Source: Bradyrhizobium diazoefficiens
Lineage (GTDB): Bacteria; Pseudomonadota; Alphaproteobacteria; Rhizobiales; Xanthobacteraceae
Length of the DNA: 64,000 nt
Reading direction: 5' to 3'
Assembly (NCBI RefSeq): GCF_016616885.1
Contig: NZ_CP067102.1
Span: 4,616,501 to 4,680,500, forward strand
Part shown: one piece after another, positions 1-64,000 of the stretch
Numbering within the stretch: the first letter of the stretch is position 1
Layout: each line of letters begins with the position of its first letter
The notes under the pieces: model-generated
What the model was told of the DNA's origin: nothing
Databases searched by the model: none
Seen by the model: only the letters and a program-made list of their open reading frames with translations
Program-made: the position numbers and the translations under genes

Positions 1-14
1 ACTAGAGATATCCC

Positions 15-680
15 ATGCTGCATGAGGAGGTCGTCGGCCGCATCCGCGACATTCTGCTCGACGGCGAGATCCCGCCGGGCGCGCGGATTCCCGAGCGCGA
101 GCTGTGCGAGCGGCTCGACATCTCGCGCACGCCGCTGCGTGAAGCGCTCAAGGTGCTCGCTGCCGAGGGCCTGGTGCAGCTCCTGCCCCACCGCGGCTCG
201 CGCGCAGCAAAGCTGACCGACAAGGACATGCGTGACCTGTTCGAGGTCTGCCAGGGTCTCGAAGCTCTCGCCGGCGAGCTCGCCTGCGAGCGCATCACCG
301 ACGCCGAGATCGGCGCGATAGCCGCCGCGCATGCGGAGATGGTGCGGCATTATCGCGAGGGCGATTTGATCCAGTACTATCGCGGCAATCGCGCCATCCA
401 CGAGGGAATCGTCAATGCGGCCGGCAATCCCGTGCTCACGGGACTCTATGCATCCGTGACCGCGCGCATCCGCCGCGCGCGCTACGTCACGCCGATGACC
501 CCGCAGCGCTGGGCGCTCGCCGTTAGCGAGCACGAAGCCATCCTGAATGCGCTCCAGCGCCGCGACGGCGCCGGCCTCTCCCACATTTTGCGCGCCCATC
601 TGCGCCACAAGCGCGAAGAGGTTTTGCAGGCTGGTTTTGCCGAAACGGAAGGGAGCGACCTCGCGCTGCGGATTGCGTGA
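15..680 (+). CDS. GntR-family transcriptional regulator (FCD branch)
   Basis: DNA-binding regulator of the FadR/FCD branch of GntR proteins. Residues about 5-65 form the winged helix-turn-helix, with the conserved run ERELCERLDISRTPLREAL. Residues about 85-210 are the all-helical FCD ligand domain, which in this family usually binds a small carboxylate through metal-coordinating His/Asp. The product is 221 residues, slightly short at the N-terminus for the family. An in-frame TAG at 3-5 precedes the ATG, so the gene is complete in this window. The effector cannot be read from sequence. The GST-like gene downstream on the same strand, 99 bp away, could be a target; this is inference only. Confidence 0.9.
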   Translation: MLHEEVVGRIRDILLDGEIPPGARIPERELCERLDISRTPLREALKVLAAEGLVQLLPHRGSRAAKLTDKDMRDLFEVCQGLEALAGELACERITDAEIGAIAAAHAEMVRHYREGDLIQYYRGNRAIHEGIVNAAGNPVLTGLYASVTARIRRARYVTPMTPQRWALAVSEHEAILNALQRRDGAGLSHILRAHLRHKREEVLQAGFAETEGSDLALRIA

Positions 681-779
681 GCGACAAACATTGTCGTAGC
701 CCTTCACCAGAGGTCGCGGCCGGCTTGTAAACCAGCAGAGATCGGGCAATCTGGCCGTGGCAGGACAGGACCGCGGTGC

Positions 780-1427
780 ATGGCAATCGAGCTGCATGGC
801 TATCAATACAGCGTCTATTCCTGGATCGCCCGACTGGCGCTCCATGAAAAGGGCGTGGGGTACAATTGGGTAGAGGTAAATCCTTTCGCGGAGGATCTCC
901 CTGCGAGCTACCTTGCGACGCACCCCTTCAAGCGCGTGCCGACGCTGCTTCACGCCGGGTTCGCCCTTTACGAAACGGGCGCGATCACGCGCTATGTCGA
1001 TGAAGCATTCGACGGCCCCCGGCTTCAGCCGGCGGGACCGAGAGAACGGGCACGTTGCAGTCAGATCATGTCGATTGCGGACAGCTACGCGTACTGGCCT
1101 CTGGTGAGGCAAGTCTTCTCTCACGGGGTATTCAGGCCGCTCATGAGACTCGAGGCGGACGAGAGCGAGTTTCGAAGAGGCCTTGCAGCAGCGCCGCGGG
1201 TGCTCGCGGCGCTGGAGACAATCGCCGGCGATCAGCAATATCTTTGCGGCAATCAACTGTCGCTGGCTGACATCCATCTGGCGCCGATGATCGGCTACTT
1301 TGTGCTGGCCGACGAAGCCAGAGCGCTTCTTCAGAAGTACCCCAGGCTCAGCGAATGGTGGTCGGAACTCTCCAACAGATCCGCGTTCGTCGCGACAACG
1401 CCGCGATTGCCGCCTGCCCTGGGGTGA
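780..1427 (+). CDS. glutathione S-transferase family protein
   Basis: A 215-residue two-domain GST-like protein. Residues about 3-80 are the thioredoxin-like glutathione-binding half, with a Ser/Tyr-rich start (YSVYSWIARLAL) and the cis-proline segment VPTLL followed by ETGAITRYVDE, the usual GSH gamma-glutamyl contact. Residues about 90-205 are the helical C-terminal half, including the SLADIHLAPM segment typical of the N-capping box. The specific substrate is unknown; members conjugate glutathione or act as thiol-dependent isomerases or dehalogenases. It lies 99 bp downstream of the GntR regulator and may be controlled by it. Confidence 0.88.
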   Translation: MAIELHGYQYSVYSWIARLALHEKGVGYNWVEVNPFAEDLPASYLATHPFKRVPTLLHAGFALYETGAITRYVDEAFDGPRLQPAGPRERARCSQIMSIADSYAYWPLVRQVFSHGVFRPLMRLEADESEFRRGLAAAPRVLAALETIAGDQQYLCGNQLSLADIHLAPMIGYFVLADEARALLQKYPRLSEWWSELSNRSAFVATTPRLPPALG

Positions 1428-1554
1428 CCATCATCGCTTCTTTGGCGCCAAGTGGCCTGCGAAACATTCCCTTTTGGCCATGGATTGAGCTTCGCCGTTT
1501 GCTATCCTGCGGTCAATCGAACGGCCGAACGGCCACGCCGACCCGGAGGACGCC

Positions 1555-2430
1555 ATGACCAAATTCGTGATCGAGTCGCACTTCCGTCTGCAGGAATGGG
1601 TGGCCGAGGAGAAGGGCTACTTCCGCGACGAGGGGCTCGACTACGAGTTTCGCGAGCTGATCCGCTCGACCGAGGGCCAGCACCACAACAAGGTCAATGA
1701 AGGCGCCTTCCAGAGCATCGAGAAGGGCCGCAAGGCCGACGTCAGCTGCGCCTGCCACTGGACCGTCAATGTCGCCGCCTCGAACGGCCACGCCAAGCTC
1801 TACGCCGACGTCTACTCGATCGCACCTTCGGGCATCTTCGTTCCGGCCAATTCGAAGATCCGCACGCCTGCCAATCTCGCCGGCGTGCCGATCTCGGTCG
1901 GCTTCCAGTCAGGCAGTCATTATTCGACGATCCAGGCGCTCGAGCCGTATCTGGCGCCCGGCCAGATCAACCTCACCTTCGAGGACGGCATGCTGTTCCG
2001 CCGGATGGAGCTGCTGTTCGAAGGCAAGAGCGAGGCGGCCTCGCTGTTCAACGGCCCCTATTATTTCGCCGAGCAGCTCGGCTATCGCAAGATCATCGAC
2101 ACGACCTTCATGATCGCGTCGATGATCAATGGCGATCCGGCGCCCGACGATGTCAAGCGCTACTTCCGCGCCTTGAAGAAGGCCCAGCGCGACATCGACC
2201 TGCGTCCGGAGCTTTTCACCCGCTATTACAAGAACGAATTTCCGGACCGCTTTCACGCCGCCATGGATACCAGGCGCTGGGGGCCGGGCGAGCGGATCGT
2301 GTTCGAACCCTATTCGCGCGAGGTCTACGAGCAGTCGTTCGACTGGATCGAAAAGCACGGCATCTTTGAGTCCGGCACGATGGGCGACGGCAGCTACGAC
2401 AAGGCGACAGTCGCGTTCGGTCAAATCTAG
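1555..2430 (+). CDS. ABC transporter substrate-binding-like protein (NMT1/THI5-like)
   Basis: A 291-residue periplasmic-binding-protein-fold protein of the NMT1/THI5-SsuA type, suggested by the early pattern RLQEWVAEEKGYFRDEGLDYEF (described in parts: residues about 9-30), the ADVSCACHW segment and the SGSHY ligand-loop region. A GGAGG ribosome site lies just before the ATG. There is no signal peptide, which is unusual for a solute-binding protein, and no permease or ATPase gene is adjacent. It may therefore be a cytosolic or orphan member rather than part of a working importer. Ligand unknown. Confidence 0.72.
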   Translation: MTKFVIESHFRLQEWVAEEKGYFRDEGLDYEFRELIRSTEGQHHNKVNEGAFQSIEKGRKADVSCACHWTVNVAASNGHAKLYADVYSIAPSGIFVPANSKIRTPANLAGVPISVGFQSGSHYSTIQALEPYLAPGQINLTFEDGMLFRRMELLFEGKSEAASLFNGPYYFAEQLGYRKIIDTTFMIASMINGDPAPDDVKRYFRALKKAQRDIDLRPELFTRYYKNEFPDRFHAAMDTRRWGPGERIVFEPYSREVYEQSFDWIEKHGIFESGTMGDGSYDKATVAFGQI

Positions 2431-2524
2431 GCGATGATGTTGTCACTCCCCGCCGATACTAGCAGAAGATGCCGACATGGATCTCGCGGATAGGCTGTCT
2501 GGCGTTGACGTTACCCGCGAGCAA

Positions 2525-2538
2525 CTGTAACGTTACAG
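2525..2538. promoter_or_regulatory. perfect 14-bp palindrome, candidate operator
   Basis: CTGTAACGTTACAG reads identically on both strands and lies about 90 bp upstream of the secreted hydrolase gene. Short GTAAC-GTTAC palindromes of this kind are commonly bound by TetR-type repressors. No TetR gene is nearby, so the regulator is unknown. Confidence 0.4.
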
Positions 2539-2625
2539 ATCGTAGCGGAGATCTCCCTGTTATTGCCAGGGCTTGCCGAGGCGCAATATGGGACTACGGC
2601 CTTTGGCATCGTCTGAGGGACTCCT

Positions 2626-4572
2626 ATGAAACTCATCCAGGCATCATCATGCTTGGCGGCGCTCATGCTTTGTCTCGGCGGCGTGGCACATGCCGACGAT
2701 TTGCAGACCGTCGGTGATCCCGACAGTGTCGGCTTTTCGGCGCGGCGATTGGCGCGCATGACCTCCTGGTTCGAGGCCCAGACCCAAAAGGGCGACCCTT
2801 CTGGTTTTGTCGTTGCGGTCGCCCGGGGTGGAAAGCTCGCTTATTTGCAACCCATCGGCTTTGCGGACCACGACAAGGCGATTCCGATGCGAACGGATTC
2901 GATCTTCCGCATTGGCTCGATGTCCAAGCAAATCACCAGCGTCGCGACCATGATCCTGGTCGATGAAGGCAAGCTCGACCTCGATGCTTCCGTGGGGCAG
3001 TATCTGCCAGAGCTAAAGGATATGCAGGTCGTCAAGAAGGATCCGGCCACCGGCGATCCGATCCTGCTGGATCTTGTCCAGAAGGCTTTTGAACCGGCAA
3101 AGCGCGCGATGACCATCCGAGACCTTCTGCGCAATACGTCCGGCCTGGTTTATGGCGCAGGGGATTACGCCGACCCCGGATTTGGCAATGCGGCGGTACA
3201 CCTGCTTTACGGCGCGCGGGCGCCGTTCCGGCGCGACAAGCCGATTGCTTCGTTCGTGGCGAGCCTCAGCACACTCCCGCTTCTGCACCAGCCCGGCGAA
3301 GTCTGGGAATATTCAATAGGGTATGACGTTCTGGGGCGCGTCATTGAAGTTGTGTCTGGCCAGCCCTTCGATCAGTTCCTGCAAAGCCGCCTCTTTGCGC
3401 CGTTGCACATGGTCGATAGCGGCTTCTCGGTACCGCAGGACAAGCTTGCCCGTCTTGTCGCCGTACCGGGCGCACAGCCCGCACCTCTTTCGGATGGGGA
3501 CGTCACGACGTCGCCAACGTTCTTTTCGGGCGGCGGAGGGATCGTTTCGACGGCTCCTGATCTCCTGCGCTTCTGCCAGATGCTGCTCAACGACGGCGAG
3601 CTTGACGGTGCGCGCATTTTGAGACCCGAAACGGTCCGGCTGATGATGACGAACTCGCTGCCATCGGACATGCACGTCGCGGGACACGAGGCCGGTCCCG
3701 CTTTTGGGACCGGTTGGGGGCTCGGCTTCGCCATTCGCACCAATCCGGATTTCAGCATGATCCCAGGCGCGGTCGGCAGCTTCAACTGGCAGGGAAGCTG
3801 GGGTACGTTTTTCTCAGTCGATCCCACGCAGAAGCTGATCCTCCTGTTGCTGATGCAGCGGCCGCAGTACAGGGACAACGGTTTCTATTTCAACGCCATC
3901 CGGCGCCTGCCCTATGCAGCGTTGAAGGTTCCTGAAGTCGCCGCGCCGCCTACGTCGCAACCATCGAACCCCGCCCCGCTTACCGACTATGTCGGGCGTT
4001 ATGATTTCGGCGGATCCGCAAGTTCGCTGGATCGACAGATATTGGTCGCCGACGGTAACGGCTGGATCGGCCTCAAGTCCGTTGCCATGGAGACCGATGG
4101 CCTCAGGGTGATCAAACCAGTTGAAGGAGGCCCCGCCGCAAGAGCGGGCGTCCTGGCGGGAGACCTCATCACAGCCATCGACGACGCCTCGATCCGGGGC
4201 CAGACCCTGGAAGCGGCACTTCGCCGAATTCCAGGTCCAGTCAACGCCAAGATCAAGCTCAAAATCAGCCGCGAGACCCAGAGCGATCCGGTCATCGTCG
4301 CCTTTGCCCGAGAGGCGGTCCCCTCGCACAGCGTCGCGCTTCGAATCCGCGTCATGGACGGCAAGCTTGTCGTCGAGGCTGCGGGCGCCTGGTCGGTCCT
4401 CGGTTTCGACAAGGGCGAGCCGACGCCTGTGGCGGCTCTTTCAAAGGACGAATTCCATGTCGAGGGCGGCGATCATACACGGATCGCGTTCGTTCGTGAT
4501 GCTGCCGGCAAAGTCAACGGCGCGGTTCTCAATCCGGGACCATGGGAGCAGCGCGGCACGCTCGTTCAATGA
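2626..4572 (+). CDS. secreted serine hydrolase (beta-lactamase/PBP fold) with PDZ domain
   Basis: A 648-residue exported hydrolase. Residues 1-23 form a signal peptide ending AHA. The class C beta-lactamase/esterase domain spans about 30-430, with the catalytic SxxK at S98-M-S-K101 and a tyrosine motif at Y229-S (YSIGYDVLG), as in EstB-type esterases rather than true lactamases, which carry YxN. A glycine-rich linker region follows, then a PDZ-like domain at about 488-560 (GGPAARAGVLAGDLI) and a further C-terminal domain. It probably hydrolyses an ester or peptide in the periplasm. The PDZ fusion suggests substrate tethering. A palindrome at 2525-2538 may control it. Confidence 0.88.
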   Translation: MKLIQASSCLAALMLCLGGVAHADDLQTVGDPDSVGFSARRLARMTSWFEAQTQKGDPSGFVVAVARGGKLAYLQPIGFADHDKAIPMRTDSIFRIGSMSKQITSVATMILVDEGKLDLDASVGQYLPELKDMQVVKKDPATGDPILLDLVQKAFEPAKRAMTIRDLLRNTSGLVYGAGDYADPGFGNAAVHLLYGARAPFRRDKPIASFVASLSTLPLLHQPGEVWEYSIGYDVLGRVIEVVSGQPFDQFLQSRLFAPLHMVDSGFSVPQDKLARLVAVPGAQPAPLSDGDVTTSPTFFSGGGGIVSTAPDLLRFCQMLLNDGELDGARILRPETVRLMMTNSLPSDMHVAGHEAGPAFGTGWGLGFAIRTNPDFSMIPGAVGSFNWQGSWGTFFSVDPTQKLILLLLMQRPQYRDNGFYFNAIRRLPYAALKVPEVAAPPTSQPSNPAPLTDYVGRYDFGGSASSLDRQILVADGNGWIGLKSVAMETDGLRVIKPVEGGPAARAGVLAGDLITAIDDASIRGQTLEAALRRIPGPVNAKIKLKISRETQSDPVIVAFAREAVPSHSVALRIRVMDGKLVVEAAGAWSVLGFDKGEPTPVAALSKDEFHVEGGDHTRIAFVRDAAGKVNGAVLNPGPWEQRGTLVQ

Positions 4573-4620
4573 AATAAGCGGTCGGTTTGTCTCCGAGAGA
4601 ACGCCCGGCTCGCCCGCTTA

Positions 4621-4753
4621 GCTAGCAGCCTAGCTTGTCGGCGATGCCGCCAAAATCTTTGGCGACGATGTCCCAATTGCCGGAGCCTCGAAATCAACCT
4701 TCTGCAACGGGCCGTACTCGGTCGGCCGCACGACGAATGCGGTCGGTTTCTCC
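4621..4753 (-). pseudogene. remnant: 3' end of a haloacid dehalogenase gene, duplicated
   Basis: About 130 bp here align with the last 130 bp of the intact haloacid dehalogenase gene (10431-10561), in the same orientation, at roughly nine identical bases in ten by eye. Both copies encode RPTEYGPLQKVDF. This copy has a one-base loss after the DFEA segment that throws the true C-terminus out of frame, and nothing of the upstream gene body. It marks one edge of a 5.7-kb segment whose other edge is the intact gene. Confidence 0.85.
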
Positions 4754-4836
4754 GCGACAAGCAGCTTGCCTCGCGCAACCACCGGGAGCATGATCAGGCC
4801 AGTCGTGCCGGAGATCGAGACCCCTTGAGGTGAGCT

Positions 4837-7308
4837 GTGATTCTTCCGCAAGAAGCAGACCTTTTGATTGAGAAGGACGCGCGCGGGATCGTTCGCGAGC
4901 TGCGCCATTTGCAGACACCCGCGAAGGGCGAGTCCGGCCAATCCGCCAAGCAGGCCGCCCTCGCCTATCTCCAGGATGCTGGTGTGCATCGCCATCTGTT
5001 GCCTATCAACGATGACGACTGGCAGCACCTGAACGACACCATCAACGACGACGGACCGACGAGAGCCGGTGGTTTCAGATTTCGATGGGTGGCCCCTCGC
5101 GAACTGAAACGGAATTCGACCATCGAGACCTCGATCGTCTGGGTCCAGCAGACGGCTCCGCTGGCAGCCTCCGATTTTGTCCCCGACGTCCTGGGCGGCA
5201 GCATACGGCTGGTGGTCCATCACCACGGCGCGATCCCACTGATCACCAGCGCGCGATCGACGACGATCGAGAACGCACAATTGTCGATCGCTCCTGAATT
5301 CATCGAGCGAACATTTCCCGGCCGGGCCCTGGAACCGGCATGGGCAGACTTCCTTCCTCGCGATCTGACCGAGAGCCTTCTGGCTCCCTTGCTTGGCCTT
5401 TCCGACGACAAGGCCGGCATCGGAGACGCGCGGCTTGTCGCCTATCGCCTGCGCAAGCGCAGCGCCGTCTATGGCGGCACGCTTGGCATCGCGGTCAGTA
5501 CAACTGCATTCCTGTCCGTGGCAAGCGAGGAGATCGCGCATCGGGTTCTGGTCGATCCTTTCGAGAACGAACTCTTGCGCAAGGCGCCAATCGCGTCGGC
5601 ATGCGCCGGATACGCCTTTCTCAGCGATCCCGACAGCAAGACCGGAACTTTCGAGCTGCGTCCCGATACCGGAGCCGACTTGCTCGATCCCGAGCGCGAT
5701 CCGGTCGCACTGCTCGACCTTGATCACGCCCCGGGCGGCCGCCGCAAGCTCTCCGGTCCGCGCGTTCAAGTGCTGACGCCGGCGGCGCTGGGTGCCGACT
5801 ACGATCCACCTGTGCAGCGACCGCCTTTCGCGTTCTCGGCGCGCACCAACGCGTTCGCTGCGGTCAGCGCCTATAGTCATTGCGATTCCATGATGCTCCT
5901 GGTCGAGCAGTTCGGGTTCACGAACGCCGACTACTTCGCCAAGATCAGGCGGCCTTTGGTCGTCGAGCACAGGGCCAAGATGCTGGCGGGCTCCGGCGCG
6001 CGCGACGGCCGCGGCATCAATGCCTATGTGACACCGTTCCGCGCCGATCCGGTCGGGCCGCCCTGGGACGCCCGGATGCTGTTCGGGCTCGCCGATTTCG
6101 CCGACACCTGGAGAAATCCGCTCGGACTCGTCGCCGATGTGCGCTTCGTCTGGCACGAATTCTGCCACGTGATGATCCTTGCCGCGACGGGATCGACGGA
6201 ATTCGATTTCGCCCATAGCGCCGGCGATGCGCTTGCGGCGATCATGGACGATCCATCCTCCAGGCTGGTCAAGCTCGACGACGATGCATGTCGCGGCGTG
6301 ACCTTCCCCTTCATTCAACTGCCGCACCGGCGTCATGATCGCAAGGTCGAGGACGGCTGGGGATGGAACGGCACGCTCTATGAGCGCCCCAATCCCACCT
6401 ACGGGTTGCGCGATCCGGCCGGATACAATGCGGAGCAGATCCTCTCGAGCACCCTGTTCCGTCTCTATTGCGCGCTGGGCGGGGATGCTCGCCGCACCAA
6501 CGCGGCGGGTGTTGTCGAGCCGGACGTCGAACGCCGCCGGGCTGCGGCCTATTATTGCACGTACCTCATCGTGAGCGCGATCGGCTCGCTCGGCTGCGTC
6601 CAGACAGAACCGACCAGCGAAGCAAGCCAATTCGCCACGGCGCTCATGGAGGCCGACGTCGGCACCTCAGAAGTCGACGACGACGGAACGCCCCGGCTCG
6701 GTGGAATGGTGCACAAGGTGGTGCGCTGGGCGTTCGAACAGCAGGGCCTGTACCAGATTGCATCGAACAGCCCACGCAACGAACCGGGACGCCCGCCGGC
6801 GGTCGATATCTATATCGACGACAGCCGCGCCGGCAATTATGGCTACAGCAGCAGCGGCTGGCACGCTCTGCCGGCGGTGCTGTGGGTCCGCCACAATCCC
6901 GATGGCGGCACCGCGGACGCAAAACCGACGCCCGGGCAGACCAACTACGTCTATGTCATTCTGCGCAATCGGGGCGATGATGCGGCGATAGCGGCATCGG
7001 TGGATGTTTTTGCCGCCACCGACTCTCACGCCGATACCTGGCAGCCCCAAGCGGGCTATTGGCACAAGCTGCCAGTGAACAACACCCCACAGACCGTGCC
7101 AAGCGGAGGCTCCTACACATTCGGCCCGTTCGAGTGGACTCCACAAACCGGCACCAGGAATGCGCTGCTGGTCCGCGCCACCGTTGCCGGCGACCACAGC
7201 AACATCGACGACGACTCGCTGCTGCGCTGCGCCACCGGCCCGACGCCGGTGGAATATCTCGTCCGCAGCGACAACAACCTCGGTTACCGGGAGTGGCGCC
7301 TTCCGTAG
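4837..7308 (+). CDS. large HExxH protein, putative metallopeptidase-like, function unknown
   Basis: An 823-residue protein starting with GTG. I do not recognise the full-length family. A zinc-peptidase-like motif HEFCH occurs at residues about 440-444, followed after 17 residues by AHSAGDALAAI, the place where gluzincins carry their third ligand (usually in an E..D helix). The C-terminal part (about 690-800) resembles a CARDB/immunoglobulin-like beta domain (YVYVILRNRGDDAA). No signal peptide or membrane helix is visible. It ends 8 bp before the 3' end of the convergent PAP2/haloperoxidase-like gene and begins about 80 bp after the dehalogenase remnant. Alternative: a non-catalytic scaffold with a coincidental HExxH. 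Confidence 0.7.
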   Translation: MILPQEADLLIEKDARGIVRELRHLQTPAKGESGQSAKQAALAYLQDAGVHRHLLPINDDDWQHLNDTINDDGPTRAGGFRFRWVAPRELKRNSTIETSIVWVQQTAPLAASDFVPDVLGGSIRLVVHHHGAIPLITSARSTTIENAQLSIAPEFIERTFPGRALEPAWADFLPRDLTESLLAPLLGLSDDKAGIGDARLVAYRLRKRSAVYGGTLGIAVSTTAFLSVASEEIAHRVLVDPFENELLRKAPIASACAGYAFLSDPDSKTGTFELRPDTGADLLDPERDPVALLDLDHAPGGRRKLSGPRVQVLTPAALGADYDPPVQRPPFAFSARTNAFAAVSAYSHCDSMMLLVEQFGFTNADYFAKIRRPLVVEHRAKMLAGSGARDGRGINAYVTPFRADPVGPPWDARMLFGLADFADTWRNPLGLVADVRFVWHEFCHVMILAATGSTEFDFAHSAGDALAAIMDDPSSRLVKLDDDACRGVTFPFIQLPHRRHDRKVEDGWGWNGTLYERPNPTYGLRDPAGYNAEQILSSTLFRLYCALGGDARRTNAAGVVEPDVERRRAAAYYCTYLIVSAIGSLGCVQTEPTSEASQFATALMEADVGTSEVDDDGTPRLGGMVHKVVRWAFEQQGLYQIASNSPRNEPGRPPAVDIYIDDSRAGNYGYSSSGWHALPAVLWVRHNPDGGTADAKPTPGQTNYVYVILRNRGDDAAIAASVDVFAATDSHADTWQPQAGYWHKLPVNNTPQTVPSGGSYTFGPFEWTPQTGTRNALLVRATVAGDHSNIDDDSLLRCATGPTPVEYLVRSDNNLGYREWRLP

Positions 7309-7316
7309 GGCGCCCG

Positions 7317-8276
7317 CTACGGCGGGGGGAAATTCGGGAACGGTTCATTCGTAATTTGCGCGACCGTATTTGGCGCGACCGATGCGGCCCACTCCGTCAC
7401 CACAGCATCGAACAGATGACCGGTCTCGGGACATCGGGTCCGATCCTTGATCAGGTCCACGCAAGCACGGGCAATGAGTTTGCCGGCGGCGCTGTCGCTC
7501 GGATAGTGCACGCCCGCGCGCTCACGATTGAATGCGACCCGGCTGGCAAGCCATTCGAGCTGATCGTTCCAATGCGGCAGCACCTCGGCCAGGAGGTACG
7601 ACATCAGCCAGCTCTGGAGCGAATGGCCGCTCGGGAACGAGGCATGGGCTGGCGGGCCGAACGCCGGCAGGAGACCGGGACATATGAACGAGGGCCGCGG
7701 CCGCTTGTACTTCTTCTTATAGTAGACCGCGACGACTTGACCGATGCGTACGGCAAGGTTCATGAGCACCAGCGTGTAATAGTGAGCGCGGTTATTGACC
7801 CCCAGCATGCTCACCCAATAGCCGGGCGCATTGTCGTGCTGAAAGACGATCTCGCCCATATACCGCTCGCGGTCGATCTGCATGAGCTGCTGGAGGTGAT
7901 GAAGCTCGGCATTGATGAATGTGGTCGGGTCTGCACTGCCCTGCTGCCAGCCCAGCAAATCGTGCCCGGCGAGATTGACCTGTTTCCAGCCGGGGCCGCA
8001 GTTCTCCATGAACTCGGTGAGGAAGAGCAAGCAGAGCACGTCGGGATCCCAGGGTCCGATCCTGCCCTGCCAGTCCCCCGATGGCAGTGTCTGCTGCGGG
8101 AAGCTTGGCGCGCAGTTCGGTCCAAGGTCGTACTGCAGGGTCAGGGGATGGAGGCCGAGCTCGGGCGGCGTGGCTCCGAAGGCCATACCCATCCCCATTC
8201 CCATCCCCATTCCCATTCCCATTCCCATTCCCATGCCCATACCCATGCCCATACCCATTCCCATGCCCATTCCCAT
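7317..8276 (-). CDS. PAP2/vanadium-dependent haloperoxidase-like protein with (Met-Gly)n N-terminus
   Basis: A 319-residue protein of the PAP2 / vanadium haloperoxidase superfamily. All three oxyanion-site motifs are present: K-x6-RP (KKKYKRPRP), PSGH (FPSGHS) and R-x5-HxxxD (RERAGVHYPSD). Members either dephosphorylate lipids or sugars, or bind vanadate and oxidise halides. The lack of membrane helices favours the soluble haloperoxidase-like branch. The first 31 residues are 15 Met-Gly pairs plus Met, encoded by a hexanucleotide array with 16 in-frame ATGs. The first ATG (8276) has GGAGG five bases upstream and is taken as the start. Convergent with the HExxH gene. Confidence 0.85.
   Translation of the reverse strand: MGMGMGMGMGMGMGMGMGMGMGMGMGMGMGMAFGATPPELGLHPLTLQYDLGPNCAPSFPQQTLPSGDWQGRIGPWDPDVLCLLFLTEFMENCGPGWKQVNLAGHDLLGWQQGSADPTTFINAELHHLQQLMQIDRERYMGEIVFQHDNAPGYWVSMLGVNNRAHYYTLVLMNLAVRIGQVVAVYYKKKYKRPRPSFICPGLLPAFGPPAHASFPSGHSLQSWLMSYLLAEVLPHWNDQLEWLASRVAFNRERAGVHYPSDSAAGKLIARACVDLIKDRTRCPETGHLFDAVVTEWAASVAPNTVAQITNEPFPNFPPP
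8184..8276 (-). repeat. hexanucleotide array encoding (Met-Gly)15-Met
   Basis: Sixteen ATG codons each separated by a GGN glycine codon, that is 15.5 units of ATGGGN, lie at the very start of the gene. The third glycine base varies (A, C, T, G), so the array is not freshly expanded. Gain or loss of units keeps the frame, and every unit carries a possible start codon. Confidence 0.95.
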
Positions 8277-8353
8277 GTCATCCTCCAGAGCTTGTTCTGC
8301 GGGAACTTGTTTCTTGACTGCTAGCAGACGTCGCGGCGCAATTTGTCTCGCGG

Positions 8354-10144
8354 TTAGCGAGGCAGCCCAGCTTTAATCAATCGTTCGGCAAGCAGAGCCA
8401 GCCGCGCCGGCTGCTTGATCGGGTACCAGCTGCAATATTTATCGACCGAGAATGATGGATCGATCCGCATGTGCGCGGCGCCCACCTCGCGCGCGCGCTC
8501 AAGCGAACCGGCAGCCACGAGGCTTGCCGCAAGAAGTCGCAAATTGGCGACAAACTGAGGAGCCCTCGCCATGACCTTCGTGCCCCAGTGCACGGCCTCG
8601 TCGAAGGTCTCGTTGGTGTAGTGCGCGTTGGTGAGCGCCGACTGATAGAAGTAGGCATACGGATCGAGCGGCGACAACGACATCCCGTAGGATGCGCGCG
8701 CCACGGCACGTGGCCCGTCACCGAGGTAGCAATAGGTCGACGCACTCAGGGACCAAGCGATCGCGGAATTCGGCGTTCCCCCGATCGCGCGGTCAAATGC
8801 ATCGATGGCGCGGTCATACGCGGCGAAGAGGAAGGAATTGATATGGCCGAAGATGGCCAGCGCCATGGGATCCGACGGCTCGAATTCGAGCGCACGCGAT
8901 GCCAGCCTGAGAGCCTCGCGGGAGTCGGCCTTGAAGTCGGTCGTATGCCCTTCGCCGATGTGCAGGATGTACCACTTTGCCATCAGCGCGTAGGCCCCTG
9001 CATAGTGGGGGTCGTGTTCGAGAGCACGCTCGAACAGGGTCCGCGCCTCCTGCATGTCGTCATAACCAAGACGATAGAGGCGGTACATGCCCTGCAGGAC
9101 CAGGTCGTAGGCGTTCATGCTCTGCGGAATCTTGCGCTCGGCATGCTTCAACTCGGATATGTGGATGTGTGGCAGGAGCGCGTATGCGATGCTTGTCGCG
9201 ATCTTCTCTTGCACGTCGAACAACTGGCTGATCGACGCTTCATACTGATTGGTCCACAGCATGGACTTCGTATCGACATCGATCAACTGCACCCGCATCC
9301 GCAACAACTCGCCGCTACGCGTGAGCGTCCCCGTGACGAGATATCGCACACCCAGGTGATGGCAAACGCTGGCAGCGTCGATGGTGGGGTCGGTGAAACC
9401 GAGCGTTGACGTGCTGGATACGACGAACAGCTCACGGATTCCCGCCAGTGACGCCACGATATCGTGGACGATACCCTGCGCGAGGTAGGCGTGCGCCGCC
9501 TCGAGACCGAGCATCTGCAACGGCAGGACTGCCACAGACGGCTTCAACGCATGAGCCACCGAGATTGTCGGAGCCCGCAGCTCGTGATGCGCTATCTTGA
9601 ATGCACGGATGCGCCGCTCGATATTCTTGAGCGTGAGGAAGCCCAGCTCCGCAGCCTGGTAGCGCAGATGGTCCTTTACCTGATCGTGGATGGCCCCCGA
9701 CACCACGATCCCGCCCGGACCGGCGAATTCCTGAAGCCGGGCCGCAATATTGATGCCGTCTCCGTAGATGTCGTCGCGCTCGGCGATGATGTCGCCGACA
9801 TTGGCCGACATCCGCAGCTGCAGCGGGTTGCCACCTTCCGATGACGATTTCTCCAAATGGAGTTGTGTGCCGAGCGCGAAGCTGATCGCGTCCACCGGGT
9901 TCTTGAATTCCAGGAGCAGCCCGTCGCCGGTGCTTTTGATGACCTCGCCGCCACTCGCGGCGACGCGCGGCTCAATCACGTCCATCCGCATCGACATCCA
10001 CCGTCGATGCGTGCCTTCCTCGTCGCTTCCCATCAGCCGGGAATATCCGACGACATCGATGAAGACAGCAGCTGCAATACGCCTTTTCGGACGGCTCCGA
10101 TCCGATCCGTTGTCAGGAGACCTGTTGTCGACACTGATCATCAT
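8354..10144 (-). CDS. class III adenylate cyclase domain fused to TPR repeats
   Basis: About 596 residues. Residues about 15-200 are a class III nucleotidyl cyclase: metal Asp in AAVFIDVVGYSR, the KSTGDGLLLEF segment (Lys of the adenine pocket plus second metal Asp) and DGINIAARLQ with the transition-state Asn and Arg, all consistent with cAMP synthesis. A middle domain (about 215-330, SVAVLPLQML...IVHDIVASL) is of the FlgO-like type often seen behind such cyclases. The rest is TPR helices. No membrane segment is visible. The frame stays open upstream to 10375, but the cyclase fold begins near MMISVDN, so I chose 10144. Common architecture in Bradyrhizobium. Confidence 0.88.
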   Translation of the reverse strand: MMISVDNRSPDNGSDRSRPKRRIAAAVFIDVVGYSRLMGSDEEGTHRRWMSMRMDVIEPRVAASGGEVIKSTGDGLLLEFKNPVDAISFALGTQLHLEKSSSEGGNPLQLRMSANVGDIIAERDDIYGDGINIAARLQEFAGPGGIVVSGAIHDQVKDHLRYQAAELGFLTLKNIERRIRAFKIAHHELRAPTISVAHALKPSVAVLPLQMLGLEAAHAYLAQGIVHDIVASLAGIRELFVVSSTSTLGFTDPTIDAASVCHHLGVRYLVTGTLTRSGELLRMRVQLIDVDTKSMLWTNQYEASISQLFDVQEKIATSIAYALLPHIHISELKHAERKIPQSMNAYDLVLQGMYRLYRLGYDDMQEARTLFERALEHDPHYAGAYALMAKWYILHIGEGHTTDFKADSREALRLASRALEFEPSDPMALAIFGHINSFLFAAYDRAIDAFDRAIGGTPNSAIAWSLSASTYCYLGDGPRAVARASYGMSLSPLDPYAYFYQSALTNAHYTNETFDEAVHWGTKVMARAPQFVANLRLLAASLVAAGSLERAREVGAAHMRIDPSFSVDKYCSWYPIKQPARLALLAERLIKAGLPR

Positions 10145-10431
10145 GACAGGCGCAACAACTGTTGGGCGGCCACAGCCATTGTGGCGCCGAAAGATTGTAG
10201 CAGACAGGGACAAGCGGGCAAATGAAAGGCCTGCGCACCGACTGAGCAGACCTCGCGGACTTGCCAGTCTTGCAATCACAGCGTGTGAAGCTGCGGCGCC
10301 TCGTTCGCAAAGGAGTGGAAACACTCGCATTTTTCTCGAATGCGAAGGCATGCCCATCGGAATACCGTGAGCCATCGCGGACTGGTACCCCGCGACCTCA
10401 GAACGCAGCGCTGGAAGACGGAAATCGCTCG

Positions 10432-11160
10432 CTAGCAGCCGAACTTGTCAGCGATGCCGCCAAAATCCTTGGCGACGATGTCCCAATTGCCTGTGGCCTC
10501 GAAATCGACCTTCTGCAACGGGCCGTACTCGGTCGGCCGCGCGACGAAGGCGGTCTTCAGGCCGTACTTCTGCGCGGCGGCGAGATCGCCATTGTGCGCG
10601 GCGACCATCATCACCTGTTCCGGCTTGAGGCCGAGCAGGCGCGCGGCGCCGAGATAGGTTTCGGGGTCGGGCTTGTAGTGCTCGAACAGCTCGGCCGACA
10701 TCACGAGGTCCCACGGCAGGCCAGCAAATTTCGCCATGTTGGTGAGCAGCGCGACGTTGCCGTTCGACAGCGGCGAGATCACGAACTTTGTCTTGAGCCG
10801 GGTCAGGCCGGCGACGCTGTCGGGCCAGGGATTGAGGCGGTGCCAGCCCTTGGTGAGATGGTCGAGATCAGCCTCGGTGAGGCCCTTGATCGCAAATTTC
10901 TCGACCAGCTGCTCCAGCGAGCGGCGGTGCAGATCGTCGAGCATGACATAGCCGCGCTCGGGATGCTCGCGCACGTCCTGCATCGAGGCGACATACATGC
11001 CGCGCCAGCCGTCGACGAGCGCGGTCCAGTCGGCGCTAATGCCGCGGCCCTTCGCCCACCACATGAAGTCGGTGATCAGGCTGGTGCGCCAGTCCACGAC
11101 GGTGCCGAACACGTCGAACACGAGGGCTTTGACGGCGGAGAGGTCGGACGTTGTGGTCAT
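10432..11160 (-). CDS. haloacid dehalogenase, type II
   Basis: A 242-residue HAD-superfamily hydrolase of the (S)-2-haloacid dehalogenase type. The catalytic nucleophile Asp16 sits in FDVFGTVVDWR, motif II in SPLSNGN, and the C-terminal acidic motif in MMVAAHNGDLAAA. Known members replace the halogen of 2-haloalkanoic acids by hydroxyl. Only the coding 3' end is duplicated at 4621-4753. Monocistronic; the neighbours are unrelated in function. Confidence 0.9.
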   Translation of the reverse strand: MTTTSDLSAVKALVFDVFGTVVDWRTSLITDFMWWAKGRGISADWTALVDGWRGMYVASMQDVREHPERGYVMLDDLHRRSLEQLVEKFAIKGLTEADLDHLTKGWHRLNPWPDSVAGLTRLKTKFVISPLSNGNVALLTNMAKFAGLPWDLVMSAELFEHYKPDPETYLGAARLLGLKPEQVMMVAAHNGDLAAAQKYGLKTAFVARPTEYGPLQKVDFEATGNWDIVAKDFGGIADKFGC

Positions 11161-11322
11161 GCATTGCTCCGTTGAGTTCTCGCCCCCGGTTGGCTCCGCT
11201 CAGATCGAGGGCTTTAAAGCATGATCCTTTCCATGCAACAATAGCGCTAGTCCGCCACATCAAGCACGCCCGAGACGAGCGAGATAACCGGGCTCAACCC
11301 GTCGGGTACAAGCGCATCTGCC

Positions 11323-12516
11323 ATGACCATCCCTGTTGCATTTATATTGCTCGAGAATGCCGGCCTCCCGAATGAGGGAGCCCTGATCGAGACTTTGCGA
11401 GCGCGTCATCCGAGTCTTCGGTGGGACCGCAGCCCGGTCGCACGAAGCGATGACACCGACGGCCTGATGTTCATCCGCGCCGGCGATCATCTCATGACCA
11501 TTCTCTTGATGCCTGCGCCCATGCCCTTCGATCAGCAATTGTGGCAGCGTGCCTCCTGGGTATGGCCCGAAGGTTTCGACGCCGCCGGCCGCCATCGCGC
11601 GCACCTTGTGGTCTCGACGATGGGTTCCGCCGAAGACAATGCAGAGACGAAAGCGCTTTCGTTCGATGAGAGTACGCGCCTCACGACGGCCTTTGTCGGC
11701 GGCGTGCTCGAAGCTCTTCCTGGCTGTCTCGCGGTGGCCTGGTGTGGCAACGTGGGCCGCGCGCCCGAGATGTGGCTCGAGCAATCACGCCGCGCGTTCG
11801 AGCCATATCCAGATCACCCCTACGGACTTTGGCTCGAAATCGTTCACTTCCGTTGCGGTGAGACGATCGGAGCCTACACGGTCGGATTGTCCGCATTCAC
11901 GGGGCGCGAAATCGAATTTGAAGTCGACGGCCTTGAAAAACGCGCTGTCACCGTCCGCGTTGCCGAACTGTCGTCATATCTTATCGCAAACGGCCTCGAG
12001 GCCGGAATTAAGAACGGCGGCGCGTTCGAGCCCGACTCCACCATCGATCACCGCGTTGCCGTGTTCCACCGTAACTCGCGTCTCAACATCGGGCCGGTTG
12101 TTTCATTCTCATCCCTTGAGGACCGAGCTGGGAGGATCAAGACCTATGAGATTATTCCTGGTTCGATCGCCCGGAATCACCCGCTGCTGGTCATGTTGGT
12201 CAAGGTCGGGCTTTTCGATCCGGCACGGACTGAAAATCAGGTCAGACTGAAGCCGGATCACCACGTTTCGGAAGTTCGCCTGGAGAGCTTCGATGACGGC
12301 CTTTCGCGCGCGCTGTCCGGAATGCTCGCAACTGACGGCTATGCAGTGGCGGATACGAACGCGCGCCACGCGCTCACAAACGGAGATATTGCAGCCGCAA
12401 GGTCCTTTCTTCGGCCCTGGGCCGAGGAAGTTCGGACGCTTCAATTGGCGGTCAAACTAGCTTTGACCCTGTGCGACGCGTTCATGTTCATGCCGGCACC
12501 ACCCCGCAGCCCGTAG
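11323..12516 (+). CDS. DUF4261-like protein, function unknown
   Basis: A 397-residue cytosolic protein without signal peptide or membrane helices. The pattern AHLVVSTMG in the first third, PYGLWLEIVHFR in the middle, and TVGLSAFTGREIEFE followed by a SSYLIANG...GIKNGGAF segment resemble the DUF4261 family as I remember it, which has no established role. I cannot confirm the family without a profile search. Starts 162 bp from the divergent dehalogenase gene. Confidence 0.6.
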   Translation: MTIPVAFILLENAGLPNEGALIETLRARHPSLRWDRSPVARSDDTDGLMFIRAGDHLMTILLMPAPMPFDQQLWQRASWVWPEGFDAAGRHRAHLVVSTMGSAEDNAETKALSFDESTRLTTAFVGGVLEALPGCLAVAWCGNVGRAPEMWLEQSRRAFEPYPDHPYGLWLEIVHFRCGETIGAYTVGLSAFTGREIEFEVDGLEKRAVTVRVAELSSYLIANGLEAGIKNGGAFEPDSTIDHRVAVFHRNSRLNIGPVVSFSSLEDRAGRIKTYEIIPGSIARNHPLLVMLVKVGLFDPARTENQVRLKPDHHVSEVRLESFDDGLSRALSGMLATDGYAVADTNARHALTNGDIAAARSFLRPWAEEVRTLQLAVKLALTLCDAFMFMPAPPRSP

Positions 12517-12592
12517 CCGATACGCGATGGATCAGTTCGCGGCGGACGTCCGGCCAGACCAGCCGAACGACCGCTCGGGAAGGTCGCGAGCA

Positions 12593-13594
12593 TCAATCCA
12601 AATGGAACTTCGCCAGCTCGCGGTGCTCGGCCTTGATGTAGCGCACGGTGCCGGTGACGGAGCGCATCACCACCGTCTCGGTTTCGATCACGCCGTCCTT
12701 GCGGAACTTGACGCCCGAGAGCAGCGAGCCCGTGGTGACGCCGGTGGCCGCGAACAGGCAGTCGCCGCGCGCCATGTCCTCGATGCCGTAGATCATCTTG
12801 GGATCGTTGACGCCCATCTTGGCGGCACGCTCGCGCTTCTCGTCGGAATCGAGGATCAGGCGGCACTGCATCTGGCCGCCGATGCAACGCAGCGCCACGG
12901 CCGCGAGCACGCCTTCCGGCGCGCCGCCGGTGCCGAGATACATGTCGACGCCGGTGTTGTCGGGGTCGGCGCAGTGGATCACGCCGGCGACGTCGCCGTC
13001 GGTGATCAGGCGCACGGCCGCACCCGTCGACCGCACGCTCTCGATGATGCTGGCATGGCGCGGACGGTCGAGCACGAGAACGGTGATGCCCTCAGGCTTG
13101 ACGCCCTTGGCCTTGGCGAGACGGCGGACGTTGTCGGCGGGCGAAGCATCGAGATCGACGACGCCCTTGTCATAGCCCGGACCGATCGCGAGCTTCTGCA
13201 TGTAGACGTCGGGGGCGTGCAGCAGCGTGCCGCCGTCGGCCATCGCCATCGTGGCGATCGAGCCCGGCATGTTCTTGGCGCACAGCGTGGTGCCTTCGAG
13301 CGGGTCGACTGCGATATCGACTTCCGGGCCGGCGTTCATGCCGACCTTCTCGCCGATGAAGAGCATCGGCGCCTCGTCGCGCTCGCCCTCGCCGATCACG
13401 ATGGTGCCCTGGATCGGCAGCTTGTTGAGCTCGCGACGCATGGCGTCGACGGCGGCCTGGTCGGCGGCCTTCTCCTGCCCGTGCCCGCGCAGTCGCGCCG
13501 ACGACACCGCCGCCCGCTCCGTCACACGCACGATCTCCAGCGTGAGAATGCGCTCGAGCAATGCTTGCGGCGGCACTGAAATATGGGTCGACAT
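12593..13594 (-). CDS. glpX: class II fructose-1,6-bisphosphatase
   Basis: A 333-residue GlpX-type enzyme that removes the C1 phosphate of fructose 1,6-bisphosphate in gluconeogenesis and, in autotrophs, the Calvin cycle. Characteristic segments: GTIVIGEGERDEAPMLFIGE (metal-binding), VDPLEGTTLCAKN with the DPxEGT metal/phosphate motif, and GTGGAPEGVLAA near residue 215. Length matches the family. It follows hom by 80 bp on the same strand, so co-transcription with the homoserine pathway genes is likely. Confidence 0.96.
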   Translation of the reverse strand: MSTHISVPPQALLERILTLEIVRVTERAAVSSARLRGHGQEKAADQAAVDAMRRELNKLPIQGTIVIGEGERDEAPMLFIGEKVGMNAGPEVDIAVDPLEGTTLCAKNMPGSIATMAMADGGTLLHAPDVYMQKLAIGPGYDKGVVDLDASPADNVRRLAKAKGVKPEGITVLVLDRPRHASIIESVRSTGAAVRLITDGDVAGVIHCADPDNTGVDMYLGTGGAPEGVLAAVALRCIGGQMQCRLILDSDEKRERAAKMGVNDPKMIYGIEDMARGDCLFAATGVTTGSLLSGVKFRKDGVIETETVVMRSVTGTVRYIKAEHRELAKFHLD

Positions 13595-13674
13595 CGGCTC
13601 ACTCCTTCGAAACGTTTGGGACGGAAATCTCCGTCCGCATCAACTCGTAACACCCACAGTTCGTTCGAACCGTG

Positions 13675-14991
13675 TCAGTTCTTCTCAATCCTGATGACTT
13701 GCGGCCGCCCGCTGATCACTTTGTCCTTCTGCACGGCGGCGAGCGCGCGGCGCACCGCGTCCTCATGGGTGGCATAGGTGATCAGGATGACGGGCACAGG
13801 CACCGCCTTGCCATCCGCCGATGCGGCGCCGCCATTGGGATGGCGCTGCACGATCGATTCGATCGAAATCTTCTGCTCCGCGAGACGGGTCGCGATCGCA
13901 GCCGCGGTGCCCGGGAAATCGCGCGCCAACAGGCGAATATAGTAGCCGCCCTCGTGCCGCTCCATCGGCGCCTTCTTGGTGTCGTGCAGCTGCGCAATGG
14001 GCCGGCCGAACGGATTGGCGCGGATGCCGCGCGCAACGTCGGCGATATCGGCGACGACGGCAGATGCGGTCGCAGCACCTCCGGCGCCGGGACCGACCAG
14101 CGTGATCGGCGGAATGCCCTCGCCATCGATCGTGACCGCGTTGGTGACACCCATCACCTGCGCGATCGAGGAGGATTTTGGAACCATGGTCGGATGCACG
14201 CGCTGCTCGATGCCCGTGGCGGTGCGAACGGCAACGCCGAGCAGCTTGACGCGGTAGCCAAGATCAGCGGCCGCGCGCAGATCTTCCGGCGCGATGGAGG
14301 AGATACCTTCGACATACACCGCGCTTTGAGCAACTTTCGTGCCGAAAGCGAGGCTGGCGAGAATGGCAAGCTTTTGCGCGGTGTCGTGCCCGTCGACGTC
14401 GAAGGACGGGTTGGCCTCGGCATAGCCCAGCCGCTGCGCATCCTTGAGGCACTCGGCAAACGACAGGCCCTCCTGCTCCATCCGGGTCAGGATGTAATTG
14501 CAGGTCCCGTTGAGGATGCCGTAGACGCGCTCGATGCCGGTTCCAGCAAGACCCTCGCGTAACGTCTTGATGACAGGAATTGCGGCGCCGACCGCTGCCT
14601 CGAAATTCAGCGCACCGCCATGCTTTTCGGCGGCTTTTGCCAACTTCAGACCGTGCTTGGCGAGCAGCGCCTTATTGGCGGTGACGACCGACTTGCCGGC
14701 GCTCAGCGCAGCCTCGACCGCCGACAGCGCGGGATCGCCGGCGCCGCCCATCAGCTCGACGAAGCAGTCGATGCCGGGATGGGTGGCGAGCGCCATCGGA
14801 TCCTTCGCCCATTCGACGCCGCGCAGATCGACGCTGCGCTTCTTGGCCTTCGAGCGCGCGGTGACGGCGACGACGCGAATGCCGCGGCCGCTGCGGCCCG
14901 CGAGCACGCGGGCCTGCGTTTCAATCAAACGGACAACTTCGGCGCCCACGGTGCCGAGCCCCGCTATGCCCACTTTCAGGGGTGCAACCAT
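13675..14991 (-). CDS. hom: homoserine dehydrogenase
   Basis: A 438-residue NAD(P)-dependent enzyme that reduces aspartate semialdehyde to homoserine, the branch point to threonine and methionine. The N-terminal Rossmann motif is GIAGLGTVGAEVV. The catalytic domain carries ANKALLAKHG, GILNGTCNYILTRM and GYAEANPSFDVDGHDTAQK (catalytic Asp and Lys). Residues about 355-438 form an ACT domain, so threonine feedback inhibition is expected from the family. It lies 28 bp after the aminotransferase gene, forming an operon that continues to glpX. Confidence 0.97.
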   Translation of the reverse strand: MVAPLKVGIAGLGTVGAEVVRLIETQARVLAGRSGRGIRVVAVTARSKAKKRSVDLRGVEWAKDPMALATHPGIDCFVELMGGAGDPALSAVEAALSAGKSVVTANKALLAKHGLKLAKAAEKHGGALNFEAAVGAAIPVIKTLREGLAGTGIERVYGILNGTCNYILTRMEQEGLSFAECLKDAQRLGYAEANPSFDVDGHDTAQKLAILASLAFGTKVAQSAVYVEGISSIAPEDLRAAADLGYRVKLLGVAVRTATGIEQRVHPTMVPKSSSIAQVMGVTNAVTIDGEGIPPITLVGPGAGGAATASAVVADIADVARGIRANPFGRPIAQLHDTKKAPMERHEGGYYIRLLARDFPGTAAAIATRLAEQKISIESIVQRHPNGGAASADGKAVPVPVILITYATHEDAVRRALAAVQKDKVISGRPQVIRIEKN

Positions 14992-15019
14992 GATGCTTTA
15001 GTGAACCTGCAGAAGAGAA

Positions 15020-16240
15020 TTAGCGCCGATTGGCGAGCGGAACGACGTTGTGCAACGTTTCGATGCCGCTTTCAAGGAAGCGGCGCACGCCGCGCGCGGC
15101 CTGCCTGATCCGTTGCTCGTTTTCCACCATGGCGATGCGGACATATCCTTCGCCATGCTCGCCGAAGCCGACGCCGGGCGAGACCGCGACGCCGGATTTC
15201 TCCACCATCAAGGTCGCAAACTGCATGCTGCCGACGCTGCGGAACGCCTCCGGCAGCGGCACCCAGGCGAACATCGAGGCTTTCGGCGGCGGAATCTCCC
15301 AACCGGCGCGGCCGAACGATTCCACCAGCGCGTCGCGGCGCTTGCGATAGGTATCGCGCATCTCCTTGATACAGTCGTCAGGACCGTTCAGCGCCGCGGT
15401 CGCAGCGACCTGCACCGGCGTGAACGCGCCGTAGTCGAGATAGGATTTGACGCGGGCGAGTGCGGCGATCACGCGCTCGTTGCCGACCGCAAAGCCCATG
15501 CGCCAGCCGGCCATCGAATAGGTCTTCGACATCGAGGTGAACTCGACGGTGACGTCGATGGCGCCGGGCACCTGAAGCACCGAGGGCGGCGGGTTGTTCT
15601 CGTCGAAATAGACCTCGGCATAAGCGAGATCGGACAGGATCAGGATCTCGTGCTTCTTCGCGAAGTCGACGAGGTCCTTGTAGAAGTCGAGGCTCGCGAC
15701 ATAGGCGGTCGGGTTCGAGGGATAGCAGACCACTAGCGCGAGCGGCTTCGGGATCGAATGCACGATCGCCCGCTCCACCGCCTCGAAGAATTGCGGCGTC
15801 GGCTCCGATGGTACCGAGCGGATCACGCCGCCCGCCATCAAAAAGCCGAAGGCGTGAATCGGGTAGCTCGGGTTCGGACAAAGGATGACGTCGCCCGGCG
15901 CGGTGATCGCCTGCGCCACATTGGCAAAGCCCTCCTTCGAGCCCAGCGTCGCCACCACCTGGGTATCGGGATTGAGCTTCACGCCGAAGCGGCGCTCGTA
16001 ATAGGCGGCCTGAGCCCGGCGCAGGCCGGGGATGCCACGGGAGGCCGAGTAGCGGTCGGTGCGCGGCTTGCCCAGCGTCTCCTTGAGCTTCTCCAGCACG
16101 TGCGGGGGCGCCGGCAGATCCGGGTTGCCCATGCCAAGATCGATGATGTCGGCGCCGGCATTCCGCGCGGCCGCCTTGGCCCGGTTGACCTGCTCGAACA
16201 CGTAAGGCGGGAGGCGGCGGATGCGGTAAAACTCGTCCAT
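15020..16240 (-). CDS. class I/II aminotransferase (alanine/LL-diaminopimelate type)
   Basis: About 406 residues, PLP-dependent fold type I. The PLP lysine lies in TSMSKTYSMAGWR and the cofactor-contacting segment in VCYPSNPTAYVASL. The start MDEFYRIRRLPPYVF (16240) matches related enzymes; the frame extends to 16324 but the extra residues are not conserved-looking. Orthologues next to hom in Rhizobiales are usually annotated as LL-diaminopimelate or alanine aminotransferase. The sequence alone does not decide the substrate. First gene of the aminotransferase-hom-glpX run. Confidence 0.9.
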   Translation of the reverse strand: MDEFYRIRRLPPYVFEQVNRAKAAARNAGADIIDLGMGNPDLPAPPHVLEKLKETLGKPRTDRYSASRGIPGLRRAQAAYYERRFGVKLNPDTQVVATLGSKEGFANVAQAITAPGDVILCPNPSYPIHAFGFLMAGGVIRSVPSEPTPQFFEAVERAIVHSIPKPLALVVCYPSNPTAYVASLDFYKDLVDFAKKHEILILSDLAYAEVYFDENNPPPSVLQVPGAIDVTVEFTSMSKTYSMAGWRMGFAVGNERVIAALARVKSYLDYGAFTPVQVAATAALNGPDDCIKEMRDTYRKRRDALVESFGRAGWEIPPPKASMFAWVPLPEAFRSVGSMQFATLMVEKSGVAVSPGVGFGEHGEGYVRIAMVENEQRIRQAARGVRRFLESGIETLHNVVPLANRR

Positions 16241-16487
16241 GGCTCTCTGGGCTCCGGGCAGCCGGTCAGGGACAGAATCGATGGGCGATGACCACCCTTC
16301 GAGGAGATCCCGCCCCGCGCACAAAAATCGCTCACAATCAAATGCTTGTAGCGACTTTCGGCGACGAGAACTGAACTCCTTCGCCCTGACTCTCGGCTGA
16401 GTTGACGTCTTTTTAGCACGGAGTGGCGGGGGCGCCAGCGATTACCTTGCGCCCCGCGATGGTCGTCCCGGGACTAATTGGCGGTCC

Positions 16488-16763
16488 TCACTTGGCGTCC
16501 TTGGCGGCGCCGGCCTGGCGGTCTCGGGCGGCCGCAAGCTCGGCCTCGATCTTGGCGCGCTGGTCGGGCGGGATGATCGCCTGATCACGATCGGGCGGCA
16601 GGTCGTGCACCGGCAGATAGGTACCGGGCTCTTTGGGATGAGCCGGCGTGTCGGCGGCCGACATGTCCGCGAGCTGGCTCGAACAGCCGCCCAGCGCAAA
16701 CGCCGCCGTCAGCAGCGCGCAGCATGCAAGCCGCGACTTTTGCAGGTCCCACAACGCAAACAC
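16488..16763 (-). CDS. small lipoprotein, function unknown
   Basis: A 91-residue protein with a type II (lipoprotein) signal peptide: hydrophobic stretch ACCALLTAAFA followed by the lipobox LGGC and then a short Ser-rich tether. The mature part is hydrophilic and Pro-rich (PAHPKEPGTYLPVHDLPPDR), ending in a charged helix with KIEAELAAARDRQAG. No domain recognised. Likely anchored to the inner leaflet of the outer membrane or to the inner membrane. Confidence 0.75.
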   Translation of the reverse strand: MFALWDLQKSRLACCALLTAAFALGGCSSQLADMSAADTPAHPKEPGTYLPVHDLPPDRDQAIIPPDQRAKIEAELAAARDRQAGAAKDAK

Positions 16764-17015
16764 CTGGGAATTCCCCTACTCGTCGCATGCGAGGTTGCGG
16801 GAGCTTAACCCAACAACCTGCCCAAGCTCAAACCATTGCTGCCCACAAATGGTACGAGCGAGAAATCATCCAAGGCCCACAGCGACAGAGGTGCACCCCG
16901 ATTGTGACAAAAGCAAGAAGCCTTGTCGCAGTGCAGCACATCTTCGCGCGTGTTTGACGCGAAACCGGCGAGCTTCGCGGTGACGAATACGGAATGAATC
17001 GTTACTGTCGCCTCC

Positions 17016-18836
17016 ATGAGTACTGCCACGACCGACACGCCCAAATCCGGGACAAAGTTTGAAACGAAGTTCGACGCTGAAGCCTTCGCGATGAATGTCG
17101 CGCGGGCCATGGAGAGCGGCGGCAAGGCGCTCGCCGCGTATCTGAAGCCGCGCGAAACCGGCGAGGTGCAGGACCGTCCGCCGGCCGAGCTCGCCGAAGT
17201 CGTCAAGACCTTCACGTCGGTCGCCGAATACTGGCTGTCGGACCAGTCGCGTGCGTCCGACGTCCAGACCAAGCTCGCCAAGGACTATCTCGATCTCTGG
17301 GGCTCGGCGGCACGGCGGATGGCAGGCCAGGAGACTCAGCCCGCGATCGCGCCCTCGCCGCGCGACAAGCGCTTTGCCGATCCGGAATGGAAGTCGAACC
17401 AGTTCTTCGATTTCATGATGCAGCTCTATCTGCTCACGACCAAATGGGCGCAGGAGCTGGTGCACAATGCCGAGGGGCTCGATCCGCAGACGCGGCGCAA
17501 GGCCGAATTCTACATGCAGCAACTCACCAACGCGATCTCGCCGTCGAACTTCGTGCTGACCAATCCGGAGGTGTTGCGCGAAACGGTTGCAAGCAGCGGC
17601 GAGAACCTCGCGCGCGGGCTGACGATGCTGGCGGAGGACATCGCCGCCGGCAAGGGCATGCTGAAGATCCGCCAGTCCAATCCGGACAACCTCGTCGTCG
17701 GCGTCAACATGGCGACGACGCCGGGCAAGGTGATCTACCAGAACGAGATGATGCAGCTGATCCAGTATTCTCCGACCACGGAGAAGGTGCTGCGCACGCC
17801 GCTGTTGATCGTGCCGCCCTGGATCAACAAGTTCTACATTCTCGATCTCAAGCCGGAGAAGTCCTACATCAAGTGGTGCGTCGACCAGGGCATCACCGTG
17901 TTCGTGATCTCATGGGTCAATCCCGACAAGCGGCTCGGTGCCAAGAGCTGGGAAGATTACATGAAAGAAGGCGTCCTCACGGCGATGGACGTGATCGAGC
18001 GGGTCACCGGCGAGATGAAGGTGCACACCGCCGGTTATTGCGTCGGCGGCACCATGCTCGCGACCACGCTGGCCTGGCTCGCCGAGAAGCGGCGCCAGCG
18101 CGTGACCTCTGCGACGTTCTTTGCCGCCCAGGTCGACTTCACCCATGCCGGCGATCTCCTGGTGTTCGTCGACGAGGAGCAGATCGCAGCCCTCGAGCAG
18201 GACATGAAGACGTCCGGCGTGCTCGAAGGCTCCAAGATGGCGATGGCCTTCAACATGCTGCGCTCGAACGACCTGATCTGGTCCTACGTGGTCAGCAACT
18301 ACCTGAAAGGCCAGCAACCGAGCGCGTTCGACCTGCTGCACTGGAATTCCGACGCGACGCGGATGACCCAGGCGAACCATTCCTACTATTTGCGCAACTG
18401 CTATCTGGAGAACCGGCTGTCGACCGGGACCATGGTGCTCGACAACACCCTGCTCGATCTCTCCAAGGTCATGGTGCCCGTCTACAACCTTGCCACGCGG
18501 GAGGACCACATCGCGCCGGCAGAGTCGGTGCTGTACGGCTCGCAGTTCTTCGGCGGGCCCGTGAAATACGTGCTGTCCGGCTCCGGCCACATCGCCGGCG
18601 TCGTCAATCCGCCGGCCTCGAACAAATATCAGTACTGGACCAACGACAACATCAAGGACGTCAACGTCGCCCAGTGGATGAAAGGCGCGGTGGAGCACAA
18701 GGGCTCGTGGTGGCCAGACTGGCGCGAATGGCTCGGCGGGCTCGATCCGGAGGAAGTGCCTGCGCGCAGCGTCGGTACCGAGGCCTTGCCGCCGATCGAG
18801 GACGCCCCGGGCAGCTATGTCAGGGTTCGCGCATAG
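17016..18836 (+). CDS. phaC: class I poly(3-hydroxyalkanoate) synthase
   Basis: A 606-residue polymerase that builds polyhydroxybutyrate-type storage polyester from (R)-3-hydroxyacyl-CoA at granule surfaces. The lipase-like box is GYCVGGT with nucleophile Cys342. The remaining triad residues are Asp497 (REDHIAP) and His525 (GSGHIAG). The N-terminal helical region up to about 200 and the size place it in class I, which needs no PhaE or PhaR partner. phaA, phaB and phasins are not in this window. Confidence 0.97.
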   Translation: MSTATTDTPKSGTKFETKFDAEAFAMNVARAMESGGKALAAYLKPRETGEVQDRPPAELAEVVKTFTSVAEYWLSDQSRASDVQTKLAKDYLDLWGSAARRMAGQETQPAIAPSPRDKRFADPEWKSNQFFDFMMQLYLLTTKWAQELVHNAEGLDPQTRRKAEFYMQQLTNAISPSNFVLTNPEVLRETVASSGENLARGLTMLAEDIAAGKGMLKIRQSNPDNLVVGVNMATTPGKVIYQNEMMQLIQYSPTTEKVLRTPLLIVPPWINKFYILDLKPEKSYIKWCVDQGITVFVISWVNPDKRLGAKSWEDYMKEGVLTAMDVIERVTGEMKVHTAGYCVGGTMLATTLAWLAEKRRQRVTSATFFAAQVDFTHAGDLLVFVDEEQIAALEQDMKTSGVLEGSKMAMAFNMLRSNDLIWSYVVSNYLKGQQPSAFDLLHWNSDATRMTQANHSYYLRNCYLENRLSTGTMVLDNTLLDLSKVMVPVYNLATREDHIAPAESVLYGSQFFGGPVKYVLSGSGHIAGVVNPPASNKYQYWTNDNIKDVNVAQWMKGAVEHKGSWWPDWREWLGGLDPEEVPARSVGTEALPPIEDAPGSYVRVRA

Positions 18837-18893
18837 CGCTGCGGCGCGCGCTTTCGTATAAGCTCACGACATCGATTTTGGAGGGGACGGGTT

Positions 18894-19292
18894 ATGACGC
18901 GTGAATTGTTCTGGCTGACGTGCACGGTGATCCTGACCGGGATCCTCTGGATTCCCTACACCATCAACCGCTGCCAGGTGCGTGGGCTCAGCGGCGCCCT
19001 GGCCAACCCCTCGCGCGGCGACAAGCCTCAGGCCGAGTGGGCGAACCGCCTGATGTTCGCGCACGACAACGCGGTCGAGAACCTCGTGCTGTTCGCTCCG
19101 CTGGTGCTGATCCTGAACGCGATCGACTATTCCTCGAAATGGACGGTGCTCGCCTGCGTCGTCTATTTCTGGTCGCGCGTCGCGCATCTGATCGTCTATG
19201 CGCTCGGCATCCCGGTGTTCCGCACCCTCGCCTTCACCGTCGGCTTCCTCGCTCAGGTCGTGCTGGCGCTGGCGATCTTCAAGATCTTCTGA
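18894..19292 (+). CDS. MAPEG family membrane protein
   Basis: A 132-residue integral membrane protein of the eicosanoid and glutathione metabolism (MAPEG) type with four predicted transmembrane helices. The diagnostic segment is ANRLMFAHDNAVENLVLFAPLVL around residues 45-67 (given here in parts: AHDNAVENL after the second helix). Bacterial members are mostly uncharacterised; some have glutathione transferase or peroxidase activity. 57 bp after phaC. Confidence 0.85.
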   Translation: MTRELFWLTCTVILTGILWIPYTINRCQVRGLSGALANPSRGDKPQAEWANRLMFAHDNAVENLVLFAPLVLILNAIDYSSKWTVLACVVYFWSRVAHLIVYALGIPVFRTLAFTVGFLAQVVLALAIFKIF

Positions 19293-19315
19293 CCGCGCGT
19301 CCTGGATGCGCGGCG

Positions 19316-20182
19316 ATGCCTAGCGAATCCGGCCGGGATTTCGTTCAGTTCCACGATCTCGGCGCGGGCGCGATCCTGTCGATCATCGATCGCGCGCAGA
19401 TCCTCGCGGCGGCGTGGCACGACCGCGCCATGCCGCAACAACTCGCCGGCAAACGGGTCGCGCTCATCGTCGACGATGGCGGATGGAGAAACACGACCGC
19501 CTTCGACCTCGGCATCCAGGCGATGGGTGGCACCTGCGTTCATTCGCCCGTCAGGCTCGATGCCGCCGAGGCAACGGCCGACCTGGCGCAATATCTCGAC
19601 AATTGGTTCGACATTCTGGTCGTGCGCACCCGTGAGCTGTCGGCGCTGCGAGAGCTGGCGGCGAGCGCCCGCGCGCCGGTCGTCAATGCCAGAACGCGAT
19701 CGAACCATCCTTGCGAAACGCTCGGCGATCTCGCCTATGTCAGGAGCAAGAGAGGACATCTCGACGACCTCAGGGTCGTCGGCGTGGCTCCCGATGCCAA
19801 CATCCTGCGTTCCTGGGTCGAAGCCTCCATCGCCCTATCGATCAAGGTGACCCAGGTGTACCCCGCGAATTGGCATGTCCGGGACATCGCAAGCCCACGG
19901 TTCGAGGCCAGCACAGATCTCGACGTATTGCACGATGCGGATGTGATCATCACGGACTGTTGGCCTGAAGGCGCAGGCGCGGATCAACTGCGCGACTATC
20001 AGCTATCGGCATCGCTGCTCGACCGATGCCGTCCCGACGTCATTTTCCTGCCCTGCCCGCCGGTGACCAGAGGCCAGGAGGTCAGCGCTGACGCGATGTC
20101 GCATCGCGCCTGCCAGAGCCCGGCGGCGAAGGCCTGCCTGCTGCACGCGCAGAACGCGCTGCTGGAGTGGATCGCCGCCTGA
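19316..20182 (+). CDS. ornithine/aspartate carbamoyltransferase-like protein with altered active-site motifs
   Basis: A 288-residue homologue of carbamoyltransferases. The two-domain layout is visible: carbamoyl-phosphate half with NHPCETLGDL (family HPxQ, here HPCE), and substrate half ending LPCPPVTRGQEVSADAM, matching the HCLPxxRGxEV loop of ornithine carbamoyltransferases. The phosphate-binding SxRTR motif is replaced by GWRNTTAF, and the His/Cys before LP is altered. Either it binds a different substrate or it is non-catalytic. The ATG at 19316 was chosen because upstream sequence in this frame overlaps the MAPEG gene and lacks homology. Confidence 0.78.
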   Translation: MPSESGRDFVQFHDLGAGAILSIIDRAQILAAAWHDRAMPQQLAGKRVALIVDDGGWRNTTAFDLGIQAMGGTCVHSPVRLDAAEATADLAQYLDNWFDILVVRTRELSALRELAASARAPVVNARTRSNHPCETLGDLAYVRSKRGHLDDLRVVGVAPDANILRSWVEASIALSIKVTQVYPANWHVRDIASPRFEASTDLDVLHDADVIITDCWPEGAGADQLRDYQLSASLLDRCRPDVIFLPCPPVTRGQEVSADAMSHRACQSPAAKACLLHAQNALLEWIAA

Positions 20183-20331
20183 TCGGCGCCGCCGACTGTG
20201 AAGGGCAATCGCAAGTGTTGCCGAGCGATGACACTGCGGCAGAATCGAACAGCCCTCCGATTTGCATATACAGGTTGTCATCCATCCCCAGGTATATTCA
20301 CGCATCGCCATTGATTGATTCGGAACAGAAC

Positions 20332-21099
20332 ATGAATTGGAAGCTTGCATCCACGCTCGGCGCCGTCGCGCTGGCAGCCGTCGCGACCCAGGCTAACGCT
20401 GCCGATCTCGCCGCCCGCCCATACACCAAGGCGCCGCCGATGATCGCCGCCGTCTATGATTGGAGCGGCTTCTACATCGGCGCCAACGGCGGCTATGGCA
20501 CCTCACGCAACTGCTGGGACCAGACGGTCGGCTTCGCGCCCGGCGTCGCGGAAGGCTGCCACGATGCAACGGGTGCCGTCGCCGGTGGCCAGATCGGCTA
20601 TCGCTGGCAGAGCAGCGCATTCGTGTTCGGCCTTGAAGCGCAGGGCGACTGGGCCGACCTCTCGGGCCGGAATGCCAGCACCGTGTTCGGCGTCGCGAAC
20701 CGCACCCACATCGACGCCTTCGGCCTGTTCACCGGCCAGGTCGGCTACGCCTGGAACAATGCGCTGTTCTATGCGAAGGGCGGCGCCGCGGTCACCAGCA
20801 ATCAATACCGCGGCATCGGGACTGGCGGTCTGGCCGGGGCCGAGTTCGATGGTGCGAACGAGACCCGCTGGGGCGGCACGATCGGCGTCGGCTTCGAATA
20901 CGGCTTTGCCCAGAACTGGTCGGTCGGCCTCGAATACGACCACCTGTTCATGGGGCACCACGACGTCACGCTCACGGCCAATGGGGCGCTGGCGCCAGTC
21001 GGCACGTTCTCGCGCACCGACCGCATTGGTCAGGATGTCGACCTGATCACGGCCCGCATCAACTACAAGTTCGGCGGCCCGGTCATCGCGAAGTACTGA
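20332..21099 (+). CDS. outer membrane beta-barrel protein (Omp31/RopB-like)
   Basis: 255 residues: signal peptide 1-23 (ends ANA, mature start ADLAARPYTKAP) followed by a small eight-stranded barrel with alternating residues and repeated GxY patterns (WSGFYIGANGGYG, FGLEAQGDWADL, WGGTIGVGFEYG). The C-terminus GPVIAKY ends in an aromatic residue, as required for Bam insertion. The function is structural or immunogenic porin-like in related Rhizobiales. One of three paralogues in this window (others near 30 kb and 32 kb). Confidence 0.92.
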   Translation: MNWKLASTLGAVALAAVATQANAADLAARPYTKAPPMIAAVYDWSGFYIGANGGYGTSRNCWDQTVGFAPGVAEGCHDATGAVAGGQIGYRWQSSAFVFGLEAQGDWADLSGRNASTVFGVANRTHIDAFGLFTGQVGYAWNNALFYAKGGAAVTSNQYRGIGTGGLAGAEFDGANETRWGGTIGVGFEYGFAQNWSVGLEYDHLFMGHHDVTLTANGALAPVGTFSRTDRIGQDVDLITARINYKFGGPVIAKY

Positions 21100-21103
21100 G
21101 GTC

Positions 21104-21237
21104 TCGTGTCCCGGACGCGGAGCAGCGTGCAAGCGCTGCTCCGCCGCGCCGGACCCAGACGGCTACAGAGGCAAAGCAAGAATCGCCCCGGCTCTGCAGC
21201 GCACCGCCGAGAGGCGCTGCGCTGCGTCCGGGGCGCG
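21104..21237. repeat. pair of GC-rich palindromes, dispersed-repeat-like
   Basis: Two hairpins lie between the convergent porin and argC genes. The first has 11-bp arms GCGGAGCAGCG / CGCTGCTCCGC (21117-21127, 21134-21144). The second has outer arms GCCCCGG / CCGGGGC (21185-21191, 21228-21234) with inner arms GCAGCGCA / TGCGCTGC. This resembles the repetitive intergenic palindromes of Bradyrhizobium and may also end transcription from both sides. Confidence 0.6.
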
Positions 21238-21245
21238 AGCGTGCC

Positions 21246-22244
21246 TCACTCCTCCGGCAGACCCAGCATCAGCCGCATGTTCTGCACGGCTGCGCCCGAG
21301 GCGCCCTTGCCGAGATTGTCCAGCCGCGCGACCAGCACCGCCTGGTGATACTTGTCGCTGGCGAAGACGTAGAGCTCGAGCATGTTGGTCTCGTTAAGCG
21401 CTTCCGGCTCGATACGGCCGCCCTTTGACGCCTCGTTCTGGAGCGGCATCGCCGTGACGTAGTTTGAACCTGCGTAGCGCTTGGCCAGCGCGGCCTGCAG
21501 GTCCGCGCCGCTGGGCTTGCCCGGCAGCGTGTCGAGCTGAAGCGGGATCGAGACCAGCATGCCCTGCCGGTAATTGCCGACCGACGGGATGAAGATCGGC
21601 CGCCGCGTCAGGTTCGAATAGAGCTGCAGTTCGGGCAAATGCTTGTGCTCGAAGCCGAGGCCATAGAGCTCGAACGACGGCGCGCTGCCGTCTTCAAAGC
21701 TCGCGATCATCGACTTGCCGCCCCCGGAATAGCCGCTCACCGCATTGACGCTGATCGGATAGTCAGGCGGCAGCAGCCCGGCATCGACGATCGGCCGCAG
21801 CAGCGCGATGCCGCCGGTCGGATAGCAGCCGGGATTGGAGACATTCTTCGCAGCCTTGATTTTGCCGGCCTGGTCCGGCGCCAGCTCCGCAAAACCGTAA
21901 GCCCAGTCCGGCGCGACCCGGTAGGCGGTCGAGGCGTCCAGCACCTTCGGCCCTGCAGCGCCCATGCTGTCGATCAGCGCGACCGTCTCCTTGGCGGCGT
22001 CATCAGGCAGACAGAGGATGACGAGATCCACCTCCGCCATCAGCGCCTTCTTGGCCGCGGGATCCTTGCGCTTGTCGTCGGCGATGGTCTTCACCACGAC
22101 GTCGTTCTGGAGCTTGAGCCGCTCGTTGATGCCGAGCCCGGTGGTGCCGGAGCCGCCATCGACGAAGACGGTGGCGGGCTTCTTGGCTGCGCTGGAGGAC
22201 GGAGCCTGATTGGTGTCAACGAGACTGGTTTCAGAAAGACTCAT
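21246..22244 (-). CDS. argC: N-acetyl-gamma-glutamyl-phosphate reductase, type 2
   Basis: A 332-residue NADPH-dependent reductase of the short type 2 ArgC class. Motifs: [14 protein letters not shown] (nucleotide loop), [11 protein letters not shown], catalytic cysteine in NPGCYPTGG, and the [11 protein letters not shown] segment. It reduces N-acetylglutamyl phosphate to the semialdehyde in arginine synthesis. A separate type 1 ArgC lies immediately upstream on the same strand (193 bp gap), so two non-orthologous isozymes sit side by side. The start ATG overlaps the stop codon of a methyltransferase remnant (ATGA). Confidence 0.93.
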
Positions 22245-22436
22245 GGCACGATCCTTTCGAGCTTGTTCGTGTCTCCGCCGGCGCCGCGGCCGAGCTCGAG
22301 TATTTTGGCTTTCGGCGACAGCAGCGTTAGGAGGGCAGTCAGCCTGGCCTGGTGCGAGGTGATCTCGCGCCAGGCATAGGCCTCGGCGTTGCTCCGGTAG
22401 AATTGCGGCGTCCCCTCATCCGCGCCGGCACCTCGC
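22241..22436 (-). pseudogene. remnant of a SAM-dependent methyltransferase (N-terminal part)
   Basis: The frame encodes about 60 residues containing [11 protein letters not shown] and then [12 protein letters not shown], the start and motif I (family LDLGCGSG) of small class I methyltransferases. It then stops at TGA overlapping the argC ATG. The rest of the fold (about 130 residues) is missing, no ATG/GTG start fits the family N-terminus, and the usual Cys of motif I is Arg. Read by translating the gap between the two argC genes. Confidence 0.7.
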
Positions 22437-22437
22437 T

Positions 22438-23487
22438 TTATGGAAATAGTGCGATCTGCTCCAGCCCCGCGGTTTCAGGAAATCCGAACATCAGGTTCAT
22501 GTTCTGGATCGCCTGACCGGCCGAGCCCTTCACCAGATTGTCGAGCGTTGAAAGCACGATCGCCCGATCCTTGATGCGGTCGGCGACGACACCGATCTGA
22601 ACATAGTTGGAGCCGCGTACGTTCTGCGTCTGCGGCAGCACGCCCTTTTTGGCGACATGCACGAACGGCTCGTTGGCGTACGCTTTCTGCAGCGCTGCCC
22701 GCAGATCGTCGGGCGTTGCACCGTTGAGCTTGACGTAGGAGGTGCAGAACTCGCCCCGCGCCATCGGAATCAGATGCGGCGTGAAATTCACCGTTACCGC
22801 GGAGCCTGCCGCGACGCCGATTTCCTGCTCGATTTCAGGCGCGTGTCGGTGAGTGCCGACCGAATAGGGCGACAGCCCTTCGCCCGCTTCGCTGAACAGC
22901 GTGTTCTGCTTCAGCCCGCGGCCGGCGCCGGTGACGCCCGATTTCGCGTCGATGATGATGTCGTCAACGTCGATCAGCTTGGCCTTCGCCAGCGGAACCA
23001 GCGCCAGCAACACCGCCGTCGGATAGCAGCCGGGACAGGCGACCAGCCGGGCGGAAGTGATCTTCTCCCGGTAGAATTCGGTCAACCCATAGACAGCCTC
23101 GCCTTGCAGTTCGAGCGCACGATGCTCATGGCCGTACCACTGTGCATAGGTATCCTTGTCGCGCAGCCGGAAATCCGCGGACATGTCGAGGATCTTGATC
23201 TTGGGATTAGCCTTGAGCACGGCCGCGATGATCTCCTGCGTGGTGCCGTGTGGCAGCCCGCAGAGCACCGCGTCGAGCTTGGTCCAGTCGACCTTTTCCC
23301 ACTCCACGAGTTTTGGCAGGTCGAGCATGAAGAAGTGCGGAAACACCTCGCTCATGGCCTTGCCCGCATGGGTGTTGGCGGTAAGCGCCGTGATCTCGGC
23401 ATTCGGATGCCGCGCCAGCAGGCGCACCGCGTCGGCTCCAGTGTAGCCGGACGCGCCGAGAATGCCGATCTTCTTCTTCGTGCTCAT
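22438..23487 (-). CDS. argC: N-acetyl-gamma-glutamyl-phosphate reductase, type 1
   Basis: A 349-residue ArgC of the long type: GILGASGYTGADAVRLL nucleotide loop, LPHGTTQEI, DMSADFRL, catalytic Cys in VACPGCYPTA and the SGVTGAGRGLK segment. Third step of arginine biosynthesis. The ATG at 23487 overlaps the last base of the paiB-like stop codon (TGATG), and AAAGGGG lies upstream. An in-frame GTG one codon earlier is possible. The overlap implies translational coupling with the upstream gene. Confidence 0.95.
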   Translation of the reverse strand: MSTKKKIGILGASGYTGADAVRLLARHPNAEITALTANTHAGKAMSEVFPHFFMLDLPKLVEWEKVDWTKLDAVLCGLPHGTTQEIIAAVLKANPKIKILDMSADFRLRDKDTYAQWYGHEHRALELQGEAVYGLTEFYREKITSARLVACPGCYPTAVLLALVPLAKAKLIDVDDIIIDAKSGVTGAGRGLKQNTLFSEAGEGLSPYSVGTHRHAPEIEQEIGVAAGSAVTVNFTPHLIPMARGEFCTSYVKLNGATPDDLRAALQKAYANEPFVHVAKKGVLPQTQNVRGSNYVQIGVVADRIKDRAIVLSTLDNLVKGSAGQAIQNMNLMFGFPETAGLEQIALFP

Positions 23488-24170
23488 CACACGCCCCTTT
23501 CAGGCGCAATCGCTTGTTGTGTTTGTACCGCATCTGTTGCGAAGGCCAACGGTCTTGCTTCGCGCATCAGGCCTGCGATCGTGCGCGAGTCCGCATCCGC
23601 CTGCGAGCCCAACGCACCGCTGAGCGCCGCGTAATCGGCGTCGGATTTGTGCTGATTGAGTTTGAAGCTGCCTTCGACCTCTTCAACCGTCATGACCAGA
23701 CCCACAATCCCCTTCTTCAGCGCCTCGAGCCGGCCTGCGGTCATCTTCGCCGAAGTCCACGGCGTCTTCGGCAGCAGCCAGCTCTCGAACTTGTCGCTGA
23801 GCGTGTCGATCTGCACCGCCAGCTCGCCGTCCGACAACAACCGCACCGGGCCACTCAGATGCACCGACTGGTAGAGCCAGGTTGGCACCTGATCCGGCGA
23901 GACGTACCAGTCGGGCGATACATAGGCATCGGGGCCATTGATCGCGAGCAACCAGGACGTCACGCCGTCCGCAAGCTTTACCAGCGGATTGTGACGGGCG
24001 ACATGAAAGGCGGCCTGCGGCGTGCCGTCGGCGGCGTAGGTCAAATAGAACGGCAGCGGCGAGGCGACAGGCTTGTGGCCGTCGAAGGCGCACATGGTGC
24101 CGAAGCCGCGGTCGCCCGCGAATTTCAGGCTCGCGGCGCGGTCCGGCTTGAAAAAGGGTGGCGTGTACAT
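23487..24170 (-). CDS. PaiB-like FMN-binding negative transcriptional regulator
   Basis: A 227-residue split-barrel flavin-binding protein of the PaiB family. It starts MYTPPFFK, with ASPLPFYL, FHVARHNPL and KMTAGRLEALKKGIVGLVM as the conserved blocks. In Bacillus PaiB is linked to negative control of sporulation and protease genes; in proteobacteria the role is not settled. It is co-transcribed with, and overlaps, type 1 argC. Its own start is about 100 bp after the poly-Arg leader ORF and about 180 bp after a near-consensus promoter. Confidence 0.9.
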   Translation of the reverse strand: MYTPPFFKPDRAASLKFAGDRGFGTMCAFDGHKPVASPLPFYLTYAADGTPQAAFHVARHNPLVKLADGVTSWLLAINGPDAYVSPDWYVSPDQVPTWLYQSVHLSGPVRLLSDGELAVQIDTLSDKFESWLLPKTPWTSAKMTAGRLEALKKGIVGLVMTVEEVEGSFKLNQHKSDADYAALSGALGSQADADSRTIAGLMREARPLAFATDAVQTQQAIAPERGV

Positions 24171-24270
24171 CGTGGTCTCCTGCTGGGCCTTGTTGGGGGG
24201 CCGCCGGATCAGATCGCGCTGACAGGAGAGAGAATGCCGCGGATCGGATCCAGCGGCAAAGACGATGATC

Positions 24271-24348
24271 TCAAACGCGATCGACCGCCCAAACCGCTAA
24301 AGAGCGGCGGCGGCGACGGGCGAACAGGATGGTCGCAGCGTTGATCAT
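24271..24348 (-). CDS. 25-codon leader peptide with five consecutive Arg codons (candidate)
   Basis: A short ORF starting with ATG at 24348, about two bases downstream of the predicted transcription start, encodes 25 residues. Residues 11-15 are five arginines (CGT CGC CGC CGC CGC) and residue 24 is another. It sits upstream of an arginine-biosynthesis transcription unit (paiB-argC), which suggests a ribosome-mediated attenuator or Arg sensor. A 7-base complement (GATCGCG in the ORF tail, CGCGATC about 60 bases downstream) could form an alternative stem. No U-tract terminator is obvious. Expression is inferred, not shown. Confidence 0.45.
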   Translation of the reverse strand: MINAATILFARRRRRSLAVWAVDRV

Positions 24349-24356
24349 GGCGCGGG

Positions 24357-24385
24357 GCTATAGGGCCGGCGGGTTCCTGGGTCAA
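24357..24385 (-). promoter_or_regulatory. near-consensus sigma-70-type promoter for leader-paiB-argC
   Basis: On the minus strand TTGACC (24385-24380), 17-base spacer, TATAGC (24362-24357). The start of transcription would fall at about 24350, nearly on the leader ATG, giving a leaderless leader peptide. The remainder of the 24171-24485 gap up to the serine hydrolase stop shows nothing else recognisable. Confidence 0.6.
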
Positions 24386-24485
24386 GCCCAAATCGGTCGG
24401 GACGTGATGGCGGGATGCCTGTATCGGAGCCGAACTTGTAGTAGAATGATAATAGAACCTTATACTTGCACCAGCCTAATCCGCC

Positions 24486-26237
24486 CTACGGGATGCGCTT
24501 CGCGATAAAGGTACCGTTCGGCTGGTGATACACGAGTTCCTTGATCGCGGCGGACGGGCCGCGGCGGAATTCGGTGCGATAGCCGTCGAGCTGGACGATG
24601 CTGAACGTCGCGCCCTGGTAGGGCCGTAGCTGGTAGAGCGGCACGAACGGAATTTTCAGCGTAAGCTGGCTCTCGGCATCCTCGGTGACGACGTGGGTCT
24701 GATCGCCGCGAATGTATTCGCCTACGCAGGCCGACCGGAATGCAGGGTCCATGCATTCGCCTGCGGCGGTGCGCCTGAAGACGATATCCGGCACCAGCAC
24801 TTCGAGCTGGGCCGAGAGACTGGCAATGTTGCCGTCGCGGTCGGTCGCAAAGGTAATCACGAGATCGTCCGGATTCAGGTCTCCGAAAACGTACGGCAGC
24901 TGGAACGAATCGTAGTGCCGGTGTGCGAGCTTCGCCTTCGTGCCGCGCCAGGCCCAGTGCAGGCTGTCGCCGTCTTGTGTGATGACCACCCGGCCATAGG
25001 CCGGGTGTTCATAGGCGCCGCAAAAATCTGCGAGATCATGGCTGGGCTTCGTGTTCAGCTTGCGCGCTGTAGGCTTCGCCGCGTCGTCGGTTTTCTGTTG
25101 CGCCAGCGCCTTGCGGCGCATGTCGCGCAGGCGATCCAGCCATGGCACGGGTTGGTTGCCGGCGAGATGATCGTGAACGCGGTTGATCAGAATGCTGGAC
25201 ACCGGATTGCCGCCGGTGTTGGTGAAGACGGCGATGCCGGTGTTTCGCGCCGGGATGAGGCGCATCAGCGTGCTCCAGCCGAGCCAGCCGCCGGAGTGTC
25301 CGACCACGCGCTCGCCCCGGTAGGTGGTGTGGTTGAAGCCCAGCCCGTAGTGCGAATGGCCGAACTCCTCCCACTCAGCAGCGCCTGCGAAGACGCGCGG
25401 CGACTGCATCTCCCGGATCAGCGTGGACGACAGCAGGCGCTCGCCGGCGAATTCGCCCTCGGCCAGCAAGAACTTCATCCAGTTGGCGAGGGCGGCAACC
25501 GAGGTGACGATGGCGCCGGCGCCCGTCGTGGTGATGGGGAAGAATTTGCTGCGCGAACGCACGTCGCCGCGTTCCACCAGATAGGGAACGGCGACATCAG
25601 TTGCCGCGGCGTACTCCTCGGCTGAAAAGCCGACCGGCATCCGCAATTTATCAGTCAGCCGGGTGCGGATGAAATCTTCATAGCTCTGACCACTGATGCG
25701 CTCGACGACAAGGCCGGCGGCATTGTAGGCGAGATTGTTGTATTGAAAATCGGTGCGGATGTCCCGGGCCGGCTCAAGGTGACGCAGCGCCGTCATCATC
25801 TCGCTGCGCGAGAGATCGGCTGGAATCCATATCCAGTCGTGGCGGGGCAGGCCGGAGTGGTGGCTGAGCAGGTCGCGCACGGTGACACGCTCGGTCGCGA
25901 TCGCGTCATACAGGCGGAATTCGGGAATGGTGTCGCGGACCGGCTTTTTCCAATCGAGCCGTCCCTCGGCCACCAGCAGCGCCAACGCCGTGGCGGTGAA
26001 AGTTTTGGTGATCGAGCAGATCAGGAACTGCGTCTCTGGCGTCGCGGGCAGCCCGCTCTCGACGTCGCGCTGGCCCCATGTCCTGAGCAGCACCGTCTCG
26101 CCGTTCTGCACGACGGCGAGTGTCACGGCCGGCACCTGCCACTCCGCCATCGCCTCCGCGACCAGCGCGTCGAGCTCGGGGATGAGGGCTGTGATGGTCG
26201 TGTTGCTTCGGACAGATCGGCTGGACATGACACACAT
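24486..26237 (-). CDS. serine hydrolase, beta-lactamase/PBP4* family, cytosolic
   Basis: About 580 residues. The beta-lactamase-fold domain occupies roughly 20-370: SxxK in CSITKTFTA, tyrosine motif YNN in FQYNNLAYN, and HSGG in VVGHSGGWLG, the third catalytic block. It is followed by a C-terminal beta-rich domain (about 400-583) as in DD-peptidase-like esterases. No signal peptide is visible, so a cytosolic amidase or esterase is more likely than a cell-wall enzyme. The ATG three codons inside (26228) is an equally good start. A 21-bp hyphenated palindrome at 26279-26299 lies just upstream. Confidence 0.85.
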   Translation of the reverse strand: MCVMSSRSVRSNTTITALIPELDALVAEAMAEWQVPAVTLAVVQNGETVLLRTWGQRDVESGLPATPETQFLICSITKTFTATALALLVAEGRLDWKKPVRDTIPEFRLYDAIATERVTVRDLLSHHSGLPRHDWIWIPADLSRSEMMTALRHLEPARDIRTDFQYNNLAYNAAGLVVERISGQSYEDFIRTRLTDKLRMPVGFSAEEYAAATDVAVPYLVERGDVRSRSKFFPITTTGAGAIVTSVAALANWMKFLLAEGEFAGERLLSSTLIREMQSPRVFAGAAEWEEFGHSHYGLGFNHTTYRGERVVGHSGGWLGWSTLMRLIPARNTGIAVFTNTGGNPVSSILINRVHDHLAGNQPVPWLDRLRDMRRKALAQQKTDDAAKPTARKLNTKPSHDLADFCGAYEHPAYGRVVITQDGDSLHWAWRGTKAKLAHRHYDSFQLPYVFGDLNPDDLVITFATDRDGNIASLSAQLEVLVPDIVFRRTAAGECMDPAFRSACVGEYIRGDQTHVVTEDAESQLTLKIPFVPLYQLRPYQGATFSIVQLDGYRTEFRRGPSAAIKELVYHQPNGTFIAKRIP

Positions 26238-26278
26238 TTTTTTCCGGTCGCCTCCACAATCGCTGGATGACGACCCGT

Positions 26279-26299
26279 AATGCTACGTGTCGTAGCATT
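26279..26299. promoter_or_regulatory. 21-bp inverted repeat, candidate operator
   Basis: AATGCTACG-TGT-CGTAGCATT, nine-base perfect arms around three bases, 42 bp before the serine hydrolase start. Size and symmetry fit a dimeric TetR- or MarR-type repressor site. No cognate regulator gene is adjacent. Confidence 0.5.
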
Positions 26300-26436
26300 T
26301 GCGGCTGGCCCGTGCAAGCGTGGCACATATTTCTCGGAAGCCTGCGATGGATCAGGCAATCGCGCTGCTCTTTCCTCTCGCGGCCGGCAGCCCATCGGCT
26401 GATCGATATCGTGCGCAGCACGCTCCAGAAGACCCT

Positions 26437-26967
26437 CTAGATCACCCGCCAGAGCCATTCCATGATCGTCGCGATCACGTCGCCAAACAGCAGGAGCGCC
26501 GCCGACCAGACCAGCGCGGAGACGAAATTGGCGGCCTGAAAGCTCCAGTAAGGCATTTCGAAAATGCCAGCGGCGAGCGGCACGGAGGCGCGCAAGGGGC
26601 CGAAGAAGCGGCCGATGAAGATGCTGGGCACACCCCAGCTGCGTACGAAGGCCTCGCCCTTTGGCAGGATTTCCGGATAGCGCGAGAGCGGCCACATCTG
26701 GGCGACCTGCTCCTTGTAGCGGTAGCCGAACCAGTAGGAGACCCAGTCGCCAAGTGCGGCGCCGATGCCGCCGGCAATCCAGACCGGATAGAAGCTGATG
26801 CCGCTCGCACCGATCAACGCACCGATCGCCACCAAAGCACCCCAGGCCGGGATCAGGAGCGAGATGAAAGCCAGCGACTCGCCGAAGGCCAGCAGGAACA
26901 CGATCGGCGCCGCCCAGACCTGATGAGCACGCACGAAGTCGGCCAGCGCGTGCGCGTACTGCTCCAT
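26437..26967 (-). CDS. DedA-family membrane protein
   Basis: A 176-residue VTT-domain (DedA) membrane protein with about five hydrophobic segments. The family signature GRFFGPLRASVPLAAGIFEM occurs at about residues 115-134. An acidic/Gly-rich re-entrant region (GAALGDWVSYWFG) precedes it. DedA proteins act as lipid scramblases or flippases, for example for undecaprenyl phosphate, and support envelope integrity. Divergent from parE. Confidence 0.9.
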   Translation of the reverse strand: MEQYAHALADFVRAHQVWAAPIVFLLAFGESLAFISLLIPAWGALVAIGALIGASGISFYPVWIAGGIGAALGDWVSYWFGYRYKEQVAQMWPLSRYPEILPKGEAFVRSWGVPSIFIGRFFGPLRASVPLAAGIFEMPYWSFQAANFVSALVWSAALLLFGDVIATIMEWLWRVI

Positions 26968-27032
26968 TCCAGATCGCCTTCCCGCCCCGTCACGAGTTCG
27001 TCAGATGAAAAGACTGGTAAGCCAAGGACTTG

Positions 27033-27049
27033 TGTGACATCAAGTCACA
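27033..27049. promoter_or_regulatory. TGTGAC-N5-GTCACA inverted repeat, candidate regulator site
   Basis: A 17-bp symmetric site in the 270-bp divergent gap between dedA and parE. It resembles a CRP/FNR-type box but with seven rather than six bases between TGTGA and TCACA. A second hairpin with arms GCCCAAG / CTTGGGC follows at 27057-27075. Confidence 0.35.
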
Positions 27050-27237
27050 AAACCCCGCCCAAGCCGGGCTTGGGCCTCAAATTGCCGGGAACTGGTAGGG
27101 ATACGGCGTAAAATCGCCGAGATTGGCTCTCACCCACACCCCGCCCGGCTGGCACGCGGTGACCTTTCCAAGCCAGCCGTGGCATAGTCGCCTGAACCGA
27201 TTCGCCGCTGCGCGGCCCTCAAAACGCATCAAGATAT

Positions 27238-29286
27238 ATGTCCAAGCATTTGAAAACAAAAAGCAAAAACGATTTGTTCGACGGCAATGAGCCGAAAGCT
27301 CGCACGACTGCCGCAAAGGCGGCCCCGCGTGGGACCGGTGGCGAGGCCGATTACACGGCCGCCGACATCGAGGTGCTTGAAGGACTGGAACCGGTCCGGC
27401 GCCGGCCCGGCATGTATATCGGTGGCACCGACGAGAAGGCGCTGCATCATCTCTTCGCCGAAGTCATCGACAACTCGATGGACGAGGCCTTAGCGGGGCA
27501 CGCGACCTTCATCGGCGTCGAGCTCTCCGCAGACGGCTTCCTCACCGTCACCGACAATGGCCGCGGCATCCCGATCGATCCGCATCCGAAGTTCCCGAAG
27601 AAGTCGGCGCTTGAAGTCATCATGTGCACGCTGCATTCGGGCGGCAAGTTCGACAGCAAGGTCTACGAGACCTCGGGCGGTCTGCACGGCGTCGGCATCT
27701 CCGTGGTGAACGCACTCTCCTCGCGGCTCGAGGTCGAGGTCGCGCGCGGCCAGAAGCTGCATCGCATGACGTTCGAGCGCGGCCATCCCAAGGGCAAGCT
27801 CGAGGATCTCGGCAAGGTCAACAACCGCCGCGGCACGCGCGTACGCTTCAAGCCCGACACCGACATCTTCGGCGCCAAGGCCGCGTTCAAGCCGCAGCGC
27901 CTGTTCAAGATGACGCGCTCAAAGGCCTATCTGTTCGGCGGCGTCGAGATCCGCTGGAACTGTGCGCCCGAGCTGCTCAAGGGCGTCGAGGATGTTCCAC
28001 CGGAAGCGACCTTCCACTTCCCCGGCGGCCTGAAGGACTATCTGGCAGCCGCGATCCACGCCGACACGCTGGTGCACCCCGACATCTTCTCCGGCAAATC
28101 GGGCCGCAACGGTGCGCATGGCGCCTGCGAATGGGCCGTGGCCTGGACCGCGGATGCCGACGGCTTCCTCTCCTCCTACACCAACACCGTTCCGACGCCC
28201 GATGGCGGTACGCACGAATCGGGCCTGCGCAGCGCGCTGTTGCGCGGCCTGAAGGACCACGCCGAGCGCGTCGGCCAGGGCAAGCGCGCTTCGTCCATCA
28301 CCTCGGAAGACGTGATGGTGGGGGCCGCCGTGATGCTCTCGGTGTTCGTGCGCGAGCCTGAATTCCAGGGCCAGACCAAGGATCGTCTCGCCACCGCAGA
28401 AGCGCAGCGCATCGTCGAACAGGCGATGAAGGATCCGTTCGATCATTGGCTGTCGGGCAATCCGAACATGGCCAACCGGCTGCTCGACTTCGTGATCGAC
28501 CGCGCCGAGGAGCGTCTGCGCCGGCGGCAGGAGAAAGAGACCGCGCGGAAAACCGCGGGCAAGAAGCTGCGCCTACCCGGCAAGCTCGCCGACTGCACCG
28601 ATGCGGGCACCGACGGCTCAGAACTCTTCATCGTCGAGGGCGACTCGGCCGGCGGCAGCGCCAAGCAGGCGCGCGACCGCAAGACCCAGGCTGTGCTGCC
28701 GCTGCGCGGCAAGATCCTCAACGTCGCCTCCGCCGGCAAGGACAAGCTGACGGCGAACGCCCAGCTCTCCGATCTGGTGCAGGCGATCGGTTGCGGCCAG
28801 CTTCTGCAATATCGCGAAGAGGATCTGCGCTATCAGCGCATCATCATCATGACCGACGCCGACGTCGACGGCGCCCACATTGCTTCGCTGCTGATCACCT
28901 TCTTCTACCGGCAGATGCCGAAGCTGATCGACGAAGGACATCTCTTCCTTGCTGTACCGCCGCTCTACAAGCTGACCCACGGCACCAAGTCAGTCTACGC
29001 GCGCGACGACAAGCACAAGGAAGAGCTGATCAAGAGCACGTTCAACGCCAATGCCAAGGTCGAGGTGAACCGCTTCAAAGGCCTCGGCGAGATGATGCCG
29101 GCGCAGCTCAAGGAAACCACTATGGATCCGAGCAAGCGCACATTGCTCAAGGTGGTACTGTTGCCCGACGATCGCGACACCACTGCGGATTCAGTGGAGC
29201 GCCTGATGGGCACCAAGGCCGAAGCGCGCTTCGCCTTCATCTCCGACAAGGCCGAGTTCGCCAGCGAAGAGCTGCTCGACGTCTGA
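27238..29286 (+). CDS. parE: DNA topoisomerase IV subunit B
   Basis: A 682-residue type IIA topoisomerase ATPase subunit, which with ParC decatenates daughter chromosomes. GHKL ATPase motifs: [11 protein letters not shown] (Mg/ATP Asn), DNGRGIP and [21 protein letters not shown] motifs: [15 protein letters not shown] and DADVDGAHI. The length and the absence of the GyrB tail insertion favour ParE over GyrB. The N-terminal 40 residues are a basic, variable extension; the ATG at 27238 is the first in frame. A strong terminator follows. Confidence 0.96.
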
Positions 29287-29303
29287 TGCGGCGATTCTCG
29301 TCG

Positions 29304-29333
29304 AAAAGCCCTGGCCCGCGGCCGGGGCTTTTT
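29304..29333 (+). terminator. rho-independent terminator of parE
   Basis: AAAAGCCC-GGCC hairpin with matching GGCC-GGGCTTTTT, beginning 18 bp after the parE stop and ending in a T run. Confidence 0.85.
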
Positions 29334-29717
29334 GATTCGGGATGGACGATTGGGCCTCTTAGGGCGATTCATCCGCAGCATTTTACCTCTCGAATGCCCG
29401 ACTCGGCCAACGACTCACAGCGGCCGGGGCGGCAAGCCAGGGGCTGAGGCAGGATTGCCTCCGTTTCGGACAAAGGCCACTTCCTAACGAAAGCCTACCC
29501 GCACGGAAGCTTCGACGGCCCGTCGTAATACATTGAAGTTACATCATTTTTAGCGGATTCGGCGACGGCACTTCGAAACCCCGCCAGCGGGCGTTTTCCG
29601 GCGACTGTGCCTGCCCTGCAACAGCATTTCGGCGAGAACCGTCTATAGTTCGGGTATCAGATCACACGGACTTCAGAGCGCTCGCGCCTGCTACGGACCA
29701 AGGTTGGGGATTTTATC
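29334..29717. other. intergenic region upstream of porin gene
   Basis: About 380 bp between the parE terminator and the porin ATG. I see no ORF with coding character, no RNA gene and no clear promoter. It must contain the porin promoter and 5' leader. The last bases before the ATG (TTGGGGATTTTATC) give a weak ribosome site. Confidence 0.5.
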
Positions 29718-30503
29718 ATGAAGAAGATTGTACTCGCACTGACCGCGGTCGCGGCGATGACCGGTTCGGCTTCGGCGGCTGACCTTGCTGCCCGTCCCTA
29801 CGTCAAGGCCCCGGTGGCTGCGCCGGTTGCCAACTGGACCGGCTTCTACATCTTCGGCGGCGGCGGCGGCGGTCTCTCGAACTCCGACCAGTCCGTCCAG
29901 TCGACCGTCGGCGCGGTTCCGCTGACCATCACCCAGCGTCAGGGTGGCTCGGGCTGGTTCGGCACCGTCGGCCTCGGCTACGACTGGCAGTTCAGCGGCA
30001 CCTGGGTCGGCGGCGTGTTCGCTGACGGTCAGTTCGGCAGCATCCGCTCCACCGTGCAGGATCCGATCCTCGGCTACACCGGCAACCAGAAGCTGGAAGA
30101 CTCCTGGGCCGCTGGCGTGCGCCTCGGCTGGCTGGTTGCTCCGAACGTTCTCTCCTATGTCAACGGCGGTTACTCTGGCGCCCACTTCGGCAGCACCAGC
30201 TTCACGACCCTGGGCGGCGCTCCGACTGGCGTGCACCTCAGCGGCTACAACCGCAACGGCTGGTTCGTCGGCGGCGGTGTCGAGAACAGCCTGAACATCT
30301 TCGGTATCACGTCGCCCGGCTGGTTCATGAAGACCGAATACCGTTCGGCCTTCTACGACGCCAAGACCCGGGATGAGCTCTCCGACGTCACCAACCTGCC
30401 GACCGGCGTCAACAGCATCCGCGCCAACAGCTGGAACCAGACGATCTCGACCTCGCTGGTCTACCGCTTCAACTGGACCGGTCCCGTCGTCGCCAAGTAC
30501 TGA
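29718..30503 (+). CDS. outer membrane beta-barrel protein (Omp31/RopB-like)
   Basis: 261 residues: signal peptide MKKIVLALTAVAAMTGSASA (1-20) then ADLAARPYVKAP, a Gly-rich first strand (WTGFYIFGGGGGGL), repeated barrel strands (FGTVGLGYDWQF, AGVRLGWLVAPN, FMKTEYRSAFY) and the aromatic end GPVVAKY. Codon use is strongly biased, which with the good terminator suggests high expression. Paralogue of the barrels at 20.3 and 31.9 kb. A 15-bp tandem duplication starts at the last codons and stop. Confidence 0.93.
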   Translation: MKKIVLALTAVAAMTGSASAADLAARPYVKAPVAAPVANWTGFYIFGGGGGGLSNSDQSVQSTVGAVPLTITQRQGGSGWFGTVGLGYDWQFSGTWVGGVFADGQFGSIRSTVQDPILGYTGNQKLEDSWAAGVRLGWLVAPNVLSYVNGGYSGAHFGSTSFTTLGGAPTGVHLSGYNRNGWFVGGGVENSLNIFGITSPGWFMKTEYRSAFYDAKTRDELSDVTNLPTGVNSIRANSWNQTISTSLVYRFNWTGPVVAKY

Positions 30504-30555
30504 GCTGAAAAGCACTGAGCTGAAAAGCACTGATCTGATCTGAACTTCAGACGTC

Positions 30556-30583
30556 AAAAGCCCCGGTTCCGCCGGGGCTTTTT
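30556..30583 (+). terminator. rho-independent terminator of the porin gene
   Basis: AAAAGCCCCGG-TTCCG-CCGGGGCTTTTT: an 11-bp stem and T run 53 bp after the porin stop. Confidence 0.9.
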
Positions 30584-30593
30584 CGTTATGGGT

Positions 30594-30671
30594 TCATCGT
30601 TTAACGCGGGCATAGGCCGCGATCAGCGCGACCGCAGCCGCGGTGCCAAGAATTATCTTGCGCGCGGACAC
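30594..30671 (-). CDS. possible 25-residue membrane protein
   Basis: A GTG-start mini-ORF with GGGGAGGA placed six bases upstream. The product has a basic end (MSARK), an uninterrupted hydrophobic helix of about 15 residues (IILGTAAAVALIAAY) and a basic tail ARVKR. The composition and the ribosome site suggest a real single-pass mini-protein, but it is short enough to be chance. Confidence 0.35.
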   Translation of the reverse strand: MSARKIILGTAAAVALIAAYARVKR

Positions 30672-30809
30672 GCGTCCTCCCCGCGGCCTGCGTCCGCAGC
30701 CATTGTATCCGAACCGAAGCTACGGCTAGTCTTGCGGGACGTTTTCGCGATCCGCGGCGATACCTTGTGCCGTGGGTCGCGACAGAATCGGACCGATGGG
30801 GAGGAATGC

Positions 30810-30995
30810 ATGCGCAGATTTCTGCTGATCGCAGGCCTGTTTGCCCTCGCTGTCGGGCTGCTCTGGATCGGACAGGGCACGGGTACCGTCGCCTGGCCCC
30901 GATCGAGCTTCATGATCAACCAGCTGCAATGGGCCGGCTATGGCGCCGCCATGGCAGGCTTCGGGCTGGTGCTGATCTGGCAAAGCAACCAATAG
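30810..30995 (+). CDS. small two-helix membrane protein, function unknown
   Basis: 61 residues with ATG preceded by GGGGAGGA. There are two hydrophobic helices: FLLIAGLFALAVGLLWIGQG at about 4-23 and WAGYGAAMAGFGLVLIW at about 41-57, linked by a short polar loop. No family recognised. It lies 21 bp upstream of the SDR gene and is probably co-transcribed. Confidence 0.7.
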   Translation: MRRFLLIAGLFALAVGLLWIGQGTGTVAWPRSSFMINQLQWAGYGAAMAGFGLVLIWQSNQ

Positions 30996-31016
30996 AAGAA
31001 ACCAGGAAGTGACAGC

Positions 31017-31787
31017 ATGACATCCAACCGGTTCGATCTGCGCGGCAAAGTCGCGATCGTCACGGGAGGCAATGGCGGCATCGGGCTCGGCCTCGCGCAC
31101 GGGCTCGCCGACGCCGGCGCCGATATCGCCGTGGTCGGACGCAACGAAACCAAGTCGGCCGCGGCCGTCGCCGATCTCAAGGCGCGCGGCGTGAAGGCGA
31201 TTTCCGTCACAACCGATGTCACCGACAAGACCGCGGTCGCGGCGATGATCGACCGTGTCGTCAGGGATCTCGGCCGCATCGACATCCTGATCAACAACGC
31301 GGGCATGAGCATCCGCAAACCGCCGCACGAGCTCGAGCTCGACGAGTGGAACAAGGTGATCGACACCAACCTCACCAGCGCCTTCGTCTGCTCGAAGCTC
31401 GCCTATCCGGCGCTGAAGGCGTCGGGCAACGGCAAGGTGATCAACATCGGCTCGATGATGTCGATCTTCGGCGCGAGCTTCGCCACCGCCTATGCGGCGA
31501 GCAAGGGCGGCATCGTGCAGTACACGCGCGCCTGTGCCAATGCCTGGGCGCCCGACAACATCCAGGTCAATGCGATCCTGCCTGGCTGGATCGACACCGA
31601 TCTCACCCGCGGCGCACGTGAGCAGGTGTCGGGCCTGCACGAGCGCGTGCTGGCGCGCACGCCTGCGGGGCGTTGGGGCGACATCGACGACTTCGCCGGC
31701 ATCGCCGTATTCCTCGCCTCGCCCGCCTCGAATTTCGTCACGGGCACTGCGATCCCCGTCGATGGCGGATTCTCGGTGATGGCGTAA
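31017..31787 (+). CDS. short-chain dehydrogenase/reductase
   Basis: A 256-residue classical SDR. Cofactor motif TGGNGGIG near residue 16, NNAG in the beta4 region, catalytic Ser in NIGSMMS, and YAASK at the catalytic Tyr/Lys. The basic residue in VVGRNETK suggests NADP(H). The C-terminus GTAIPVDGGFSVMA is typical of FabG/gluconate-dehydrogenase-like members. Substrate not deducible. Its terminator is shared with the convergent porin gene. Confidence 0.93.
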   Translation: MTSNRFDLRGKVAIVTGGNGGIGLGLAHGLADAGADIAVVGRNETKSAAAVADLKARGVKAISVTTDVTDKTAVAAMIDRVVRDLGRIDILINNAGMSIRKPPHELELDEWNKVIDTNLTSAFVCSKLAYPALKASGNGKVINIGSMMSIFGASFATAYAASKGGIVQYTRACANAWAPDNIQVNAILPGWIDTDLTRGAREQVSGLHERVLARTPAGRWGDIDDFAGIAVFLASPASNFVTGTAIPVDGGFSVMA

Positions 31788-31803
31788 GGCGCGGCGTCGC
31801 ACG

Positions 31804-31834
31804 AAAAAAAGCCCCGGCAAAGCGCCGGGGCTTT
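31804..31834. terminator. bidirectional terminator
   Basis: A7-GCCCCGGC-AAAGC-GCCGGGGC-TTT between the convergent SDR and porin genes. The stem is 8 bp with an A run on one side and a T run on the other, so it can serve both strands. Confidence 0.85.
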
Positions 31835-31878
31835 GAGTTATTGGCAGTACTCTTTTTTGCAGATCGTTCGTTGCGTGC

Positions 31879-32643
31879 TCAGTAGCGGGCGATGACCGGT
31901 GCGTCGAACTTGTAGCTCGCGCGGACGACGGCCCACTGGATGTCACGCGGCTTGGCATCGAAGGTGTAATTGGCCGTGGTGCCGCCGAGCTGATAGGTCT
32001 GGCTGCCGAAGGCCGCGTAATTGTACTCGAGCCCAACGATCCAGTTGCGGGTGATGCCGTATTCCCAGCCGGCGCCGACGGTCCAGCCGTTGGCCCAGTG
32101 AGTCTGGCCGCCCGTTCCCGTCACAACCGGGTCGGTGACCGAGAGCCGATTGTTGACGCCGGCATAGCCGCCCTTGATGTAGAACAGGTTGTTCTGCACG
32201 GCAAAGCCCGCGCGACCGACGACTGTCGCCAGCACATTGGCACGCCAGGAGAACACGTCGTTCGCCGGGCCGAAGGCGGTGTTCACGATGGTGCCCTTGT
32301 TGTCGAGCCCGGATATCGTGCCTTCCATGCCGAACACGTAGTTGTTGGCTTGCCAGTTGTAGCCGATCTGGGCGCCGCCCATGATGCCCGAGTTGCGCTG
32401 GCGATAGCCCTGCCCCGGCAGCAGATCGCCGAAGCCGCCACCGTTGCCATTGTTGATGAACTGCTCGTTGGTCCAGGCGCCACCGATGTGGCCACCGACA
32501 TAGAATCCGGTCCAGTTGAACAACGGCTCGATATAAGCGGGCGCCTTGGTGTAGGGACGCGCGGCGAGATCGGCGGCGGAAGCGGCGCCGGCCGAAACCA
32601 GAGCGGTCGTGCAGGCGAAGGCGGCAATCAACTTGTTACGCAT
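31879..32643 (-). CDS. outer membrane beta-barrel protein (Omp31/RopB-like)
   Basis: 254 residues. Signal peptide MRNKLIAAFACTTALVSAGA-ASA then ADLAARPYTKAP, WTGFYVGGHIGGAW as first strand, YVFGMEGTISGL, VGAGWEYGITRNWIVGLEYNY, and the end APVIARY. Third member of the paralogous barrel set in this window. I chose the ATG at 32643 because the preceding 12 in-frame codons are not signal-peptide-like. Confidence 0.92.
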   Translation of the reverse strand: MRNKLIAAFACTTALVSAGAASAADLAARPYTKAPAYIEPLFNWTGFYVGGHIGGAWTNEQFINNGNGGGFGDLLPGQGYRQRNSGIMGGAQIGYNWQANNYVFGMEGTISGLDNKGTIVNTAFGPANDVFSWRANVLATVVGRAGFAVQNNLFYIKGGYAGVNNRLSVTDPVVTGTGGQTHWANGWTVGAGWEYGITRNWIVGLEYNYAAFGSQTYQLGGTTANYTFDAKPRDIQWAVVRASYKFDAPVIARY

Positions 32644-32822
32644 GGTACACCCCGTGTCCTTTGATGGGCGCACGCTCACACGCAGTTCTTACTCAAATTT
32701 GAATCAAGAAAGTTAAGGCGCCGGATTGGCGCATCGCGGTCTTTGAATCCGCATGCGCTGTTGCACGAACGCAACGCAAAGCGCGCGATTTAACGCGACA
32801 TTATCCCTACCCAATTCCTGCG

Positions 32823-34079
32823 TTACGACGCCAGCGCGGCCTTCGAATGCACATGTTCGGGGCGGACGCCGAGCGCAACAAAGCGCGCCGGAATGCCCTG
32901 AAGCCGTGGCAATGCGGAGATCAACCGCAACAGCAGCGGCACCTTGAGCGGCCGATCGCCGCCCTGCAGCGCGCCGCTGATGATGTGGTTCTGCACGACC
33001 ACCTGCATCGCCTGCGTCATCTTCACCGGGAACTCGCGGCGGCGCTGCACGGCATCGAGCTCCTCCTGCGATGGACAGCCGCGCGTCAACCTGTCCGCGA
33101 GCAGATTGGCGGTCGCGACCGCATCCTGCACGGCAAGATTGACGCCGACGCCACCGACCGGCGACATCGCATGCGCGGCGTCGCCGATGCAGAGCAATCC
33201 GGGCCGCGTCCAGCGGCTGAGGCGATTGATCGCGACCGTCAGCAACTTGACGTCGTCAAAACTCTTCACCTCGGCGATCCCCTGCTTGAGGACCGGCGCC
33301 ATGCGCACGACGTCATCGAGCAGTGCCTGCAATCCCCTCGCCTTCACCGCATCATATTGCCCCTTGGCGATGACATAGGCGCACTGCCAGTAATCGCCGC
33401 GGTCGAACGTGACCATCATCTTGCCGGGCTCGATCCGCGCAAAGAGGTTTTCGGTCTCGGTCGGCTTGCGGCCGGCGCGGAACCAGAGCACGTCCATCGG
33501 CGCGCCGATCTCCTCGACGCCAAGCCCTGCGCGCTCACGCACCGTCGAATGCCGGCCGTCGCAGGCAATGGTGAGATCCGCCTCGATGTCGACGATGCCG
33601 TCGGGCGTCCTGGCGCGCACACCCGCAATGGTGTCGTCGCGGCGGATCAGGTCGACCGCTTCCGTAGTCATCAGCACCTCGAGCGAGGCGAAGCGCCGGC
33701 CCGCCTCGCGCAGGAAATTGAGAAAATCCCACTGTGGCATGAAAGCGATGAACGGGTACTTGGTATTCAGCCGGCTGAGATCGGCGATCCGCACCCTGGT
33801 GCCGCCGATGAGACCGTCCATCGTCTGCAGGCGCTGATGCGGCAGCTTGAGGAAGCCGTCGATCAGGCCGAGCTCGTCCATCACCTGAAGCGTCGACGGA
33901 TGCACGGTGTCGCCGCGAAAATCGCGGAAGAAATCGGCGTGCTTTTCCAGCACCACGACATCGATGCCGGCGCGTCCCAGGAGATAGCCAAGCATCATGC
34001 CGGCCGGTCCGCCGCCGACGATGCAGCAGCGGACTTTTCGGACGCGCGATGCGGATTGATCCGGCGTGACTGTGTCCAT
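32823..34079 (-). CDS. class A FAD-dependent monooxygenase
   Basis: A 418-residue flavoprotein of the UbiH / p-hydroxybenzoate hydroxylase fold. The FAD ADP-binding loop is CCIVGGGPAGMMLGYLL, the DG motif is CDGRHSTVRERAGL, and the GD ribityl motif is CIGDAAHAMSPVGGVGVNLAVQD. It uses NAD(P)H and O2 to hydroxylate an aromatic or related ring. The gene is isolated: no ubiquinone or aromatic pathway genes are nearby, so the substrate is open. Confidence 0.92.
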   Translation of the reverse strand: MDTVTPDQSASRVRKVRCCIVGGGPAGMMLGYLLGRAGIDVVVLEKHADFFRDFRGDTVHPSTLQVMDELGLIDGFLKLPHQRLQTMDGLIGGTRVRIADLSRLNTKYPFIAFMPQWDFLNFLREAGRRFASLEVLMTTEAVDLIRRDDTIAGVRARTPDGIVDIEADLTIACDGRHSTVRERAGLGVEEIGAPMDVLWFRAGRKPTETENLFARIEPGKMMVTFDRGDYWQCAYVIAKGQYDAVKARGLQALLDDVVRMAPVLKQGIAEVKSFDDVKLLTVAINRLSRWTRPGLLCIGDAAHAMSPVGGVGVNLAVQDAVATANLLADRLTRGCPSQEELDAVQRRREFPVKMTQAMQVVVQNHIISGALQGGDRPLKVPLLLRLISALPRLQGIPARFVALGVRPEHVHSKAALAS

Positions 34080-34160
34080 GACCCGACTCTCACTGCTGCA
34101 TTCGCTCAGGCGATTGTAGCGCCGGCGAGCGTCGGGAGCATGTTCAATTTGAGAAAGCGC

Positions 34161-35684
34161 TCAATTGTTACTGCGGTTCGCCGTGCGGAAGCTTTTGACC
34201 TCCGACACGCTGCCGTCACGATAGGTCAACTCGACCGACATGAACTGCGTGGCTGGAGGCAGCTTCTCGTAGAGCAGCATGCCGGCCGTGATCGCCGAGG
34301 GATCGCGGAGGTCGCAAGGCGGCAGCTTCAGCACCTTGTCCGGCACCGCCGTGTCGATGCCGATCCGCACCTCGCGGATCGCGCAGCGGTACGACACCAG
34401 ATGGGAATAATAGACCAGCAGCCCGTTAAACTGACGGAACGACAGCCAGCTCGTGGCGGTCATGTCGAGGATCTTGCGCTGATCGCGGACCAGCGCCGCT
34501 TCGGGATCGAACTTGATCGGGAACGGGCCCTGCATGTCGCCGGACGCGTCGACGTAACGGACCTCGATGGTGCCGGCCTGCGCATCCGGGGGCAGCTCGA
34601 TCGACGGGTTCGGCATCCGCTTGCGCGTGCGCGGATCGAGCGCGTCGATGAAGCCGGTCTCGCGGAAATCACCGTTGCCGGCCATCCGCCAGGACACACC
34701 GAGGGTGGGATCGGCGAAGGAGAACGTCACGCTCCAGCCGCCATTGTGGCGCGAGAAGCTCGCGATCGGCGCGTTGGTGGTCTCCTCCTTCGGCACGCGC
34801 GGCACCGAGACCGGCGGCAGCGCCGCGACCTTCTGCGGCGCCGGATCGGCCGGACGCGCTGCGGCCGCCGCCGCATCCTTCGCGGCACCGCTGAGGAAGA
34901 CGTCGTCGACCATCTGGTCGAAATAGACCGGCACCTGCTTGTGCTTGACGGTATCGGCCATCTCGCTGACCAGGCGGCGCGTGTGCTGCGCGACCTGCAC
35001 GAGGTTCTCGCCGGGCTGCAGCAGCTCCCTGGCGAAGGTGCGCGTGAACACCGAATTGGGATTGGCATCATCGTTGGACAGACGATCGAGCGCGGTCTGG
35101 CGCGGGCCTGCCGAGAACACCGAGAACACGCCTTCGGGCAATTGCGTCATCGGCGCAAGCCCACCTCCGCCGGCGACTGCGCGCGTGCCGGAACGTTCGA
35201 ACGGATTGTTGCGGCAGGCGTCGAATACCAGGATCGAGGTGCGCGCCTTCTTGTTCTGGAGGCGCTCGACGACACGATCTGCGAGAATGGAAGCGTCGCG
35301 CACCAGCTCTTCCTGGCCTTCCGTCGCCGCCGGCACGTCGGTCGGCAGCAGATAGTTCTGGCCCGCGATCTCGAAACCGTGGCCGGCGTAGAAGAAGAAC
35401 GCGGTGTCGCCGGGCTCGATCGCCCGGTCGAAGGCGAGCAGCGTCTCGGAGAATTGCTGACGGTTCTGGTTTTCGGCGATCATCACGGTGAAGCCGAGCT
35501 GCTTCAGCGTATCGCCCATGGTGCGGGCGTCGTTGACGGCCTTCAGGAGCTTCGGAACGTTCTTGTAGTCGTTGTTGCCGACGACGAGCGCGACACGCTT
35601 TTCGGCATGTGCGGCAGTCGCGAAACCACTGAGGCTCGCCGCCAGGCCAACCGCTGTCAGAATTCTGAAAAGCCGACACGTCAT
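34161..35684 (-). CDS. exported caspase-family (peptidase C14) protein
   Basis: About 507 residues. Signal peptide MTCRLFRILTAVGLAA...AAHA (1-29), then a caspase/metacaspase-like p20 domain (about 30-260): KRVALVVGNNDYKNVPKL, catalytic His in FFFYAGHGFEI, catalytic Cys in LVFDACRNNPF. The C-terminal 200 residues are a beta-rich domain without a recognised family. Although the frame is open to 36194, the signal peptide fixes the start at 35684. Exported caspase-like proteins are frequent in Bradyrhizobium; their targets are unknown. Divergent from a broken AraC regulator. Confidence 0.9.
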   Translation of the reverse strand: MTCRLFRILTAVGLAASLSGFATAAHAEKRVALVVGNNDYKNVPKLLKAVNDARTMGDTLKQLGFTVMIAENQNRQQFSETLLAFDRAIEPGDTAFFFYAGHGFEIAGQNYLLPTDVPAATEGQEELVRDASILADRVVERLQNKKARTSILVFDACRNNPFERSGTRAVAGGGGLAPMTQLPEGVFSVFSAGPRQTALDRLSNDDANPNSVFTRTFARELLQPGENLVQVAQHTRRLVSEMADTVKHKQVPVYFDQMVDDVFLSGAAKDAAAAAARPADPAPQKVAALPPVSVPRVPKEETTNAPIASFSRHNGGWSVTFSFADPTLGVSWRMAGNGDFRETGFIDALDPRTRKRMPNPSIELPPDAQAGTIEVRYVDASGDMQGPFPIKFDPEAALVRDQRKILDMTATSWLSFRQFNGLLVYYSHLVSYRCAIREVRIGIDTAVPDKVLKLPPCDLRDPSAITAGMLLYEKLPPATQFMSVELTYRDGSVSEVKSFRTANRSNN

Positions 35685-35877
35685 CGTGATTTTTCCCGTT
35701 GCGGAACGGCTCCCCGCTGGCTCCATGCGGAACCTTACGCCATTGATGTGATAGTCGGTCCAGCCGCAACAGCGGTTCAACCGGTCCCACCTTGCAGTTC
35801 CACGATCTGGCCTGTGGCAGATTCCCGTGGAATCTGATTTTTCCTGGGCGGAATTCCGTTCGAGACGAGGGGCTGCC

Positions 35878-36428
35878 GTGTATCGCTCGTGCACCGACGA
35901 GGTCGAGCCGCACGATCGCTTCGATTTTTGGCGCGAGGTGCGCGCCAAGGGGCTGTTCGGGGTCACGCCGCGAATGATGATTCGTCCGGCGCCGTCCCGC
36001 TTGTGCAAGCCTTGGGGCATCTGGCGCTGATCGAGCGCGGCATCGTCAGGCCGGGCAGCCGGCGCGGACAGTCCGCGCTCCGGACCGCCCGCCTCTCGCT
36101 GGCGCGGCGCCTGATCGCACGCCATCTGCAAGACCCCGATCTGGCGCCGACACGGGTGGCCGACCTGCTCGGCGTCTCCGTGCGCCATTTGCACATGCTG
36201 TTCGAGGTCGCCGAGCGCAGCTTCTCCCAGACGGTGACGGAGGAGCGGCTGAAGAGAAGCCGGCGCTTGATGCGCGAAGCACCGGAGCGGCTAATCGCCG
36301 ACATCGCCCGCGCCTGTGGTTTTGAGAGCCTGGCAACCTACTACCGGGTCTTCAACACGGCTTACGGGCTGCCACCGGGCGATTTCCGGACGCAGGAAAC
36401 GGCGGCGCGAAAGGTTCATCGAGCCTGA
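35878..36428 (+). pseudogene. AraC-family regulator, internally deleted and frameshifted
   Basis: The first 35 or so codons (GTG start at 35878) read YRSCTDEVEPHDRFDFWREV, the usual N-terminus of AraC-binding-domain regulators. Near 35985-36005 the homology jumps to another frame, which reads VQALGHLALIERGIV and then a full AraC helix-turn-helix pair (VADLLGVSVRHLHMLF, IADIARACGFESLATYYRVF). About 130 residues of the effector domain are missing. The second frame alone (35889-36428) stays open, so a DNA-binding-only fragment could still be made. Confidence 0.75.
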
Positions 36429-36704
36429 CCAACCAGCCCAGAGGACAAAAGTCGACTTGGGAAGGCACCGACGCAAAATAGCCAGCCATGCGCATCAGCC
36501 CGCCGGCTTCGATCTGCGGCAAGAGCGAGACCTGCGGATCGATAGCGGCTAATCCCGAGAGGCCGAGATTGTCATTACGGTGCTTGGCAAAGATCTCCAC
36601 GAGTCGCGCCGCTGACCTGAGAGCCGGACGCCTGGTAAGACAGCCTCGAACAGCCGCTTCCAGAGCAGCATCGAGGCGCTGCGCCTGCGATCCTCCGCTC
36701 AACG

Positions 36705-39108
36705 TCAGAACTTGATCACAATGTTGCCTCGTACGCTTTGATCAGCCGCTGCGTTGCTGAGCTGCCCGTTATAGGAGATGCCGATTGTTGCGCCCTTGGC
36801 AATGACGAAATCCATACCCGCATCGACTACAGCGGCGTCGCGCGCGATCGGCACCCCCGCGATATTAAAGGCGCTGCCACCGGCAAAGGCAAAGGTCGAG
36901 AATGGCGTCACGTTGTCGAAGGCGTGACGCCAGCCTAGCGTGCCGCGCAAATCAGCCCTCACCGTTCCAATTGCAAGACTGTTTGAAGCCCTGAGGCCGA
37001 ATGTCGTGAACGCGGCATCGGTACGGCCGCCCGTGCTGGTCAGCGCCGCCGCACCGCCTCGCTCGCTAAAGCCGTCTGTGTGCAGGTTGACGTAAGCCAG
37101 ATTGGCGAACGGCTCGAAGGTGGCCGCCGGCGTATCGATCCGATAGCCGAATTCGCCGAATACCTGCGTCGTGGCGGCATGATAGTCGGCCTTTAGGCTG
37201 TCCGTGAAGCCGGGAAACGCCACCGAACGTGCCGTTGTGATGTCGTGCCATGTATAGGCCGCGCCAGAACGGAACCCGAGCGCGCCCCATTGTGTGCCGC
37301 CGTAGAGGCCGACGTGATAGTTGTCGCTCTGGCCGGACGAGGCGCGATCGGGCACGTTGAAGGTGGTGTGACTGTAGCCACCCATGACGCCGACCCTCCA
37401 CGTTTCAGCGACGATCGCATCGACACCGCTCACCATACCGCCGGTCGAGCGGCTCAGCGTGGCGGCGTTGCCATCGCCATCGGTGTGGCCCCATGAGCCG
37501 AAGCCATGGCCCCAGATCGCATAGGCCGGCGCCGGCGCGAGCGTGCCGCGCGGCGGGGCTTTGGTGGACATGGCATAGGCCAGTGCGGTGGCGGCCGGCG
37601 CATCGGCGGCGAATGCCATGGCCGGCATCGACGGCGCGGCGACCGCGGCGAAGCTCTGTCGCAACCGGTCGTTCATGGCGTCTCGGACGAAATGGCTCTC
37701 CTCGATCAGCGCCGTCTGCGCAGAGGCATGCACCTCGCCCGACAGACCGTCGAAGGCGGCACGCGCATCCGCAAAGGTGGCGAGGTTGACCACCGCGTTG
37801 AACAAAGTGCCGGCCTGCGGAATGCTGTCGAGGCCGCGCCCCGTAGCGATCTGGTTCGGCGTCAGACCGGCAGCGACGAATGGCCGAGACACCAGAACGT
37901 CCAGATAGGCATTGAAGGCGTCGTAGCTATCCTTGATCCCCAGAAAGGCGCTGGGGACCGTAATGGAGGTGAAGTTTCCGCTCAGACCGCTATCGGCGGT
38001 CAGCACCGTATAGTGATTGCCTATCGCCAATGGACCATGCAAAGCCAATGACGTCCCCGCCAGCGTCGCCGTGCCGGTGGTGGTGAAGCGGTCGGCCTGG
38101 CCGGCCTGATTCACATCAATCGCCAGAATACTGCCGGCCTGGAAGCTGGCATTGCCGCCAGTCTGCCGGATGATGTCGCCGGCACCGCCATCGACCATCG
38201 TCATAAGGCCCCGGTTGGTCAACTGAGCCAAATTGGACAATACCGTGATCTCGGCTGCGCCCGTAGCCTTGCCTCCCACGAGGGTACCATTGTTCACTAG
38301 GGTGCTGCCGACGCCTGAGAAGTCGCTTGTTCCTGCGATGCCGTTCCAAGTACCATTGTTTGTGAACAGCGTTGCAGCGCTGAGCAACTTAACCGTACCG
38401 ACGATAGAACCTCCATTTGTCAGCGAAACCGCCCCGCCGCTGGCCTGGATCGCCGCGTCGGAAGACAGTCCGGAGATGTTGCCGATCATCCCAGACGGCA
38501 AATTGGTTACATCAACGGTGCCGCCGACCAGGGTCAGCCCGCGCGTCGCGCCCGTCACCGTGCCGGCGACCGCAACGCTCACCGCGCCGCTGCCGGTCGC
38601 CTTGATGCCTTCGGCCAAAGTGCCGGTGACCGTGCCGTTGGCGGTGACGCTGGTCGCGCCGAGGCCGCTGTTGGCCGCGTCGATGCCGGTCGTGCCGGAG
38701 ACGTTGCCGACCGTCACGTCCATGATACCGAAACCACCAACCTTGGTCAGGCGCGCGATCACGCCGGTGTTGCCGGTCGACGTCACATCGCCCGCAGTGA
38801 CGTTCACATTGCTGTTCGCGCCCGCCGCGAGAGCAAAGATGCCGTTGCCGGTCGTGGCGGTGACCGGGCCGACCGTCTTGACCGTGGTCGAGCCCGATCC
38901 GAAGTTCTCCGCGTCGATCCCGAACCGTGCGTCGATCGCCCCATTCGCGGTCACGCCGACATTGCCGGTCGCCGCAGCCTGGATGAGCGCGCCGACAAGG
39001 CCGGCGTTGCCCACCTTGACATCGCCGTTCGCCACCACCGTCACATTGCCGGTCAGCGACTGCGCCTGGACGTCGATGCCGTCCTTGCCCGACGTCAGCG
39101 CCGTCACC
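36705..39108 (-). pseudogene. autotransporter, 3' part with beta-barrel domain (separated by frameshift)
   Basis: About 800 codons that continue the passenger of the upstream reading frame and end with a type V autotransporter barrel. The barrel (about the last 270 residues) starts AIWGHGFGSWGHTDGDG, contains VGVMGGYSHTTF and ADLRGTLGWRHAF, and ends GNIVIKF with the terminal aromatic. It is placed out of frame with the signal peptide by a missing GC dinucleotide after 39108. On its own it would lack any export signal. A 150-residue linker containing the ALIEESHFVRDAM alpha-helix precedes the barrel, as in the PL1/AIDA-type translocators. Confidence 0.85.
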
Positions 39109-42051
39109 ACCAGAGGTCACGCTGATGCTGCCGCCCGCCGTCGTGTCGCGCACGACAATGCCTTCGCCGGAAGTCGCGCTGCTCGGGCCGGCGATGTTGA
39201 CCGTGACACTGCCCGAGCCGTTGTTCAGGATGTTCGCGCCATCGCCGGTCCCGCCCACGAACCCGCCCGTGCCCGTGACATGGATGTCGCCCGCGCCGCC
39301 GACCAGGGTCAGCCCGCGCGTCGCGCCCGTCACCGTGCCGGCGACCGCAACGCTCACCGCGCCGCTGCCGGTCGCCTTGATGCCTTCGGCCAAAGTGCCG
39401 GTGACCGTGCCGTTGGCGGTGACGCTGGTCGCGCCGAGGCCGCTGTTGGCCGCGTCGATGCCGGTCGTGCCGGAGACGTTGCCGACCGTCACGTCCATGA
39501 TACCGAAACCACCAACCTTGGTCAGGCGCGCGATCACGCCGGTGTTGCCGGTCGACGTCACATCGCCCGCAGTGACGTTCACATTGCTGTTCGCGCCCGC
39601 CGCGAGAGCAAAGATGCCGTTGCCGGTCGTGGCGGTGACCGGGCCGACCGTCTTGACCGTGGTCGAGCCCGATCCGAAGTTCTCCGCGTCGATCCCGAAC
39701 CGTGCGTCGATCGCCCCATTCGCGGTCACGCCGACATTGCCGGTCGCCGCAGCCTGGATGAGCGCGCCGACAAGGCCGGCGTTGCCCACCTTGACATCGC
39801 CGTTCGCCACCACCGTCACATTGCCGGTCAGCGACTGCGCCTGGACGTCGATGCCGTCCTTGCCCGACGTCAGCGCCGTCACCGCACCAGAGGTCACGCT
39901 GATGCTGCCGCCCGCCGTCGTGTCGCGCACGACAATGCCTTCGCCGGAAGTCGCGCTGCTCGGGCCGGCGATGTTGACCGTGACACTGCCCGAGCCGTTG
40001 TTCAGGATGTTCGCGCCATCGCCGGTCCCGCCCACGAACCCGCCCGTGCCCGTGACATGGATGTCGCCCGCGCCGCCGACCAGGGTCAGCCCGCGCGTCG
40101 CGCCCGTCACCGTGCCGGCGACCGCAACGCTCACCGCGCCGCTGCCGGTCGCCTTGATGCCTTCGGCCAAAGTGCCGGTGACCGTGCCGTTGGCGGTGAC
40201 GCTGGTCGCGCCGAGGCCGCTGTTGGCCGCGTCGATGCCGGTCGTGCCGGAGACGTTGCCGACCGTCACGTCCATGATACCGAAACCACCAACCTTGGTC
40301 AGGCGCGCGATCACGCCGGTGTTGCCGGTCGACGTCACATCGCCCGCAGTGACGTTCACATTGCTGTTCGCGCCCGCCGCGAGAGCAAAGATGCCGTTGC
40401 CGGTCGTGGCGGTGACCGGGCCGACCGTCTTGACCGTGGTCGAGCCCGATCCGAAGTTCTCCGCGTCGATCCCGAACCGTGCGTCGATCGCCCCATTCGC
40501 GGTCACGCCGACATTGCCGGTCGCCGCAGCCTGGATGAGCGCGCCGACAAGGCCGGCGTTGCCCACCTTGACATCGCCGTTCGCCACCACCGTCACATTG
40601 CCGGTCAGCGACTGCGCCTGGACGTCGATGCCGTCCTTGCCCGACGTCAGCGCCGTCACCGCACCAGAGGTCACGCTGATGCTGCCGCCCGCCGTCGTGT
40701 CGCGCACGACAATGCCTTCGCCGGAAGTCGCGCTGCTCGGGCCGGCGATGTTGACCGTGACACTGCCCGAGCCGTTGTTCAGGATGTTCGCGCCATCGCC
40801 GGTCCCGCCCACGAACCCGCCCGTGCCCGTGACATGGATGTCGCCCGCGCCGCCGACCAGGGTCAGCCCGCGCGTCGCGCCGGTCACCGTTCCGGCGACC
40901 GCCACGCTCACCGCGCCATTGCCGGTCGCCTTGATGCCTTCGGCCAAAGTGCCGGTGACTGTGCCGCTCGCGGTGACGCTGGTCGCGCCCGTGCCGCTAT
41001 TGGTCGCCTCAATGCCGGTCGTGCCCGACACGTTGCCGACGGTCACGGCGATCGTGCCAGCGGCGCCCGCCTTGGTCTGATGCGCCACGATCCCGATATT
41101 GCTGGTCGCGCTCACGTCGGCCGCGGTCACCGTGACGTTGCCGCCGGTAGCCAGGGCGAAGATGCCGTTGCCGGTCGTCGCCGTCACCGGACCCAATGTC
41201 GTCACCGTGGTCGAACCCGATCCGAAGTTCTCCGCATCGATCCCGAACCGCGCGTCGATCGCCCCGTTCGCGGTCACGCCGACATTGCCGGTCGCCGCAG
41301 CCTGGACGAGCGCGCCGACAAGGCCGGCGTTGCCCACCTTGACATCGCCGTTCGCCACCACCGTCACATTGCCGGTCAGCGACTGCGCCTGGACGTCGAT
41401 CCCGTCCTTGCCCGACGTCAGCGCCGTCACCGCACCAGAGGTCACGCTGATGCTGCCGCCCGCCGTCGTGTCGCGCACGACAATGCCTTCGCCGGAGGTC
41501 GCCGTGATAGCGCCGTTGACGCTGATACTGGTCGAACCGCTACCGTTCTGCGTTACATCGAACGCGTTGCCGACACCATTGTTGGTGATGCTGCCGCCCG
41601 TGTAGGTGATTGGCCCGCCCGCGGCTTTGACGGTCAATGCCGCCGTACCGCCGGCCGTTGGGGTGTTGCCGACATCGACGCTGATCGTGCCGCCGTTGGT
41701 AACCGCAACGCCACCGCTGCCGCTATTGGTTATCGCGAGGCCGTATCCGCTTACGGTGCTGCCGGGATCGATCGTGAGTTGCAGCTGCGATGCGGATGTA
41801 CCTTGATAGTCACGATCGCGAGGGGGAGTGGTCGGAGATGTCGTATTGGTCGTGGAGGTATCGTTACATTGAACGACGAGCGCGCCGACCGTACAGCCTG
41901 CCCATGCCTCTGTGCCAACGAGCAGGCTCGAACCCGCGATGGCGACCACGCCGACGGAGCGCAGCGCAAGCCAACTGGTCTGCGACCGAAGGCGCTCGCG
42001 CAATTGGCAGCTTCTGGAAGAACGGCCTGCCGAAAATGCATAAGGCTGCAT
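38512..42051 (-). CDS. autotransporter passenger, 5' part with signal peptide and long repeats (frameshifted)
   Basis: Start ATG 42051. Extended basic signal region (residues about 1-51: QPYAFSAGRSSRSCQLRER, then WLALRSVGVVAIAGSSLLVG, cleavage near AWA). From about residue 52 the protein is a Gly/Thr/Ser/Val-rich beta-helix passenger (VTAN-GTVTG type turns). About 980 residues are in frame; near 39108 the frame shifts and about 200 unrelated residues follow to the stop at 38512. In the intact state the protein would be about 1,780 residues, a surface-exposed adhesin-like type Va autotransporter. A LuxR regulator lies upstream on the same strand. Confidence 0.82.
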   Translation of the reverse strand: MQPYAFSAGRSSRSCQLRERLRSQTSWLALRSVGVVAIAGSSLLVGTEAWAGCTVGALVVQCNDTSTTNTTSPTTPPRDRDYQGTSASQLQLTIDPGSTVSGYGLAITNSGSGGVAVTNGGTISVDVGNTPTAGGTAALTVKAAGGPITYTGGSITNNGVGNAFDVTQNGSGSTSISVNGAITATSGEGIVVRDTTAGGSISVTSGAVTALTSGKDGIDVQAQSLTGNVTVVANGDVKVGNAGLVGALVQAAATGNVGVTANGAIDARFGIDAENFGSGSTTVTTLGPVTATTGNGIFALATGGNVTVTAADVSATSNIGIVAHQTKAGAAGTIAVTVGNVSGTTGIEATNSGTGATSVTASGTVTGTLAEGIKATGNGAVSVAVAGTVTGATRGLTLVGGAGDIHVTGTGGFVGGTGDGANILNNGSGSVTVNIAGPSSATSGEGIVVRDTTAGGSISVTSGAVTALTSGKDGIDVQAQSLTGNVTVVANGDVKVGNAGLVGALIQAAATGNVGVTANGAIDARFGIDAENFGSGSTTVKTVGPVTATTGNGIFALAAGANSNVNVTAGDVTSTGNTGVIARLTKVGGFGIMDVTVGNVSGTTGIDAANSGLGATSVTANGTVTGTLAEGIKATGSGAVSVAVAGTVTGATRGLTLVGGAGDIHVTGTGGFVGGTGDGANILNNGSGSVTVNIAGPSSATSGEGIVVRDTTAGGSISVTSGAVTALTSGKDGIDVQAQSLTGNVTVVANGDVKVGNAGLVGALIQAAATGNVGVTANGAIDARFGIDAENFGSGSTTVKTVGPVTATTGNGIFALAAGANSNVNVTAGDVTSTGNTGVIARLTKVGGFGIMDVTVGNVSGTTGIDAANSGLGATSVTANGTVTGTLAEGIKATGSGAVSVAVAGTVTGATRGLTLVGGAGDIHVTGTGGFVGGTGDGANILNNGSGSVTVNIAGPSSATSGEGIVVRDTTAGGSISVTSGGDGADVGQGRHRRPGAVADRQCDGGGERRCQGGQRRPCRRAHPGCGDRQCRRDREWGDRRTVRDRRGELRIGLDHGQDGRPGHRHDRQRHLCSRGGREQQCERHCGRCDVDRQHRRDRAPDQGWWFRYHGRDGRQRLRHDRHRRGQQRPRRDQRHRQRHGHRHFGRRHQGDRQRRGERCGRRHGDGRDARADPGRRHR
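38523..40851 (-). repeat. three tandem copies of a 777-bp coding repeat
   Basis: Unit boundaries taken at GCCGACCAGGGTCAGCCCGC: 38523, 39298, 40075 and 40852. The spacings are 775, 777 and 777 bp; 777 bp is 259 codons. By eye the three copies are identical apart from a two-base loss (GC) after 39108 in the lowest copy. A fourth, clearly diverged copy (40852 to about 41500, internal period 771) precedes them. Pattern implies recent unequal recombination. Confidence 0.9.
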
Positions 42052-42527
42052 GAATACCCATCTCCAGAAAAAACGTGACTGAAAGAACTCGGCCGACTGA
42101 CAATTAGACGTTTCGCAACGACATCCGAAATTGCTGCCGCCGCTAATCAACCTACAGGCCACACTCAGCACCGGAAATCCATTGCCGAACGGCAACATTG
42201 GGAAACTATCGGAAACGAATTTGGCGCCTGGTCCTCACGCGCTGCATGCCTTGCGAAGCGGCGTAATGATCGAGCGATGCCGCTTACAAAGGCAGCGCGT
42301 CGTCCACGGCCAAGAAATCCTGATTTCATGACGTCCCACGCACTCCGCTGTTGTCGCTGTTGTCGCAATTCTGCTTTCAATTTGTGGGACTGACGCCTGC
42401 CGCACATCAGCCGTTCGGCCTAGGCCGCGGCGGTATTCATGCGCGATACCGCCTGTCGTTGCTGTTTTCCGGAAACTGTTGCCGAATTGTCCCAGGATCG
42501 CGACGCAACCCAACGGCCGCCGTGGGG
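42052..42527. other. 476-bp gap between autotransporter start and LuxR stop
   Basis: No ORF with coding character and no RNA gene seen. It must carry the autotransporter promoter. Only the hairpin at its upper edge (42512-42542) is recognisable. Confidence 0.5.
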
Positions 42528-42542
42528 CTAGGGGCGGCCGTT
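42512..42542 (-). terminator. hairpin across the luxR stop codon, terminator-like
   Basis: AACGGCCGCC / GGCGGCCGTT, ten-base perfect arms with an 11-base loop containing the TAG stop. No T run follows, so termination efficiency is uncertain. Confidence 0.4.
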
Positions 42543-43655
42543 CTCGACGTGCCCTCTTTGAAGAAGCAGGCGGACGAGCTCGGCCTGGCGATGCGTTCCG
42601 GTCTTTTCAAAAATCCGGGCGAGATGCGTGCGACCGGTGGATCGCGAGATCTGCAATCGATCGGATGCCGCTTGAATCCCCGCACCCATCATGATCTCGC
42701 CGGCGAAGCTCGCTTCCGCCGCCGTCAATCCAAACTGCTTCCGAACCCAGTCGAGCGGCGATAGGATCGCGCGGTCCGGATCGGTAACGAACAGGATTGC
42801 TGCGGGACGTTGCGCCAACCCAAACGGTTTTGCTCCGGAGCGCAGCGGCGCCAGCAGCAACGAAAGCGGCGCCCGGCCCGGTCCACGCGATAGCGCGAGC
42901 TCGCCGCCGGAGCCCGCATCCGCTCCTGCGCGCGCGCAGCCCGCGAGCAGTTCGTGCAGCAGCATCGTATCCGCAACAGTTTCGGCATGCAGAGCACCTT
43001 CCGCCAGGCGCAACCCACCGCCATCCAACAGGCGTTCGGCTTCGCGATTGGCGAACACCACGCAGGCGCTGGCGTCGACGAGCAGCGCGCCTTGCTCCAG
43101 CCGGTTCAGTGCCTCGGCAGATGCTTGGTGATGTAGCTCCAATTCGGCGAGCCTGATGTTGAGTTGCACCGCGCGCTGAAAATGCGGCACCAAGCGCTGG
43201 AACAGGCTGACATGATCAGGCCCGAAGTCGGGCTGCCGATGCGCCGCTATGACCGTTTGCCGCCCTTGCTCGACGAGCGCGACCGCGCTCAGCATCGACC
43301 CGAGCCGCTGCGGCACAAGGAAGTCGTTGTAGAACTCGGTGCGAACCAGCTCGCTGTTCGGCATGATCATGGCATCGGTCATCACAGTACCGGCGGCTGC
43401 CGACGCCGCCCGGTGCCACAGCGGGTTTACGCCGTGATAGTAATGCCCGTATCTCTCATAATAGATGCGATCGCACTGTGGAGCGACACTCCAGGACTCG
43501 ACTGGGCTGTCGCCTTGTCGGGTCAGAACGGTGGTATGAGAAGCGCAGATTCGGGAAATCTCGCAAAGCGCTTGCGACCATTGATTGAAATCGATCGCGG
43601 CGTCGTAAATCGCGGCAATCAGTGCGGCGAACGTGCCCTCGTTGATCATGTTCAC
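42528..43655 (-). CDS. LuxR-type helix-turn-helix transcriptional regulator
   Basis: 375 residues. The N-terminal half (about 1-190) is a sensory region of the type often found before PAS-LuxR proteins (FNQWSQALCEISRICASHTT, FNDFLVPQRLGSMLSAVAL). A PAS-like segment follows at about 190-290 (GALLVDASACVVFANREAERLL). The C-terminal LuxR/FixJ helix-turn-helix at about 305-370 contains FGLTAAEASFAGEIM and LQISRSTGRTHLARIFEKTGTHRQAELV in sequence. It is the nearest regulator to the autotransporter gene and on the same strand; regulation of it is a guess. Ligand unknown. Confidence 0.85.
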   Translation of the reverse strand: MNMINEGTFAALIAAIYDAAIDFNQWSQALCEISRICASHTTVLTRQGDSPVESWSVAPQCDRIYYERYGHYYHGVNPLWHRAASAAAGTVMTDAMIMPNSELVRTEFYNDFLVPQRLGSMLSAVALVEQGRQTVIAAHRQPDFGPDHVSLFQRLVPHFQRAVQLNIRLAELELHHQASAEALNRLEQGALLVDASACVVFANREAERLLDGGGLRLAEGALHAETVADTMLLHELLAGCARAGADAGSGGELALSRGPGRAPLSLLLAPLRSGAKPFGLAQRPAAILFVTDPDRAILSPLDWVRKQFGLTAAEASFAGEIMMGAGIQAASDRLQISRSTGRTHLARIFEKTGTHRQAELVRLLLQRGHVENGRP

Positions 43656-44041
43656 TGGTCACGTTTGCTGCCGCTAGACGCCCGACAGTATATGTGGGGC
43701 CTGTCCATCCGGAAACAGTCGGCAATGAGGTATTAATGGGCAGCTGCACGCGTCTTAGGCGCGCCTTTTAGCTGTTTGACCGCTGAATGACTATTTTCGC
43801 TGTCATTTGTGCCAAAACGTCAGGGTTTTTCAGCCGATCGGCAGGTTCCTCGATTGACTTTGGCCGATTCCCCCCTATGTTCCGGGTCGACGCGGCTCGG
43901 TATCGAAGAGCGATTCCAGAGCCTGGCGCTTTGTTCGCGTGAGTCAGCACCCCCAGCTTCTTTGAGAGCGCGCCGTTTCGGGGTGGAACGCGACAGCCTT
44001 ATTACCCTCGATTCCGAACGGCGGTTTCGACCAGAGGCTCA
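43656..44041. other. divergent intergenic region luxR / helicase
   Basis: 386 bp without a convincing ORF. It contains the helicase promoter at 43854-43881 and leaves about 150 nt of transcribed 5' leader. Nothing else recognised. Confidence 0.5.
43854..43881 (+). promoter_or_regulatory. sigma-70-type promoter for the RNA helicase gene
   Basis: TTGACT (43854-43859), 16-base spacer, TATGTT (43876-43881). The predicted start at about 43889 gives a leader of about 150 nt before the ATG. Long leaders are typical of cold-induced DEAD-box helicase genes. Confidence 0.5.
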
Positions 44042-45586
44042 ATGTCCTTTTCCAATCTCGGACTATCCGAAAAAGTCCTCGCCGCAGTGGCGGCCACCGG
44101 TTACACCACCCCGACCCCCATCCAGGAACAGGCGATCCCCCACGTCCTCGCACGCAAGGACGTACTCGGCATCGCCCAGACCGGCACCGGCAAGACCGCG
44201 GCCTTCGTGCTGCCGATGCTCACCATCCTCGAAAAGGGTCGCGCCCGCGCACGCATGCCGCGCACGCTGATCCTGGAGCCGACCCGCGAGCTCGCGGCGC
44301 AGGTGAAGGAAAACTTCGACCGCTACGGCGCCGGCCAGAAACTCAACGTCGCTCTCCTGATCGGCGGCGTCTCGTTCGGCGACCAGGATGCCAAGCTGAC
44401 GCGCGGCGTCGACGTGCTGATCGCTACCCCCGGCCGGCTACTCGACCATACCGAGCGCGGCGGACTGCTGCTCACCGGTGTCGAGCTGCTCGTCATCGAC
44501 GAAGCCGATCGCATGCTGGACATGGGCTTCATTCCCGACATCGAGCGCATCTGCAAGCTCGTCCCCTTCACGCGGCAGACCCTGTTCTTCACCGCGACCA
44601 TGCCGCCGGAAATCCGGCGCATCACCGAGACGTTCCTGCACAATCCGCAGAAGGTCGAGGTTTCCAAGCCCGCCACCACCGCCGTCACCGTGACGCAGTC
44701 GCAGGTGCCCGCCGGCCGCGAGGCCCATGAAAAGCGTGAGCTGCTCCGCCGCCTGCTGCGCGAGGCCAAGGATCTCAAGAACGCGATCATCTTCTGCAAT
44801 CGCAAGCGCGAGGTCGCGATCGTTCACAAATCGCTGCAGAAGCACGGCTTCAGTGTCGGCGCCCTGCATGGCGATATGGACCAGCCAGCCCGAATGGCCG
44901 CACTCGAACAGTTCCGCAAGGGTGAGCTGCCGTTGCTGGTCGCCTCCGACGTCGCCGCCCGCGGCCTCGATATTCCCGAGGTCAGCCACGTCTTCAATTT
45001 CGACGTCCCCCACCATCCCGACGACTACGTCCATCGTGTCGGCCGCACCGGCCGCGCAGGCCGGTCCGGCATGGCGATCTCGCTCGTGACGCCACTCGAC
45101 CAGAAGTCGATGGTGGCGATCGAGAAGCTGATCGGCCAGAGCATCCCGCGCGCCGAAGGCGATTACGAGGTGAGCGCAGATTCGGGTGAGCAGAGCGACC
45201 GTCCGCGCGAATCGCGCGGCCGCGATCGTGAACGCTCCCGCGGCGGACGCGGCAAGCCGCAGCGCGGTCGCGACCGTGAGCGCAGCCGAGAGCCGCGCGA
45301 GGCGCGACATTCCTCCGAGGCAGCGCCTTCGTCGGACGCAAGGCCGGCTGCCGAAGCACGGCCGGCTCGCGAAGAGAGGCCGGCACGCGAGGCAAGACCC
45401 CCGCGTGAAGCCAGGCAATCCTCCGAGCCGCGTCATGGCTCGCGCCAGCAGGCCAACAATTCGCATGTGCCGTCGATCGGCCGTCCCGAACCGCGCCGCC
45501 AGCGCGAGGCCGACGCCGAGCCCGGCGATCACTCGCATCTCCCGGCGTTCTTGCTCCGACCGGTCCGCTCCCCCGCCGGGGCCTGA
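44042..45586 (+). CDS. DEAD-box RNA helicase, RhlE type
   Basis: 514 residues. All helicase motifs are visible: Q motif (TPIQEQAIP), AQTGTGKTAAF, PTRELA, DEAD in VIDEADRMLDMGF, TAT (FFTATMPPE), and HRVGRTGRAGRSG. Residues about 380-514 are a low-complexity Arg/Glu/Ser tail with repeated RDRERSR and PAREARP-like units, typical of RhlE proteins that bind RNA in ribosome assembly or cold adaptation. 128 bp separate it from the diguanylate cyclase gene, with a hairpin at 45608-45636 between. Confidence 0.93.
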   Translation: MSFSNLGLSEKVLAAVAATGYTTPTPIQEQAIPHVLARKDVLGIAQTGTGKTAAFVLPMLTILEKGRARARMPRTLILEPTRELAAQVKENFDRYGAGQKLNVALLIGGVSFGDQDAKLTRGVDVLIATPGRLLDHTERGGLLLTGVELLVIDEADRMLDMGFIPDIERICKLVPFTRQTLFFTATMPPEIRRITETFLHNPQKVEVSKPATTAVTVTQSQVPAGREAHEKRELLRRLLREAKDLKNAIIFCNRKREVAIVHKSLQKHGFSVGALHGDMDQPARMAALEQFRKGELPLLVASDVAARGLDIPEVSHVFNFDVPHHPDDYVHRVGRTGRAGRSGMAISLVTPLDQKSMVAIEKLIGQSIPRAEGDYEVSADSGEQSDRPRESRGRDRERSRGGRGKPQRGRDRERSREPREARHSSEAAPSSDARPAAEARPAREERPAREARPPREARQSSEPRHGSRQQANNSHVPSIGRPEPRRQREADAEPGDHSHLPAFLLRPVRSPAGA

Positions 45587-45607
45587 AACCACGATACACG
45601 CCTGAGT

Positions 45608-45636
45608 TGAATGGTCGACCGTTTACCGACCATTCA
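45608..45636. repeat. 10-bp-arm inverted repeat between helicase and GGDEF genes
   Basis: TGAATGGTCG-ACCGTTTAC-CGACCATTCA. It lies 22 bp after the helicase stop. No T run, so it may be an operator or an RNA-stability hairpin rather than a terminator. Confidence 0.5.
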
Positions 45637-45714
45637 TGATCATCCGTTAGCCTACGAACATAATTTAAGCATTGCTGCGGTCGGCTGCGCACCGATCGTC
45701 GTGGGGTATGTTCT

Positions 45715-46782
45715 GTGGTCAAGGTGCTCGATGAACACGAACGCACGATGGCGTTCGCCGAGGTGGCGCTCGGTCAGATCCGGTCGCTGAAGCAAACCGC
45801 AATCCCCCGCAATTACGAGATCTGGTACGTCTACGCGACCGGCTACAACGCTCCGCTCAATAAGATCATCAACGAGACGCTGGCGCGCAACGGCAAGCTG
45901 TCCGAATCCGATCTCGAGCAGATCTACGACACCTATCTCTCCCACATCAAAACGACCGACCGCATCGACAAGGTCGGCGCGCGCGTCATCGGCGAGATCG
46001 ACGACGTGATGACGGTCTTGAGCGACGCGCTCGGCATGACCGGCGCCTACGACGCCAGCCTGTCGGGCGCGATCGAGCAATTGTCCTCTGCCAAGAGCCG
46101 CGAGCAGGTCACGACGATCGTCGAAGCGCTGCTGCGTTCGACCGGCGAGATGCGCGAGACCAACAAGGCGCTGGAAGACCGGCTGACGCTGTCGAAGAAC
46201 GAGATCAGCAATCTCCAGCAGAGCCTGGAAGCAATCCGCGCCGAGAGCCTGACCGATCCGCTGACGGGCCTCGGCAACCGCAAATATTTCGATCGCATGA
46301 TCGGCATAGCCGTGCAGAGCGCGCTCGCGAGCGGCGAGCCGCTGTCGCTCCTGCTGCTCGACATCGACCATTTCAAATCGTTCAACGATTCCTACGGCCA
46401 TCTCACCGGCGACCAGGTGCTCCGGCTCGTCGGCCTGTCGCTGAAGCAGACCATCAAGGGCCAGGACATCACCGCGCGTTACGGCGGTGAGGAATTTGCA
46501 GTTGTGCTGCCCAACACCTCGCTACGCCAGGCGCTCACCGTCGCCGACCATATCCGCCGCGCTGTGATGGCGAAGGAGTTGAAGAAGAAGTCGACCGGCG
46601 AGATCCTCGGCCGCGTCACCATCTCCGTCGGCGTCTCCATACTGAAGCAAGGCGAAGACACCGACGCATTGATCGAACGTGCCGACGCCTGCCTCTACGC
46701 CGCCAAGCGCAACGGCCGCAACCGCGTGATCTGCGAAGTCGACCCCGAATACGCGGTCGAGACGCACAATCGGGTGGCGTGA
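45715..46782 (+). CDS. diguanylate cyclase (GGDEF domain)
   Basis: A 355-residue protein starting with GTG. Residues about 1-160 are an alpha-helical region without a named sensor domain (EIWYVYATGYNAPLN, then a coiled-coil-like stretch before SLTDPLTGLGNRKYFD). The GGDEF domain covers about 175-340 with active-site RYGGEEF (GGEEF variant, active in many enzymes). No RxxD inhibitory site is present at the usual place just before the motif (the residues there are IKGQDITA). It is predicted to make cyclic di-GMP. No membrane helix seen. Confidence 0.9.
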   Translation: MVKVLDEHERTMAFAEVALGQIRSLKQTAIPRNYEIWYVYATGYNAPLNKIINETLARNGKLSESDLEQIYDTYLSHIKTTDRIDKVGARVIGEIDDVMTVLSDALGMTGAYDASLSGAIEQLSSAKSREQVTTIVEALLRSTGEMRETNKALEDRLTLSKNEISNLQQSLEAIRAESLTDPLTGLGNRKYFDRMIGIAVQSALASGEPLSLLLLDIDHFKSFNDSYGHLTGDQVLRLVGLSLKQTIKGQDITARYGGEEFAVVLPNTSLRQALTVADHIRRAVMAKELKKKSTGEILGRVTISVGVSILKQGEDTDALIERADACLYAAKRNGRNRVICEVDPEYAVETHNRVA

Positions 46783-46892
46783 CGCGGACGTAGCAGGCCG
46801 ATCAGCCGCCCGCGCTTGACATTCCAACTTGACGAACGACATCTTCCTCTCCGCTTGTAGCATCCGATCGCGCGTATCGAGGACTTGTCGCC

Positions 46893-47423
46893 TTGCCAAA
46901 CCCGCATGATTTTCACACGCCACAACCGTCCTACACCAGGGACGAGTTGCTGAGATCGAGCGAAGGCGGCTATTTCGGCCCGGGCAACGCGCAGTTGCCG
47001 GCACCGCCGATGCTCATGATGGACCGCATCACTGAGATCAGCCTGGACGGCGGCGCGTTCGGCAAGGGTCACATCGTGGGCGAGCTCGACATTGTGCCGG
47101 GCCATTGGTTCTTCGATTGCCACTTTCGCGGTGACGCGATGATGCCGGCCTCTCTGGGGCTGGATGCGATGTGGCAGATGGTCGGCTACTGGCTCGGCTG
47201 GTCAGGCTCACCGGGCAAGGGCCGCGCCATCGGCGTCGGCGAGGTTGAGGTCACGGGCGCCATCACGCCGGAGACGCGATCCGTGCGCTACGAGGTCGCC
47301 ATGCGCATGGTCCGCCGCGGCAAGCTGGTGCTCGGAATTGCCGACGGCCGCGTGCTTGCTGATGCCGTCTGTGTCTTCACGGCGAAGGATATGCGGGTTG
47401 GCCTGACCAAGGCCGCGGAGTGA
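46893..47423 (+). CDS. fabA: FabA-type 3-hydroxyacyl-ACP dehydratase (variant active site)
   Basis: A 176-residue hot-dog-fold protein of the FabA family, starting with TTG. The catalytic His is in WFFDCHF and the Asp in LGLDAMWQMVGYWLGW, both conserved. The block normally written DPVMPGCLGLD reads DAMMPASLGLD: Gly-Cys is replaced by Ala-Ser next to the active-site helix. FabA makes and isomerises the C10 intermediate for unsaturated fatty acids, normally with FabB next door; no fabB is here. It could be a second, specialised dehydratase. Confidence 0.85.
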   Translation: MPNPHDFHTPQPSYTRDELLRSSEGGYFGPGNAQLPAPPMLMMDRITEISLDGGAFGKGHIVGELDIVPGHWFFDCHFRGDAMMPASLGLDAMWQMVGYWLGWSGSPGKGRAIGVGEVEVTGAITPETRSVRYEVAMRMVRRGKLVLGIADGRVLADAVCVFTAKDMRVGLTKAAE

Positions 47424-47461
47424 GGTCGACGCGCGCACGAGCGCGCTTCAGGATGACATCT

Positions 47462-47551
47462 CGTAGGGCAAAGGCGCGTAGCGCTGCGCCCACCATCTCT
47501 CCAGCATCGCTATTTTGAACGGTGGGCGCGCTTCGCTTTGCCCACCCTACG
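47462..47551. repeat. dispersed palindromic repeat, overlapped by the TfoX-like gene
   Basis: Two imperfect inverted arms: CGTAGGGCAAAGGCGC...GCGCCCACC (47462-47494) and GGTGGGCGC...CCCTACG (47521-47551). This CGTAGGGTGGGCAAAGCGAAGCG-like element is a familiar intergenic repeat of Bradyrhizobium. The right arm encodes the last residues of the TfoX-like protein. Confidence 0.7.
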
Positions 47552-47968
47552 CGCTAGCTTCTTGGCTGCTTTCTTGGCCGGTCCCTTCTTGGCAACAGCC
47601 TTCTTCGGCTCTGCCTTCTTCGCCGCAGCTTTCTTCCTCGGCCGCTTCTTCACCTTGGCGCGCTGGGCGGCGGCAAGCGCCGCCCTCGCCCATTGCGCCA
47701 GTTCCTCGGAATCGTCGAACAGGCGCGCCGGCAGCTCCCAGTAGGAGTTCACCAGCACGGTCTTGGCGCGGGTCGAATACTGGAACGGTTTTGAGCCTTC
47801 GGCTTCAAAGTCCGGAATAGTCACCTCGTCGGCACGGAAAAACAGCCCGGCGCGCAAAGCGAGCGCGAAGTTGATGCCGTCGGCGGAGATGCCGTAGCCG
47901 GAGAACATCTTTCGGATAGCAACGGGGCCGAAATCGGCGAACAGGTCGATCAGGAATTCGCGGTCCAT
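47510..47968 (-). CDS. TfoX N-terminal-domain protein with Lys/Ala-rich tail
   Basis: 152 residues. About 1-100 match the TfoX/Sxy N-terminal domain (FGPVAIRKMFSGYGI, FALALRAGLFFRAD, SYWELPARLFDD). Residues about 105-140 are a Lys/Ala/Pro-rich tail (KKAAAKKAEPKKAVAKK), histone-H1-like and probably nucleic-acid binding. The last dozen residues (RVGKAKRAHRSK) are encoded inside a dispersed repeat, so the natural C-terminus has been replaced. TfoX regulates competence in gamma-proteobacteria, but the role in alphaproteobacteria is unknown. Confidence 0.85.
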   Translation of the reverse strand: MDREFLIDLFADFGPVAIRKMFSGYGISADGINFALALRAGLFFRADEVTIPDFEAEGSKPFQYSTRAKTVLVNSYWELPARLFDDSEELAQWARAALAAAQRAKVKKRPRKKAAAKKAEPKKAVAKKGPAKKAAKKLARRVGKAKRAHRSK

Positions 47969-48011
47969 CGAGGGCTTCCCTGCGCAAGCAAGCGAACCCT
48001 CATAGCATCTC

Positions 48012-48091
48012 CGTCATTGCGAGCGAAGCGAAGCAATCCAGAATCCCTCCGCGGAAAGACCCTGGATTGCTTCGCTTCGCTCGCAATGACG
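48012..48091. repeat. 30-bp perfect inverted repeat, dispersed-element-like
   Basis: Arms 48012-48041 and 48062-48091 are exact reverse complements (begin CGTCATTGCGAGCGAAGCG), with a 20-base loop. It sits between the TfoX-like gene and sufA, just after the sufA stop. Same sequence type as the CGTCATTGCGAGCGAAGC palindromes scattered in Bradyrhizobium genomes. As RNA it would be a very stable hairpin and probably protects or ends the suf transcript. Confidence 0.85.
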
Positions 48092-48098
48092 CTGGGGC

Positions 48099-48509
48099 TT
48101 ACCCGTCGATCTTGGCCGGGCGCAGCTCGACCGATTCGCCGCAGCCGCAGGCGGAGATCTGGTTGGGGTTGTTGAAGACGAACTGGGCCTGCATCTTGTC
48201 GGCCTTGTAGTCCATCTCGGTGCCGAGCAGGAACAGCACGGCCTTGGGGTCGACCAGGATCTTGACGCCCTTGTCCTCGACGACCTCGTCGGTCGGGCGG
48301 ACATCGTGGGCGTATTCGACCGTATAGGACTGACCGGCGCAGCCGCCGTTCTTGACGCCGACGCGCAAGCCCACGATCTCGGAGTCCGCGCGGTGGGTCA
48401 GCTCGCTGATGCGCTGGGCGGCGGCATCGGTCAACCGCATCACCTGCGGGCGGGGCCGCTTCGGCTTCGGAGTAGATGCTGGTGTCGAGCCTGACGAAAT
48501 TTGGGTCAT
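48099..48509 (-). CDS. sufA: A-type iron-sulfur carrier
   Basis: 136 residues of the IscA/SufA/ErpA (HesB) family, which carries or transfers iron-sulfur clusters from the SUF scaffold to targets. All three ligand cysteines are present: one in KNGGCAGQSY and the CGCGES pair near the C-terminus. The first 25 residues are a Pro/Ser-rich extension. Last gene of the suf operon, 49 bp after sufT. Confidence 0.93.
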   Translation of the reverse strand: MTQISSGSTPASTPKPKRPRPQVMRLTDAAAQRISELTHRADSEIVGLRVGVKNGGCAGQSYTVEYAHDVRPTDEVVEDKGVKILVDPKAVLFLLGTEMDYKADKMQAQFVFNNPNQISACGCGESVELRPAKIDG

Positions 48510-48558
48510 GTCAGTGATGTGGTCCGTTGCGGAGCGAATTCAATATCAAGGTTACGTG

Positions 48559-48930
48559 TCACCACATATTGAGGACGAGGCGGGCCTCGTCGCTCATGCG
48601 TTCCGGCGACCAGGCCGGCTCCCAGACGACCTTGACGTCGACCACGCCGACGCCGGGGACGCTGGCGACGGCGTTCTCGACCATGGTCGGCAGCTCGCCG
48701 GCGGCTGGGCAGTTCGGCGTCGTCAGCGTCATCTGGACGTCGACGGAGCGATCGTCCTTGATCTCGACCTTGTAGATCAGGCCGAGCTCGTAGATGTCGG
48801 CCGGGATTTCCGGATCGAACACGGTCTTGAGGCCGGCGATGATCTCGGTCGTGAGACGCTCGGTCTCCTCCGGCGGCAGCGCCGAATGGGTCTCCATCGG
48901 ATTGGCTTTGATTTCGGCCGTGTCACTCAT
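48559..48930 (-). CDS. sufT: SUF-associated MIP18/DUF59 assembly factor
   Basis: 123 residues with the DUF59 core IIAGLKTVFDPEIPADIYELGLIYKVEI (described in parts; DPEIP...ELGLIY is diagnostic) followed by VQMTLTTPNCPAAGELP with the conserved Cys. SufT-type proteins help mature iron-sulfur enzymes. Its ATG overlaps the sufS stop (ATGA, 4 bp), so it is translationally coupled. Confidence 0.92.
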   Translation of the reverse strand: MSDTAEIKANPMETHSALPPEETERLTTEIIAGLKTVFDPEIPADIYELGLIYKVEIKDDRSVDVQMTLTTPNCPAAGELPTMVENAVASVPGVGVVDVKVVWEPAWSPERMSDEARLVLNMW

Positions 48931-50174
48931 GCGAACAAATCCCGCGCCTTCAGCAGCGCCTGTGCCAGATGATCGACTTCTTCCCGCGTATTATACATGC
49001 CGAACGAGGCGCGGCAGGTCGCCGTCACGTTGAACCGCTCTAAAAGCGGCATCACGCAATGGGTGCCGGCACGGACCGCGATGCCCTGACGGTCGATCAC
49101 GGTGGCGACGTCATGGGCGTGCGCGCCCTTGAGCTCGAAGGAGATCACCGGGCCCTTGCCCCGCGCGGTGCCGATCAGCCTGAGCGAGTTGATCTCGCGC
49201 AGTTTGTCCTGGGCATAGGTGACGAGCTCGTGCTCGTGCGCGGCGATGCGCTCCTTGCCGATCGAATTGACATAGTCGATGGCGGCGCCAAGGCCGACGG
49301 CCTCGACGATCGCGGGCGTGCCCGCCTCGAATTTGTGCGGGGGATCGCCATAGGTGACGACCTCGCGCGAGACCTCGCGGATCATCTCGCCGCCGCCATT
49401 GTAGGGGCGCATCGCGACAAGATGCTCGTACTTGGCCCAGAGCACGCCGATGCCGGTCGGCCCGTACACCTTGTGGCCGGTAAAGACATAGAAGTCGCAG
49501 CCGATATCCTGGACGTCGACGGGCATGTGCACGGCGCCCTGGCTGCCGTCGACCAGCACGGGAATGCCGCGGGCATGGGCGATCTTCACGACGTCCTTGA
49601 CCGGCACGATGGTGCCGAGCGCATTCGACATCTGCGTGATCGCGACCAGCTTGGTCTTCGACGTCAGCAGCTTCTCGAACTCGTCGATGAGGAAGTTGCC
49701 TTCGTCGTCGACCGGCGCCCACTTGATCACGGCGCCCTGACGTTCCCTGAGGAAATGCCAGGGCACGATGTTGGAGTGGTGCTCCATGATCGAGAGGACG
49801 ATCTCGTCGCCTTCCCCGATGTTCGGGCCGCCCCAGGACGAGGCGACGAGATTGATCGCTTCGGTGGCGTTGCGGGTGAAGATCACTTCTTCGGTGCGCG
49901 CCGCGTTGATGAACTGCGCAACCTTGGTGCGACCGCCCTCATAGGCTTCGGTCGCGGCGTTGGCGAGGTAGTGAAGGCCGCGATGGACGTTGGCGTATTC
50001 GGACGTATAGGCCTGCGTCATGCGATCGAGCACAACGCTCGGCTTCTGCGCGGAGGCCGCGTTGTCGAGATAGACCAGCGGCTTGCCGTAGACTTGCATG
50101 GCGAGCGCCGGAAAGTCCTGACGCACCCGTTCAACGTCATAGGCGCCGTTCTTGACTGCCGGATGCGTGCTCAT
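48927..50174 (-). CDS. sufS: SufS cysteine desulfurase
   Basis: A 415-residue PLP enzyme of the group II NifS/CsdB class that takes sulfur from L-cysteine. PLP lysine in VFTGHKVYGPTG; catalytic persulfide Cys in RAGTHCVMPLLERF near residue 370. N-terminal KPLVYLDNAASAQKP is the usual family start. The 4-bp overlaps with sufD upstream and sufT downstream indicate one operon. No sufE is seen; a sulfur acceptor must be elsewhere or replaced. Confidence 0.96.
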   Translation of the reverse strand: MSTHPAVKNGAYDVERVRQDFPALAMQVYGKPLVYLDNAASAQKPSVVLDRMTQAYTSEYANVHRGLHYLANAATEAYEGGRTKVAQFINAARTEEVIFTRNATEAINLVASSWGGPNIGEGDEIVLSIMEHHSNIVPWHFLRERQGAVIKWAPVDDEGNFLIDEFEKLLTSKTKLVAITQMSNALGTIVPVKDVVKIAHARGIPVLVDGSQGAVHMPVDVQDIGCDFYVFTGHKVYGPTGIGVLWAKYEHLVAMRPYNGGGEMIREVSREVVTYGDPPHKFEAGTPAIVEAVGLGAAIDYVNSIGKERIAAHEHELVTYAQDKLREINSLRLIGTARGKGPVISFELKGAHAHDVATVIDRQGIAVRAGTHCVMPLLERFNVTATCRASFGMYNTREEVDHLAQALLKARDLFA

Positions 50175-51475
50175 GACCGGCGCTCCAGCCAGCGTTCGGC
50201 AATGCCGATCACGTGCTCGCGCAAGCCATCATCGGCGATCTGCTCGATCGCTTCGCCCACGAAGGCCTGGATCAGCAGCGCCTGGGCCTGCTTCTCCGGC
50301 AGGCCGCGGGCCTTCAGATAGAACAGTAGGCTGTCGTCCAGCGCGCCGGCAGTGGCGCCGTGGCCGCAGGAGACGTCGTCGGCAAAGATCTCGAGCTCGG
50401 GCTTGTTGTCGGCCTCGGCTTCGTCCGAGAGCAGCAGCGCGCGGGTCATCATCTTGCCGTCGGTCTTCTGCGCGTCGGGACGGACGATGATGCGGCCCTG
50501 GAACACAGAGTGGGCGCGATCGTCGATCACCGCGCGGAAGACTTCGCGGCTGACGCAGTTCGGCACCGCGTGGTCGACCACCAGCGTGGTGTCGCCATGC
50601 TCGGTCTTCTGCAACAGGTTGACGCCGTTGGCCGACAGCTCGCTGCCCTCGCCCCCCAGCGTGATGAAGCCTTGCAGGCGGCTGACGGCCGCGCCAGTGG
50701 TCATGTTGAAGAAATTGAGTTTGACGTTGGCGCCGACCGTCACGAAATGCGAGGTCACGTTCACCGCGTCAGGCGCATCGTCCATCAGGCGGATATGCGC
50801 GACGTCGGCATCGTCACCAACCGTGAGGAGCACGGCGTCGTTGATCTGGTAGGCTTGGGCGCCAGCCGCAACGAAACTCTCGACGATGGTGGCGTGAGCG
50901 CCCTTCCCGATCGCGACCTGCGACCGGGTGAAGGCCGACGCGGAAGCTGCGGTCGCGATGTGGATGATCTGGATCGGCGCGGAGAGCTGAGCGCCATCGG
51001 CAATCGAAAGCACCACGCCATCGGTCGCCATCGCCGCATTCAGCGCGATCACGGCGTCGGTGGACGCGGTCTTCAGCAGCCCGGCATCCTTCTCCAGCGT
51101 CTCCCGCAACGTCTTGAATCCCACCTCAGCGGCAAGCGCCTTCACGTCGGAGAGATCGGCCACGAACACGCCGTCGACCAGCACCAGCTTGCGGGCACCC
51201 GCAATCGCATGCGCCTTCACGGCCTCGGCGGCGCGCTTCAGCGCGGCTGCATCCGGTGCGGCCGCGAGCGGCAGCACCTCGCCGACCAGCGCGCGCAGGT
51301 CGGTGTATTTCCATTCTTCGATCCGGCGGTGCGGCAGGCCGAGACGCTCGTAGGTCTCGAACGCCTCGCGGCGCATTGCTGCCACTCCAGGCGAACCCGG
51401 CAAGCGGCCTTCGGCGCTGGTGAAGAGATCGCTCACCGCGCGGCCGTTTCCGGTCTTTGCCACAGCAACGTTCAT
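50171..51475 (-). CDS. sufD: SUF scaffold subunit SufD
   Basis: 434 residues. Beta-helical SufB/D core with FFNMTTGAAVSRLQGFITL, VSREVFRAVIDDRAHSVFQG and DVSCGHGATAGALDDSLLFYLKARG (the SCGHGAT and ARGL blocks are diagnostic for SufD). It partners SufB and SufC in the SufBC2D scaffold that builds clusters. Start MNVAVAKTGNG at 51475 fits the family; the frame extends further upstream but overlaps sufC. 11 bp after sufC. Confidence 0.95.
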   Translation of the reverse strand: MNVAVAKTGNGRAVSDLFTSAEGRLPGSPGVAAMRREAFETYERLGLPHRRIEEWKYTDLRALVGEVLPLAAAPDAAALKRAAEAVKAHAIAGARKLVLVDGVFVADLSDVKALAAEVGFKTLRETLEKDAGLLKTASTDAVIALNAAMATDGVVLSIADGAQLSAPIQIIHIATAASASAFTRSQVAIGKGAHATIVESFVAAGAQAYQINDAVLLTVGDDADVAHIRLMDDAPDAVNVTSHFVTVGANVKLNFFNMTTGAAVSRLQGFITLGGEGSELSANGVNLLQKTEHGDTTLVVDHAVPNCVSREVFRAVIDDRAHSVFQGRIIVRPDAQKTDGKMMTRALLLSDEAEADNKPELEIFADDVSCGHGATAGALDDSLLFYLKARGLPEKQAQALLIQAFVGEAIEQIADDGLREHVIGIAERWLERRS

Positions 51476-51486
51476 CGTAAAATTCC

Positions 51487-52239
51487 TTACGCGGCGTCCT
51501 CGAACTGGGTGTAGCCGGACGCTTCCAGCTCCAGCGCCAGTTCCTTGCCGCCGCTCTTCACGACACGGCCCTTCGACATCACGTGCACGACGTCGGGCAC
51601 GATGTAGTTCAGCAGCCGCTGATAATGGGTGATGACGACCATCGCGCGCTTGGGCGAATGCAGCGCGTTGACGCCGTCGGCCGCAATGCGCAACGCGTCG
51701 ATGTCGAGACCGGAATCCATCTCGTCGAGGATGCACAGGCTCGGCTCGAACAGCGCCATCTGCAACACCTCGTTGCGCTTCTTCTCGCCGCCGGAGAAAC
51801 CGACATTGACGCCGCGCTTGAGCATGTCCTGCGGGATGTTGAGCGACTTCGACACTTCGCGGACCTTCTTCAAGAAGTCCGGCACCATCAGCTCACTCTC
51901 GCCGCGCGCCTTGCGCTGTGCGTTCAGCGCGGTCCGCAGGAAATTCATGGTGGTGACGCCGGGAATCTCGACCGGATACTGGAACGCCAGGAACACGCCC
52001 TTGGCGGCGCGCTCCTCTGGCGCCATCTCCAGGAGATCCTCGCCCTTGAACAGGATCTGGCCGTCGGTCACCTCATAGCCGGGCTTGCCGGCGATGACGT
52101 GCGAGAGCGTCGACTTGCCGGAGCCGTTCGGCCCCATGATCGCGTGGATCTCGCCCTCGTTCACGGTCAGCGTCAGCCCGTGGAGAATCTCACGCTCCTC
52201 GACACGAACCTTCAGGTCTTTCACTTCAAGCAAAGCCAT
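51487..52239 (-). CDS. sufC: SUF ATPase SufC
   Basis: A 250-residue ABC-type ATPase without a membrane partner. Walker A GPNGSGKSTLSHV, Q-loop FLAFQYPVEIPG, signature FSGGEKKRNEVLQ, Walker B CILDEMDSGLDIDALR and H-loop VVITHYQRLL are all present. It drives conformational change of SufBD. Start MALLEVKDLKV (52239) matches SufC proteins; the 21 in-frame codons before it are not conserved. Confidence 0.97.
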   Translation of the reverse strand: MALLEVKDLKVRVEEREILHGLTLTVNEGEIHAIMGPNGSGKSTLSHVIAGKPGYEVTDGQILFKGEDLLEMAPEERAAKGVFLAFQYPVEIPGVTTMNFLRTALNAQRKARGESELMVPDFLKKVREVSKSLNIPQDMLKRGVNVGFSGGEKKRNEVLQMALFEPSLCILDEMDSGLDIDALRIAADGVNALHSPKRAMVVITHYQRLLNYIVPDVVHVMSKGRVVKSGGKELALELEASGYTQFEDAA

Positions 52240-52302
52240 CTTGGTATCCAGTTTATTCAATTGATGTTGGAGCGCGAGATGCGCGCCGCGAGGGGGCGGC
52301 AA

Positions 52303-53799
<1,497 letters not shown>

Positions 53800-53883
53800 T
53801 CTATCCTCCGCTCGCGGTTTCAAGGACCGCGGTGGATCAAACTCGGACGACTATTACGATGTTTTTTGGCAGAAAGCACTGGC

Positions 53884-53898
53884 TTAGAACCGTTCAAG
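53884..53898. promoter_or_regulatory. weak Irr/ICE-like box upstream of sufB
   Basis: TTAGAA-CCG-TTCAAG resembles the rhizobial iron control element TTAGAA-N3-TTCTAA as I recall it, with mismatches in the right half. It lies 85 bp before the sufB start. A second small symmetry, CTTAG-GCT-CTAAG, overlaps the desulfurase stop (53912-53924). Confidence 0.25.
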
Positions 53899-53912
53899 CC
53901 GTGTTTCGTCGC

Positions 53913-55052
53913 TTAGGCTCTAAGTAGGGTATTACCGAGCTTTCGCCAAGCCTCTAACGCCCTATTGATGTCATCTGGTTCTGTGGACCAGCCCAGACTG
54001 AGACGCACCGCTCCCTGGGCCACGGTGGCATCGCATCCCATCGCCGAGAGCACGTGAGACGGCTGGACCTTCCCTGAGGAACAAGCCGAACCTGAGGATA
54101 CGGCGACACCTTCGAGGTCAAAGCCGATCACGGCAGTCTCGGCCTTGAGACCTGGTGCAGTGAACAGAACGGTATTTGGCAACCTCTTCACGTCTTCCGC
54201 GAAGACGGTTGCGCCGGCAATCTCGCGAATACCGTTTTCTAAGCAATTCCTGAGGCTTGCCATCCGCTCCGCATCTTCCGGCAGAGCCTGAAGGGCGGCC
54301 TTCACGGCCGCACCCAACCCGGCAATGCCGGCAACATTCTCGGTTCCTGCCCGCCGGCCGAGCTCCTGCCCGCCCCCCCTCAGCACCGGCTCCAATCCGG
54401 CCAGGCCCTCCGCCACGACCAGCGCGCCGACGCCCTTGGGGCCGCCGATCTTGTGCCCAGAAAAGGTCGCAAGGTCCGCGCTGACCGCGCTAATATTGAA
54501 GGCAATTTTGCCGAGCGCCTGGATCGCGTCGACGTGCAGGAGGCCGCCGGCCTCGTGGACGAGCCCTGCCGCCTCCGCGACCGGCTGGAGCGCACCGGTC
54601 TCGTTGTTGGCCGCCATGATCGAGACCAGCGCCGGCGGGCCGTCGGCGAGCACCGTCCGGAGATGATCGAGGTCGACGACGCCGGAACGCGTGACCCGGA
54701 TCTGGCTGATTCCATCTGCCGGGAACCGGCCGCCCGCGAGCACCGAGGCATGCTCGACCGCGGAAACCAGGAGCCGCCGCACCGGTTCGCCTGATCGGCT
54801 GCGCAAGCCGGGCGACAGCGCCAGCGCATTGGCCTCAGTTCCGGCGGAGGTGAAAACCACGTTTCGCGGCAGCGCACCGACTGCTGCCGCAAGCGAGCTA
54901 CGCGCGTCCTCGACCAGCCGCCGCGCCTCCCGTCCCTCGGCGTGGACCGAGGATGGATTGCCGATCAGCTCGTAGGCGGCCAGCATCGCTGCGCGCGCCT
55001 CAGTGCGCAGCGGTGTCGTCGCATTCCAGTCGAGATAGACACGGCTCGGCAT
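53913..55052 (-). CDS. cysteine desulfurase, NifS/IscS (group I) type
   Basis: A 379-residue PLP enzyme, a different class from the SufS downstream. PLP lysine in FSGHKIGGPKGVGAL; mobile-loop catalytic Cys in SSGSACSSGKVQ, typical of group I enzymes; N-terminal VYLDWNATTPLR. It is the first gene of the suf cluster, so the operon supplies two desulfurases, a layout common in Rhizobiales. No IscR/RirA-type regulator gene is adjacent. Confidence 0.93.
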   Translation of the reverse strand: MPSRVYLDWNATTPLRTEARAAMLAAYELIGNPSSVHAEGREARRLVEDARSSLAAAVGALPRNVVFTSAGTEANALALSPGLRSRSGEPVRRLLVSAVEHASVLAGGRFPADGISQIRVTRSGVVDLDHLRTVLADGPPALVSIMAANNETGALQPVAEAAGLVHEAGGLLHVDAIQALGKIAFNISAVSADLATFSGHKIGGPKGVGALVVAEGLAGLEPVLRGGGQELGRRAGTENVAGIAGLGAAVKAALQALPEDAERMASLRNCLENGIREIAGATVFAEDVKRLPNTVLFTAPGLKAETAVIGFDLEGVAVSSGSACSSGKVQPSHVLSAMGCDATVAQGAVRLSLGWSTEPDDINRALEAWRKLGNTLLRA

Positions 55053-55103
55053 GGCGCCCTCTTAGCACCTTTTGCCCTCGCGCCAATCGCCAGCCACCGC
55101 ACA

Positions 55104-55334
55104 TCAGGCCGCCTGTTGCTGCGCAATTCCGCCAACGGAACGAAGCTCCATCCGCAGTCCGAACAGTGGCCGCAGCCAGACGATCCGCCGCGCGATCTCG
55201 AAACCCCAGGAGAAACCCCAGGACACGCAGAGCATGCCGAGGTGGTAGAAGATCAGGAGCCTGAAGGCTAAAATCCACACCCAGTCCAGATCGATGCGTC
55301 ATTCTGGGTTTGATGCTTGCTGCGGTGTTGACAT
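55104..55334 (-). pseudogene. small Trp-rich membrane ORF interrupted by an in-frame TGA
   Basis: ATG at 55334 is preceded by AAGGAG at good spacing. After MSTPQQASNPE the 12th codon is TGA (55301-55299), then the same frame stays open for 64 more codons: RIDLDWVWILAFRLLIFYHL and a Trp/Phe-rich continuation (GMLCVSWGFSWGFEI), ending QQQAA. The continuation looks like a one- or two-helix membrane protein. The TGA may be a nonsense mutation or a sequencing error. Translation from an internal GTG (codon 19) is also possible. Confidence 0.5.
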
Positions 55335-55378
55335 GGTTTTCTGCTCCTTGACGGGACGACAAACACGGTTTTCGGGCC

Positions 55379-56329
55379 ATGGCTGACGGCCAAAATGCTC
55401 TCGAAACGGAGCGCGTCGAGACGGTTTGGGATCAGGACCGGGCGCGAGGGGACGAGGCACCGGCGTCCGGGACGAGCGGTTGGCACGGCGGGATCAGTGA
55501 CGACTGGACGGTGTTCGCTGCGATCGCCGCCGTCGCGCTCGCGATCGGAATCGTCAATGCACTCTCCGGCGCGCAGGACGCCGCCGGGCGGGGCGAGAGC
55601 TATGACATTGGCCGGCGACTGCTCTGGGAGTTGACGAGCATCATCGTCATCCTGCTGCTGGTGCCGATCCTGATGCTGTCGGTCCGGCACATCCGCCGGG
55701 CGACGGGCCTCGCGGCGCGGATCGGAATCGGTGCGGTCGCCCTGCTCGGCTTCTCGGCCCTCCACATCACCGGCATGGTGGGCTTGCGGAAACTCCTGCT
55801 CTGGCTCGCGGGCAGCTCCTACGACTTCCATTTCTCGCGGGCGACCATCCTGTACGAGTTCCGCAAGGATGCCGTCACAGCTTTGCTGCTCGGGGCAACA
55901 CTCTGGCTGATCGAAAGCCGGCGGGAACTGCGCAAGGCCGCACTCGCAGCCCTTTCCATGCCGGCCGCTCCGCTGGAGCAACCATCCCCCGATCTGATCT
56001 GGCTCCGGGACGGCAGCAGCCGCATTCGCGTCGCGCCGCGCGATATCCTGTGGGTCGCTTCGGCCGGCAACTACATCGAATACAGCCTCGCTGACGGCAC
56101 CCAGCACCTGATCCGGGGAACGTTGGCTGCGACCGAAAGCGAGCTCGCCCGCTTCGCCATCGTGCGCGTTCACCGGACAAGGCTTGCCAATCTCGACCGC
56201 GTGAGCGGCGTCGACTTCAAGCCATCAGGGGATTTCGAACTCACATTCGACAACGGCAAGACGCTTGGCGGCAGCCGCCGCTACCGGCCCGCGGTTGCCT
56301 CGCTCGGAGGGCGCATTGCGCCTGTGTGA
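55379..56329 (+). CDS. membrane-bound LytTR DNA-binding regulator
   Basis: 316 residues. Four predicted membrane helices in about 45-180 (VFAAIAAVALAIGIVNAL, LTSIIVILLLVPILML, IGIGAVALLGFSALHITGMVGL, and a last one near 170), then a cytoplasmic LytTR domain at about 205-310: RIRVAPRDILWVASAGNYIEY, FAIVRVHRTRLANLDRV. LytTR proteins bind paired direct repeats; fused to membrane helices they are one-component sensors. Signal and targets are unknown. Its start is 45 bp from the divergent small membrane ORF. Confidence 0.88.
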   Translation: MADGQNALETERVETVWDQDRARGDEAPASGTSGWHGGISDDWTVFAAIAAVALAIGIVNALSGAQDAAGRGESYDIGRRLLWELTSIIVILLLVPILMLSVRHIRRATGLAARIGIGAVALLGFSALHITGMVGLRKLLLWLAGSSYDFHFSRATILYEFRKDAVTALLLGATLWLIESRRELRKAALAALSMPAAPLEQPSPDLIWLRDGSSRIRVAPRDILWVASAGNYIEYSLADGTQHLIRGTLAATESELARFAIVRVHRTRLANLDRVSGVDFKPSGDFELTFDNGKTLGGSRRYRPAVASLGGRIAPV

Positions 56330-56679
56330 ATCGCTTCCGGGATCATCCGACAGCTCATAAACAGTCGTGATTCCAATCAGTTGCCGCCACAACGGCGCGC
56401 TTCGCAATCGCCTGCTCGATCCCGGCGGCCATTGGCGTGACACCGCGATGACCGGCTAAGTTCTTGAACACATTGGCAGATGTCGAAGATGCTTGCTTTT
56501 TGCCCCGCAGCCTATGTTAGAACGCGGCCGTCAAGTCACCGCGCGCCATTTGCGCATCACCGCGAGGCGCACGCTTCTCACCCTTCCATTCGCGCTTTCG
56601 TCGGCGTCGCTGCCGATGAGGCCATAATCGGTTGATTGCAGAGGACCACCTCTCCGCGGAATCAATCAAGAGATCATCG
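56330..56679. other. 350-bp intergenic region
   Basis: Between the LytTR and alpha/beta-hydrolase genes. I found no ORF with coding character on either strand, no RNA gene and no repeat. A possible -10 (TATGTT, 56513-56518) lacks a well-placed -35. Confidence 0.5.
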
Positions 56680-57327
56680 ATGCCCGAAGTTATTTTCACC
56701 GGCCCCGCCGGCCGTCTCGAAGGCCGCTATCACCCGGCCAAGCAAAAGAACGCGCCGATCGCGATGATCCTGCATCCGCATCCGCAGTTTCACGGCACGA
56801 TGAACCATCAGATCGTGTATCAGTGCTACTACGCCTTCGCGCATCGCGGCTTCTCGGTGCTGCGCTTCAACTTCCGCGGCGTCGGCCGCAGCCAGGGCTC
56901 GTTCGACCACGGCACCGGCGAGTTGTCGGATGCGGCAGCAGCCCTCGATTGGGCGCAGACCATCAATCCCGAAGCGCGCGCCTGCTGGGTCGCCGGCTTC
57001 TCCTTCGGCGCCTGGATCGGCATGCAGCTTCTGATGCGCCGCCCTGAGGTCGAAGGCTTCATCTCGATCGCGCCGCCGGCCAACCTCTATGACTTCTCGT
57101 TCCTCGCGCCCTGCCCGTCGTCGGGCCTGATCGTGCATGGCGAGAAGGACGCGGTGGTGCCGCCGAAGGACGTCAACACGCTGGTCGAGAAGCTGAAGAC
57201 GCAGAAGGGCATCGTGATCGACCAGCAGGTCATCCCGGGCGCCAACCACTTCTTCGACGCCAAGCTCGAGCCGCTGATGGAAACAATCACGGCCTATCTC
57301 GACATGCGCCTCGCCAACGTGCGGTAA
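56680..57327 (+). CDS. alpha/beta hydrolase
   Basis: 215 residues. Oxyanion/early strand block ILHPHPQFHGTMNHQ, FRGVGRSQG, nucleophile elbow GFSFGAW (Ser), acid in VHGEKDAVVPP and His in IPGANHFFDAKL complete a catalytic triad. Small cytosolic members of this type (HPHP-start) are uncharacterised hydrolases. An in-frame TTG at 56632 would add 16 unlike residues; I prefer the ATG at 56680, where similarity to the family begins. Confidence 0.9.
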   Translation: MPEVIFTGPAGRLEGRYHPAKQKNAPIAMILHPHPQFHGTMNHQIVYQCYYAFAHRGFSVLRFNFRGVGRSQGSFDHGTGELSDAAAALDWAQTINPEARACWVAGFSFGAWIGMQLLMRRPEVEGFISIAPPANLYDFSFLAPCPSSGLIVHGEKDAVVPPKDVNTLVEKLKTQKGIVIDQQVIPGANHFFDAKLEPLMETITAYLDMRLANVR

Positions 57328-57334
57328 GAATGAC

Positions 57335-57847
57335 ATGGCCGCATTCGTAGCCTTGCTGCGCGCGGTCAATGTCGGAGGCACCGGCAAGCTGCCAATGACC
57401 GAGCTCAAGGCGATGTGCGAAGAGCTCGGTTTCGGTGCCGTGCGCACCTACATCGCCAGCGGCAATGTGGTCTTCACCAGCCGCAAATCGGAATCCGCTA
57501 TTAAGGCCGTTCTCGAAAAGCGCCTGCACGCTTACGCCGGCGCGCCGGTCGGTGTGCTCGTGCGCAGCGTGGCCGCGATCGCAGAGGTCTTGGCCGACAA
57601 TCCGTTTCCCAAAATGGCGCCCAACCGCACGGTCGCGATCTTCCTCGACAAGGCGCCACCTGCGGACACGCTCGCCGGAATTCGGGGTCAGAAAGACGAA
57701 GAGGTCAAGCTTGGCCGCCGCGAGATCTACGTGCATTACGGCGACGGCATGGGGACGTCAAAACTCGTGATCCCCGCTGCCAAGACCGGCACCGCGCGCA
57801 ACATGAACACCATCGCCGTCCTGGCGAAGATGGCCGCGGAGCTCTAG
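57335..57847 (+). CDS. DUF1697 family protein
   Basis: 170 residues starting MAAFVALLRAVNVGG, the diagnostic first block of DUF1697, followed by MTELKAMCEELGF and TYIASGNVVFTS. The function of the family is unknown. It begins 7 bp after the hydrolase stop, so the two are likely co-transcribed. Confidence 0.93.
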   Translation: MAAFVALLRAVNVGGTGKLPMTELKAMCEELGFGAVRTYIASGNVVFTSRKSESAIKAVLEKRLHAYAGAPVGVLVRSVAAIAEVLADNPFPKMAPNRTVAIFLDKAPPADTLAGIRGQKDEEVKLGRREIYVHYGDGMGTSKLVIPAAKTGTARNMNTIAVLAKMAAEL

Positions 57848-57962
57848 CTGACCGAAGACGGCGGCGCTCGGTTGCGGGGACAAGCAATGCAGGCGGATCT
57901 GGTGCTCGACGACGAGCAAGCTGCTGCTTGCCGACGGCTGCACCTGGCCGCTGCAACGCAGC

Positions 57963-58286
57963 TCAAGCCAGCTTCAGCGCGGCAATCCCCATCAAGACGA
58001 GCGCGATGCCGGCAAGCTTCATCGCGCTCAAGGTCTCGCCGAACAGCAAGACGCCCATGACGAAGGTACCTGCTGCGCCGATGCCGGTCCACACCGAATA
58101 GGCGACGCCGACCTCGAGCACCTTCAAGGCGCGTCCCAGCAGGAAGACGAAGACGGCGAGCAGCACCAGCGAAACGATGCTCCAGCCGATGCGCGTGTAG
58201 CCTTCCGCGTATTTCATCGAGATCGCCCAGCCGACATCGAGTGCGCCGGCGATCACCAGCATCATCCAGGCCAGAGATTGCGACAT
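57963..58286 (-). CDS. sugE: small multidrug resistance (SMR) transporter, SugE/Gdx-like
   Basis: 107 residues, four transmembrane helices. The MKYAEGYTR segment at the end of helix 1, the VAYSVWTGIGAAGT block in helix 3 and LFGETLSAMKLAGIALVLMGI at the end match the SugE/guanidinium-exporter branch. The proton- and substrate-binding Glu of helix 1 (AGxxEVxWA) is Asp here (AGALDVGWA). Start chosen at MSQSLAW (58286), 10 bp after the GST stop; the upstream in-frame extension overlaps the GST gene. Probably co-transcribed with the GST. Confidence 0.9.
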   Translation of the reverse strand: MSQSLAWMMLVIAGALDVGWAISMKYAEGYTRIGWSIVSLVLLAVFVFLLGRALKVLEVGVAYSVWTGIGAAGTFVMGVLLFGETLSAMKLAGIALVLMGIAALKLA

Positions 58287-58296
58287 CAGCGTATGC

Positions 58297-58974
58297 TCAG
58301 GCCGCGAGCTTGAGCAGATGCGCGTCGTGGCGCACGAGGAAGGCGCGCAGCAATTGCGGATAGTCTGCGCCGACCGCGGTGCGCACACTCGGACGGTTCG
58401 CGAGCTCGCTCCGCCACGCGCGCACCTTCGGGACATCGCTGAAGATGCCGTGCTCGGTCAGCACATCAAACAGGTCGAAATAGCGGAAGACCGGCGCGAA
58501 CACCGCATCGACCAGGCTGAACGCCTCGCCTGCGAAGAACGGGCCTGTGCCGAGCGCGACCTCGATACGCGCGAATTTTGCGACGAGCGCCTGACGCTTG
58601 CTCTCGAATGTCGCGGAATCCGTCGTGGTCTCCAGGCCCCAGAGATCGCCGAGGATCGCCGAACCGAACTCCATCCAGGCACGGTGCTCTGCGCGCTTGA
58701 GCGGATCAGCCGGATGCAGCTTGGCGCCGGCTTGCGTCTCCTCGATGTACTCGCAGATGACGTTGCTCTCGAACAACGCGACCTCGCCCTTGTCGGTCGT
58801 CACCACCAGCACCGGCACCTTGCCGAGCGGCGACAGTTTCAGGAACCAGTCCGGCTTGTTGGCGAGATCGATATCAACCCGCTCGAACGGCACGCCCTTC
58901 TCCTTGAGCGCGATCACCGCGCGCTGCACATAGGGACAAAGCTTGTGGCTGATCAGTTTCAGTGAAGCGGTCAT
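58297..58974 (-). CDS. glutathione S-transferase
   Basis: 225 residues. Thioredoxin-like half 1-80: LISHKLCPYVQRAVIALKEKG with a Cys-Pro-Tyr active-site start as in omega/stringent-starvation-type GSTs, LGKVPVLVV (cis-Pro) and FESNVICEYIEE (GSH contact). Helical half 90-215. The CPYxQR form suggests glutathione-dependent thiol transfer (omega-like) or dehydroascorbate-type chemistry. First gene of a GST-SMR pair; three operator-like repeats lie directly upstream. Confidence 0.92.
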   Translation of the reverse strand: MTASLKLISHKLCPYVQRAVIALKEKGVPFERVDIDLANKPDWFLKLSPLGKVPVLVVTTDKGEVALFESNVICEYIEETQAGAKLHPADPLKRAEHRAWMEFGSAILGDLWGLETTTDSATFESKRQALVAKFARIEVALGTGPFFAGEAFSLVDAVFAPVFRYFDLFDVLTEHGIFSDVPKVRAWRSELANRPSVRTAVGADYPQLLRAFLVRHDAHLLKLAA

Positions 58975-58995
58975 GGCAACAATCCCGGCGGTTTA

Positions 58996-59056
58996 ATGCA
59001 ACTGCATCCAACATAGATGCATTTGCATGCACCCGTCAAGATCGATGCATCTGCAT
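58996..59056. promoter_or_regulatory. three ATGCAnnTGCAT repeats, candidate operator cluster
   Basis: ATGCAACTGCAT (58996-59007), ATGCATTTGCAT (59017-59028) and ATGCATCTGCAT (59045-59056), each a 12-bp palindrome, begin 21 and 28 bp apart, about two and just under three helical turns. They lie 22-82 bp upstream of the GST start, overlapping where its promoter must be. Confidence 0.65.
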
Positions 59057-59085
59057 CAACCCACCGTGACCTCAGGCAGTCCTCT

Positions 59086-60189
59086 TCAGGGTCTGGCGAT
59101 TACCCCGCCCGTCATCGGCATCGGCACGCCTGTCGTGGCCGGATAGGACAGCGGCAGGCCTTTTAGACCGCGGGCGGCGAGGAAGCCGAAGGCCTGCGCC
59201 TCGATGGCGTCGGAGGCCCAGCCGAGCGTTTCGGCGGCCTCGACCGTCGCCGACCCCGCCCGCTCCCGCAGCATGCGCAACATGGTGGCGTTGCGCGCGC
59301 CGCCGCCGCAGACGATCCAGCTTCGCGGCCGCCGCGGCAGCAGCGGAATGATGCGCGCGATCGCAGCTGCAGTGAAGCCGGTCAGCGTCGCGGCGCCATT
59401 GGCCGGCTCGATATCGCCGAGCTTCAGCGCGGCAAAATCGTTGCGGTCGAGCGATTTCGGCGGCGGTAATGCAAAGAACGGCAGCTCCAGGGCCCGCGCG
59501 ATCCAGGTCTCATCGACCTTGCCGAGCGCGGCGAACTTGCCCTCCGCATCGAACGCCTGGTTCATGGTGCGGTACATGAAATCGTCGAGCAGCGCGTTGC
59601 CGGGTCCGGTGTCGCAGGCGATCAGTGTGTCGTTGCCGTCGATATAGGTGATGTTGGAGACACCGCCGATATTGACCACGACGATCGGTCCCTCGCGCGC
59701 CAACGTATTGGCGAGCGCCCGGTGATAGACCGGCACGAAGGGCGCGCCCTGCCCACCGGCCTCGACGTCGGCGGCGCGAAAGTCGTGCATCACGGGAATA
59801 TGGATGGCCCTGGCCAGCGCCGGCGCGTCGCCAATCTGCACCGTCAGCCGCCGCTCGGGCCGGTGCAGCACGGTCTGGCCGTGGAAGCCGACGATGTCGA
59901 TCTCCTCCGGCTTCATCCGGTTCTGGGCGACGAAGGCGGCGACTGCCTCGGCGTGTGCCAGTGTCACCACGCGTTCGGCCTCGGCCAAGATCCCCGGACG
60001 GGCATCGCGTTGTGGCAGGTGGACCGCCTCGGACAGCGCCTGGCGCAGCAGGTTACGCTCGGCCGGGCTATAGGGCCGGTAGCCGGACGGTCCGAACGCT
60101 TTCACCTGCTTTCCGTCGGTTTCGATCAGCGCGACATCCACCCCGTCCAGCGAGGTGCCGCTCATCAAACCGAGTGCCGTCAACATCAT
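59086..60189 (-). CDS. anmK: anhydro-N-acetylmuramic acid kinase
   Basis: A 367-residue ASKHA-fold kinase that opens and phosphorylates 1,6-anhydroMurNAc during peptidoglycan recycling. Motifs: GLMSGTSLDGVDVALIE at the start, VNIGGVSNITYID, CDTGPGNALLDDFM, and VCGGGARNATMLRML. Length is standard. Divergent from tyrS, with which it shares a 165-bp control region. Confidence 0.96.
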   Translation of the reverse strand: MMLTALGLMSGTSLDGVDVALIETDGKQVKAFGPSGYRPYSPAERNLLRQALSEAVHLPQRDARPGILAEAERVVTLAHAEAVAAFVAQNRMKPEEIDIVGFHGQTVLHRPERRLTVQIGDAPALARAIHIPVMHDFRAADVEAGGQGAPFVPVYHRALANTLAREGPIVVVNIGGVSNITYIDGNDTLIACDTGPGNALLDDFMYRTMNQAFDAEGKFAALGKVDETWIARALELPFFALPPPKSLDRNDFAALKLGDIEPANGAATLTGFTAAAIARIIPLLPRRPRSWIVCGGGARNATMLRMLRERAGSATVEAAETLGWASDAIEAQAFGFLAARGLKGLPLSYPATTGVPMPMTGGVIARP

Positions 60190-60228
60190 GGATCAGCGTC
60201 CTCAAAACACCCCCTCCGGCATGCCGAT

Positions 60229-60256
60229 CTTGTGCCAGAGGGACACATCTTATAAT
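60229..60256 (+). promoter_or_regulatory. probable promoter of tyrS
   Basis: CTTGTG (60229-60234), 16-base spacer, TATAAT (60251-60256), about 100 bp before the tyrS ATG. The -10 is perfect but the -35 is weak. Confidence 0.45.
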
Positions 60257-60354
60257 GCCACAGCGCCAAGTGGCGGGCAGCAATCGAGTTCCCACGGAAG
60301 ACCCTTAAATTGCTCCCAAAACAGTAAACCAAGAATTGTCAGGCATGCCGACAG

Positions 60355-61608
60355 ATGACTGCATTTAAATCGGATTTCCTCAACACCCTGCAGGAACGTG
60401 GTTTCATCCACCAGTGCTCCGATTTCGAGGGGCTGGACGCGCTCGCCGCCAAGGGTGAGGCGATCGCCTATGTCGGCTACGATTGCACCGCTCCTTCGCT
60501 GCACATCGGCAACTACCTGACCATGATGCTGCTGCACTGGTTTCAGCAGTCCGGCAACAAGCCGATCACGCTGATGGGCGGCGGCACCACCATGGTCGGC
60601 GACCCCTCCGGCAAGGACGAGACGCGCGCGATCCGCACCGTCGCCGAGATCGAGGCCAACAAGGCTTCGATCCGCGGCGTGTTCGCAAAAGTGCTGCGCT
60701 ATGGCGACGGCAAGAGCGACGCCATCATGCTCGACAATGCGGAGTGGCTGACCAAGCTCAACTGGATCGAGATGCTGCGCGACGTCGGCCGGCATTTCTC
60801 GGTCAACCGCATGCTGACGATGGACTCCGTGCGCCTGCGCCTCGAGCGCGAGCACGAGATGAGCTTCATCGAGTTCAACTACATGGTCTGCCAGGCCTAC
60901 GACTTCGTCGAGCTCGCCAGGCGCACCGGCTGCCATTTGCAGATGGGCGGATCGGACCAATGGGGCAACATTATCATGGGCGTCGATCTCGGCCGCCGCA
61001 TGGGCACGCATCAGCTGTACGCGCTGACGACGCCGCTGCTGACGACCGCGTCGGGCGCCAAGATGGGCAAGACCGCGCAAGGCGCGGTATGGCTCAACGC
61101 CGACCAGTTCTCGCCTTATGATTTCTGGCAGTACTGGCGCAACACCGAGGACGCCGACGTCGCCAAATTCCTGAAACTGTTCACGACGCTGCCAATGAGC
61201 GAGATCAAGAAGCTCGAAGCGCTCGGCGGCTCTGAGATCAACGAGGCCAAGAAGGTGCTCGCGACGGAAGCGACCGCGCTGCTGCATGGTCGCGACGCCG
61301 CAAACGAAGCGGCCGAAACCGCACGCCGCACCTTTGAGGAAGGCGCACTCGCCGAGAGCCTGCCGACGGTGGAAATTCCGCGCGGCGAGCTGGAGGCCGG
61401 ACTTGGCGTGCTCAACGCCTTCGTTAGGGCGGGCCTCGTCGCCTCCAATGGCGAGGCACGGCGCCAGATCAAGGGCGGCGGCCTGCGCGTCAACGACGAG
61501 TCCGTCACCGACGAGAAGATGGCGCTGTCAGCGGCCAATCTGACGCCGGAAGGCCTGATCAAGCTGTCCTTCGGCAAGAAGAAGCATGTCCTGCTCAAGC
61601 CTGCATAG
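60355..61608 (+). CDS. tyrS: tyrosyl-tRNA synthetase
   Basis: A 417-residue class I synthetase that charges tRNA-Tyr. HIGH-type motif in [18 protein letters not shown] and [11 protein letters not shown] in the tyrosine pocket, KMSKS-type loop KMGKT. The last 65 residues are an S4 RNA-binding domain ([19 protein letters not shown]). Highly conserved start [17 protein letters not shown] hairpin (61630-61659) lies between it and the MFS gene. Confidence 0.97.
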
Positions 61609-61629
61609 CCGTATGAGCTTTTGATGCTT

Positions 61630-61659
61630 GTCAGGGCACGTCGAAGCGCGCTCCCTGAC
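61630..61659. repeat. hairpin between tyrS and the MFS gene
   Basis: GTCAGGG ... CCCTGAC, seven-base arms separated by 16 bases, ending five bases before the MFS ATG. No T run. It could hide the MFS ribosome site rather than terminate. Confidence 0.35.
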
Positions 61660-61664
61660 GGGCA

Positions 61665-62909
61665 ATGGATCAGAAGACGCCTAGCGAACAGGGGAACACG
61701 CAGCGGGACGCGGTGCGAACCGCGCTCGTCGTGCTCGCGCTGTGCTTCACGCTGGCCGTGCTCGGCCGCGGCCTGAGCGAGAGCTTCACGGTCTTCCTCA
61801 AGCCGATCTCCGAAAATTTTGGATGGGACCGCGCGCAAGTCGTCTCGATCTACTCGCTGACCTGGCTGATCAGCGGACTGACAGCGCCGCTGGTTGGCCG
61901 CCTGTTCGATCATTCCGGACCGCGCATCGTCTACGCGCTTGGCCTGTTGCTGCTCGGCTCGGCCTTCCTGATCGCAGGCCATGCGCAGGCGCTCTGGCAA
62001 TTCCAGCTCTCGATCGGATTGTGCGTCGGAATCGGTGTTGCCTTCATCGGCAACGTGCCGAACTCGATCCTGCTCGGCCGCTGGTTCGGCCCGAAACTGC
62101 CGACCGCGATGGCGGTCGTGTACTCGGCGATGGGCGGCGGCGTGCTGGCATTGTTGCCGGCCTCGCAGCTCCTGATCGATCGTCTCGGCTGGCGCGAGAC
62201 CTATCAGGTCTACGGCTTCGCCGCGCTCGGTCTGCTGGTGCCGCTACTGCTGCTGCCCTGGCGCACATTTGCGGCCGGCTCGCCGTACGTTGCCAAGAAG
62301 ACCGATCCTGATTTCATCGACAATGGCTGGACGCTTGTGAGCGCGATGCGCCACCATGCTTTCTGGGCGCTGTTCTCGACCTTCTTCTTCACCGCGGTCG
62401 GCATGTACTGCATCGCCGCGCAGATCGTCGCCTATCTGATCGATGCCGGCTTCCCGCCCCTGCAGGCCGCGACCGCCTGGGGTTTTTCGGGTGTCGTGCT
62501 GGTGTTCGGCATGATCGGCGTCTCCGCGCTCGACGGGCTGATCGGGCGCCGGCCGTCGGTGCTGCTGAGCTACGCGATCTCGATCCTCGGCATCTTCCTG
62601 CTCTGGCTGCTTCAGTATTATCCGAATGTCATCCTGCTCACCGGCTTCGTCGTCTGCTTCGGCAGCATGATGGGCTCGCGCGGGCCGCTGATCACGGCAA
62701 CGGCGATGAAGATCTTCAGGGGCAAACGGGTCGGGACCATCTACGGCACGATCTCGATCGGCAGCGGGCTCGGCTCGGCCTTCGGCTCCTGGAGCGGCGG
62801 CCTGATCCACGATGCCACCCACAGCTATAACGCGCTGCTCGTCTTCGCACTTGCAAACGTGATCCTCGGAATGATCCCGTTCCTGATCGTGCCCGCCTTG
62901 CGGCGCTAG
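61665..62909 (+). CDS. major facilitator superfamily transporter
   Basis: A 414-residue carrier with 12 predicted helices in two bundles (TM1 near 17-37, long loop after TM6 around residues 205-225). Typical A-motif-like loop LVGRLFDHSGPRIVY between TM2 and TM3. Closest in feel to the oxalate-formate / monocarboxylate (OFA/MCT) type carriers. Substrate not deducible. No catabolic genes are adjacent. Confidence 0.88.
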   Translation: MDQKTPSEQGNTQRDAVRTALVVLALCFTLAVLGRGLSESFTVFLKPISENFGWDRAQVVSIYSLTWLISGLTAPLVGRLFDHSGPRIVYALGLLLLGSAFLIAGHAQALWQFQLSIGLCVGIGVAFIGNVPNSILLGRWFGPKLPTAMAVVYSAMGGGVLALLPASQLLIDRLGWRETYQVYGFAALGLLVPLLLLPWRTFAAGSPYVAKKTDPDFIDNGWTLVSAMRHHAFWALFSTFFFTAVGMYCIAAQIVAYLIDAGFPPLQAATAWGFSGVVLVFGMIGVSALDGLIGRRPSVLLSYAISILGIFLLWLLQYYPNVILLTGFVVCFGSMMGSRGPLITATAMKIFRGKRVGTIYGTISIGSGLGSAFGSWSGGLIHDATHSYNALLVFALANVILGMIPFLIVPALRR

Positions 62910-63035
62910 GTCTCCCGGAAGTAACCTGCGCTCATTCGTGTCACCGGGGAACTACGGGCGGATGTGGCGCGTAGACCAACAAAAAATGCGGACGGCACAC
63001 GGCTCAAATCACGGCCTGCGGTGTTTTGTCCGACA

Positions 63036-63049
63036 TGACAAAATTGTCA
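63036..63049. promoter_or_regulatory. TGACAA-AA-TTGTCA palindrome upstream of doxX
   Basis: A 14-bp symmetric site about 80 bp before the doxX start and just upstream of a TTGACC that could be its -35 (63057-63062). Candidate operator. Confidence 0.4.
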
Positions 63050-63129
63050 GCGCAAATTGACCTGGCGCAGCTTGCAGGACGGAACCGAATGCGGTCCTAG
63101 TCGCAGCATTGGATGAAGGGCACAAACCA

Positions 63130-63567
63130 ATGAACTTTCTCTATCTCACTCGCTTTCAGCCGGTTCTCTTGAGCCTGTTTCGCTTCGTCACTGGACTGCT
63201 GCTGTTCCAGTACGGTGTCGCCAAGCTGTTCAAGTTTCCGGTGCTCCCCTACTTCGCCGACATTCCGCCGCTGATCTACGCGGCCGGCACGCTTGAGCTG
63301 GTTCTCGGCGCAGCCCTGATGCTCGGCTTGTTCACCCGGCTCTCGGCCTTCATCCTGTCGGGTGAAATGGCCTTCGCCTACTTCATGGGCCACATGCTCA
63401 AGACGGGCACGCCGGTGTTGCTACCGCTGCTCAACGGCGGCACCGCTGCGATCCTGTTCTGCTTCGCCTGCCTGTACATCTCGGCAGCGGGCGGCGGTGC
63501 AGTCAGCGTCGATGCGCTGATGGGCAAGGAGACCAATGCACCGGGCGGCGCCTTCGCGCGGCACTGA
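63130..63567 (+). CDS. DoxX-family membrane protein
   Basis: 145 residues with four hydrophobic helices. DoxX signature: ALRF-type start here LLSLFRFVTGLLLFQYGVAKLF, then AAGTLELVLGAALMLGLFTRLSAFILSGEMAFAYF (shown as partial block). Members act in thiol/redox stress or as quinone-type oxidoreductase subunits, but most are uncharacterised. I chose MNFLYL (63130); an ATG seven codons upstream (63109) is also possible. Confidence 0.9.
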   Translation: MNFLYLTRFQPVLLSLFRFVTGLLLFQYGVAKLFKFPVLPYFADIPPLIYAAGTLELVLGAALMLGLFTRLSAFILSGEMAFAYFMGHMLKTGTPVLLPLLNGGTAAILFCFACLYISAAGGGAVSVDALMGKETNAPGGAFARH

Positions 63568-63590
63568 CGCGCGCAAACCGATCCCCAGAC

Positions 63591-63617
63591 CCGGCACTGG
63601 CGTTTCGCCGGTGCCGG
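63591..63617. terminator. hairpin downstream of doxX
   Basis: CCGGCAC-T-GGCG-TTT-CGCC-G-GTGCCGG, a 12-pair stem with a 3-base loop, 24 bp after the doxX stop. Only two T follow. It is shared with the 3' end of the small minus-strand ORF. Confidence 0.6.
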
Positions 63618-63618
63618 T

Positions 63619-63705
63619 TCAGCGCGAGCCCAGCACGTTCCAGATGAGGACGAGGGCCGCCACGAGCAGCACGGACATGATGAGGCGGTGAACGAATCGG
63701 TTCAT
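63619..63705 (-). CDS. possible 28-residue membrane protein
   Basis: ATG at 63705 to TGA at 63619. Basic end MNRFVHR, then a clean hydrophobic helix (LIMSVLLVAALVLIWNVLG) and SR tail. The ribosome site is weak. The composition suggests a single-pass mini-protein, but homology is needed. The rest of the 63568-63923 gap shows nothing else. Confidence 0.35.
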   Translation of the reverse strand: MNRFVHRLIMSVLLVAALVLIWNVLGSR

Positions 63706-63923
63706 TGCACGCTCAGCCAGGCTCGATCACCACCAGAGTCTGAGATCGTTTTCCTCCCGCAAAAATACCGACGCACGGCATCGCATCGCGATTTGCCTGC
63801 ACGATTGCGCATAGGGCTGCGAAGGATCACCCGCGCGGCAGGCCGCGGCACGTCTATCTTCATGATTGGTAAGAAGTTCATGTTACGGATGATGACAATA
63901 ACAACCATTCCGTAGGGACTGTG

Positions 63924-64000
63924 ATGAAGCTGCTGAGCCATCTGAATATCCACACCAAGCTTGCCAGCATGGTCTGCCTCGCAGCTCTCACAGTCACGGC
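63924..64000 (+). CDS. N-terminus of a probable methyl-accepting chemotaxis protein (cut by window end)
   Basis: Only 25 codons are inside the window. They read KLLSHLNIHTKLASMVCLAA and onward into a first membrane helix, the usual opening of rhizobial chemoreceptors (short basic cytoplasmic start with NI-xTKL then TM1). GTAGGGACT upstream gives a weak ribosome site. The identification rests on this short piece. Confidence 0.5.
   Translation, partial: MKLLSHLNIHTKLASMVCLAALTVT

Follow-up and report, generated by a model that had tools for sequence, protein, structure and literature searches.

The question raised by this locus is why a short ORF with five consecutive Arg codons stands directly before a paiB-argC unit, and whether it senses arginine on behalf of argC. 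The window, that is, the whole 64,000-nt stretch of Bradyrhizobium diazoefficiens DNA that was analyzed (contig NZ_CP067102.1, positions 4,616,501 to 4,680,500), carries the following features, of which the three promoter elements and the Shine-Dalgarno sequence were read directly from the letters. Coordinates are those of the window.

24385-24380, minus strand: -35 hexamer TTGACC; TTGAC is identical in all 24 aligned genus sequences.
24379-24363, minus strand: -35/-10 spacer of 17 nt.
24362-24357, minus strand: -10 hexamer TATAGC, 8 nt from the leader ATG.
24348-24271, minus strand: leader ORF of 25 codons, MINAATILFARRRRRSLAVWAVDRV, with ATG at 24348-24346 and TGA at 24273-24271.
24318-24304, minus strand: Arg codons 11-15 (CGT CGC CGC CGC CGC), which constitute RNA segment 1 and are predicted to pair with segment 2.
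24276-24297, minus strand: segment 2, GCGGTTTGGGCGGTCGATCGCG, the partner of segment 1 (no stall) or of segment 3 (stall) in the predicted folds.
24235-24258, minus strand: terminator-like hairpin of segments 3 and 4, U-GCCGC-U-GGA-UCCGA-UCC-GCGGC-A, based on pair counts, covarying outer pairs and predicted folds.
24221-24235, minus strand: pyrimidine-rich tail ATTCTCTCTCCTGTC on the 3' side of the hairpin, based on a comparison of T fractions.
24200-24210, minus strand: segment 5b, GATCCGGCGGC, complementary to segment 3, based on a shuffle test.
24177-24181, minus strand: Shine-Dalgarno sequence AGGAG of paiB, conserved in the alignments.
23487-24170, minus strand: paiB-like gene, by its domain match (FMN_bind_2, PF04299).
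22438-23490, minus strand: argC type 1, by its profile match (TIGR01850).
21246-22244, minus strand: argC type 2, the second, downstream argC, by its profile match (TIGR01851).

A sequence-only reading of this DNA had pointed to the promoter, the 25-codon ORF and the five consecutive Arg codons, and all of these were confirmed on the minus strand at the positions listed above. It had also placed the ORF about 100 bases before a unit with type 1 argC, which proved correct: the leader stop lies 100 nt from the paiB ATG, and the 3' end of paiB overlaps the start of the TIGR01850 gene (23487-24170 versus 23490-22438, minus strand). The second, type 2 argC and the conserved hairpin between leader and paiB had not been noted in that reading. 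Given that the -10 hexamer is only 8 nt from the leader ATG, a leaderless or nearly leaderless transcript is predicted from the spacing, with its start at the ATG or about two bases before it.

Conservation of the leader was analyzed within the genus. When 41 genomes were searched at the DNA level, 25 of the same genus gave a match, and 24 of the matches (the window's own genome included) spanned the leader. All 24 aligned sequences kept TTGAC-N17-TATAG, the ATG, the frame, four or five consecutive Arg codons and the stop; this alignment of the argC upstream regions, which had been proposed as a check, thus showed both the Arg run and its reading frame to be conserved (24/24). In the 25th genome (G020), the DNA match covered the adjoining stretch only, and the leader was later located through the position of argC. 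Together with 19 others chosen in the same way, this genome made up a set of 20 further genus genomes, and the promoter, an ORF with at least three consecutive Arg codons and the hairpin were found in 20/20 of them. The leader layout was kept in 44/44 same-genus genomes examined, and the leader is not a chance arrangement, because its parts were retained in all 24 aligned and all 20 further genomes. In a separate scan, such a leader was carried by 11/11 Bradyrhizobium loci and by one MAG; the Bradyrhizobium carriers include B. jicamae, B. acaciae, B. uaiense, B. viridifuturi and B. lablabi.

At the level of the family, which we take to be Xanthobacteraceae in the GTDB sense (the neighbouring family referred to below being presumably Phreatobacteraceae), profile R1, a sequence-only profile built from 15 genus leaders with the promoter included, was run on 248 genomes. 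Matches were obtained in 172/248 genomes at E <= 0.01 and in 134/248 at E <= 1e-6 (hand count). Seventy matches, namely the best 30 and 40 picked to cover other genera, were examined; 17 of them belonged to the window's genus, one being the window's own copy. Directly downstream of the leader, paiB or argC was found in 70/70 loci: 43 had paiB and argC, 26 had argC without a paiB match, and one (L048) had paiB at the contig end. A run of codons for the product of the pathway to which argC belongs was present as at least three consecutive Arg codons in 68/70 loci, and the Arg codons were interrupted in the other two (L084 and L085). With the frame and the Arg run conserved and paiB or argC downstream at every locus, the earlier proposal of an arginine-sensing regulatory leader for argC was strongly supported. 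In G062, another genome of the family, no leader was found within about 1,870 nt upstream of argC.

The downstream genes varied behind this one leader. Across 60 genus genomes, type 2 argC was found in 54 and type 1 in 27, with at least one of the two in all 60, and the argC behind the Bradyrhizobium leader was of type 1, type 2 or both. In the window, the two types lie in tandem, type 1 (TIGR01850) followed by type 2 (TIGR01851; 21246-23490, minus strand), a seemingly redundant pair under a common leader, differentially lost among the genomes. Since one leader was kept while the argC type (1, 2 or both) and the presence of paiB changed, the leader follows function and not the gene.

A table was drawn up of 58 diverse leaders, including four from the neighbouring family. 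The gap between the -10 hexamer and the ATG was 6-9 nt in 54/58, the four others all being from the neighbouring family, and the spacer was 17 nt in 52 of those 54, a regularity that is partly due to construction because the search models included the promoter. The peptide was 16-27 residues long, and its Arg run came in frame at a distance of 7-13 codons from the ATG; the longest runs together comprised CGC (168), CGT (40) and CGA (4) codons. Beyond the run the peptide varied widely, while the run stayed in frame, and RNA segments outside the leader ORF were among the best-conserved alignment columns. Third codon positions differed modestly more than first and second positions before the run (0.34 versus 0.25 and 0.23); after the run, the values were 0.30 versus 0.22 and 0.28.

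On the 3' side of the leader stop, the consensus GCCGCyGGA-N5-UCC-(C)-GCGGC was observed. The inner five pairs of this hairpin were nearly invariant, and the two outer pairs varied (GC, AU, CG, GU and UG at one; UA, UG, CG and GU at the other). As shown by the pair counts, 92.3% of the cells were paired and 14 cells were changed on both sides, against a shuffled mean of 6.2; the count of 14 was reached by 1/500 shuffles. Two of the five hairpin measures were not above the shuffles, namely pairs with a change on both sides (reached by 301/500 shuffles) and further pair types (reached by 51/500), and the outermost pair was unpaired in 15/44 sequences. When the partner was shifted by 1-3 columns, pairing fell to 18-63%. 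In the 14 nt on the 3' side of the stem, the T fraction was 0.40, compared with 0.21 elsewhere in the leader, and it was higher in 51/55 leaders. The terminator scan of the window, which required 5 T in 8, found none, the T tract of the window being too weak. For this genome, the weak tract genuinely undermines the case for an intrinsic terminator, and Rho could be needed for termination there. The sequence-only remark that no classical terminator is obvious thus held for the T tract, which lies below the scan threshold; it was not supported for the locus as a whole, given the conserved hairpin with its pyrimidine tract and the canonical terminator of the neighbouring family.

The effect of a stalled ribosome on this hairpin was predicted by computing the stem probability of each leader with the ribosome-covered part removed. 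Fifty of 55 leaders were scored (L073, L078, L090, L093 and L094 were unscorable). With the A site on the first, second and third codon of the Arg run, the median terminator probability was 0.18, 0.29 and 0.69, respectively, and it was 0.90 from the fourth codon onward (50 leaders) as well as with the ribosome at the stop codon (38 leaders). For the window, the predicted probability was 0.10 for a ribosome stalled on the first codon of the run and 0.99 for one that had reached the stop codon. The mean under the stall was 0.34, compared with 0.64 after a dinucleotide-preserving shuffle of the stretch between ribosome and hairpin, and random synonymous codons after the Arg run gave 0.71. By prediction, the stalled probability was below the shuffled control in 39/50 leaders; the 11 without the switch were L045, L058, L061, L062, L071, L089, L092, L095, L097, L098 and L115. 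The p-values of this stall test are too small because the leader sequences share ancestry. Footprints of 8-15 nt gave stall medians of 0.18-0.37 (51 leaders), and stalls upstream of the Arg run likewise reduced the terminator (medians 0.17-0.69). The antiterminator fold of the window had -28.2 kcal/mol versus -14.4 kcal/mol for the hairpin alone, these being RNAs of different length. According to these predictions, a stall on the Arg codons would favour the antiterminator fold.

The complementary words GATCGCG and CGCGATC, which had been suggested earlier as the switching stem, were not conserved: both occurred in 7/17 rows of alignment A1, these seven being the window's own subgroup, and the other ten rows differed at both places. 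They were rejected as the switch, and the predicted switch consists instead of the Arg codons, GCGGU..GGGCGG, GCCGCYGGA and UCC-GCGGC. A further pairing, between segments 3 and 5b, was matched by at most 5% of shuffles in 30/50 leaders. Variants matched on both sides were found (GGAGAC/GUCUCC, GGACGA/UCGUCC and GGACAU/AUGUCC), and a column count of the helix core showed little covariation beyond the shuffles. As modelled, this 3-5b helix would form a long hairpin that is possible solely in the read-through RNA, and it has no place in the attenuation model.

To follow the leader outside the family, model R2 (45 sequences) was used to search 249 genomes from the order and 240 from the class. Among 51 non-family loci that were fetched, argC was present in three, which belong to a single genus in a neighbouring family; the other 48 matches (E from 6e-6 upwards) were taken as chance in G+C-rich DNA. 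Behind the 16-residue leader of the neighbouring family (e.g., MNMIATSTRRRRLILR) come a G+C-rich hairpin (e.g., GCCGCGC-loop-GCGCGGC) and 6-8 T, which together make a textbook terminator. Leader and canonical terminator were observed in 5/5 genomes examined from this family, two of which had been found solely through the model and three through argC; three or four consecutive Arg codons were present in four of them, and RSRR in the fifth (G369).

As a control within the order, 65 argC upstream regions of other families were inspected, 64 of which were readable (L166 lies at a contig edge); the sample omits thirteen further argC matches outside the two families. No leader of the family type or of the neighbouring-family type was found before argC in the 64 readable loci, within an upstream reach of 400 nt for the neighbouring-family type and of up to 1,500 nt for the family type (about 600-800 nt for 36 loci). 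The criterion used for the family type recovered 68/70 family loci and 20/20 genus loci. Small ORFs with RRR that came from looser scans in other families were rejected by eye, having no promoter, ATG or hairpin. The gene rpsI was observed upstream of argC in some of the other-family loci. With no leader at the 64 other-family argC loci and one family genome without it, the leader is, as far as these upstream sequences indicate, a clade-level and not an order-wide feature.

The reading that we regard as highly probable is that of a ribosome-mediated transcription attenuator, which would couple the supply of charged tRNA-Arg to the expression of argC (with paiB in front here). The elements, their conservation and the link to argC are seen in the sequences, and the computation supports the alternative folds. 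For the start site, termination, ribosome stalling and the arginine response, we infer the following course. RNA polymerase would start at the leader ATG or about two bases before it, and a ribosome would initiate on the leaderless transcript and translate the Arg run. When arginine is plentiful, the ribosome would reach the stop codon, segments 3 and 4 would form the G+C-rich hairpin before the pyrimidine tract, and hairpin and tract would cause termination, leaving a truncated transcript of about 115-130 nt. Under arginine shortage, the ribosome would stall on the first Arg codons and cover segment 1; segment 2 would then pair with segment 3, no terminator would form, and paiB-argC would be transcribed.

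The same leader could be read as a translational attenuator, in which a stall on the Arg codons refolds the RNA and opens the paiB/argC ribosome-binding site without any termination. The sequence-only reading had leaned this way in suggesting that control may act on translation, and such a mechanism would suit both the window, which has no long T run, and segment 5b, which lies near the Shine-Dalgarno sequence and pairs with segment 3 in 30/50 leaders. However, predicted access to the ribosome-binding site was unchanged between the stalled and unstalled states of 55 leaders (mean openness 0.46 stalled versus 0.46 at the stop; stalled higher in 25/55), so that by prediction the site was not alternately hidden and freed by the fold in these leaders. 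Moreover, the hairpin of the window ends about 55 nt upstream of the Shine-Dalgarno sequence, and canonical terminators stand at the same place in the neighbouring family. The equal access and these terminators favour transcription attenuation over translational control, which we consider unlikely.

Another way of obtaining termination without long T runs would be Rho: translation of the leader would gate the access of Rho to the pyrimidine stretch behind the hairpin, and the Arg codons would time the coverage by the ribosome. The tail is indeed pyrimidine-rich and mostly lacks long T runs, but a stall far upstream would be expected to expose more RNA and to lower expression at low arginine, which is the wrong sign for a biosynthetic gene and argues against Rho-dependent control; the hairpin, with its pair conservation and some covariation, also speaks against this reading, to which we give a very low probability. 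The poorest prospects are those of a conserved small Arg-rich protein with a function of its own, whose position before argC would be incidental. Its ORF is intact in every examined locus, and peTrpL of Sinorhizobium meliloti acts in trans (PMC7298713); yet the peptide outside the Arg run varies widely (lengths 16-27), the best-conserved columns include RNA segments beyond the ORF, and 70/70 loci retain the link to argC or paiB-argC. As an addition to the attenuator, the terminated leader RNA and the Arg-rich peptide might also act in trans, by analogy with rnTrpL and peTrpL, and adjust other arginine genes that lack such a leader, with the 3-5b helix as a second layer of control on paiB-argC; this extension is doubtful, though conceivable.

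Transcription attenuation at the leader was also compared with known systems. For trpL of S. meliloti (rnTrpL and peTrpL), an ORF at the first codon of the transcript, alternative hairpins and an early-terminated small RNA are described in PMC7298713 and PMC10117765, where peTrpL of Bradyrhizobium japonicum is also given. The rhizobial trp attenuator shares with the argC leader the consecutive codons for the pathway product and the position before a biosynthetic gene, and it resembles the predictions made here in the first-codon leader ORF (stated for S. meliloti), the alternative hairpins and the early-terminated small RNA; it differs in acting on tryptophan and trpE, where arginine and argC are concerned here, and in its peptide and RNA segments. 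The Salmonella speF leader, whose orf34 involves Rho and two consecutive Arg codons, resembles the proposed argC attenuator in that low arginine is sensed by Arg codons of a leader ORF and an alternative fold decides expression; it differs in that it controls ornithine decarboxylase, has a long leader with an ORF that starts at +32 with a Shine-Dalgarno sequence, and acts through Rho, RNase G and sequestration of the ribosome-binding site (PMC6386406). The uORFC-8-2 of cysS in Rhodobacterales is likewise alphaproteobacterial, and its authors interpreted it as a ribosome-mediated attenuator that ends in an intrinsic terminator, but it has cysteine codons, precedes a tRNA synthetase gene and belongs to another order (PMC8632094).

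Repression by ArgR solves the same problem, the control of argC by arginine, by means of a DNA-binding repressor. The ArgR profile matched 0/61 family genomes and 9/14 control genomes. In PMC5343134, ArgR is described as highly conserved in many gammaproteobacterial groups and absent from other classes. In the window's genome, no convincing Arg leader was found within 400 nt upstream of argG, argJ and argH, the three genes to which that scan was limited. A search with Rfam 15 gave two matches at E about 0.7, both elsewhere in window positions 22000-27500 and neither on the leader, and nothing at E <= 0.1 in ten relatives.

A start-site paper on B. japonicum (PMC4842269) gives 320 starts suggestive of leaderless transcription; neither argC nor arginine is mentioned in its main text. 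Among the papers listed by searches of open-licence full-text literature, none dealt with an argC leader, with arginine attenuation of a bacterial arginine biosynthetic gene or with arginine control of argC in the window's family. The finding yields a prediction for the regulation of the arginine pathway across Bradyrhizobium and related bacteria, and it names the codons and stems to be mutated; if confirmed, arginine synthesis would join the leader-peptide-attenuated pathways of the alphaproteobacteria.

Several observations were made on the neighbouring genes. Between the two argC genes (22245-22437, minus strand), one frame resembles the remnant of another protein, methyltransferase-like by eye only. 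A gene of the beta-lactamase family (PF00144 and DUF3471; 24486-26237, minus strand) has its end some 100 nt upstream of the leader promoter. At several other genus loci, the sequence at this place ends like the window gene at 26437-26967 (...MEWxWRVI), and for this reason the beta-lactamase-like gene looks inserted in the window's genome, as judged by comparison of these loci. The type 1 ArgC proteins of two neighbouring-family loci, L107 and L115, were 83-84% identical to the ArgC of the window, and that of a third, L108, was 56% identical. Within the window's family outside the genus, ArgC was mostly about 55-62% identical to that of the window, with L047 (91%) and L091 (81%) as exceptions. 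That L107 and L115 are closer to the window in ArgC than are most members of its own family outside the genus suggests that argC was transferred horizontally.
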